Source of the DNA: Gammaproteobacteria bacterium
GTDB taxonomy: Bacteria > Pseudomonadota > Gammaproteobacteria > SG8-11
Length of the DNA stretch: 35,544 nt
Assembly: GCA_024641505.1 (NCBI GenBank)
Contig: JAHECY010000037.1
Span: 1 to 35,544, forward strand
Direction of reading: 5' to 3'
The notes beneath the pieces are model-generated. The model had not been told where the DNA came from. It saw only the letters and a program-made list of their open reading frames with translations, and did not search any database. Shown here piece by piece: positions 1 through 35,544 of this stretch (its first letter is position 1; each line of letters opens with the position of its first letter). The position numbers and the translations under genes were made by a program.

Positions 1-1
1 G

Positions 2-499
2 TTGCTGAGCGTGGAAGGTCGCGAGCGGCGCTTGTATGATGCGTTACAGGCGGTGGTCAATGACTATGACTACATTATTATCGATTGTCCGCCTTCCCTG
101 AATATGTTAACCGTCAACGCCTTGGTCGCGGCCCATGCGGCCATGATTCCCATGCAGTGCGAATATTACGCGCTGGAAGGCTTGACCGCGCTGTTGCGTA
201 CCATCGAGACGATACGTAAGACCTTGAACCCGGGACTGCAAATCGAAGGTTTGTTGCGCACTATGTTCGATCCCCGCAATAACCTGGCCAATGAAGTGAC
301 CAACCAGTTGTTGAAACACTTCGGGGAAAAGCTCTATCGTACGGTCATTCCGCGCAATGTGCGGCTGGCCGAGGCGCCCAGTCATGGCATGCCGGTGTTG
401 CAATATGACCGCACCTCGCGGGGTGCGCAAGCTTATCTGGCGCTGGCGGGTGAAATCATCCGTAAAGACAGTCTTCAACAACGCAGCAATATTGCATAG
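2..499 (+). CDS. parA: ParA/Soj chromosome-partitioning ATPase, C-terminal part (5' end outside window)
   Basis: The reading frame is open from the left edge, so the N-terminus with the Walker A motif is missing. The visible 165 residues hold the ParA Walker B-type segment (DYIIIDCPPSLNMLTVNAL), the CEYYALEGL stretch and the usual C-terminal RTSRGAQAYLALAGEI. ParA ATPases load on nucleoid DNA and, together with ParB, segregate chromosome origins. The gene is followed after 34 nt by parB, which is the standard pair. Identification is firm from motif and context; nothing can be said about the start or promoter. Confidence 0.93.
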   Translation: MLSVEGRERRLYDALQAVVNDYDYIIIDCPPSLNMLTVNALVAAHAAMIPMQCEYYALEGLTALLRTIETIRKTLNPGLQIEGLLRTMFDPRNNLANEVTNQLLKHFGEKLYRTVIPRNVRLAEAPSHGMPVLQYDRTSRGAQAYLALAGEIIRKDSLQQRSNIA

Positions 500-533
500 C
501 GATCACGCATAAGAACGGAAGAGAATAACTGAT

Positions 534-1442
534 ATGAGTAAACGACGTTTAGGCCGTGGGCTGGATGCCTTGTTGGGGGGTGGTCTCGCCAATATGGCGC
601 CCGCTCAGGAATCCGACAGTGGTGTCGAGCCGGAAGCCGATGCCGGTGCGGTTACGGGGGCTGGCGTGCTGCGCAATATCGGTATCGACCAATTGCAGCC
701 CGGTAAATATCAGCCGCGCAGCAATATGCACAATGAAAGTCTGGAGGATCTGGCGAGTTCGATTCGCGCCCAGGGCATTGTGCAGCCTATTGTGATTCGA
801 CCCATCGGTAATCAGCGCTACGAAATCATCGCCGGTGAGCGTCGTTGGCGCGCGGCCCAGTTGGCGGAGTTGCAGGAAGTGCCCGCGATAATCAAGGATG
901 TGCCCGACGAAGCGGCCATTGCCATGGCGCTGATCGAAAATATCCAGCGTGAGGATCTCAATCCGATTGAAGAGGCGGTGGCGTTCCAGCGGTTGATCGA
1001 GGAATTCCGCATGACCCACCAGCAGGTGGCCGATGCGGTGGGCAGATCTCGAGCATCCGTGACTAATTTACTGAGGTTATTGGGCCTGGAGCCCGATGTG
1101 CGCGCCATGGTGGAACGGGGTGAGTTGGAGATGGGCCATGCTCGCGCGTTGTTATCCCTGCCTTTCCCTCAGCAATTGTCGGCTGCGCGGCAAGTTGTCG
1201 ACAAACAAATGTCGGTACGGGAAGCTGAAGAGTTGGTGAAGCGGCTGGCGGCGGGGGAGCCTGCACATAAAGCGGAGGTGCAACAGACGGTCGATCCGGA
1301 TATTCGGCGCATTGAGAACGACTTGTCAGAAAAGTTGGGCGCCAAGGTAGTCTTTAATCACGGCAACAAAGGCAAGGGCAAGTTAGTGATACATTACAAC
1401 AGCCTGGATGAGCTGGATGGAATTCTAAACCATATTCAGTAA
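534..1442 (+). CDS. parB: ParB/Spo0J chromosome-partitioning CTPase and DNA-binding protein
   Basis: The 302-residue protein starts with the typical MSKRRLGRGLDALL. The ParB/Srx nucleotide-binding domain lies at about 48-140, with the arginine-rich box GERRWRAA at 101-108 and ENIQRE at 135-140. A helix-turn-helix follows at about 161-183 (THQQVADAVGRSRASV), and a C-terminal dimerisation region ends the protein. ParB proteins load at parS sites as CTP-dependent sliding clamps and activate ParA. I see no parS-like 16-bp palindrome in this window. Length and start agree with the family. It is probably co-transcribed with parA. Confidence 0.96.
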   Translation: MSKRRLGRGLDALLGGGLANMAPAQESDSGVEPEADAGAVTGAGVLRNIGIDQLQPGKYQPRSNMHNESLEDLASSIRAQGIVQPIVIRPIGNQRYEIIAGERRWRAAQLAELQEVPAIIKDVPDEAAIAMALIENIQREDLNPIEEAVAFQRLIEEFRMTHQQVADAVGRSRASVTNLLRLLGLEPDVRAMVERGELEMGHARALLSLPFPQQLSAARQVVDKQMSVREAEELVKRLAAGEPAHKAEVQQTVDPDIRRIENDLSEKLGAKVVFNHGNKGKGKLVIHYNSLDELDGILNHIQ

Positions 1443-1506
1443 CAAAAAATACGCAACGCGATAACGTGATGTCTTTTAGTGTTGACGCCTTAAGTTTTGG
1501 TGCCTC

Positions 1507-1534
1507 AGCGAAATAATTATAGCGAAATAATTAT
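1507..1534. repeat. Perfect 14-bp tandem duplication between parB and the atp operon
   Basis: The unit AGCGAAATAATTAT occurs twice back to back (1507-1520 and 1521-1534). It is AT-rich, contains the palindrome ATAATTAT, and sits about 30 nt upstream of the first proposed atp promoter. It could be a recent slippage duplication or a pair of protein binding sites; the sequence does not decide. Confidence 0.8.
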
Positions 1535-1565
1535 TGATGTTTATTGTCGGGTTCTCGATTACGTC

Positions 1566-1593
1566 TTGACATAACCATCGACGTGTTTTTAAT
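1566..1593 (+). promoter_or_regulatory. Strong sigma70-type promoter for the atp operon (P1)
   Basis: A perfect -35 TTGACA (1566-1571) is followed after 16 nt by TTTAAT (1588-1593), 11 of 12 consensus bases. Transcription would begin near 1600 and run into the atpZ/I-like gene. It lies in the 248-nt gap after parB. Confidence 0.65.
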
Positions 1594-1662
1594 GGTCCTT
1601 CCACAGTGCGTGGTGATATTCGCAAATACCTCTTTTGGGATGTTCAATCCACTATCTTAAGC

Positions 1663-1692
1663 TTGCGGTAACAATAACCTGAAGGCTATAAT
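1663..1692 (+). promoter_or_regulatory. Second sigma70-type promoter of the atp operon (P2)
   Basis: TTGCGG (1663-1668) and a perfect TATAAT (1687-1692) are separated by 18 nt. The -10 box overlaps the first possible ATG of the next gene at 1691, so transcripts from P2 would start near 1700 and could only use the ATG at 1718. Confidence 0.5.
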
Positions 1693-1915
1693 GCGCGTCG
1701 TTTTTTCGATGCTTGCTATGGCCAAAAACAAGGGATCGGGTCTCGCGCTGATAGGCGTAGGGACCATGCTGACGTCGATGATTATTTCCGGATTTATCCT
1801 GGGATACGCGGCAGATGTCTGGTTGGATACCCGCCCCATATTCATGATGCTGCTCGGCGGTCTTGGATTTGTTGGCGGCATACTTAAAGTTTACCGGTTT
1901 TTGCGGGACGCCTGA
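1691..1915 (+). CDS. AtpZ/AtpI-family small membrane protein, first gene of the atp operon
   Basis: The 74-residue protein has two predicted membrane helices (about 17-38 and 43-66) and the family-typical TRPIFMMLLGGLGFVGGILKVYR. Proteins of this family (AtpZ/AtpI, also annotated as putative Ca2+/Mg2+ transporters) precede F-ATPase operons and are linked to ATP synthase assembly or Mg2+ supply. Two starts are possible: ATG 1691, with GAAGG 5 nt upstream, or ATG 1718 (MAKNKGSG), which looks more like family N-termini and is the only one available to transcripts from P2. The next gene encodes a second, different AtpI-type protein. Confidence 0.82.
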   Translation: MRVVFSMLAMAKNKGSGLALIGVGTMLTSMIISGFILGYAADVWLDTRPIFMMLLGGLGFVGGILKVYRFLRDA

Positions 1916-2051
1916 GGGGATTCCCGATAGAAGCAGTAGTGCGCGGTGTTGTGGCCCGCGTCGTGATCACGCCAGGGATTGGTAAGCGCCGTAAGTACGC
2001 GCAAAATGCGCGGCCTCATCATGGAGGTTTGCTGATGACTCCGGAGTTGAT

Positions 2052-3309
<1,258 letters not shown>

Positions 3310-3372
3310 TGCCGGCGACGGGTAACGGATTTTAGATTTCAGATAACAACATTTTGAATTGAAGGAGAGTAA

Positions 3373-3669
<297 letters not shown>

Positions 3670-3713
3670 TTGCGATTATCACATCAGCGTGAATAGGTGA
3701 GGTAAACCGGGCA

Positions 3714-4184
3714 ATGAATATTACAGTTACTTTGATTGGGCAGATGATCGCCTTCATTCTGTTGATCTGGTTTGTCAACAAGGTGTTGTGGGGTCCGCTG
3801 TCCAAGATCATGAATGATCGACAGGCGCGGATTTCCGACGGACTGGCGGCAGCCGACAAGGGCAAGCACGAATTGGAAATGGCGGAAAAACGCGCCAAGG
3901 ATGTGCTCAAGGACGCCAAGAACAAGGCGGCCGATGTTATTGCCCAGGCCGACAAGCGCGCCGGTGAGATCGTGGAAGAAGCGCAGAACACCGCGAAAGC
4001 CGAAGGCGCGCGTATCGTACAGGCGGCCCAGGCAGACATCGATCGGCAGGTGAATCAGGCTAAGGAACAGTTGCGCACCCAGGTGTCCGCGATCGCATTA
4101 TCCGGGGCGGAAAGGATCTTGAAGCGTGAGATCGACGCCAAGACCCATAACGATCTATTGAAGGATCTGGCAGCCCAGATTTAG
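3714..4184 (+). CDS. atpF: F0F1 ATP synthase subunit b
   Basis: The 156-residue protein is the peripheral stator stalk: one N-terminal membrane helix (about 5-26, ending near WGPLSKIMNDR) followed by a long charged, Ala-rich helix that dimerises and holds F1 through subunit delta. Length and the NITVTLIGQMIAFILLIWFVNK start match gammaproteobacterial subunit b. There is a single b gene, so the stalk is a homodimer. The stop lies 8 nt before atpH. Confidence 0.96.
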   Translation: MNITVTLIGQMIAFILLIWFVNKVLWGPLSKIMNDRQARISDGLAAADKGKHELEMAEKRAKDVLKDAKNKAADVIAQADKRAGEIVEEAQNTAKAEGARIVQAAQADIDRQVNQAKEQLRTQVSAIALSGAERILKREIDAKTHNDLLKDLAAQI

Positions 4185-4192
4185 GACTTCTC

Positions 4193-4729
4193 ATGGCGGA
4201 AATTTCCACAATAGCAAGACCGTATGCGCGCGCAGTTTTTGAGATTGCGCGGGAGCAGAAAAAGTTGGGTGCCTGGTCCGAAATGCTGGCGCTCGTGGCG
4301 CAGATCATGGCGCACGAGGGCATGGCGGAGATCGCCGGTGCCACCAGCGTGGAACGTGACGTGGTGGCGGGTATCGTCATCGAGCTGGGCGGTAACGCGT
4401 TAACCAAGGAAGCACAGAACATGGTGCGGGTATTGGCCGAGAACCGGCGTTTGACGCTGGCGGCGGAAATCGCTGCCCAGTTCGAAGTGCTGCGTGCCGA
4501 GGCCGAAAACACCCTGGATGCGGAATTGCGCAGTGCGCGGGACGTGAGCGATGACGTCAAGGCTGCCATCAGCAAGGCGCTGGAAAAACGCCTGGGACGC
4601 AAAATCAACCTGGTGGTCAGTAAAGATGAATCTGTTATTGGCGGTGCCGTGGTCAAGGCCGGTGATCTGGTAATTGACGGCTCCGCGGCGGGCAGGCTGC
4701 AGCAACTGACAGCGGCTCTGGTGCGTTAG
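4193..4729 (+). CDS. atpH: F0F1 ATP synthase subunit delta
   Basis: The protein has 178 residues, the usual length. It begins with the family pattern TIARPYARAVFEIA, has a helical N-terminal domain (about 1-105) that caps the alpha subunits, and ends with the conserved DESVIGGAVVKAGDLVIDGSAAGRL. Subunit delta links F1 to the b-dimer stalk. It sits between atpF and atpA as in E. coli. Confidence 0.96.
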   Translation: MAEISTIARPYARAVFEIAREQKKLGAWSEMLALVAQIMAHEGMAEIAGATSVERDVVAGIVIELGGNALTKEAQNMVRVLAENRRLTLAAEIAAQFEVLRAEAENTLDAELRSARDVSDDVKAAISKALEKRLGRKINLVVSKDESVIGGAVVKAGDLVIDGSAAGRLQQLTAALVR

Positions 4730-4773
4730 TACGATAACCGGAATTTGAGATTTAGTTTGAGGGGAAAGTAAAC

Positions 4774-6315
4774 ATGCAACTTAATGCGGCTGAAATCAGC
4801 GAGCTGATTAAAAAACGTATCCAGGGTTATGCGGCATCCACTGAGGCCCGTAACGAAGGTACAGTAGTGAGCCTGAATGACGGTATCGTGCGTATTCACG
4901 GCCTGTCCGATGTTATGCAGGGGGAAATGATCGAATTCCCCGGTAACACTTTCGGTATGGCGCTGAATCTGGAGCGCGACTCCGTGGGCGCGGTGGTGTT
5001 GGGTCCTTACGAACACATTACCGAAGGCGATACCGTGAAATGTACCGGCCGCATTCTGGAAGTGCCGGTGGGCGAAGCCCTGTTGGGCCGCGTGGTGGAT
5101 TCCCTGGGTATTCCGATTGATGGCAAGGGCCCGATCGATACCAAGGAATTTTCACCGATCGAGAAAGTGGCCCCGGGGGTAATTTCCCGTCAGTCCGTAA
5201 ATCAGCCGGTGCAGACCGGCCTGAAAGCCATCGATTCCATGATACCCATCGGCCGCGGCCAGCGTGAGCTGATCATCGGCGACCGCCAGACCGGTAAGAC
5301 TGCGGTGGCCATCGATGCCATCATCAATCAGAAGGGCACCGGTGTAAAATGTATCTACGTGGCCGTGGGCCAGAAAGCATCCTCCATCGCCGGCGTGGTA
5401 CGTAAGCTGGAAGAGCATGGCGCCATGGACCACACCATCGTCGTCGCCGCGTCCGCCGCCCAATCCGCGGCCCTGCAGTTTATCGCCCCGTACTCCGGTT
5501 GTTCCATGGGCGAATATTTTCGCGATAGCGGGCAGGACGCACTGATTATTTATGACGATTTGACCAAGCAGGCATGGGCGTACCGCCAGGTTTCCTTGTT
5601 GCTGCGCCGTCCGCCGGGTCGCGAAGCTTATCCCGGTGACGTATTCTATCTGCACTCCCGTCTGCTGGAGCGCGCTGCGCGCGTCAACGTCGACTACGTA
5701 GAGAAGGCCACCAAGGGCAAAGTCAAAGGCAAAACCGGTTCCCTCACCGCGCTGCCGATTATCGAAACCCAGGCCGGTGACGTGTCCGCGTTCGTGCCGA
5801 CCAACGTGATTTCCATCACCGATGGCCAGATCTTCCTGGAATCGGATCTGTTTAATGCCGGTATCCGCCCCGCGGTGAACGCCGGTTTGTCGGTGTCCCG
5901 TGTCGGTGGCGCCGCCCAAACCAAGATCATCAAGAAGCTCGGCGGTGGCGTGCGTCTGGACTTGGCGCAGTACCGTGAATTGGCGGCGTTCGCCCAGTTT
6001 GCTTCCGACCTGGACGAGGCCACCCGCAAGCAGATCGACCGCGGCAAGCGCGTCACCGAGCTGATGAAGCAGGGCCAGTACGCGACACTGTCGGTGGCCG
6101 AACAGGCGCTGTCGCTGTTCGCGGCCAACGAAGGCTTCCTGGATGACGTGGACGTGAACAAGGTCGTGGCCTTCGAATCCGCGCTGCACGCCTACCTGCG
6201 TTCCAATAGCGCGGCGTTGCTTAAGCGGATTGACGATACCGGTGACTACAACGACGAAATCGTTGCTGAAATGCGTAAAGCGATCACCGCGTTCAAGTCC
6301 AGCAGTACTTATTGA
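4774..6315 (+). CDS. atpA: F0F1 ATP synthase subunit alpha
   Basis: The 513-residue non-catalytic nucleotide-binding subunit of the F1 head shows the Walker A motif GDRQTGKT at 169-176, the Walker B region ALIIYDDL, and the signature [22 protein letters not shown]. Length equals that of E. coli AtpA. A GAGGGG site precedes the ATG. It is followed after 15 nt by atpG. Confidence 0.98.
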
Positions 6316-6330
6316 TAACGGAGCACTGGC

Positions 6331-7194
6331 ATGGCTGTCGGCAAAGAAATTCGGACCAAGATCAAGAGCATTCAGAATACGCAGAAGATCACCCGCGCCA
6401 TGGAAATGGTGGCGGCTTCCAAGATGCGTAAGGCTCAGGATCGCATGTCCGCCGCCCGGCCCTACGCGGACAAGATTCGCAACGTAGTCGGACATCTGGC
6501 GCACGCGCACCCCGAATACAAGCATCCGTTTCTGCAGGAGCGGGTGGACGCCAAACGTATCGGCGTCATCGTGGTGACCACCGACCGCGGTTTGTGCGGC
6601 GGTTTAAACTCCAATCTGTTGCGGGGTCTGCTGCGCAAGGTGCGCGAGTGGCGCGGACAAAATATTGAGCTTAGTTATTGTCCCGTGGGGCAGAAAGGGC
6701 TGGCGTTCTTTAACCGCCTGGGCGGCAAGATTCGCGCTCAGGTCACCCATCTGGGGGATGTGCCGAAGCTGGAAGACCTGATCGGGGCCGTCAAAGTGAT
6801 GCTCGACGCTTACACCAATGGCGAGGTCGACCGCGTCTATCTGGTCTACAACCGTTTCGTCAGTACCATGACCCAGGAATCGGTAACGGAACAATTGTTG
6901 CCTTTGCCGCCGGACGACAATGTGGAACTGAAGCGCCACTGGGATTACATCTACGAACCCGAAGCCAAGGAAGTGCTGGACGCGTTGCTCACCCGTTATA
7001 TCGAGGCCATCGTCTACCGATCGGTGGTGGAGAACTTTGCGTGTGAAATGGCGGCGCGCATGGTGGCCATGAAGAGTGCGTCGGACAATGCCGGCGATCT
7101 CATTGGCGATCTGAAACTGGTTTACAACAAGGCGCGCCAGGCGGCGATTACCCAGGAGCTGTCGGAAATCGTCAGCGGCGCCGCCGCGGTTTAA
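6331..7194 (+). CDS. atpG: F0F1 ATP synthase subunit gamma
   Basis: The central rotor shaft has 287 residues. The N-terminal helix contains the family pattern [30 protein letters not shown], the middle holds [16 protein letters not shown], and the C-terminal helix holds [23 protein letters not shown]. Gamma turns within the alpha3beta3 head and couples c-ring rotation to catalysis. It is flanked by atpA and atpD as expected. Confidence 0.97.
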
Positions 7195-7223
7195 CGCGGT
7201 ACAAACAGATTTGAAAATTTTAG

Positions 7224-8621
<1,398 letters not shown>

Positions 8622-8642
8622 GCAGGCTAACGAGGGATATAA

Positions 8643-9068
8643 ATGTCAATGACTATCCATGTAGACATCGTCAGTGCCGAAGCGGAGATTTTCTCCGGCA
8701 CCGCGACGATGGTATTCGCGCCCGCCGTCATGGGTGAAGTGGGTATCCTGCCCCGGCACGCGCCGCTGCTTACCCGGCTGCGCCCTGGCGAAATTCGGGT
8801 AATTAAAGCAGACAACGAAGAAGAGACTTTCTACGTGTCCGGCGGTATGCTGGAAATTCAGCCCCACTCCGTTACCGTGCTCTCCGACACCGCGCTGCGT
8901 GCCCACGATATCGACGAAGCGGCGGCCCTGGAAGCTAAAACCCGGGCGGAACAGGCGATGCAGGACCGTAAAAGCGATGTGGATTACGCCCAGGCGGAAC
9001 GGGAACTGGCGGAAGCCGTGGCCCAGCTGCGGGCTTTGCAGAATATCCGCAAGAAAGTCAACCGTTAG
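8643..9068 (+). CDS. atpC: F0F1 ATP synthase subunit epsilon
   Basis: The protein has 141 residues: an N-terminal beta-sandwich (about 1-88, with [29 protein letters not shown]) that contacts the c-ring, and a C-terminal helical hairpin that can inhibit ATP hydrolysis. It is the last gene of the operon, followed by a clear terminator. Confidence 0.96.
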
Positions 9069-9087
9069 ACGGGTTTCGGCTCGGGAA

Positions 9088-9116
9088 AAAGGCGGCGGGC
9101 AGCCGCCTTTTTTATT
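9088..9116 (+). terminator. Rho-independent terminator of the atp operon
   Basis: A 9-bp stem (AAAGGCGGC / GCCGCCTTT) with a 5-nt loop is followed by a T-rich run. It lies 20 nt after the atpC stop and ends the atp transcript. Confidence 0.88.
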
Positions 9117-9120
9117 TGAT

Positions 9121-9151
9121 TTGACAAAAAACAGTGATTTTCCGGTAGACT
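9121..9151 (+). promoter_or_regulatory. Probable promoter of glmU
   Basis: A perfect TTGACA at 9121-9126 directly follows the atp terminator. The best -10 is TAGACT at 9146-9151, 19 nt downstream, which is longer than ideal. The leader to the glmU ATG is short, about 27 nt, and has no good Shine-Dalgarno sequence. Confidence 0.5.
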
Positions 9152-9184
9152 TGTGGTTTCGTCAAATGTCATAGATCGAATTCC

Positions 9185-10552
9185 ATGTCCCAACCGCTCT
9201 CAATTATCATCCTAGCCGCCGGCCAGGGGACGCGCATGAAGTCTTCCCTGCCGAAAGTATTGCACCGCTTGGCGGACCGGCCCCTGCTCAAACACGTCAT
9301 CGATACCGCCTATGCCGTGGGCGGGCTGGATATCCATGTGGTCTACGGCCATGGCGGCGAGCGTGTACCCCAGACCCTGGAAGAAGAGCGGGTTTACTGG
9401 GTGGAGCAGGAGCAGCAACTGGGGACCGGTCACGCGGTGGACCAGGCCATGCCGGGCATCACCGATGACCACCTGGTACTGGTGTTGTACGGTGACGTAC
9501 CGCTGATCAAGCCGGCCACCTTAATGAATCTGCTGGTAGCGGCGGGGCGCAATAACCTGGGGTTGCTGACCGCGGAACTGCCGGACCCGACCGGCTATGG
9601 GCGCATCATTCGCGATCAGCACGGTAAGGTGCTGTGCATCATTGAGCAGAAGGACGCGTCCGATGAGCAGCGACGCATTCGGGAAGTGAATACCGGCATG
9701 CTGGCGGTCAATGCCGGACGTCTGCGCACCTGGCTCAAGGCTCTGGACAACGACAATGCCCAGAAGGAATTTTACCTGACCGATGTGATCGAGTTGGCGG
9801 TGCAGGACGGGGTGGAAGTCGAGACTTGCCAGCCGGGGCAACTGCCGGAAATCATGGGCGTCAATAATCGCGCGCAACTGGCGGAGCTGGAGCGCCATTT
9901 TCAACTGGAGCGCGCGCGCGAGCTGATGCATATCGGCGTCACATTGCGCGATCCCGGCCGCTTCGATTTGCGCGGCAAGTTGCAGGTCGGACAGGATGTG
10001 GAAATTGATATCAATGTCGTGATCGAAGGTCAGGTGAAGCTGGGCGATAACGTCATCATCGGGCCTAATAATGTGTTGCGCAATGTCACCATTGGTGACG
10101 GCACCCGTATCCAGGCCAATTGCGTGCTGGAAGACGCGGTGATCGGCGCCGACTGTCGCATCGGGCCGTTCGCGCGCATCCGACCTGAAACTCGTACCGG
10201 CAACGGATGTCATATCGGTAACTTCGTGGAAGTGAAGAAAACCGTGATCGCCGATGGCTCCAAGGTGAATCATTTGAGTTATATCGGCGATACCGTAATG
10301 GGCGCGCGCGTCAATATCGGCGCCGGCACCATCACCTGCAATTACGACGGTGCTAACAAACACCAGACCACCATCGGTGATGATGTGTTCGTGGGTTCCG
10401 ATACCCAGCTGGTGGCACCGGTGACGGTGGGTGATGGCGCCACCATTGGCGCGGGTTCGACCATCACTAAGAATGTGCCGTCGGCGGAGTTGACCCTGAG
10501 CCGCGCCTCCCAGAAAACAATCATGGGTTGGCAGCGCCCGGTTAAAAAGTAG
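9185..10552 (+). CDS. glmU: Bifunctional N-acetylglucosamine-1-phosphate uridyltransferase / glucosamine-1-phosphate acetyltransferase
   Basis: GlmU catalyses the last two steps to UDP-N-acetylglucosamine, the precursor of peptidoglycan and lipopolysaccharide. The 455-residue protein has the nucleotidyltransferase signature LAAGQGTRMKSSLPKVLH (about 11-28), a linker helix, and a left-handed beta-helix of hexapeptide repeats from about 250 onward (IGPNNVLRNVTIGDGTRI, ICNYDGANKHQTTIG-like segment), which carries acetyltransferase activity. Length matches E. coli GlmU (456). The neighbour glmS supplies glucosamine-6-phosphate for the same pathway. Confidence 0.98.
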   Translation: MSQPLSIIILAAGQGTRMKSSLPKVLHRLADRPLLKHVIDTAYAVGGLDIHVVYGHGGERVPQTLEEERVYWVEQEQQLGTGHAVDQAMPGITDDHLVLVLYGDVPLIKPATLMNLLVAAGRNNLGLLTAELPDPTGYGRIIRDQHGKVLCIIEQKDASDEQRRIREVNTGMLAVNAGRLRTWLKALDNDNAQKEFYLTDVIELAVQDGVEVETCQPGQLPEIMGVNNRAQLAELERHFQLERARELMHIGVTLRDPGRFDLRGKLQVGQDVEIDINVVIEGQVKLGDNVIIGPNNVLRNVTIGDGTRIQANCVLEDAVIGADCRIGPFARIRPETRTGNGCHIGNFVEVKKTVIADGSKVNHLSYIGDTVMGARVNIGAGTITCNYDGANKHQTTIGDDVFVGSDTQLVAPVTVGDGATIGAGSTITKNVPSAELTLSRASQKTIMGWQRPVKK

Positions 10553-10579
10553 GGTGCGTGTCACGCACCGTGTTTTTTT
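10553..10579 (+). terminator. Rho-independent terminator after glmU
   Basis: A GC-rich hairpin GGTGCG-TGTCA-CGCACC (10553-10569) is followed by GTG and seven T. It lies immediately after the glmU stop, so glmS, 30 nt further, needs read-through or its own promoter. Confidence 0.75.
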
Positions 10580-10608
10580 AAAGATGTCAAAGAATTAACG
10601 AGGTCGAT

Positions 10609-12438
10609 ATGTGCGGAATAGTTGGAGCGGTAGCGGAGCGTGATGTGGTGCCGATTCTGGTGGAGGGGTTGCGCCGCCTGGAATACCGCGGCTATGATTC
10701 CGCCGGGGTCGCAGTGCTCAATGACGCTGGTCAGCTGGAGCGTGTGCGTCGTCTGGGCAAGGTGCAGGAACTTGCCGGGGAATTAGGTGCCATCAAGGGC
10801 GCCACCGGTATTGCTCACACTCGGTGGGCTACGCACGGCGAACCTTCGGAAGCCAACGCACACCCCCATATCTGCCGCAACACCGTGGCGGTGGTGCACA
10901 ACGGAATAATCGAAAATCATGAACAGTTGCGCGCGCAACAGAAAAAGTTGAATTTTGAATTTACCTCCCAAACTGATACCGAAGTTATCGCGCATCAGGT
11001 TTACCGCCACCATGTCGACGGCAATATGGATTTATTGCAAGCGGTGATGGCCACCGCTAAAGAAATGGAAGGGGCTTATGCCCTGGGCGTGATCAGTATG
11101 CGTGAACCGGGCCGGTTAATCGCCGCGCGCAAAGGCAGCCCGCTGGTGATCGGGGTCGGTATCGGCGAGCATTTTATTGCGTCCGACGTGGCTGCGTTGA
11201 TCCCCGTGACCCGACGTTTTATTTTTCTGCAAGAGGGCGACATCGCCGATATACACCGCGAACAATTGACAATTTATGATGCCGCCGGTCGGGTGGCGCA
11301 GCGCGAGATCAAAGAGTCGGAATTGACTGCCGACGCCGTGGAGCGCGGTCAGTATCGGCACTACATGCTCAAGGAAATCTTTGAGCAGCCCAGGGCGATC
11401 ATCGATACGCTGGACGGGCGTATCAGCACTGACAAAGTGCTGGAGGAGTGTTTCGGTATCGGCGCCAAGGACATTTTCGACAAGGTGCAGGAGGTGCATA
11501 TCATCGCCTGTGGCACCAGTTACCATTCCGGGCTGGTGGCGAAGTATTGGCTCGAAAGTATCGCGGGAGTATCGTGTGCGGTGGAAGTGGCCAGTGAGTT
11601 CCGCTATCGCAACAATGTGGTGCGACCCAATACCTTGCTGGTGACCATCTCCCAATCCGGTGAAACCGCGGACACGCTGGCCGGCCTGCGGGATAGCAAG
11701 CGGCGCGGTTATGCGTATTCACTGGCTATCTGCAACGTGCCTGAAAGTTCACTGGTACGCGAATCCGATATGGTGTTAATGACCCGAGCCGGTCCGGAGA
11801 TCGGTGTCGCCTCCACCAAGGCGTTTACCACGCAACTGGTGGCGTTGCTGTTGCTGATGATCGTCATTGGCCGACGTCATGGCCTGACAGCGGCCAAGGA
11901 AAAAGAATTGGTGCAACAGTTGCTGGCGATACCGGGGCAGGTGGAAAAGGCGCTGGCGCTGGATGACGCAATTTTTGAGCTGTCGAAAGAGTTCGCGGAT
12001 AAGCACCATGCTTTATTCCTGGGTCGTGGCGCGCAATACCCGATCGCCATGGAAGGGGCCCTCAAGCTCAAGGAAATTTCCTATATCCACGCCGAAGCCT
12101 ATCCCGCCGGAGAACTGAAGCATGGTCCGCTGGCGCTGGTGGACAATGACATGCCGGTGATCGTGGTCGCCCCCAGTGACGATCTTTTGGAAAAGCTCAA
12201 ATCCAACCTCCAGGAAGTGCGCGCGCGCGGCGGTCAGCTCTATGTGTTTGCCCATGCCGACGCCGAGATGCAAGCCGGTGACGGCGTGCGCGTACAAGCA
12301 CTCGATTGCCGCCCGAATCCGTTGGCGCCCCTGGTGTTCACCATCCCGCTGCAGTTGCTTTCTTATCATGTGGCGGTTTTGAAAGGGACAGATGTCGATC
12401 AGCCGCGTAATCTGGCGAAGTCGGTGACGGTGGAATAG
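10609..12438 (+). CDS. glmS: Glutamine--fructose-6-phosphate aminotransferase (isomerising)
   Basis: GlmS makes glucosamine-6-phosphate from fructose-6-phosphate and glutamine. The 609-residue protein starts MCGIVGAV, so Cys2 becomes the N-terminal nucleophile of the class II glutaminase domain (about 2-240, with [21 protein letters not shown]). Two SIS sugar-isomerase domains follow (about 290-430 and 460-595; [11 protein letters not shown] and [36 protein letters not shown]), and it ends with [13 protein letters not shown]. Length equals E. coli GlmS (609). An ACGAGG site precedes the ATG. No glmS ribozyme is seen upstream, as expected outside Firmicutes. Confidence 0.98.
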
Positions 12439-13623
12439 AGGAGTGGTGGTCTGCTGACCTAAACAATAACTTTCGCAAAACTGTATTAAGTGTTCGATGA
12501 TAATTGCAAGGAAGTATGTTTGAAACGTAAAGTCCCGATTTAGTATTCGACTTTAACGGGCCTATGTTGAAAAAATATTTTTCAATTTCTGCAGTTTTAG
12601 TAAAAATGAGTTTTCGACATTAACTAGGTTGGGATACTTGTTATTGTGAATAAGTAAAGTCGAATACAAACCAGTTTTCTTTGATTGACCTGTCTGTTCC
12701 GCCAACGTCTCCGGCTGGGACATCCCCCGCCGGTGATCTCGTCCCGCTGTGTCGATGAGGTACACGCCAGCACCTTCCGCCCCGCCCATGACTGGGTGAT
12801 TCTAAAGTGGCTATGCCGCTACCTTGTGCGCACGGGCATTTTTTCTGGCCACCATATTAGCAAACAGACCTGTAGTACCTGACCGGCGGCGCGAGTTGTT
12901 TGCTGTCGGTTAACCGAAAACGAAGCCAGTGTAAAAGTGACGATGTCAGGGAGAGCAGGTTGGCGCTAGAGTTTCTGACGATGTTTTGTGGTGTGAGTGT
13001 CGATTTAGCGGAGATGAGGTTGCATCTTGTGGTTGTGATCGGGCAACCGGGTGGGACCCGTTGGGGCTGATTGTTGAATACTTGCGAGTAGGGTTGGAAA
13101 GGTGGGTAACTACTTATATTAAAGCAGACCGGTCGAGATACCCAAATAACCAACTAATTTACTCTAAATAGCGCTCGGGTTAGTCGTGGCAGGCGTGCGC
13201 CATGTCTAAAGGTCAGAATAGGGCCATATCAGGAAAAATCAGGCGAATTTTTGGTGATTCCAGTGCCGTCGGGTTCAATTCGGGATTTTAACAACGCTAT
13301 CGGGTCGATTGTCAATGGTAAAGCTTCGATTGATTTGAGTTAAAAGAGCATTTAATCTATGCCTTCAAATCTCGCATTCGAGGCTTCCGGTGCGCCACAT
13401 TTTTTTCGGCGCTCATGAGGCGCGATGATCGAAGGTTGTCTGACTAAACTAATGGTTGTAGACCCAGGCATACCAGAGCGGTGTGGCGTTCATGTTTTGT
13501 GCACAGCAGTCGCTGCGTGTGACGTTCCGCCCGAGGTCGAGGGTTGTGGACTCCATGTTTGGTCCAATCATTCGTCTTCATCGGTGGAGCCAGGCCAAAG
13601 AACTTTTCATTTGTAGGCGCGTA
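12439..13623. other. Gene-poor intergenic region after glmS
   Basis: About 1.2 kb in which I find no convincing gene. Open frames here are short, have no ribosome binding sites and no recognisable protein sequence. The first 230 nt are AT-rich and hold an AT hairpin (TTGAAAAA / TTTTTCAA, 12567-12585) and the inverted-repeat element described separately. From about 12690 to 12900 the base composition rises sharply in GC, which suggests a degraded insert or gene remnant. The rest shows no structure I can name. Confidence 0.5.
12543..12667. repeat. 125-bp segment bounded by 13-bp perfect inverted repeats (possible miniature element)
   Basis: GTATTCGACTTTA (12543-12555) and its exact reverse complement TAAAGTCGAATAC (12655-12667) bound an AT-rich 125-bp segment without coding capacity. 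A third copy of the core, TAAAGTC, lies at 12528-12534, so a smaller hairpin (12528-12555) can also form. I see no target-site duplication. It may be a miniature transposon-like element, or a regulatory or terminator structure behind glmS. Confidence 0.5.
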
Positions 13624-13857
13624 ATGAAATATAACGCAAAGACTAAGACGCTGGATTTTTCATCTGACGAAAGTGTTTTCAAATTTCACGACCAATTGAC
13701 CGAGCTCATGCGCTTGGCCATGAGCAACGTTGGGAGCGACGAAACCAGCGATGACGAGGCTTTAGGGCTTACCCGTGAGTTTTTTGAACGCTATTCCGCT
13801 TTGTCAGATATGCTAAGCTGCTTGCGAGCACACCTTCCGAGAGGCGAGATCAGGTAA
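13624..13857 (+). CDS. Small hypothetical protein
   Basis: This frame encodes 77 residues beginning MKYNAKTKTLDFSSDES. It is acidic and helical, with one Cys and a polar, non-membrane composition (HDQLTELMRLAMSNVGSDETSDDEALGLTREFFERYSALSDML). I do not recognise it. The frame is open further upstream to 13483, but that extension has a Cys/Arg-rich, non-protein-like composition and I reject it. The ribosome binding site before ATG 13624 is weak (GTAGGCG). It lies 62 nt before the small Tat-like gene and may or may not belong with it. Confidence 0.45.
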   Translation: MKYNAKTKTLDFSSDESVFKFHDQLTELMRLAMSNVGSDETSDDEALGLTREFFERYSALSDMLSCLRAHLPRGEIR

Positions 13858-13919
13858 CACGCCTGGTACTTCTCGGGCGGGTCATACTACTTTAAAAAAA
13901 TGGGAAACTAGGAGCATTC

Positions 13920-14180
13920 ATGATTAAGGCAGACAAGTCTAAACGAACCTTTTTCAAGAAGGTGGCGGCGGTAGTAGGTTTCGTTGCGGCGGCGGACTAT
14001 CTGGGCAATCTGATGTCCGTGCGCGGCAATCCGATTCAACAGGCCAATGATAATAGTGAGTATGATGTAAATAAGCAGAAGAAGGTGTTGCTGCAGAAAC
14101 AACTGGTATCCATGACTGACAACGATAAAAAACAGATGCTTGATGAACTCCTTGATATCCACAACAAGAATCACGCATAG
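13920..14180 (+). CDS. Small Tat-like protein in front of the FeS/NrfD/cytochrome cluster
   Basis: The 86-residue protein starts with a twin-arginine-like signal with Lys in the first position (SKRTFFKK, residues 7-14) followed by a hydrophobic stretch (AAVVGFVAAADYLG). The mature part is about 50 charged residues and contains no Cys or heme motif. Its C-terminal QLVSMTDNDKKQMLDELLD resembles residues 63-81 of the next protein (HFVLMSEEDKKEAINRLE), so the two share signal plus motif but only the second has the ferredoxin domain. A TAGGAG site lies 5 nt before the ATG. Function unknown; it could be a small subunit or an export or assembly partner of the complex. Confidence 0.75.
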   Translation: MIKADKSKRTFFKKVAAVVGFVAAADYLGNLMSVRGNPIQQANDNSEYDVNKQKKVLLQKQLVSMTDNDKKQMLDELLDIHNKNHA

Positions 14181-14215
14181 TTTTCCTTACCCAGCATTCG
14201 CAATTGGAGACGTTG

Positions 14216-15283
14216 ATGTCAGACGATAGAGCCGAGACCAACAATAAAAAGGACGACGTAACAACAAGTCGTCGCGATTTCCTGAAGAATATCGGTATTG
14301 CAGGCGCATCGACGCTGATGGCAGGCAGTGCTTCGGCAGGAGTACCCGCAGACTCCCCTGATCCCGATGCCGAGTCAACGGCCGCGGAATGGCTGCAAGG
14401 ACATTTTGTGCTCATGTCCGAAGAGGACAAGAAGGAAGCGATCAACCGTCTGGAAAAAAGATATACCGCTAAATATGACAAGAAGACGACCGTCGCTAAC
14501 ACGCCTCCTTTGGAAGGCGTATTGTTCGGTTATGCCCTCAATATTGGTAAATGCATCGGTTGCAGGCGTTGTGTACATGCATGTGTGCAGGAGAATAATC
14601 AGTCCCGTACCAACCCCGTCATTCACTGGATTCAGGTAATGAAGATTCCTAAAGGGAATTTCGCATTTACCGCCGACAAATTGAACGATGGTTATCCGAA
14701 ATCCAGCGCGTTTGGCGATTACGGCGTACAGGTTGGCGGAAATGCTTACGCCCCCGTCGGCGGGCTTGCTACTGAGCATGCGCAGAGTTATTACTCGGCA
14801 GATGAGATGGTGCCTGATAAGGATTATTTCTATGTTCCCGTCCAGTGCCAGCAGTGTGAAAAGCCGCCTTGTGTCAAGGCCTGCCCCGTAAGAGCAACCT
14901 TCCGTGATCCTAATGGCGTGGTTGTGATCGATTACAACTGGTGTATTGGCTGCCGCATGTGTCAACTCGCATGCCCTTATCAGGCACGGCGCTTTAATTG
15001 GGGCGAGCCTAATCTTCCTCCCGAGGAGATGAATCCAAAAACCCACTATTTCGGAAACAGGCCACGGATGAGAGGGGTCATGGAAAAATGCACATTCTGT
15101 GTGCAAAGGACAAGGGAGGGCAGGAATCCCGCCTGTTTGGAGGCTTGTCCCGTGGGCGCCAGAAAATTCGGCAATCTCCTCGATCCTGAGAGTGATGTCA
15201 GAAAAATTCTGGCCACGAAGAAGGTTTTCAGGTTCAAGGAAGAGATGAGCACCTATCCGAAATTCTTTTACTATATTGGCTGA
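14216..15283 (+). CDS. Tat-exported ferredoxin-like subunit with four [4Fe-4S] motifs (DsrO/HmcB/NrfC type)
   Basis: The 355-residue protein has a Tat signal SRRDFLK (18-24) and so should face the periplasm. Four Cys quartets are complete: C113/116/119/123, C211/214/219/223, C243/246/249/253 and C292/295/307/311, giving four predicted [4Fe-4S] clusters. Such subunits relay electrons between a membrane NrfD-type quinone protein and a periplasmic partner; here the partner should be the tetraheme cytochrome two genes downstream. Residues 63-81 carry a motif shared with the preceding small protein. I chose ATG 14216 (GGAGA 5 nt upstream) over TTG 14204. Distance to the next start is 9 nt, so this is an operon. 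Confidence 0.88.
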   Translation: MSDDRAETNNKKDDVTTSRRDFLKNIGIAGASTLMAGSASAGVPADSPDPDAESTAAEWLQGHFVLMSEEDKKEAINRLEKRYTAKYDKKTTVANTPPLEGVLFGYALNIGKCIGCRRCVHACVQENNQSRTNPVIHWIQVMKIPKGNFAFTADKLNDGYPKSSAFGDYGVQVGGNAYAPVGGLATEHAQSYYSADEMVPDKDYFYVPVQCQQCEKPPCVKACPVRATFRDPNGVVVIDYNWCIGCRMCQLACPYQARRFNWGEPNLPPEEMNPKTHYFGNRPRMRGVMEKCTFCVQRTREGRNPACLEACPVGARKFGNLLDPESDVRKILATKKVFRFKEEMSTYPKFFYYIG

Positions 15284-15292
15284 GTTCACAAC

Positions 15293-16528
15293 ATGAAAAA
15301 AATACTGTCTTTTGTGGCCGACTTTGGTTCATATGCCATAAATGGAGGGACAAAGTACAAGGCATGGCTTATTTTCCTCCTGTTCATCATCGTGACAGGC
15401 TTTTACACGGCATACATACAGTTATCCGAAGGCCTGATCGTGGTCGGCGCATCGGACCAGGTGCCGATGGAATTGTTTTTTGCAAACTTCATTTTCACGG
15501 CGCACGTCGCGGCGGCTGCAATATTGGTGGTGGCGCCCGGCTACTTCTATCATCGCAAGGATATGAAGGAGCTTGCGGTGATCGGCGAAATCATCGCCAT
15601 GGTTTTTGTGGCCACGGGCATAACTTTTATCCTGTTTCACATGGGCAGACCGGACCGGTTGTGGCATATGGTGCCATTTCTGGGTTATTTGAACTTCCCC
15701 AATTCAATGCTGGTATACGATACGATCGTTTTGAACGTGTATCTGTACCTCAACCTTATCGGCATTTCCTATATTCTATACAAGAAATATGTCGGCGAGT
15801 TTGATACCAAAGCGTTGGCCAGGTGGTTCACGCCGGTTATCTATCTGGCCATCATATGGGGACCGCTCATTCACATCTGCACGGCGTTCGTGCTTAGCAG
15901 CAATGCAAGGATGGGCGCGTGGTCAACGGCGGTCATGCCTTTCGGGTTTCTGGCAATGGCGGGTGCCTCGGGTCCTTCATTGGTGATATTGCTATTCCTG
16001 CTCATCAGAAAGTACAGCAAGCTTCATATCAACGATTCTGTTATCGATTTGATGTCGACGATCATCGGATGGAGTCTTGGCATCATCATGCTGGTGTTCG
16101 CCGCCGAGTATTTTACGGCGCTGTACTCGAATACCGAGCACGCCGCCCCGCTGAATTACAGCATGTTCGGACATAATGGGCTCAACATGTACGTACCTTG
16201 GTTCTGGGGAACGGTGGTAACAATTGTCGTCAGTTTTGTTGCGATCCTCAACCCGAAGATCAGGAAGAGCTATGATCGCTGGCTGCCAATTCTGTGCGTT
16301 GTAATTTTCTTGGCGATTTTGATGGAAAAACCAATGATGCTTGTGTTTCCCGCTTTCAGCCCCTCGCCTCTCGGAGAATACACCGAATACCATCCCACAT
16401 TTATTGAGCTATACAATGTGGTGTTGACTTGGGCTGTCGGATTCTTGTCGTTGACCCTATTGGTAAAGGGTGCGGTCGGCATATTGACCGGCGAAGTGAA
16501 GTACAGCAAACCGGTAGATGCCGCCTAG
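15293..16528 (+). CDS. NrfD/PsrC-type polytopic membrane protein (quinone-interacting subunit)
   Basis: The 411-residue protein has about ten predicted membrane helices and matches the NrfD/PsrC/DsrP/HmcC type of subunit, which has no cofactor and exchanges electrons with the quinone pool for an attached FeS protein. The segments HMGRPDRLWHMVPFLGYLNFPNSMLVYDT (about 119-147, the family RP..W region) and the N-terminal GTKYKAWL are typical. It lies directly between the ferredoxin and cytochrome genes, which is strong support for a membrane complex. Direction (quinol oxidation or quinone reduction) cannot be read from the sequence. Confidence 0.88.
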   Translation: MKKILSFVADFGSYAINGGTKYKAWLIFLLFIIVTGFYTAYIQLSEGLIVVGASDQVPMELFFANFIFTAHVAAAAILVVAPGYFYHRKDMKELAVIGEIIAMVFVATGITFILFHMGRPDRLWHMVPFLGYLNFPNSMLVYDTIVLNVYLYLNLIGISYILYKKYVGEFDTKALARWFTPVIYLAIIWGPLIHICTAFVLSSNARMGAWSTAVMPFGFLAMAGASGPSLVILLFLLIRKYSKLHINDSVIDLMSTIIGWSLGIIMLVFAAEYFTALYSNTEHAAPLNYSMFGHNGLNMYVPWFWGTVVTIVVSFVAILNPKIRKSYDRWLPILCVVIFLAILMEKPMMLVFPAFSPSPLGEYTEYHPTFIELYNVVLTWAVGFLSLTLLVKGAVGILTGEVKYSKPVDAA

Positions 16529-16606
16529 ACCGGTCTATGAACTCAAGATTCTTTTGCGTGACGTAGTGCAAGCGGTCACGTCTGGCTTATGCCGGACAGG
16601 TAGCTT

Positions 16607-17494
16607 GTGAACAGATTAAGAAGGACATTCATTAAGATGAAACCGCAGATCGCACCCACGACAGTAATAATTGTTCTTGCCCTGTTCGCTGTTGTTGCTG
16701 GTGGCCTGGCGCTGGTGGGTGGCTTGGATACCCAGAAGGCCAAATCTACCGCAGTGGAGGAACAGGCTAAAGCAACAGACGCGCAGCCAGTGACCGACTG
16801 TTTTGAAAGCAGGGTAGCTTACACGGCCGTCACCAGGACCGAGAACATCGTTCCCCAGTATGGCTATCCAAATATAAAATGCTCACCTAAGACCAGCGGT
16901 GTTTTGTGGTATGGAGATCCATTTGACGGAACGATACCCATGGGCGAAATGCCGGAAGTGACTGATGCCACGCGCGGCGATTTCGTCAATGCCGTTGTCA
17001 AACCGCGAGAACCACGTTTGACCTACTTCAACATGGGGCCTGACGGCTGTGCAACTTGTCACAACGGCACAATGGTGGTCTTTCCAAAGGATAAGAAACC
17101 AAGGTTGATCACGATGCATCAAGACATCGTCGCGAATTCCCTTCAGTTGCAACATGGCCGCGGGGCAATATGGTGTCTCGATTGTCATAGCGCCACAAAC
17201 CGTAACAAGCTGGTCGACCGACAGGGAAGAGAGTTCAGCTTCAATCAGCCCCAAAGACTATGCGGCTCCTGTCATGGCGAGGTTTATATTGATTGGCGAG
17301 AAGGCATACACGGAAAAAGAATAGGCGCTTGGGCTACCGGCGGTAAAAAGAGATGGTGGGTATGCACTGAATGCCACAATCCACATACCGTTCAAACCAA
17401 TAGATTTAATCCAATCAATGCTGAATTGCCGCCGCCTCCGCCAAAGGGCATGAAGAACGCCGATCACGAACGTGTCGGGCAAAACGAACATTAA
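16607..17494 (+). CDS. Membrane-anchored tetraheme cytochrome c
   Basis: From GTG 16607 the protein has 295 residues (an ATG at 16637 gives 285). One N-terminal hydrophobic segment (about 18-40) is likely an uncleaved anchor, leaving the rest in the periplasm. Four CxxCH heme motifs are present: CATCH 148-152, CLDCH 190-194, CGSCH 219-223 and CTECH 253-257. Histidines such as H171, H183, H235 and H260 are candidate distal ligands. A poly-proline stretch (PPPPP) lies near the C-terminus. It is the likely periplasmic electron partner of the FeS/NrfD proteins. I cannot assign it to a named system such as DsrJ (three hemes) or HmcA (sixteen hemes). Confidence 0.9.
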   Translation: MNRLRRTFIKMKPQIAPTTVIIVLALFAVVAGGLALVGGLDTQKAKSTAVEEQAKATDAQPVTDCFESRVAYTAVTRTENIVPQYGYPNIKCSPKTSGVLWYGDPFDGTIPMGEMPEVTDATRGDFVNAVVKPREPRLTYFNMGPDGCATCHNGTMVVFPKDKKPRLITMHQDIVANSLQLQHGRGAIWCLDCHSATNRNKLVDRQGREFSFNQPQRLCGSCHGEVYIDWREGIHGKRIGAWATGGKKRWWVCTECHNPHTVQTNRFNPINAELPPPPPKGMKNADHERVGQNEH

Positions 17495-18140
17495 TCCCGG
17501 ATTATCCGCCAGCCAGATTACGCCGGTGGCGATAACGGACGGGTGCCCGGTGTTGGCGCTCTCAGGCATTGAGGGCCAAGCGCTATAGGTTATTTACAGT
17601 GGCTGTAGCAACCGGGCGCGCCATCCTTTTCCAGCTTGCGCTAAATCGTGGGATTTCCGTGTATCAGTGCTCAACTGACCGTCTTCCTGACTGGTGTGTG
17701 CAAGGCTAATGCAAAAAGTATTTCTGAGGCAAGAAATCAGGCATTTCCGGGGTCATCACTGCGGAAGTTGCCGTCTTCAATCGGTCCGGGCAGTAGCTTC
17801 CTGTTTAAGTCACCTGCCATGTAGGGTGCTATCGGGGTATCTATCAGTGATATTGATGCAGATATAAAGGCAGCTTAATGTTGTAGTAACATCCCCTCTG
17901 TGAGTTGACGCATGAAACATTTCGAGCGCGACGATTCCGCCCATAAAACTGTATCTGGCGGGCTTGGCTAAAGATCAATATTTGTGATTTTTTTCGCCTG
18001 AACTTTTGGATAATTGCGGGTATTATTGGCGTGCTTTTTCGGCCATGAAAAGGCTTCCGGAAGAGGGGGCTGATGGTGCCCGAACAATAACGGAAGGTGT
18101 GATTGTTTTCATTAACACGAAATTAAATTGGGAGTCAGTA
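17495..18140. other. Intergenic region between the cytochrome and DsrE-family genes
   Basis: About 650 nt without a supported gene. A weak imperfect stem (TTATCCGCC ... GGCGATAA, within 17508-17541) follows the cytochrome stop but has no T-run. AT-rich stretches at 17980-18030 and 18095-18130 could hold the promoter of the DsrE-family gene, but no clear -35/-10 pair stands out. The open frame upstream of 18141 in the DsrE frame has no signal-like sequence and is not likely translated. Confidence 0.4.
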
Positions 18141-18767
18141 ATGAAATTGGAGTCAATCAAGAATAAAAAACACAATTTGTTAAATGCCGCATTGCTTGCG
18201 GGCGCCTTCCTCGGCGCAAGCTCTGCATTTGCCGACGGGGATGATGCCCGTGTTACCGGTTACATGGCAAGCTGCGACACCTTGCCACTGGTGAATACCT
18301 TGATCGGTGGTCCGGTCAACACCAGCGTCTGCGTTGACGCGCCGGTAGCATTGAAAAAAGTCAAGACAGTGTTCAATCTGGATGCGCAGGTAGTGGATGG
18401 CGCCGGTAATCCCGTGGGTCTGCGACACATGTGGATGCTCGGCACGGCCCTAAAGGCCCGTATTGACGCCGGCCTGCTGGATCCGGAAGCGGTTTCCATT
18501 ATCGGCATCTTTCATGGCACCGCGATATCATGGGCACAGAACTCCAATGATCCGAAGGTGAAAGGTTTTATCGAAAAAATATTCGCTCTGAAAAAGCAGG
18601 GTGTGAATCTTAATCTGGAAGTCTGCGGTGTAACAATGTTGGGCAAAGGTTTGAGTAATGCCGATCTTTACGCCAGCGACAATGGCGTCATTCATGTGAA
18701 TCAAGGCGCGATCGGCCGTTTGATTGATCTGGAGCAACACGGATACGCTTATATCCAGGAAGAATAA
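18141..18767 (+). CDS. Secreted DsrE-family protein
   Basis: The 208-residue protein begins with a Sec signal peptide (cleavage probably after SSAFA, residue 31). The mature domain matches DsrE/F-like folds: KVKTVFNLD (73-81), IIGIFHGTAI (120-129), GVNLNLEVCGVTMLGKG (154-170) with conserved Cys162, and a C-terminal GAIGRLIDLEQHGYAYI. Cytoplasmic DsrE/TusD proteins carry persulfide sulfur; secreted relatives are common in sulfur bacteria but their role is poorly known. Two extra Cys (C45, C64) follow the signal peptide. ATG 18141 is chosen because TTGGGAG lies 6-7 nt upstream and it gives the signal peptide; the open frame extends back to 18006. Transcribed alone, with a terminator behind. Confidence 0.87.
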   Translation: MKLESIKNKKHNLLNAALLAGAFLGASSAFADGDDARVTGYMASCDTLPLVNTLIGGPVNTSVCVDAPVALKKVKTVFNLDAQVVDGAGNPVGLRHMWMLGTALKARIDAGLLDPEAVSIIGIFHGTAISWAQNSNDPKVKGFIEKIFALKKQGVNLNLEVCGVTMLGKGLSNADLYASDNGVIHVNQGAIGRLIDLEQHGYAYIQEE

Positions 18768-18825
18768 TCGATTTCAATATATTAGTATCAAGTCTGCCTT
18801 GATTGGCGGTGATATTGATAATGAT

Positions 18826-18854
18826 GGGTCGCAGATAATGCGGCCCTTTTTTTT
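18826..18854 (+). terminator. Rho-independent terminator after the DsrE-family gene
   Basis: An 8-bp stem GGGTCGCA / TGCGGCCC (one G-T pair), loop GATAA, then eight T. It lies 59 nt after the stop codon. Confidence 0.85.
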
Positions 18855-19002
18855 CGGGGGACGATCGGCAAATGTTGTCGGTATAAGCACCTTAAATCCG
18901 TTCGTGACCGGGACGGACCAGGAAAGCTGCGGTGGTCACGCGCCATAATGTGTATGACAATAGAGCAAGACTTAAAATTCTAAAGGCCACGCAAAGTCTC
19001 TG

Positions 19003-19545
19003 TTGGTGTCGCGATTTCTGATCTATGGGTGGTTACGGGTCGCTTGGCGATGGGCTGGTGCACTCGATCGCTTGGATGGTGTGTTGAGAAAAATAATGCC
19101 GGTCGAGATGAGAGTGTTGAAAGCGATGCCAGGCCACAGTATTACCCAAATTATTGCCACCGCCCAAGGATTGGAGATATTGGATTGTCTGAGTGACCAT
19201 GGCAAAACACTTGATTCGCTAGCTGTTGAATTGGCGCTGGATAACGCCTCGTTATTTCGGCTAATGCGCGGGCTGATATATATCGGGATTGTTGAGAAAA
19301 ACGCCGAAGCCTATTATTTGACGAAGGCTGGCATAAAACTCTCCAAACAGGGGGTCACAGTCAGTCTCTGATTGTGACTGCATATTGGATGGACGCTTTC
19401 CGCCGGTTACCGGAAAGTATCAGAACGGGTAGAAGGTCGCTGCCGCCCGGGTATGGGGATGACTATTTTTCTTTTAAAAAAGCGGATGAAAAAGCGGCGA
19501 TGTTATTCGATTCCAGTATGGAGGACAAGAGGGGGCAGGCCGTTG
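19003..19545 (+). pseudogene. Broken O-methyltransferase (N-terminal dimerisation domain only)
   Basis: Two frames together resemble the N-terminal winged-helix dimerisation domain of acetylserotonin/hydroxyindole-type O-methyltransferases: TAQGLEILDCLSDHGKTLDSLAVEL ... LFRLMRGLIYIGIVEK ... YYLTKAGIKLSKQG in the first frame (to 19371), then HSQSLIVTAYWMDAFRRLPESIRTG ... DEKAAMLFDSSM in another (from about 19353). The shift falls at a run of five G (19350-19354); one more G would restore a single frame. The SAM-binding catalytic domain, about 200 residues, is absent: similarity ends near 19530, where an inverted repeat begins. So even with the frame repaired it would not be a working methyltransferase. 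Confidence 0.75.
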
Positions 19546-19589
19546 AGAACTGCAATACTGGTGTAATATCACGTCTCAAGACCTGCCCC
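19532..19589. repeat. Imperfect inverted repeat at the broken end of the methyltransferase
   Basis: GGGGCAGG begins the left arm (19532) and CCTGCCCC ends the right arm (19582-19589). The arms stay similar inward (left GTTGAGAACTG, right as reverse complement CTTGAGACGTG), giving a hairpin of about 58 nt. It coincides with the end of methyltransferase similarity. It may be the remains of a mobile element end (for example an IS200/IS605-type or REP-like hairpin) or a deletion scar. Confidence 0.55.
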
Positions 19590-19607
19590 GACCCTACGAT
19601 AGGGAAC

Positions 19608-20675
19608 CTATAGCGTATATTTACGGATTTCGAATTGTGCTATGTGTTCTTTGGTTTCCGGATTGAACAATATATGCAGCATGGCATGCAACGCGTAAAG
19701 TTGACCCCCGCGCAGTACACCGGTGGTTGGAAATACCGGCCCGGTATCGGCGGTGCCGGCAACGGTGGCGGATACCCAGTTGTCCGCGGTGGTGAGCTTG
19801 AACACCTTGTTGGTTTCCAGATTTGCGATGACCAATAATTGACCGTCTGGAGTCAGCACCAGGCCATCGGCGCCCGCCATGCTTTGCGTGACGTTGACTT
19901 GGGTGAATTTCTCTGGATCAGTCAGCGGTACTTTAAACAGCACGCCCTCATTGTATTTGGCAACGATCAGGTTGTCGCCGCTCACGACAATCCCGTTCAA
20001 ATTGAATCCTTCGCCTTTGAAGCGGTCATTTTTCAGAAAAATGGATGCGTTGTTCTGGGCGTCCACCTTGTAGATAATCGGTGAGAAGCTGTCGGTTACG
20101 TAAGCATTGCCGGCGGCATCCACAGCGATGTCATTGCAAAAATGTCCGCCTTCGCCGAGCTTGCCGAGATCAAGATAAGTGACTAATGTGCCGGTGGATA
20201 GTTGAAATATCGCCAGTCCCGCCAATTTTCCCTGATTTTCGGGCTTGGTATGGATGCTGGCGCCAGGGTCGGAATTGCACACCAGCACGCGATCACGTGC
20301 TGCGTCGATGCGGATGCCGATGGCCGATACCATATTGGGATCTTGAAACACGACATTATAGCTGCCGTCATCCTTCACCTCACCGACGATACCCTCATGC
20401 AGGGAGGTTACTAAGAATCTGTTGTTCTTGGCATCGTAATCCACGCCTTCGGGATACAGCGCCGCTTTATTGAAACTGATGACGTCAGGGGCCATGGCAG
20501 TGTCGTGCGCCATGGTTCCTTGTGCCTGGGAAGTGTCCATGGTTGCGGCATGCTCCTTTGACATGCCCGCTTTATCCGGCGCGGATGCGTCCTTGGATTT
20601 GTCGCAACCCGTCGCCATGGTTGCCGTTACGGCAAATAGTAGAAAAAAAACACTGTGTTTATAGAGTCTGGTCAC
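19608..20675 (-). CDS. Lipoprotein with SMP-30/gluconolactonase-like beta-propeller
   Basis: The 355-residue protein starts at GTG (AGGAG 8 nt upstream) and has a lipoprotein signal with lipobox MATGC (Cys24). A low-complexity Ala/Met/Asp/Lys linker (about 25-65) leads to a propeller domain with SGL-type blades: YPEGVDYDAKNNRFLVTS, GHFCNDIAVDAAGNAYVTDS, NGIVVSGDNLIVAKYNEGVLFKV, GADGLVLTPDGQLLVIANLETNKV. Family members include lactonases and binding proteins; the substrate is unknown. It would sit in the periplasm, tethered to a membrane. It converges on the methyltransferase remnant, and its stop is 6 nt before the end of that open frame. Confidence 0.82.
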   Translation of the reverse strand: MTRLYKHSVFFLLFAVTATMATGCDKSKDASAPDKAGMSKEHAATMDTSQAQGTMAHDTAMAPDVISFNKAALYPEGVDYDAKNNRFLVTSLHEGIVGEVKDDGSYNVVFQDPNMVSAIGIRIDAARDRVLVCNSDPGASIHTKPENQGKLAGLAIFQLSTGTLVTYLDLGKLGEGGHFCNDIAVDAAGNAYVTDSFSPIIYKVDAQNNASIFLKNDRFKGEGFNLNGIVVSGDNLIVAKYNEGVLFKVPLTDPEKFTQVNVTQSMAGADGLVLTPDGQLLVIANLETNKVFKLTTADNWVSATVAGTADTGPVFPTTGVLRGGQLYALHAMLHILFNPETKEHIAQFEIRKYTL

Positions 20676-20923
20676 GATGAATCTCCTGTTGCTGATGATT
20701 CTGGGGAATATAGCTGTTCTTGATGGAATCGGAACAATTCGACGAAATAAATGATGAAGGATGCTACTGCGGTCTATGCTACTGCAGAGTCCGCGCGGAT
20801 TCCAGCGCGGCCGGTAAGCCGCGGCAAATTGTCATCCTGACTTGCGCTAAAATACCGTATTAATATTAGTTCTGGATTAATGTCCGCGTTGCCGGCGCGA
20901 TATTGTTGTCACCGGGCAAGCGT

Positions 20924-21400
20924 TTACAGCGGCTTCACCCGGAACAATGCCACTTCCACCGACGTTACTACAACCCGGGTGCCGGCGGCGATTTCCTGGA
21001 TGCCGGTCTCATGATCGATTTCCACACGCCACTCGATACCGGAGTAACGTTTATGACCTGGCACGGTCACGCTGATCGCCTGTTCCAGAGTGAATTCCAG
21101 TCCCACCAAATCACTGCTATTGTCTTTCTTAATTGCTTCCTTGCCCTGCAGGCTTTGCAGGGGTTTCCAGAGCAGCGCGGAACTGAGACCGGTGCTGATG
21201 CCGAAGCCGGCGATACCGGCGAGCCAGGTCTCCGGCAGGGCGCCCGCCAGCATCAATAAGCCGGTAATCAAGGCGCCCAATCCGGCAAACAGCAGCACCA
21301 CTGTGGTAAATCCCAGGAGCAGCGCCTCCACCGCCAGCAACGCGAAGCCGGTGGTGATCCAGAATTCCGCCAGGTGGCTGTTGATGTAGGCCGCGATCAT
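20924..21400 (-). CDS. NfeD-family membrane protein
   Basis: The 158-residue protein has three or four membrane helices in the first 85 residues and a C-terminal OB-fold domain (LVGLEFTLEQAISVTVPGHKRYSGIEWRVEID ... GTRVVVTSVEVALFRVKP), typical of short NfeD proteins (YbbK/YuaF type without the protease domain). It overlaps the SPFH gene upstream by 4 nt, so the two are translationally coupled. NfeD and SPFH proteins act together in membrane-domain organisation or protein quality control; the exact task in this organism is not known. Confidence 0.9.
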   Translation of the reverse strand: MIAAYINSHLAEFWITTGFALLAVEALLLGFTTVVLLFAGLGALITGLLMLAGALPETWLAGIAGFGISTGLSSALLWKPLQSLQGKEAIKKDNSSDLVGLEFTLEQAISVTVPGHKRYSGIEWRVEIDHETGIQEIAAGTRVVVTSVEVALFRVKPL

Positions 21401-22356
21401 CTTGCGTTGCTACTCTCTGGCCGGTTATTCATGGCGTTGATGATCGCCATGGCTTCGGCGACAACTTTAGAAGCGTTGGTGTCGCCGTCCGGCAGCAACA
21501 CCACCGAGGATTCCCGTGCGATGGCTTCGCGTGCCTGGATGGCCTTGCCCGCCAGTTCCAGCTGGATTGCCTTCTGCCCGGTTTCGGAAATGGCGATCTT
21601 GCCAATGACGTCCAGGGCCTTGGCCTTGGCTTCGGCGACGGCGAGAATGGCCTGGGCTTCACCCTCGGCTTTTAGAATTTGCTCGGCTTTGATGGCCTCC
21701 GCACCCAATACCCGCGATTGTTTTTCGCCTTCCGCGACATTGATGGCGGATTGCCGTTGACCTTCGGATTCCAGAATGACGGCGCGCTTTTCGCGCTCAG
21801 CCTTCATTTGTCGTTCCATGGCTTCGAGCACCGAGCGTGGTGGTTCGATATCCTTGATTTCGTACCGCAATACCTGTACCCCCCAGGGGACGGCGGCGTC
21901 ATTGATCGCGGCGACGATATTGATGTTGAGGCTGTCCCGTTCTTCGAAGGTTTTGTCGAGCTGCATTTTGCCGATTTCGCTGCGCATGGTGGTTTGCGCG
22001 AGCTGAGTCACCGCATAAATATAATTTTCCACGCCATAGGAAGCTTTGTAAGGGTCCAGTACTTTCAGATACAGCACACCATCCACCAGCAGGGAGATAT
22101 TGTCCTTGGTAATGGCGGCTTGGCGCTGGACATCGACGGCCTGCTCTTTCAGGGTGCGGCGGTACGCCACTTTGTCGATGAACGGCATCAGGAAGTTGAG
22201 ACCGGCGTCCATGGTTTTATTGTATTTGCCAAAACGCTCGACCACGAAGGTGGTGTTTTGCGGCACGAAGCGCAGGGATGCTTTGACAAAGACGATGGAC
22301 AGTATCGCCAGGCCGGTCCAAAAACTGAAAATAAGTCCTAAAAACTCTTCAAGCAT
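21397..22356 (-). CDS. SPFH/band 7 (stomatin-like, QmcA-type) protein
   Basis: The 319-residue protein has an N-terminal membrane helix (about 7-28), the SPFH domain (NTTFVVERFGKYNKTMDAGLNFLMPFIDKVAYRRTLKEQAVDV), the conserved GVQVLRYEIKDIEPPRSVLEAMERQMKAEREKRA, and a long Ala/Glu-rich coiled coil (about 190-265). This matches E. coli QmcA and paraslipins, which form large ring-shaped membrane assemblies. The ATG is preceded by GAGGATATAACC. It forms a two-gene operon with the NfeD gene. Confidence 0.93.
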   Translation of the reverse strand: MLEEFLGLIFSFWTGLAILSIVFVKASLRFVPQNTTFVVERFGKYNKTMDAGLNFLMPFIDKVAYRRTLKEQAVDVQRQAAITKDNISLLVDGVLYLKVLDPYKASYGVENYIYAVTQLAQTTMRSEIGKMQLDKTFEERDSLNINIVAAINDAAVPWGVQVLRYEIKDIEPPRSVLEAMERQMKAEREKRAVILESEGQRQSAINVAEGEKQSRVLGAEAIKAEQILKAEGEAQAILAVAEAKAKALDVIGKIAISETGQKAIQLELAGKAIQAREAIARESSVVLLPDGDTNASKVVAEAMAIINAMNNRPESSNAR

Positions 22357-22689
22357 GGTTATATCCTCGTTTATTCTTTTTGCGCCATGATTACTGCCGC
22401 CAATTTACTACGTGAGGCGGATGGCTGCCAGGGTTATTGCTTCTGTGCGCAGCGTTATGAAGGAAGAAGGGATAAATACCAGGGAAACCGACAGGAACAA
22501 AAACGGAAATCAGTAAATTGACAGCAAGGGGAAAAAAGCAGGATTCAGATTAGGGCAGAATTGGGGTGGGCTCGGCGAGAGAATACAGAGCTGGCCAGCG
22601 TCCGGCACTCACCCGAGAATACCGAACACTGACCACATTAAAATCAAAAATATCGTTGTGGGTACTGGGTACCGACCACAATCGGAGGA
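22357..22689. other. Intergenic region upstream of the SPFH gene
   Basis: This 333-nt stretch must hold the minus-strand promoter of the SPFH-NfeD operon and the 3' end of the Gly/Met peptide transcript. I find no clear -35/-10 pair. A palindromic GGGTACTGGGTACC segment (22661-22674) could form a small hairpin after the peptide gene, but it has no strong T-run. Confidence 0.35.
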
Positions 22690-22833
22690 CTACATCCCGC
22701 CGCCGCCGCCACCCATACCGCCGCCACCGCCGCCCATACCGCCGCCGCCCATGCCGCCGCCGCCCATACCGCCGCCGCCCATACCGCCGCCGCCCATTCC
22801 ACCGCCCATTCCACCGCCCATTCCACCGCCCAT
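22690..22833 (-). CDS. 47-residue peptide made only of Gly and Met
   Basis: From ATG (22831-22833) the product is 47 residues with only two amino acids: 10 Met and 37 Gly. Met occurs after 3, 3, 3, 4, 4, 4, 4, 6 and 6 Gly, so spacing grows in steps toward the C-terminus, which is also Met. A perfect AAGGAG (complement of 22841-22846) lies 7 nt before the ATG, arguing for real translation; the frame continues upstream to 22890 but the site favours the short form. It has no signal peptide. Its function is unknown. Possible ideas are a metal-binding (thioether) or structural peptide, or just an expanded simple repeat. It lies 213 nt downstream of the His-rich membrane protein on the same strand. 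Confidence 0.6.
   Translation of the reverse strand: MGGGMGGGMGGGMGGGGMGGGGMGGGGMGGGGMGGGGGGMGGGGGGM
22693..22830. repeat. Simple-sequence tract of CCGCCGCCCAT-type units
   Basis: The coding region of the Gly/Met peptide is a tandem array of 12-, 15- and 21-bp units built from (CCN)n plus CAT on the plus strand. Units of the same class are nearly identical, so slippage or recombination can change copy number in frame. Confidence 0.8.
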
Positions 22834-23046
22834 AACACGACTCCTTATAACAGTTTGACTCATCAACTCAGTTGCTGCACTAGCAAGCAACGACCTGGGG
22901 TTAGTTAAACAGGTTCATATTAACTACAAGTGATGGGTTTATTACCCGGGGCTTACCTAAAAATTACAGGGCCTTACAGATACCTTACGGAAATCTTAAC
23001 GATTTTTTTAATGCAATGATAATAAAGGAAAAATGAAGAAATTCAT

Positions 23047-24240
23047 CTAATGGAACAGGAGCTCTTTGACGTCCCTGTTTTTAAACCGCCACAGGACATT
23101 GTCGATGAAATAGTGGTGAATGTTGATGAAGGCGAGAAACGCGATCAGAAAGAAGCTGACGCCGTTATTAGCGCGCGTATCAAGTGTGCGATCCAGGCCA
23201 CTGGGGAGATAATCAAAGGCGAGGTAACCAAGCAAGCACATGAGGCCAAAGAAAATGCCAAGCCGTAAATAGGCACGGGGACGTCGCGCGCGCTGATAAC
23301 GACTGCGTTCGACTTTGGCGACAAAGGGGAAGTATTGCAGGGAATGAAAAAAAGCGATCATGTAAAAATATTGCGGCTGTCCCGCCAAAGGAATATGCCA
23401 GGTCAACAAGGCCAGCATGGGCACCAGAAAATTGCCGCTGGGTATCATCCGGTGCTTCAGGTAGTTGCGGATCAGTAACACCACGATCGCAGCGAACATA
23501 AACCCAACAAGCACATAGCTCGCCTGAAACCAGACATAAGGCAAATTCAAACGGTGGATGGTGAGATTATAAAACGGGTAACTGCCTTCGGCGCAATTGC
23601 TGTACAACCAGGTCAGCCACCAGGTGCTGAGCAGGCTGTAGCGAATGAGGTTGCGTTCCAGCGTCGACAATCGGTAGTTATCCAGCTTGGCATACACCAT
23701 CATGCACCCAAAGGTTTGTTTGGCGTAGTGCCAGCCGACCGTAAAATACATCAATACTATCAAGTGCCCCAGGATTTCAGAGCCCAGGTTAGGATGCAAG
23801 CCGACACGGGTGCGTAATCCCAAGGCCGCAAACAGGCTATTGGTCCCGGTGATGAGCGCGCTATCAGCGATCGGGGTCTGGTAAAAAATCAGGCCCATCA
23901 GAATGAGTGCGAGCAGGGTGATGGGAACCGCGATCAATTGGAACCAGTTGTCCCGAATAAAGGGGCTGCCTTGAAAATAGGCCAGTTTGTAAGATGCCAT
24001 GAAGTGCGGATAGTTAACCCAGTAGGCGAGTACAAATGCAATGCCGGGGAGCGCCAGAGTTGCGGTCTGAACATTGCTGAACTGGCCTTGCAGGAAATAC
24101 GTGGGTATCCACAGCGCTATGCTCAGGCCGCCGAGCAGCAGGAAATCGAGGTTGCGTGATCCGAAAAGACAGGCCTTTTGTTCCTGGGGCAGGATGACCG
24201 GGCGGTCTAACGTTGCGGCGCTGGTATTTTCCATGGTCAT
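23047..24240 (-). CDS. Uncharacterised polytopic membrane protein with conserved-looking histidines
   Basis: The 397-residue protein has about nine or ten predicted membrane helices. Histidines lie in or next to helices in short motifs: NYPHF (H79), LGHL (H159), GWHYAKQTFG (H171), TWHIPL (H282), FFHSLQYFPF (H299) and NIHHYFIDNVLWR (H375, H376). This pattern could bind metal or heme, as in some membrane oxygenases, but I do not recognise the family and do not assign an activity. The C-terminus is basic and cytoplasmic-like (RFKNRDVKELLFH). The ATG at 24240 is followed two codons later by another ATG that could also serve. It diverges from the DUF2251-like gene. Confidence 0.72.
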   Translation of the reverse strand: MTMENTSAATLDRPVILPQEQKACLFGSRNLDFLLLGGLSIALWIPTYFLQGQFSNVQTATLALPGIAFVLAYWVNYPHFMASYKLAYFQGSPFIRDNWFQLIAVPITLLALILMGLIFYQTPIADSALITGTNSLFAALGLRTRVGLHPNLGSEILGHLIVLMYFTVGWHYAKQTFGCMMVYAKLDNYRLSTLERNLIRYSLLSTWWLTWLYSNCAEGSYPFYNLTIHRLNLPYVWFQASYVLVGFMFAAIVVLLIRNYLKHRMIPSGNFLVPMLALLTWHIPLAGQPQYFYMIAFFHSLQYFPFVAKVERSRYQRARRPRAYLRLGIFFGLMCLLGYLAFDYLPSGLDRTLDTRANNGVSFFLIAFLAFINIHHYFIDNVLWRFKNRDVKELLFH

Positions 24241-24254
24241 GTTCCGCTTGTTTA

Positions 24255-24282
24255 TTGATCAGTATCCATTGCAGATTATGAT
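24255..24282 (+). promoter_or_regulatory. Likely promoter of the secreted DUF2251-like gene
   Basis: TTGATC (24255-24260) and TATGAT (24277-24282) are 16 nt apart. Transcription would begin near 24289, leaving a short leader to the GTG at 24316. It lies in the 75-nt gap between two divergent genes. Confidence 0.45.
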
Positions 24283-24315
24283 ACCATTAAGCCGGTTAAT
24301 TGTTGGAGTCTTCCT

Positions 24316-24843
24316 GTGGATTATTTCAAGGAAATGGGTGCAATTATCGCCAAACGGTGTCTGTCACAGGTAGTTCTCATGCCACTGGCGGTGCTGTGTT
24401 TTGGGGTCAGCGTATCGGTGGTCGCCAAAACCCTCACCATTCCCGACTCCGCCATCCGTCTGCATGAAACCGTATATGTGGGCAAGCCGATCTATCTGGA
24501 AAGCAAATCGCCCTCGGCAGCGTTTTCCGTGGTGTTCGAGGAGGATGGCAAGGTGGCTTATCTCTATGGCCTGAGTCTGGGAGAGCAGGGTGGTTCGATC
24601 CTGGATATGCTGCATATTTATGATGTTGGGAATGTGCGTGAACAAAACCTGGTCTCCGACTTGAAGATCGTCTGGTCCGCGGATGGTGATAAAGCATTAT
24701 TGCTGTTGAATGACTTCCCGCATGCGGCATTTGATTTCGCGGGCAAGCGGGGTTACTGTCGAAACAACTACCCGCCGCCCAACGCTGACTGGACGGATTT
24801 CAGCCATGAATGGCAGGATGAGGTACTGAAGCTATTTATGTAA
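24316..24843 (+). CDS. Secreted hypothetical protein, DUF2251-like
   Basis: The 175-residue protein starts at GTG (TGGAG 7 nt upstream) and has a signal-like hydrophobic segment (about 16-35) ending near VSVVAKT. The mature part reads VVFEEDGKVAYLYGLSL ... ILDMLHIYDVGNV ... LKIVWSADGDKALLLLNDFPHAAFDFAGKRGYCRNNYPPP, which I recall as the pattern of the uncharacterised DUF2251 family; this is from memory and not verified. No function is known. It stands alone between a divergent and a convergent gene. Confidence 0.72.
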   Translation: MDYFKEMGAIIAKRCLSQVVLMPLAVLCFGVSVSVVAKTLTIPDSAIRLHETVYVGKPIYLESKSPSAAFSVVFEEDGKVAYLYGLSLGEQGGSILDMLHIYDVGNVREQNLVSDLKIVWSADGDKALLLLNDFPHAAFDFAGKRGYCRNNYPPPNADWTDFSHEWQDEVLKLFM

Positions 24844-24898
24844 ACGCCCGACCCGTTCGGGAGGTAGTTTACAAGCGCTTGTTGGGTAGGGGTGCTGC

Positions 24899-25123
24899 TT
24901 ACTGTTGCCAGGACATTAAGTCGCTGCTTGGCATCCAGGTGTGCTTGTTCAGGTCCAGTTTGTTCCAGTCCTCGACGCTAACGCATTGGGAAGTACCTTC
25001 CAGATATTCAATCAATACTGCCATGAGTTTGCCTTGCGTATAACTCAGCATGCGCACTTTGATGAGCTTGCCGGTGGGATTGACATACCAGGTATTGGCG
25101 GTAGGGAGAACTTGTGTAGACAT
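24899..25123 (-). CDS. Small hypothetical protein
   Basis: This encodes 74 residues beginning MSTQVLPTANTWYVNPTGKLIKVRML. It appears to be a small soluble beta-rich protein (about 5-50) with a C-terminal WNKLDLNKHTWMPSSDLMSW tail and one Cys. An AGGATAAAGGG sequence precedes the ATG. I do not recognise the family. Normal amino-acid composition and isolated position between convergent genes support a real gene. Confidence 0.6.
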   Translation of the reverse strand: MSTQVLPTANTWYVNPTGKLIKVRMLSYTQGKLMAVLIEYLEGTSQCVSVEDWNKLDLNKHTWMPSSDLMSWQQ

Positions 25124-25363
25124 GCCCTTTATCCTGAAATAGTGTATGTTAAATAACCGTAAATAACTTAAAACAATAGAGGGTATTTTACACTGTTTAA
25201 CAGATTATGGGCACTATTTGTAAATAAGATTATGTTATATCCAATGAACTAGAGCGGGTATTGCCCGCGCCAGTCAAAGGTTCCCGTTTCACCGGATACG
25301 CGACCCGGGGCGCTGTCCGTCGATACGGTGATGCTGATGATATCTGCTTGCGCGGTCGTTTTG

Positions 25364-25891
25364 TTAGAGGGGTGCCAGAAAGCACACCTGGGGTTCTTGT
25401 CCGTCGGATTGCACCATGAAGCGCACCGGTACGCCGGGACACAGGGACTTGAAGCCATCGCCCATCACATGATATTCGTCGAAATAATAGCGTTTGCCGG
25501 CGGTAGTGGTGATATAGCCAAAACCCTTGTCCAACGCCAATTCACTGACCCTGGCGGGTGGTTCTATTGACGCGTTGTGCTGATGTTTCAGTTGTTGGTA
25601 GTACTGTTGCAGCAAGCGTTGTACCGCGGTAAAGGCTTTCTTGATGGTGGGTAATGGATCCAGCGCCAGTGAGTATTTGACGGCAAACTGCCTGCCGGGA
25701 ATCTGGATATTAATGATCATCAGGTAGGTTTTCTTGTCCACCGGATCGGGTTCGGACATTTTGACCTCTACATGACAGCGCATGATATTTTTAAACGTAC
25801 TGCTCAGCTTGCTGGCTCTTTCCTCAACTGCGCTTTCGATGGTGTGCAGCAGCGAGATATTACGACAGGTAATCTGGAGAGGTAGAATCAT
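25364..25891 (-). CDS. Ribosome-hibernation-factor-like (HPF/RaiA) domain fused to a cold-shock domain
   Basis: The 175-residue protein joins an S30AE/HPF-like domain (about 1-105: LPLQITCRNISLLHTIESAVEERASKLS ... YLMIINIQIPGRQFAVKYSL) to a C-terminal cold-shock-like OB domain (about 112-170: VSELALDKGFGYITTT ... RYYFDEYHVMGDGFKSLCPGVPVRFMVQ). HPF/RaiA proteins bind the 30S decoding site and stall or protect ribosomes; cold-shock domains bind single-stranded RNA. The fusion suggests a ribosome- or RNA-binding stress protein. The residue order DKGFGYI replaces the usual KGFGFI RNA-binding motif with little change. GAGGAG lies 8 nt before the ATG. Confidence 0.83.
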   Translation of the reverse strand: MILPLQITCRNISLLHTIESAVEERASKLSSTFKNIMRCHVEVKMSEPDPVDKKTYLMIINIQIPGRQFAVKYSLALDPLPTIKKAFTAVQRLLQQYYQQLKHQHNASIEPPARVSELALDKGFGYITTTAGKRYYFDEYHVMGDGFKSLCPGVPVRFMVQSDGQEPQVCFLAPL

Positions 25892-25999
25892 GGGGTGTTC
25901 TCCTCAATCGTTATGGTTGTCTTGGGTCTGGTTATCGATCAATAACAAGCGGGTACGCGAATCGACGCTATGGATTAAAGCTAGCATAGTTTCGGGAAT

Positions 26000-26025
26000 A
26001 CACAAAGGGGTGAAATGAAACCCCT
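26000..26025 (-). terminator. Possible terminator of the DUF5658-like gene
   Basis: Read on the minus strand, AGGGGT-TTCATTTC-ACCCCT (26006-26025) is followed by TTGTGT. It lies 13 nt after the stop of the membrane protein gene. The T-run is imperfect. Confidence 0.5.
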
Positions 26026-26038
26026 GCCAGTATCTTTG

Positions 26039-26548
26039 TTAGAGATGTGGATAAATTTCCATCAAGGAGCCTGGCCAGATACTCAGCTCATAGCTCACCA
26101 GTACGGAGTAAATCGCCAGGAAACCGTATATCAAATAACGTATTTTAATCATTTTAAATATTTTCAGCTTGCTGTATGCCACTAATATAAACAGGCTCAG
26201 GGCGGTAAGAGTGTATTTAATGGCGAAGAAACCAAACAGGCTATTGCGGATCAGGTAATCCATCAGGTGATTAAGTTCAGCTCCGCCACGTTCCAGCAGC
26301 ATCAGTGTGTAATGGGCGTCAAAAACGCACAGCAAGACAATAACGATAGTTGACCAAAATAGATGCGGTTCGTGGTAATCCGTGTGGTGCAGGTGGCTGC
26401 CATCCTGGTCGCGGCGGATGGCCTTGCGACGGCCCATCAGTGCGTGAACATTCATGTGGCTGGCTTTGGTGCGTCGTTCCACGCGGCCGCGCTTGTTCTC
26501 AGGCAAATAACCTTCAGCACTGCATAAAACACTAGTGTTCTCGTTCAT
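26039..26548 (-). CDS. Small membrane protein, DUF5658-like
   Basis: From ATG 26548 the protein has 169 residues (the frame extends upstream to 26614). A basic, hydrophilic N-terminus of about 75 residues (KRGRVERRTKASH, MGRRKAIRRDQDG) precedes three or four membrane helices: FWSTIVIVLLCVFDAHYTLMLLERGGAELNHLMDYLI, FFAIKYTLTALSLFILVAY and IYGFLAIYSVLVSYELSIW. The D-A-x-x-T, E-x-N and C-terminal Y features resemble uncharacterised DUF5658 proteins (from memory, unverified). Start choice is uncertain because no candidate has a good ribosome binding site. Confidence 0.65.
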   Translation of the reverse strand: MNENTSVLCSAEGYLPENKRGRVERRTKASHMNVHALMGRRKAIRRDQDGSHLHHTDYHEPHLFWSTIVIVLLCVFDAHYTLMLLERGGAELNHLMDYLIRNSLFGFFAIKYTLTALSLFILVAYSKLKIFKMIKIRYLIYGFLAIYSVLVSYELSIWPGSLMEIYPHL

Positions 26549-26673
26549 CAGGACATCCACATGGTTATTATAGGAATTATTTAACATAATAATTGGTGGA
26601 GTCAGTATATCCATTTGCGTGACGATTCAAAATTGGATTTTCTGATATCGTGACGATGCTTGACCACAAACGC

Positions 26674-27288
26674 TTATATCCACCGCCCTGCCCATTTGCG
26701 GGACAGCCTTTGCCACAAGGTTTCGGTTTCAGCGCCAAAGATTTCCACGGGGTCCGCCAGAATGACTGTCCAGTCGCCCCGGGCAATTTCATTTTCCAGT
26801 TGCTGCGGCATCCATCCGGCATAGCCAGAATAGGTTTGTACCTTCTTATCCTCGCCAGAGGAGTTCGCCAGCGCCGATTTCAATCCCGCCATGCCGGCAC
26901 CCAGGAAGACATCTCGAAACACATGTATGCCCCCATCGGGCGGGGTGGCGGCCCGCGCCAGAAACACTATGGCCATGGGGTGTACGGGCCCGCCCAGATA
27001 GATACGCGCGTCGTCCACCTGTGTCATGTCCTTGAGTTCCGGTAGCACCTCCGCCAATGGCAGATCGGTCGGTCGGTTAATGGCGAGACCCATGGCGCCA
27101 CTTGCGCCATGCTCGGTGATCAAGATGACGGTTTTTTCAAAACTGGTGCCGTGCAGGTTGGCAGTCGCAACCAGGAATACACCTTTTTGTAGGGTGATCG
27201 GTGAGGCATCGGCGTGCTGGTTGATCAGGCTGAGGGTTAGGCCAAGGCAAATCGTGATTGAAAATAGCAACGCTTTAATGGCAGGCAC
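26674..27288 (-). CDS. YqgE/AlgH-family protein with a signal peptide
   Basis: The core matches YqgE/AlgH (KGVFLVATANLHGTSFEKTVILITEHGASGAMGLAINRPTDLPLAEVLPEL ... IYLGGPVHPMAIVFL ... YSGYAGWMPQQLENEIARGDWTVI). Standard YqgE is a cytoplasmic protein of about 185 residues. Here, starting at GTG 27288 (GAGGA 7 nt upstream), the first 28 residues form a signal peptide (KALLFSITICLGLTLSLINQHADA), so the product is probably exported. The frame is open further upstream to 27372, but the added part has no supporting site. Function of the family is not settled. Confidence 0.85.
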   Translation of the reverse strand: MPAIKALLFSITICLGLTLSLINQHADASPITLQKGVFLVATANLHGTSFEKTVILITEHGASGAMGLAINRPTDLPLAEVLPELKDMTQVDDARIYLGGPVHPMAIVFLARAATPPDGGIHVFRDVFLGAGMAGLKSALANSSGEDKKVQTYSGYAGWMPQQLENEIARGDWTVILADPVEIFGAETETLWQRLSRKWAGRWI

Positions 27289-27515
27289 GGACACGTCCTC
27301 GAGTCTCGGCTGGTGGGTGGGAGTGATAAGGCTACTGTAATCCAAGCCTCCCGTGGATGCTATTGCTTTCAAAGTTGAACAGCGGCTGGCGATGCCATAC
27401 GGTAGATTTGTAAGCTTCGGTGCAATTCGGGGGGAATTGGCATGGAATTCGCTGGTTTTGTGCGCGTTTCAAGCAACGCAGGATCGAATTACATAAAAAA
27501 CTTCTGGAGGAAATT

Positions 27516-27911
27516 ATGGTTCCGCACTACGGAAATGGTCAGAACTTAAATAGTCGCGATGACAACCGGCAGAAAATTCAACTGGAAGAGGTCAATGGCT
27601 ACTTCGAGCTGGATTCCGAAGATGTTCACTTCGAGTCCACCATCGTCAACGATGTCTCGGTGTCCGGCGCGGGTATTGAGTTACCCGTACCTCTGGAAAT
27701 TGGCAGTACCGTGGCCCTGGTATTTACCGCCGGAGATTGGAGCATCAGCGTCGAGGGCCGTGTCGTATGGTGTAATACCGTCAGGGTCGATAGTCTGGAA
27801 CAAAACAAAACTGACTCTTTTCGCATGGGGATAAAATTCAACCCGGAAAATAACAACGAGAACGTGATGTTTTTCATGGCGTCGCGCGCCATCGTCAATC
27901 CCTTGGGCTAA
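27516..27911 (+). CDS. PilZ-domain protein, likely c-di-GMP binding
   Basis: The 131-residue protein contains both halves of the PilZ c-di-GMP site: RDDNR (RxxxR, residues 13-17) and NDVSVSG (DxSxxG, around 47-53), followed by the beta-barrel (GIELPVPLEIGSTVALVF ... SISVEGRVVWCN ... FRMGIKFNPEN). ATG 27516 is chosen because of GGAGG 5-6 nt upstream; the open frame reaches back to 27420. It is a stand-alone PilZ domain, so it should act as a c-di-GMP-dependent adaptor. No pilus, flagellar or cellulose genes lie nearby to show its target. Confidence 0.85.
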   Translation: MVPHYGNGQNLNSRDDNRQKIQLEEVNGYFELDSEDVHFESTIVNDVSVSGAGIELPVPLEIGSTVALVFTAGDWSISVEGRVVWCNTVRVDSLEQNKTDSFRMGIKFNPENNNENVMFFMASRAIVNPLG

Positions 27912-27931
27912 AAGACACTCCCGCCGGTGTG

Positions 27932-28387
27932 TTAAATACGATAACGGAGACCCACGACCATGTCGACGGCGAACGTGGTCTCCGGAATCACGCCGGCGCG
28001 GGGCCCGAATTCGCCGAAAAATTCCAGGGGCTTGTTCTCCAGCATATAAACGATACCCAGCGGAATGCGGATGCCGTAGATCGGGCTGCGTGATTTTTGA
28101 TAGCGTACATGCAAGCCGAAGCCATAATACACCGCCATGCTGCCGGTTTCCGCTTCCAGCATTTCGAAATCATGGGTGAGGACGTCGAGGTTTACCACGG
28201 CGCGCCGATCCCTGGTGGACCACTCATAGAACATGTCGTAGGCGGTAATATTGTCGACCCATTTCTTGAGGGTGATACCCGTGGGGGTGGGAGCCGCCAT
28301 GCCGATTGCCCATTCATCTTCCAGGGCATGGGCGGAGGTGAAGGCTGTCATTGCCAGGCAGAACGCAATAATCTTGCTCCAATACAT
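27932..28387 (-). CDS. Secreted beta-rich protein, probably a small outer-membrane barrel
   Basis: From ATG 28387 (AAGGAG 9 nt upstream) the protein has 151 residues, with a signal peptide MYWSKIIAFCLAMTAFTSAHA. The mature part has alternating hydrophobic segments and aromatic girdle residues and ends in GLRYRI, consistent with a small beta-barrel (WAIGMAAPTPTGITLKKW ... YGFGLHVRYQKSR ... GIRIPLGIVYMLE ... FGEFGPRAGVIPETTFAVDMVVGLRYRI). The ATG at 28396 is a possible alternative. I do not know its function. It is divergent from the next gene. Confidence 0.7.
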   Translation of the reverse strand: MYWSKIIAFCLAMTAFTSAHALEDEWAIGMAAPTPTGITLKKWVDNITAYDMFYEWSTRDRRAVVNLDVLTHDFEMLEAETGSMAVYYGFGLHVRYQKSRSPIYGIRIPLGIVYMLENKPLEFFGEFGPRAGVIPETTFAVDMVVGLRYRI

Positions 28388-28546
28388 AGGGTACATCTCC
28401 TTAAGAATCGGTGTGAGTCTCGGAAAATCCTTCAAACCAATGTTACACTTGCCCTGCGCAGCAGTGAGCGCCAGGTCACAGGTCAGCCGCGATGATACCA
28501 CTTCAGCGGCGCCGGATTGTTCCGGGATATGGGAAAAAGAGTCGTT

Positions 28547-29374
28547 ATGGCGAGATATTTAACAATAATCGGGATTGTGGTGCTGGGAGCATTGGTTCGC
28601 GCCCCTGCGGTGTACGCCGATTCCCGTGAGGATGTGCATGCGATCATGGAGCAATTGGGAGTTGTGCGTCTGGTGGACGACGTGCCTGAAATATTACGCG
28701 ACAGCATCGAGCAGCGGCGCAAGGAAACCGGATTGTCCCAGGACCAGTATCAGCGCATGGCGGATCTGTATGGTAAAACCTATGCGCCGGACGATATTGT
28801 CACGGCACTGGTGACCACGCTGGCCACGCAGATCAATGCCCAGGAGCTGGCGACACTGAAAAATCTGCTGGCGACGGAGCAAGCGCGGAAGTTGATTGGC
28901 TTGCGCGAGCATGCCGCCAGTGCGGCCGGGCTTGAGGCCATTCGGGAATTGGCGAAAGGCCATAAGGACAACGCCCTGTCGAAGAATCGCCAGACATTGC
29001 TGGAAACCTTCGACGAAGCCGCCGCCGATACCGAGTTTTTTATTGCGGCGCAGGCGCTGACCGTGTACAGCATCATGCGCGGTTTCAACACAGTGGATGA
29101 AAAATCCCGTGATCCCAAAGGCGACGCGGATACGCTGCTGCAGCTAATCTATGAACAGTTGCAGCGCCCCAGCCGGTACACCATCGCCATGACCTTGCGT
29201 TATACTTTTCGCGATGTGGAGGATCAGGAGCTGACGGATTTTATCCAGGTCTATCGGTTCGCGCCGGTGCAGAATTTTCTCGGCCGGGTAATGGAAGGCT
29301 TGCGTGCCGACATGTTGCAGCGCGTAGAGCGCATCTCTGATACGTTGTGTAAAGCCGGCAACTGCCCGAAGTAA
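28547..29374 (+). CDS. Secreted helical protein, DUF2059-like
   Basis: From ATG 28547 the protein has 275 residues with a signal peptide (RYLTIIGIVVLGALVRAPAVYA). ATG 28529 and TTG 28517 are alternative starts. The mature part is almost fully helical (VHAIMEQLGVVRLVDDVPEILRDSIEQRRKETGLSQDQYQRMADLY ... LATQINAQELATLKNLLATEQARKLIGL), similar in layout to DUF2059 proteins, including a second helical repeat at the C-terminus (TFRDVEDQELTDFIQVYRFAPVQNFLGRV). Two Cys lie close to the end. Role unknown; it should be periplasmic. Confidence 0.72.
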   Translation: MARYLTIIGIVVLGALVRAPAVYADSREDVHAIMEQLGVVRLVDDVPEILRDSIEQRRKETGLSQDQYQRMADLYGKTYAPDDIVTALVTTLATQINAQELATLKNLLATEQARKLIGLREHAASAAGLEAIRELAKGHKDNALSKNRQTLLETFDEAAADTEFFIAAQALTVYSIMRGFNTVDEKSRDPKGDADTLLQLIYEQLQRPSRYTIAMTLRYTFRDVEDQELTDFIQVYRFAPVQNFLGRVMEGLRADMLQRVERISDTLCKAGNCPK

Positions 29375-29379
29375 TCTGT

Positions 29380-29410
29380 GTGCGCAGTGTTGCAGCTGTC
29401 AGCTGCGCAC
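29380..29410. repeat. Hairpin after the DUF2059-like gene
   Basis: GTGCGCAG (29380-29387) pairs with CTGCGCAC (29403-29410); inside, GCAGCT / AGCTGC can form a second stem. It has no T-run, so it may stabilise the 3' end rather than act as a simple terminator. Confidence 0.55.
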
Positions 29411-29534
29411 GTAAGTCCAACCGGTCTGCAGACGTTTTCAACGCACGGCGTACCGGATGTTCCGGTAAGGCGCTGCCGTGGTGCTCGGTAAGCGCGGGGC
29501 TGATAGACGTCATCGCTATGATGTTGTCACTTCC

Positions 29535-29543
29535 TGCTATAAT
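29535..29543 (+). promoter_or_regulatory. Extended -10 promoter of corA
   Basis: TGCTATAAT is a perfect extended -10 (TGn plus TATAAT at 29538-29543). No good -35 is placed at the right distance, as is common for extended -10 promoters. Transcription would start near 29550, giving a leader of about 32 nt. Confidence 0.55.
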
Positions 29544-29581
29544 TCCTGATATTCCCATCATCGAATTATCGTGATTCCGCC

Positions 29582-30652
29582 ATGGCCTATTTTGCAAAAC
29601 GCTATCATCCCCCCGGTACCCCGCCGGGTACGCTGACGTCCGATGCGGCGGAAGCGGAAACGCACTATTCCATCAATGTCATTGGCGGTGAAAAAGACAG
29701 CATGATGGGGCGACAGCTTGGCAATGTGCAGGACTGCAAGCCATATCTGAGCAATCCCGATGCCTGCTGGTTTCATTTTCAAGGCGCCATGGATCCGGAG
29801 AGTATTCGTCAGTTGGGGGCGCTGTTCGACCTGCATTCACTCACCCTTGAAGATGTGCTCAATGTGGGGCAACGGCCCAAAATGGATGTCTTTGACGGCT
29901 ATCTGTTTGTCATCATGAGCTTGCCGGTGCGCACGGCGCATGGCCTGATGATAGAGCAGATCAGCCTGTTTATCGGTAAGAACTACGTGGTGAGCGTATG
30001 TCCGGGTCCCGAGGACCCGTTCGGCCCGATTCGCCAGCGCCTGCACAACGGCGGCATGCGCTTGCGCAAACATCAGAGCGACTATCTGCTCTATTCCCTG
30101 CTCGATATGATCATCGATCTGTGTTACCCGGTGCTGGAGGAGTTCGATGAGCGCATCGAGCAACTGGAGGATGAGGTGCTGAATCAACCGACACGCGGTT
30201 CCCTGCAGAATATCCACATCGCCAAACGGGAGCTGCAATTATTACGCAGGATGCTGTGGCCGCAGCGGGAGATCTTGCACGCCCTGAGCCGCGATGAATT
30301 TGCCGTGATTCAGGAGCACACGCAGATTTACTTCCGTGACTGTTATGACCACATCATCCAGATTCTCGAAATCATCGAAACTTATCGAGACACGACTTCC
30401 AGTTTGCTCGATGTGTATCTGTCGAGCGTCAGCAACCGGCTCAACGAGACCATGCGCTCATTGACGCTGCTGGCGACGGTGTTCATGCCCCTGACCTTTA
30501 TCGTCGGCCTGTACGGCATGAACTTCGATCGCGCCAGCCCTTTCAATATGCCGGAACTGGGTTGGCGCTACGGATATTTTCTGGTGTGGTTGCTGATGCT
30601 GGTGGTCGGAGCGCTGATGGTGGTTTTTTTCAAACGCCGGAAGTGGTGGTGA
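29582..30652 (+). CDS. corA: CorA-family magnesium/divalent-cation transporter
   Basis: The 356-residue protein has the CorA layout: an N-terminal cytoplasmic alpha/beta domain (LTLEDVLNVGQRPKMDVFDGYLFVIM), a long stalk helix, and two C-terminal membrane helices with the selectivity motif YGMNF (GMN at 312-314) and MPEL in the loop. The C-terminus is basic (FKRRKWW). CorA forms a pentameric channel for Mg2+ or, in some subgroups, Co2+/Ni2+ or Zn2+. Start ATG 29582 keeps a long hydrophilic N-terminus; no strong ribosome binding site is visible. Confidence 0.93.
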   Translation: MAYFAKRYHPPGTPPGTLTSDAAEAETHYSINVIGGEKDSMMGRQLGNVQDCKPYLSNPDACWFHFQGAMDPESIRQLGALFDLHSLTLEDVLNVGQRPKMDVFDGYLFVIMSLPVRTAHGLMIEQISLFIGKNYVVSVCPGPEDPFGPIRQRLHNGGMRLRKHQSDYLLYSLLDMIIDLCYPVLEEFDERIEQLEDEVLNQPTRGSLQNIHIAKRELQLLRRMLWPQREILHALSRDEFAVIQEHTQIYFRDCYDHIIQILEIIETYRDTTSSLLDVYLSSVSNRLNETMRSLTLLATVFMPLTFIVGLYGMNFDRASPFNMPELGWRYGYFLVWLLMLVVGALMVVFFKRRKWW

Positions 30653-30665
30653 GCAGCGCTTGCCT

Positions 30666-30702
30666 GTCCCCATGACTTCGCCGGCTGCGGAGTCATGGGG
30701 AC
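30666..30702. repeat. 12-bp perfect inverted repeat between convergent corA and nrdJb
   Basis: GTCCCCATGACT (30666-30677) and AGTCATGGGGAC (30691-30702) form a strong hairpin with a 13-nt loop between two converging genes. Neither side has a T-run. It probably acts as a shared 3' structure for both transcripts. Confidence 0.6.
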
Positions 30703-30726
30703 GGATCGGTTAAGTTAAGAGTTGCG

Positions 30727-31422
30727 TCAACCGCACTTGGAATCCCCGCAATTCAAGCACGTCATGCAGCCGTCCATCTTGATTACCGCCTTGGTGCTGC
30801 ACTTTACGCACAACTGCGCGGCCTCGGGAAATTCGCTGGCGGATTCTGCGGCCTGCTTATCGCGCCGGGTTTCAAACTGCTGGCGTTTTTCATTAATCAG
30901 CTTTTGCTGGTGTTCGTCCGGGCCGTCGTCCTTGATCATGCCGATAATGCGCAGATGACTTTCGATGACATCGCCGATTTCCGCTACCAGGGACGGCATG
31001 TACTTGCCGCCTTTCTTGAAATAGCCGCCGCGCGGGTCGAACACGGAACGCAGTTCGTCCACCAGAAAGGTGACATCGCCACCCTTGCGGAACACCGCAG
31101 AGATGATGCGCGTCAGGGCCACGATCCACTGGAAGTGGTCCATGTTCTTTGAGTTGATGAACACCTCGAAGGGGCGGCGCAGTTCGTGCTCGGTGCCGGG
31201 ATTCAGGATGATGTCGTTGACGGTCACATACAGGGAATGCTCCGATAACGGCGTTTTCACCTTGTAGGTGGAGCCCAGCAGCATGTCCGGGCGTTCCACC
31301 TTTTCATGCATGTGCACCACATTGCTTTTTTCCTTGCGCACTTCCTTGACGTCCACTTTGGGTTCATCCTTGGGTTTGGCCACGTTGTAGCCGGTGATTT
31401 TCTTTGTAATCTTGATGGTCAT
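30727..31422 (-). CDS. nrdJb: Class II ribonucleotide reductase, small C-terminal part NrdJb
   Basis: The 231-residue protein carries the TSCPD-type domain (FINSKNMDHFQWIVALTRIISAVFRKG, about 88-114) and a C-terminal Cys-rich tail (CVKC 205-208, CMTCLNC 219-225, C230), which in class II enzymes holds redox-active thiols and a zinc-binding site. In Pseudomonas aeruginosa the class II enzyme is split into NrdJa and NrdJb, which work together; the same layout is seen here, with nrdJb 45 nt downstream of nrdJa. A GGGAGAGC site lies before the ATG. The tail likely re-reduces the active-site disulfide after each turnover. Confidence 0.88.
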   Translation of the reverse strand: MTIKITKKITGYNVAKPKDEPKVDVKEVRKEKSNVVHMHEKVERPDMLLGSTYKVKTPLSEHSLYVTVNDIILNPGTEHELRRPFEVFINSKNMDHFQWIVALTRIISAVFRKGGDVTFLVDELRSVFDPRGGYFKKGGKYMPSLVAEIGDVIESHLRIIGMIKDDGPDEHQQKLINEKRQQFETRRDKQAAESASEFPEAAQLCVKCSTKAVIKMDGCMTCLNCGDSKCG

Positions 31423-31467
31423 GGTCTCTGCTCTCCCTCGATGTTCAGGTGGTAACGGAAGCTGCGG

Positions 31468-34400
31468 TCAGAACTTGCCGTAGTAGCCTTCTTTCATCGC
31501 GTCGTACAAATTGGCGGCGCTGTGGATCTCGCCGTCGTATTCAATTTCCTCGTTACCCTTGGCTTCGATCACCGTGCCGTCGTCCAGGGTGAAGCTGTAG
31601 GTGGTGTTCTCCAGGTCCTGCTCCTTGACCAGCACGCCTTGAAAGGCCTCCGGATTGAAGCGGAACGTGGTGCATCCCTTGAGGCCCTGCTCGTAGGCAT
31701 ATAAATAGATATCCTTGAAATCTTCGTAGGCGAAGTCCGTGGGCACGTTGGCGGTTTTGGAAATGGAAGAATCGATCCATTTCTGGGCCGCCGCCTGCAC
31801 GTCGACATGCTCCTTGGGAGAGATGTCCTCGGCGGAGACGAAATACTCCGGCAGGATCTCGCCTTCCCGTTTCGACAAGGGGGAGGCCTTGGCGTTGATC
31901 AATTGCCGGTAGGCCAGCAGTTCATAGGAGAAGACATCGATCTTTTCCTTGGTTTTCCGGCCTTCACGGATCACGTTCCGGGAGTATTGATGGGCGAAGC
32001 TGGGCTCGATGCCGTTGCTGGCGTTATTGGCCAGGGACAAGGAGATGGTGCCGGTGGGCGCGATGGACGAATGGTGGGTGAAGCGCGCGCCAACCTGGGC
32101 CAGTTCCGCCACTAGTTCCGGTTCGAATTCCGCCACCTGCTCCATGTAACGGCTGTATTTGGCGTGCAATACTTTGCCCTTGATGGTGTCACCCACATGC
32201 CAGCCGTCGACTTTCATCTCGGGCCGCTGCACCAGCATCGCTTCGTTGACCAGGAAATCCTGCTCCATGATCGGTGCCGGACCTTTTTCCAGGGACAGAT
32301 CCAGCGCGGTTTTCCAGCCTTCGATGGCCAGTTCCCGGGACACACGTTCGGTAAACTGCAGGGATTCCTTGGCGCCATAGCGCATGCGCAGCATGGTGAT
32401 TGCCGAGCCCAGGCCCAGGTAGCCCATGCCGTGACGGCGTTTGTTGCGGATTTCCGCTTCCTGGCCCGGCAGGGGCAGGCCGTTGATTTCCACCACGTTG
32501 TCCAGCATGCGGGTGAAAATGGCGACGGTCTTGCGGAAATTATCCCAATCGAAGCGCGCCTGGTCGGTGAACGGCTCCAGCACGAAGTTGGTGAGATTGA
32601 TCGATCCCAGCAGGCAGGAGCCGTAGGGGGGCAGGGGTTGCTCGCCGCAATTATGGGAGTGCAGGCCAGCGGCATCGAATGTGTTGATGCCCGGCACCTG
32701 TACATCATAGACATCTTCGGTACCGTGCGCGGCGACCTTTTCGACCCGGGCGACGTAGCGCTCATGATTGAGTTTGCGCTGGTACCGGTCCAGCGTCTGT
32801 TGCAGGCGTTGCATTTTATCGCTGTCGGTGAAACCGACATTCCGCGCAAAGGTTTCCAGGTTGCTGCCGCTGATTACCAGTTCGTGTTGGGCCTTGATGT
32901 TGTAACTCGCAGTGCCGCCCTTGCCGTCGGGCAGGTTGCTGGTGCCCGCCGGGCGCCGGTCGCGATAGATGCGTGTGACGATGCCCAGGCGCAGCAGCAT
33001 GCGTTGCGTGGCTTCCAGGATTGGCAAATCGGATTGCGACAGACGCACGCTGGCACCTTTTTGCTGGTTGCCCTGGACGCTGCCGTCGGCATCAAACAAA
33101 CCACGCAGGAAACCGCGATGAAAATCGCTGGAACTGCGTTCCATGGCGCCGGTAATCGCTTTGCCGCCGGGGGCCATGCCCAGTTCCTCGGCCAGGTGTT
33201 TGATGGCGGCGGTGGCAAGGCGGAATTCACCGCGGCCTGCTACCGGTAGCCAGCCGGTAAAATCATTGCGGTGCGGTAAAGTTTGGGCTGCTGCCAAGGC
33301 CGAATCCATGACGGCGCGCGTGGCCGCGGACAACTGCGGGGGCGCGCCGTTGACTGCCGCCGCCGGTTGCCACACGGATAACACCGCCTTGTCCTGTTTC
33401 AGGCAGCCATCGCCCACCAGTAAACCCATGAGATAACCCTGTTCCCGGGTATAAGCGCCGGACCAGGTGGTATTGCTGCTATGATCGTTTAATAACACCC
33501 GGTCACCGGGCAGCAATTTGCCTGCTTCGCACCATTGCGTATCGGTATGATAACGATCAAAACGGCTGACCCGGCGTACCCGATGATCGGCGGTCAGGCG
33601 CAGTTTATAACCTTCCGTGGTCTCCAGGCTGACGACGGCTTTGGTGGCGGTCTTGAAAAATCCGGCAGCGCTGCTGGCATGATCCCGGCCATCCACTCGC
33701 GCCAGGAAAGCCTGGCCGATGAGGTCGCTGACTTGCCGCGGACCCTGGGCGGTATGCACCCAGGTATCGGTGGTGACGCAGGGATTGGTGGCACGCACAT
33801 TCTCGCAGAACCAGTTGTTGTTCATCTCGTTGACCTTGTCGATGAGAATGAAGCCGGGTTCGGCGTAATCATAGGTGGAGGACATGATCACGTCCCACAC
33901 GCGCCGGGCGCGGATGGTGCGGTAGATCTTGCAGGCCACCTGACCTTGTTCGTTGCTGAGGTAAGGCGCGTTATAAGGAAAGTTGCGCCAGATCACGGTG
34001 TTGCTGTCGGTCAGGTCGATATTGTCCGCCTCCACTTCCTTGCGGGTCAGGGGGAAAGCCAGATGCCAGGGGCGGTCGTGGCGCACGGCTTCCATGAATT
34101 CGGTGGTGATCAATAAAGACAAGTTGAATTGGCGCAGGCGGCCGTCTTCCCGTTTGGCGCGGATGAATTCGAGTACGTCCGGATGGCCGATATCAAAGGT
34201 GGCCATCTGGGCGCCGCGGCGGCCCCCGGCGGAGGACACGGTAAAACACATCTTGTCGTAGATATCCATGAACGACAGCGGGCCGGAGGTGTAGGCGCCG
34301 GCGCCGGCCACGAACGCGCCCCGGGGGCGCAAGGTGGAAAATTCATAGCCGATACCGCAACCGGCCTTCAGGGTCAATCCGGCTTCATGGACCTTCTGCA

Positions 34401-34752
34401 GAATATCGTCCATGGAATCGGTAATCGTGCCGGAAACCGTGCAGTTGATGGTGGAGGTGGACGGTTTATAGGCCTGGGCACCGGCATTGGAAATAATACG
34501 CCCGGCGGGAATGGCGCCCTGGCGCAATGCCCAGAGGAAGCGCTCATTCCAAAGTTCGCGTTTTTCTTCAGTGGTTTCAACATCTGCCAGGGCTCTGGCG
34601 ACTCTCTTATAGGTATCGTCAATGGCTTCATCAACAGCCTGACCATTTTTGGTCTTCAGTCGATATTTCTTGTCCCAGATATCCATGGACGCGGCTTGGA
34701 AGGTAATGGCGTTTGCGGGTACGGCAACAGGCTGTAGTTTGGCTGCTTTCAT
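31468..34752 (-). CDS. nrdJa: Adenosylcobalamin-dependent (class II) ribonucleotide reductase NrdJa, with intein
   Basis: The 1094-residue precursor is a class II ribonucleotide reductase (extein 717 residues) that reduces ribonucleotides to deoxyribonucleotides with a B12-derived radical. Extein features are the barrel start INCTVSGTITDSMDDI (Cys104), CGIGYEFSTLRPRGA, SSAGGRRGAQMATFDIGHPDV, and after the intein CGEQPLPPYGSCLLGSINL, followed by APTGTISLSLANNASNGIEP. The intein (325-701) must be removed to join NP (323-324) to CGE. Class II enzymes need no oxygen, so they serve under low oxygen. It is one unbroken frame, so the host protein is intact after splicing. It is the first gene of the nrdJa-nrdJb operon. 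Confidence 0.95.
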   Translation of the reverse strand: MKAAKLQPVAVPANAITFQAASMDIWDKKYRLKTKNGQAVDEAIDDTYKRVARALADVETTEEKRELWNERFLWALRQGAIPAGRIISNAGAQAYKPSTSTINCTVSGTITDSMDDILQKVHEAGLTLKAGCGIGYEFSTLRPRGAFVAGAGAYTSGPLSFMDIYDKMCFTVSSAGGRRGAQMATFDIGHPDVLEFIRAKREDGRLRQFNLSLLITTEFMEAVRHDRPWHLAFPLTRKEVEADNIDLTDSNTVIWRNFPYNAPYLSNEQGQVACKIYRTIRARRVWDVIMSSTYDYAEPGFILIDKVNEMNNNWFCENVRATNPCVTTDTWVHTAQGPRQVSDLIGQAFLARVDGRDHASSAAGFFKTATKAVVSLETTEGYKLRLTADHRVRRVSRFDRYHTDTQWCEAGKLLPGDRVLLNDHSSNTTWSGAYTREQGYLMGLLVGDGCLKQDKAVLSVWQPAAAVNGAPPQLSAATRAVMDSALAAAQTLPHRNDFTGWLPVAGRGEFRLATAAIKHLAEELGMAPGGKAITGAMERSSSDFHRGFLRGLFDADGSVQGNQQKGASVRLSQSDLPILEATQRMLLRLGIVTRIYRDRRPAGTSNLPDGKGGTASYNIKAQHELVISGSNLETFARNVGFTDSDKMQRLQQTLDRYQRKLNHERYVARVEKVAAHGTEDVYDVQVPGINTFDAAGLHSHNCGEQPLPPYGSCLLGSINLTNFVLEPFTDQARFDWDNFRKTVAIFTRMLDNVVEINGLPLPGQEAEIRNKRRHGMGYLGLGSAITMLRMRYGAKESLQFTERVSRELAIEGWKTALDLSLEKGPAPIMEQDFLVNEAMLVQRPEMKVDGWHVGDTIKGKVLHAKYSRYMEQVAEFEPELVAELAQVGARFTHHSSIAPTGTISLSLANNASNGIEPSFAHQYSRNVIREGRKTKEKIDVFSYELLAYRQLINAKASPLSKREGEILPEYFVSAEDISPKEHVDVQAAAQKWIDSSISKTANVPTDFAYEDFKDIYLYAYEQGLKGCTTFRFNPEAFQGVLVKEQDLENTTYSFTLDDGTVIEAKGNEEIEYDGEIHSAANLYDAMKEGYYGKF
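32650..33780 (-). mobile_element. Intein with LAGLIDADG homing endonuclease inside nrdJa
   Basis: The element is 377 residues (precursor 325-701). Block A begins with the nucleophile Cys325 (CVTTDTWVHTAQG). Block B has TADH (387-390). Two LAGLIDADG-type helices are present: LMGLLVGDG (441-449) and LRGLFDADG (549-557), with Asp448 and Asp556 in the catalytic positions. The C-terminal blocks are VYDVQVPGINTF and LHSHN (His700, Asn701), then +1 Cys702. All residues for splicing and both endonuclease acids are in place, so the element looks active. The host frame NP|CGEQPL is restored by removal. Confidence 0.93.
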
Positions 34753-34820
34753 GGATGCGGATACCTCACGGTTATCGTAATTTATGGTGTTGTTCTGGGG
34801 GTTGATTGAAACTTACGCAA

Positions 34821-34836
34821 CCACAACATCTTGTGG
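34821..34836 (-). promoter_or_regulatory. NrdR-like box 1
   Basis: CCACAACATCTTGTGG has the CCACAA-N4-TTGTGG symmetry of NrdR boxes (ACAnnATnTTGT-like core). It lies just downstream of the proposed nrdJ start site, where a bound repressor would block transcription. Confidence 0.7.
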
Positions 34837-34848
34837 TGAAGTCCACGA

Positions 34849-34876
34849 AGTATAGACTATACGCGGTGTCTGTCCA
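34849..34876 (-). promoter_or_regulatory. Promoter of nrdJab
   Basis: On the minus strand TGGACA (34871-34876) and TATACT (34849-34854) are 16 nt apart, each 5 of 6 to consensus. Transcription would begin near 34842, placing NrdR-like box 1 at about +6 to +21 and leaving a 90-nt leader to nrdJa. Confidence 0.6.
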
Positions 34877-34986
34877 GCATTGAGGAGACCGAATGTTGAG
34901 TATTAAAACGACACTTAATCAATAACATAGATAAAACAAATAAATAGCTAAAGTATTCACAGGCTGTGCACAGGATTTAAACCGTG

Positions 34987-35002
34987 ACACAAGATGTTGT
35001 GG
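34987..35002 (+). promoter_or_regulatory. NrdR-like box 2
   Basis: ACACAAGATGTTGTGG; its reverse complement matches box 1 in 15 of 16 bases. It lies about 145 nt upstream of the nrdJ start and some 90 nt upstream of the proposed hsp20 -35. Boxes 1 and 2 start 166 nt apart, near 16 helical turns. Confidence 0.65.
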
Positions 35003-35091
35003 TGAGGCATTTATAGAATTTGGCCCCCAAGGCGCCATCTAGCGCGTCTCGGGGTACCAAGAGTAACAGGTCAATCCCGGAGCCGGAAACA

Positions 35092-35119
35092 TTGAAAAAC
35101 AGGTTCCCGGTCTTATATG
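35092..35119 (+). promoter_or_regulatory. Possible promoter of hsp20
   Basis: TTGAAA (35092-35097) and TATATG (35114-35119) are 16 nt apart. The -35 also resembles the heat-shock sigma32 type, but no CCCCAT-like -10 follows at 13-14 nt, so sigma70 is more likely from sequence alone. Confidence 0.4.
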
Positions 35120-35157
35120 AGCCGTAACTGTTAATTAAACTTCTGTGGAGTCTCAAT

Positions 35158-35544
35158 ATGAATGTGATTGCTTATGCACCCTGGTCGTCCAGGGACCGCT
35201 GGAATCGGGAAATGAATCAACTGGTTAATGGTTTGGCGCGATCGGAGCGCCGGGCATCCAATGCCTGGGTCCCGTTGGCGGATATCCGGGAGCAGGAAGA
35301 CGCCTACCTGCTGAGCCTGGATATTCCCGGGGTGGACCCCGCGACGGTCGATGTGCGGGTGGATAAGGGCGTGTTGACCATCGCCGGTGAACGGAAATCG
35401 GATATCAAGGTCGAATCGGGCACGGTGCGTAACCGTGAACGTGTGCAGGGCACATTCAGCCGCCGATTTAGCCTGCCGGAAGGGGTTGATGTTGAAAATA
35501 TACAGGCAGTGGGTAAGCATGGTGTGCTGACTGTTACCATCCCC
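35158..35544 (+). CDS. Hsp20/alpha-crystallin small heat-shock protein (3' end outside window)
   Basis: The frame starts at ATG 35158 (TGGAG 7 nt upstream) and is still open at the right edge after 129 codons. The N-terminal arm (MNVIAYAPWSSRDRWNREMNQL) is followed by the alpha-crystallin domain: WVPLADIREQEDAYLLSLDIPGVDPATVDVRVDKGVLTIAGERK, then a variable loop, then GTFSRRFSLPEGVDVENIQAVGKHGVLTVTIP. The missing part is probably only the IxI-type tail. These ATP-independent chaperones hold unfolding proteins in the cytoplasm. It is divergent from nrdJab. Confidence 0.93.
   Translation, partial: MNVIAYAPWSSRDRWNREMNQLVNGLARSERRASNAWVPLADIREQEDAYLLSLDIPGVDPATVDVRVDKGVLTIAGERKSDIKVESGTVRNRERVQGTFSRRFSLPEGVDVENIQAVGKHGVLTVTIP

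Follow-up and report, generated by a model that had tools for sequence, protein, structure and literature searches.

The window analysed here, a 35,544-nt contig of a gammaproteobacterial genome, carries on its minus strand an open reading frame (ORF) running from ATG to TAG at 22833-22690, which reads MGGGMGGGMGGGMGGGGMGGGGMGGGGMGGGGMGGGGGGMGGGGGGM and encodes 47 residues, 37 Gly and 10 Met. The Gly runs of the product are, in order, 3, 3, 3, 4, 4, 4, 4, 6 and 6 residues long. The original prediction for this DNA had described a Gly/Met-only 47-residue product with AAGGAG 7 nt before its ATG, and every number in it was right. The locus has the following features:

22690..22833, minus strand: gene of a Gly/Met-only microprotein (termed here GM peptide), 47 codons plus TAG, from translation
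22841..22846, minus strand: Shine–Dalgarno (SD) sequence AAGGAG, 7 nt 5′ of the ATG
22942..22988, minus strand: five tandem GTAA(G/T) direct repeats, spaced 11/10/11/11 bp, upstream of the gene
22656..22681, minus strand: imperfect hairpin TTGTGG..CCACAA with a run rich in T after it, a possible terminator noticed by eye and not picked by the scan
22592..22635, minus strand: strong stem-loop with a 19-bp stem, lying 3′ of the gene, a possible terminator or mRNA stabiliser
23047..24240, minus strand: upstream neighbour, a 397-aa polytopic membrane protein of no family
21397..22356, minus strand: downstream neighbour, an SPFH/band-7 protein
20924-21400: NfeD partner of the SPFH/band-7 protein

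The frame of the GM gene stays open for a further 27 codons upstream, with a possible TTG at 22890 and a possible ATG at 22863. Because several relatives have a stop codon 3–11 codons ahead of the corresponding SD-ATG, translation probably begins at the 22833 ATG. A mirror-image, Pro-rich plus-strand ORF (22658-22858) is merely the complement of the Gly/Met repeat.

In the sister species, G001 (public record UBA6920), the 397-aa membrane gene (66% identical) likewise adjoins the GM gene, and G002 has a homologue of it with no adjacent GM gene. Since the two genes stand side by side only in the sister species, the membrane protein says little about function, and it was rejected as a functional partner on the same ground of confined synteny; the proposal that it is His-rich did not survive a count from the translation, which gave only 11 His (2.8%). 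The SPFH/NfeD pair was rejected as a fixed partner, as the upstream neighbourhood differs in G001. Elsewhere in the window, at 13908-17494 on the plus strand, genes for an Fe–S protein, NrfD and a multihaem c7-type cytochrome make up another respiratory cluster.

At least part of the GTAA repeat box (GGTAAGCCCC-GGTAAT) is kept in the sister species, where the alignment reveals conservation of GGTAAGCCCC-GGTAATA..AC.CATCA and less of the surrounding sequence. When the region was resampled 200,000 times with a Markov model, four GTAA units of this kind arose 5 times, and the exact four-unit pattern was found at only two other sites of the genome, both intergenic and ahead of paralogous YgaP-like membrane proteins. 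Of these two boxes, which lie in L217 and L220 at about 1501-1537, one adjoins a multicopper oxidase pair and the other a MauG-like di-haem peroxidase. The repeat spacing resembles that of OmpR/PhoB-family response-regulator binding sites, and the GM gene may be regulated through these repeats; the boxes at the GM gene and the two YgaP-like genes could possibly define a small regulon. A sigma-70 promoter scan of the region found none upstream on the minus strand, and neither an Rfam scan of the window nor a plasmid search returned a match. The 3′ stem-loop has no other match in its own genome and was rejected as a dispersed REP element. Among other family members, the terminator scan picked a clear candidate in L119 and none in L086, L190 and L209, and we therefore claim no conserved terminator.

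The GM gene family

Comparison with related sequences makes it almost certain that the window tract is a real gene, translated in its own right and belonging to a family of Gly/Met-only microproteins. This family is previously undescribed and multi-copy, and occurs in a few scattered gammaproteobacteria. At least 12 further free Gly/Met genes were found, in the sister species, in the window's own genome (two) and in about ten gammaproteobacterial metagenome genomes. At the same site of G001, the membrane gene is followed by TAAGGAGAGTGTTATG and MGGGMGGGGGMGG, TAAGGAG again stands 5′ of the gene, and the repeat is cut off by the end of the contig. In the window's own genome (G000), a search at DNA level brought up another free gene on contig C164, with GGAGGATACGACT-ATG, MGGGGMGGGGGGGMGGGGMGGGGGGGGGMGGGM and TAG, and a further copy lies on contig C106 at the SpeE locus considered below. 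Scanning 84,980 species with a sequence pattern gave 109 stretches, each of which was translated at its site. Free GM genes were confined to gammaproteobacterial or unplaced proteobacterial metagenome-assembled genomes (HyVt-444, SZUA-152, Hainich H32, NC_groundwater_932, 4_1_July_SF_Bin9, WH4.bin33 and UBA6920), their absence elsewhere resting on exact patterns, which can miss variants; the remaining matches were segments inside longer proteins or unrelated reading frames. A second pattern, with no SD required, added G002, G003 and further WH4.bin33 copies.

The 12 complete genes comprise 297 Gly codons (GGC 150, GGT 107, GGA 39, GGG 1), 90 Met codons and just three codons for anything else. 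All complete GM genes keep the frame, with the SD 5–8 nt from the ATG, and vary almost only at third codon positions, a restriction that is difficult to account for unless the peptide is under selection. GGG is avoided, since it accounts for 1 of 297 Gly codons here against 44 of 417 (about 11%) in the long ORFs of the window. The window gene itself combines an SD, a start, an in-frame stop, a frame kept in relatives and third-position variation. A GGAG-containing SD, 5–8 nt upstream, was present in nine relatives searched without an SD requirement (G000 C164, G002, G003, G097 C66, G097 C131, G037, G310, G000 C106 and G001 C85), in agreement with the original prediction that the SD is unlikely to have arisen by chance. 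That prediction had also named what would speak against a gene, namely frame-breaking length changes in relatives or the lack of a translation signal; neither was found, and a translated gene is strongly supported.

Gly runs are 1–9 residues long in the 12 complete genes and reach 12 in G037; that is, Met spacing varies. All genomes of the family are apparently metagenome assemblies, and contig ends or N gaps interrupt several tracts, on G000 C106, G001 C85 and C189, G037 and G310, whose true lengths are therefore uncertain. Such breaks lie in L208 near 17391-17500, in L204 near 5321, at the contig starts of L202 and L209, and at the contig end of L036. Counts of GM genes in public genomes are therefore probably too low, and the lengths given too short. 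No signal peptide was seen on the free members. A signal-like N-terminus occurs only in a 118-residue GGM-repeat protein of G097 C139 (L171, L194); three free GM genes occur in that genome as well.

The assertion that no family of this kind had been described held up: Pfam, NCBIfam and PDB sequence searches with the GM peptide gave no match, and a literature search found no free Gly/Met-only peptide, such stretches being met only as the GroEL/Hsp60 tail. That C-terminal tail (GGM repeats ending in GGMM) is like GM modules in consisting of Gly and Met only, in following a disordered linker and in ending with Met. However, it is part of a chaperonin and is built of GGM units, whereas GM genes are free, have their own SD and stop, and mostly place at least three Gly between Met residues. 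A GroEL tail was rejected as the identity of the window gene, a free 47-aa ORF with no attached chaperonin 60-kDa domain and with relatives closed off by the upstream stops.

The SpeE-MFS locus

The family has a recurrent genomic layout in which an approximately 1,030-aa fused MFS/spermidine-synthase-like gene ('SpeE-MFS') is divergent from the GM gene, often with an MsbA-like ABC exporter beyond. Neighbouring genes were called with a simple longest-ORF script, and family-library scans covered part of them. A GM or poly-Gly gene is divergent from SpeE-MFS in eight genomes (G000, G001, G002, G003, G037, G040, G248 and G310), the layout spans at least five families, and an MsbA-like ABC gene lies near eight GM loci. 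SpeE-MFS was present in 9 of the 369 gammaproteobacterial genomes sampled, including all four in the same sample that were confirmed GM-positive with the blind pattern (hypergeometric p about 1.7e-7), and in 5 of the 7 genomes from the blind collection scan. Exceptions occur in both directions: G095 and G096 have GM genes and no SpeE gene, and G137 and G168 have the SpeE gene with no free GM gene nearby. A phylum-wide search for the SpeE gene found it in the window's own genome alone among 398 genomes. Within the class, we are confident that the GM family is linked to the SpeE locus.

Several genomes have, after the SpeE gene, genes for a c7-type cytochrome, a molybdopterin oxidoreductase, an Fe–S protein, NrfD and ActD (the last in two), a set that makes up an alternative-complex-III-like respiratory cluster. 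SpeE-MFS stands directly ahead of such a cluster in six genomes (L207, L208, L189, L190, L209 and L210).

The SpeE-site gene of G000 and G001 starts MGGGGGGGGG after AAGGAGATTACT and breaks off at a contig end or N gap. The G001 copy (C85) has Met and nine Gly before the gap, and 11 Gly and a stop after it, the far side reading GGT..GGT TAA in the Gly frame; its readable product is polyglycine, with no internal Met in the readable part. The window copy itself lies away from the SpeE locus and is, as far as seen, specific to the genus. It is an extra copy, a paralogue by composition and SD and not by synteny.

GM modules on redox proteins

Gly/Met modules also occur on large redox proteins. Cytochromes of the window's own genome have signal-like N-termini and, at the C-terminus, a PA-rich linker and a pure Gly/Met tail ending in Met, the same architecture as the GroEL/Hsp60 tail:

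L221:1984-11808 (G000:C131:13983-23807), plus strand: 3274-aa cytochrome, 129 CxxCH, PA linker and GM tail
C216: 2071-aa cytochrome, 79 CxxCH, PA linker and GM tail
C45: 1180-aa cytochrome, 43 CxxCH, PA linker and GM tail

The protein with 129 CxxCH motifs is, to our knowledge, among the most haem-rich predicted proteins. A fourth multihaem protein of the genome, on C216 or C45, has 51 CxxCH motifs and a tail of Gly, Thr and Met that lies at a contig edge, and G001 too has a GM-tailed cytochrome. In a hand-picked, non-random set of genomes, 11 of the 12 GM genomes had relatives of the multihaem proteins, as did 3 of the 10 remaining ones. A two-gene multicopper oxidase in G099 and G168 carries GM segments at the N-terminus and in a loop of its second half. 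In this split enzyme (L195:12489-14694 and L212:10465-12686), the first half is of Tat type and the GM-rich second half has no signal peptide; in a similar pair of the window's own genome (L225:3507-5373), the first half may be disturbed at its 3′ end. In G003, a small peptide with its own SD consists of a GM block and a Pro/Ala block. Taken at sequence level, GM modules appear tied to redox proteins that would be mostly extracytoplasmic, although the tails may be plain flexible linkers, functionally unrelated to the free peptides.

Possible roles of the GM peptide

Taken whole, the best explanation is a real GM gene family together with a flexible envelope polymer acting with GM-tailed redox proteins, a reading that we put forward tentatively, at somewhat less than an even chance. 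An envelope/redox context for the peptide is about evenly balanced, and a self-associating polymer role is a more doubtful part. The chain would range from unstructured to polyglycine/polyproline-II-helical, with Met side chains protruding, and would act through composition and length, not through a folded site. We prefer a flexible, polyproline-II-prone chain because the part of the GroEL tail made only of Gly and Met populates polyproline II helices in which Met faces outward (PMC12571646); that part is functionally important (PMC11978752). A polymer-like role is favoured over a structured Met site because composition is conserved and register is not. The suggestion of a flexible structural peptide fits best. 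The most likely site of action would be the cell envelope of bacteria rich in extracellular electron-transfer machinery, where the free peptide could be a partner or filler associating with the GM tails of redox proteins, its Met residues making it sticky through hydrophobic contacts and weakly reactive towards Cu(I) and oxidants. For a peptide with no signal sequence, the MsbA-like ABC transporter encoded nearby is a guess at the export route. A bolder and quite improbable version makes GM modules a common adhesive, in which free exported chains and cytochrome tails would co-assemble as polyglycine-II bundles into an extracellular conductive layer with copper oxidases.

The snow flea antifreeze protein has a GGX repeat of period 3. 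One of the polyglycine-II bundle proteins discussed in PMC12571646, it resembles the GM peptide as a Gly-rich chain able to form polyproline II helices, whereas the GM peptide is bacterial, has Met every 4–7 residues and is presumed to take that form.

The rival that survives best, though unlikely, is copper or soft-metal binding, whereby Met thioethers of a disordered peptide, and likewise of GM segments, would bind Cu(I) (or Ag/Hg), buffering or chaperoning the metal. The Met-rich segments of CueO are a precedent. Like the G099 and G168 oxidases with their N-terminal and loop GM segments, CueO has a Met-rich segment on a multicopper oxidase, and an oxidase pair also stands at one of the only two other GTAA-box sites; the CueO insert is nonetheless part of an enzyme, with no free Gly/Met gene described. 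Against metal binding, GM genes have no conserved Met spacing (Gly runs 1 to 12), the classic MxM/MxxM spacings are rare, runs of 9–12 Gly would waste most of the chain, and the SpeE-locus copy of G001 lacks a readable internal Met. The idea that regular Met spacing binds copper is therefore not supported as stated, and a structured copper site becomes less likely. Because the module occurs in multicopper oxidases and multihaem cytochromes, it may still have a looser metal or redox role.

More doubtful again is an oxidant sink, in which Met residues would be sacrificial scavengers recycled by methionine sulfoxide reductase (Msr). Most members are rich in Met, the envelope context is redox-active and a thioredoxin-like gene adjoins the Hainich copy. 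The hypochlorite defence of Azospira offers a precedent in MrpX, a small Met-rich peptide, likewise proteobacterial, which the title of its paper (Melnyk 2015, cited in PMC7464077) describes as periplasmic and paired with Msr; the GM peptide, by comparison, is mostly Gly, has no signal peptide and has no Msr gene in the scanned neighbours. An Azospira-type scavenger was rejected as the identity of the 47-aa product, which has no signal and, by Pfam, no Msr among the nearest genes scanned, and Met content varies across the family and may be nil in one copy.

Modified, exported peptides of RiPP type are improbable. A neighbouring exporter, an Asn-synthase-like amidotransferase and a 2OG-Fe(II) oxygenase would here modify and export GM peptides, in keeping with the eight MsbA-like ABC genes, with Asn synthase homologues at G000 C164 and G099, and with a formyltransferase and a 2OG oxygenase in G002/G003. 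However, the exporter has no peptidase domain and the modifying genes differ between loci; a RiPP precursor was rejected as the identity, as the Gly/Met-only chain has no leader and no usual modifiable residues. Equally improbable are low-complexity genes of no conserved function, spread by GGN/ATG repeat copying and kept by drift, since triplet-repeat composition, repeated copies in one genome and variable lengths are outweighed by the SD, start, stop and frame retained in every complete copy, by third-position variation and GGG avoidance, and by a place next to SpeE that is conserved across at least five families. We rank the flexible polymer above copper binding, the oxidant sink and the modified, exported form.

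Gene products made of two amino acids escape homology searches and low-complexity filters, and assemblies break inside such genes; genomic position lets GM genes be followed despite their repeat composition. If the link with GM-tailed giant cytochromes is functional, it would offer a handle on how the cell surface retains extracellular electron-transfer proteins with dozens to more than 100 haems, together with a Gly/Met polymer for testing that is natural and encoded in a genome.
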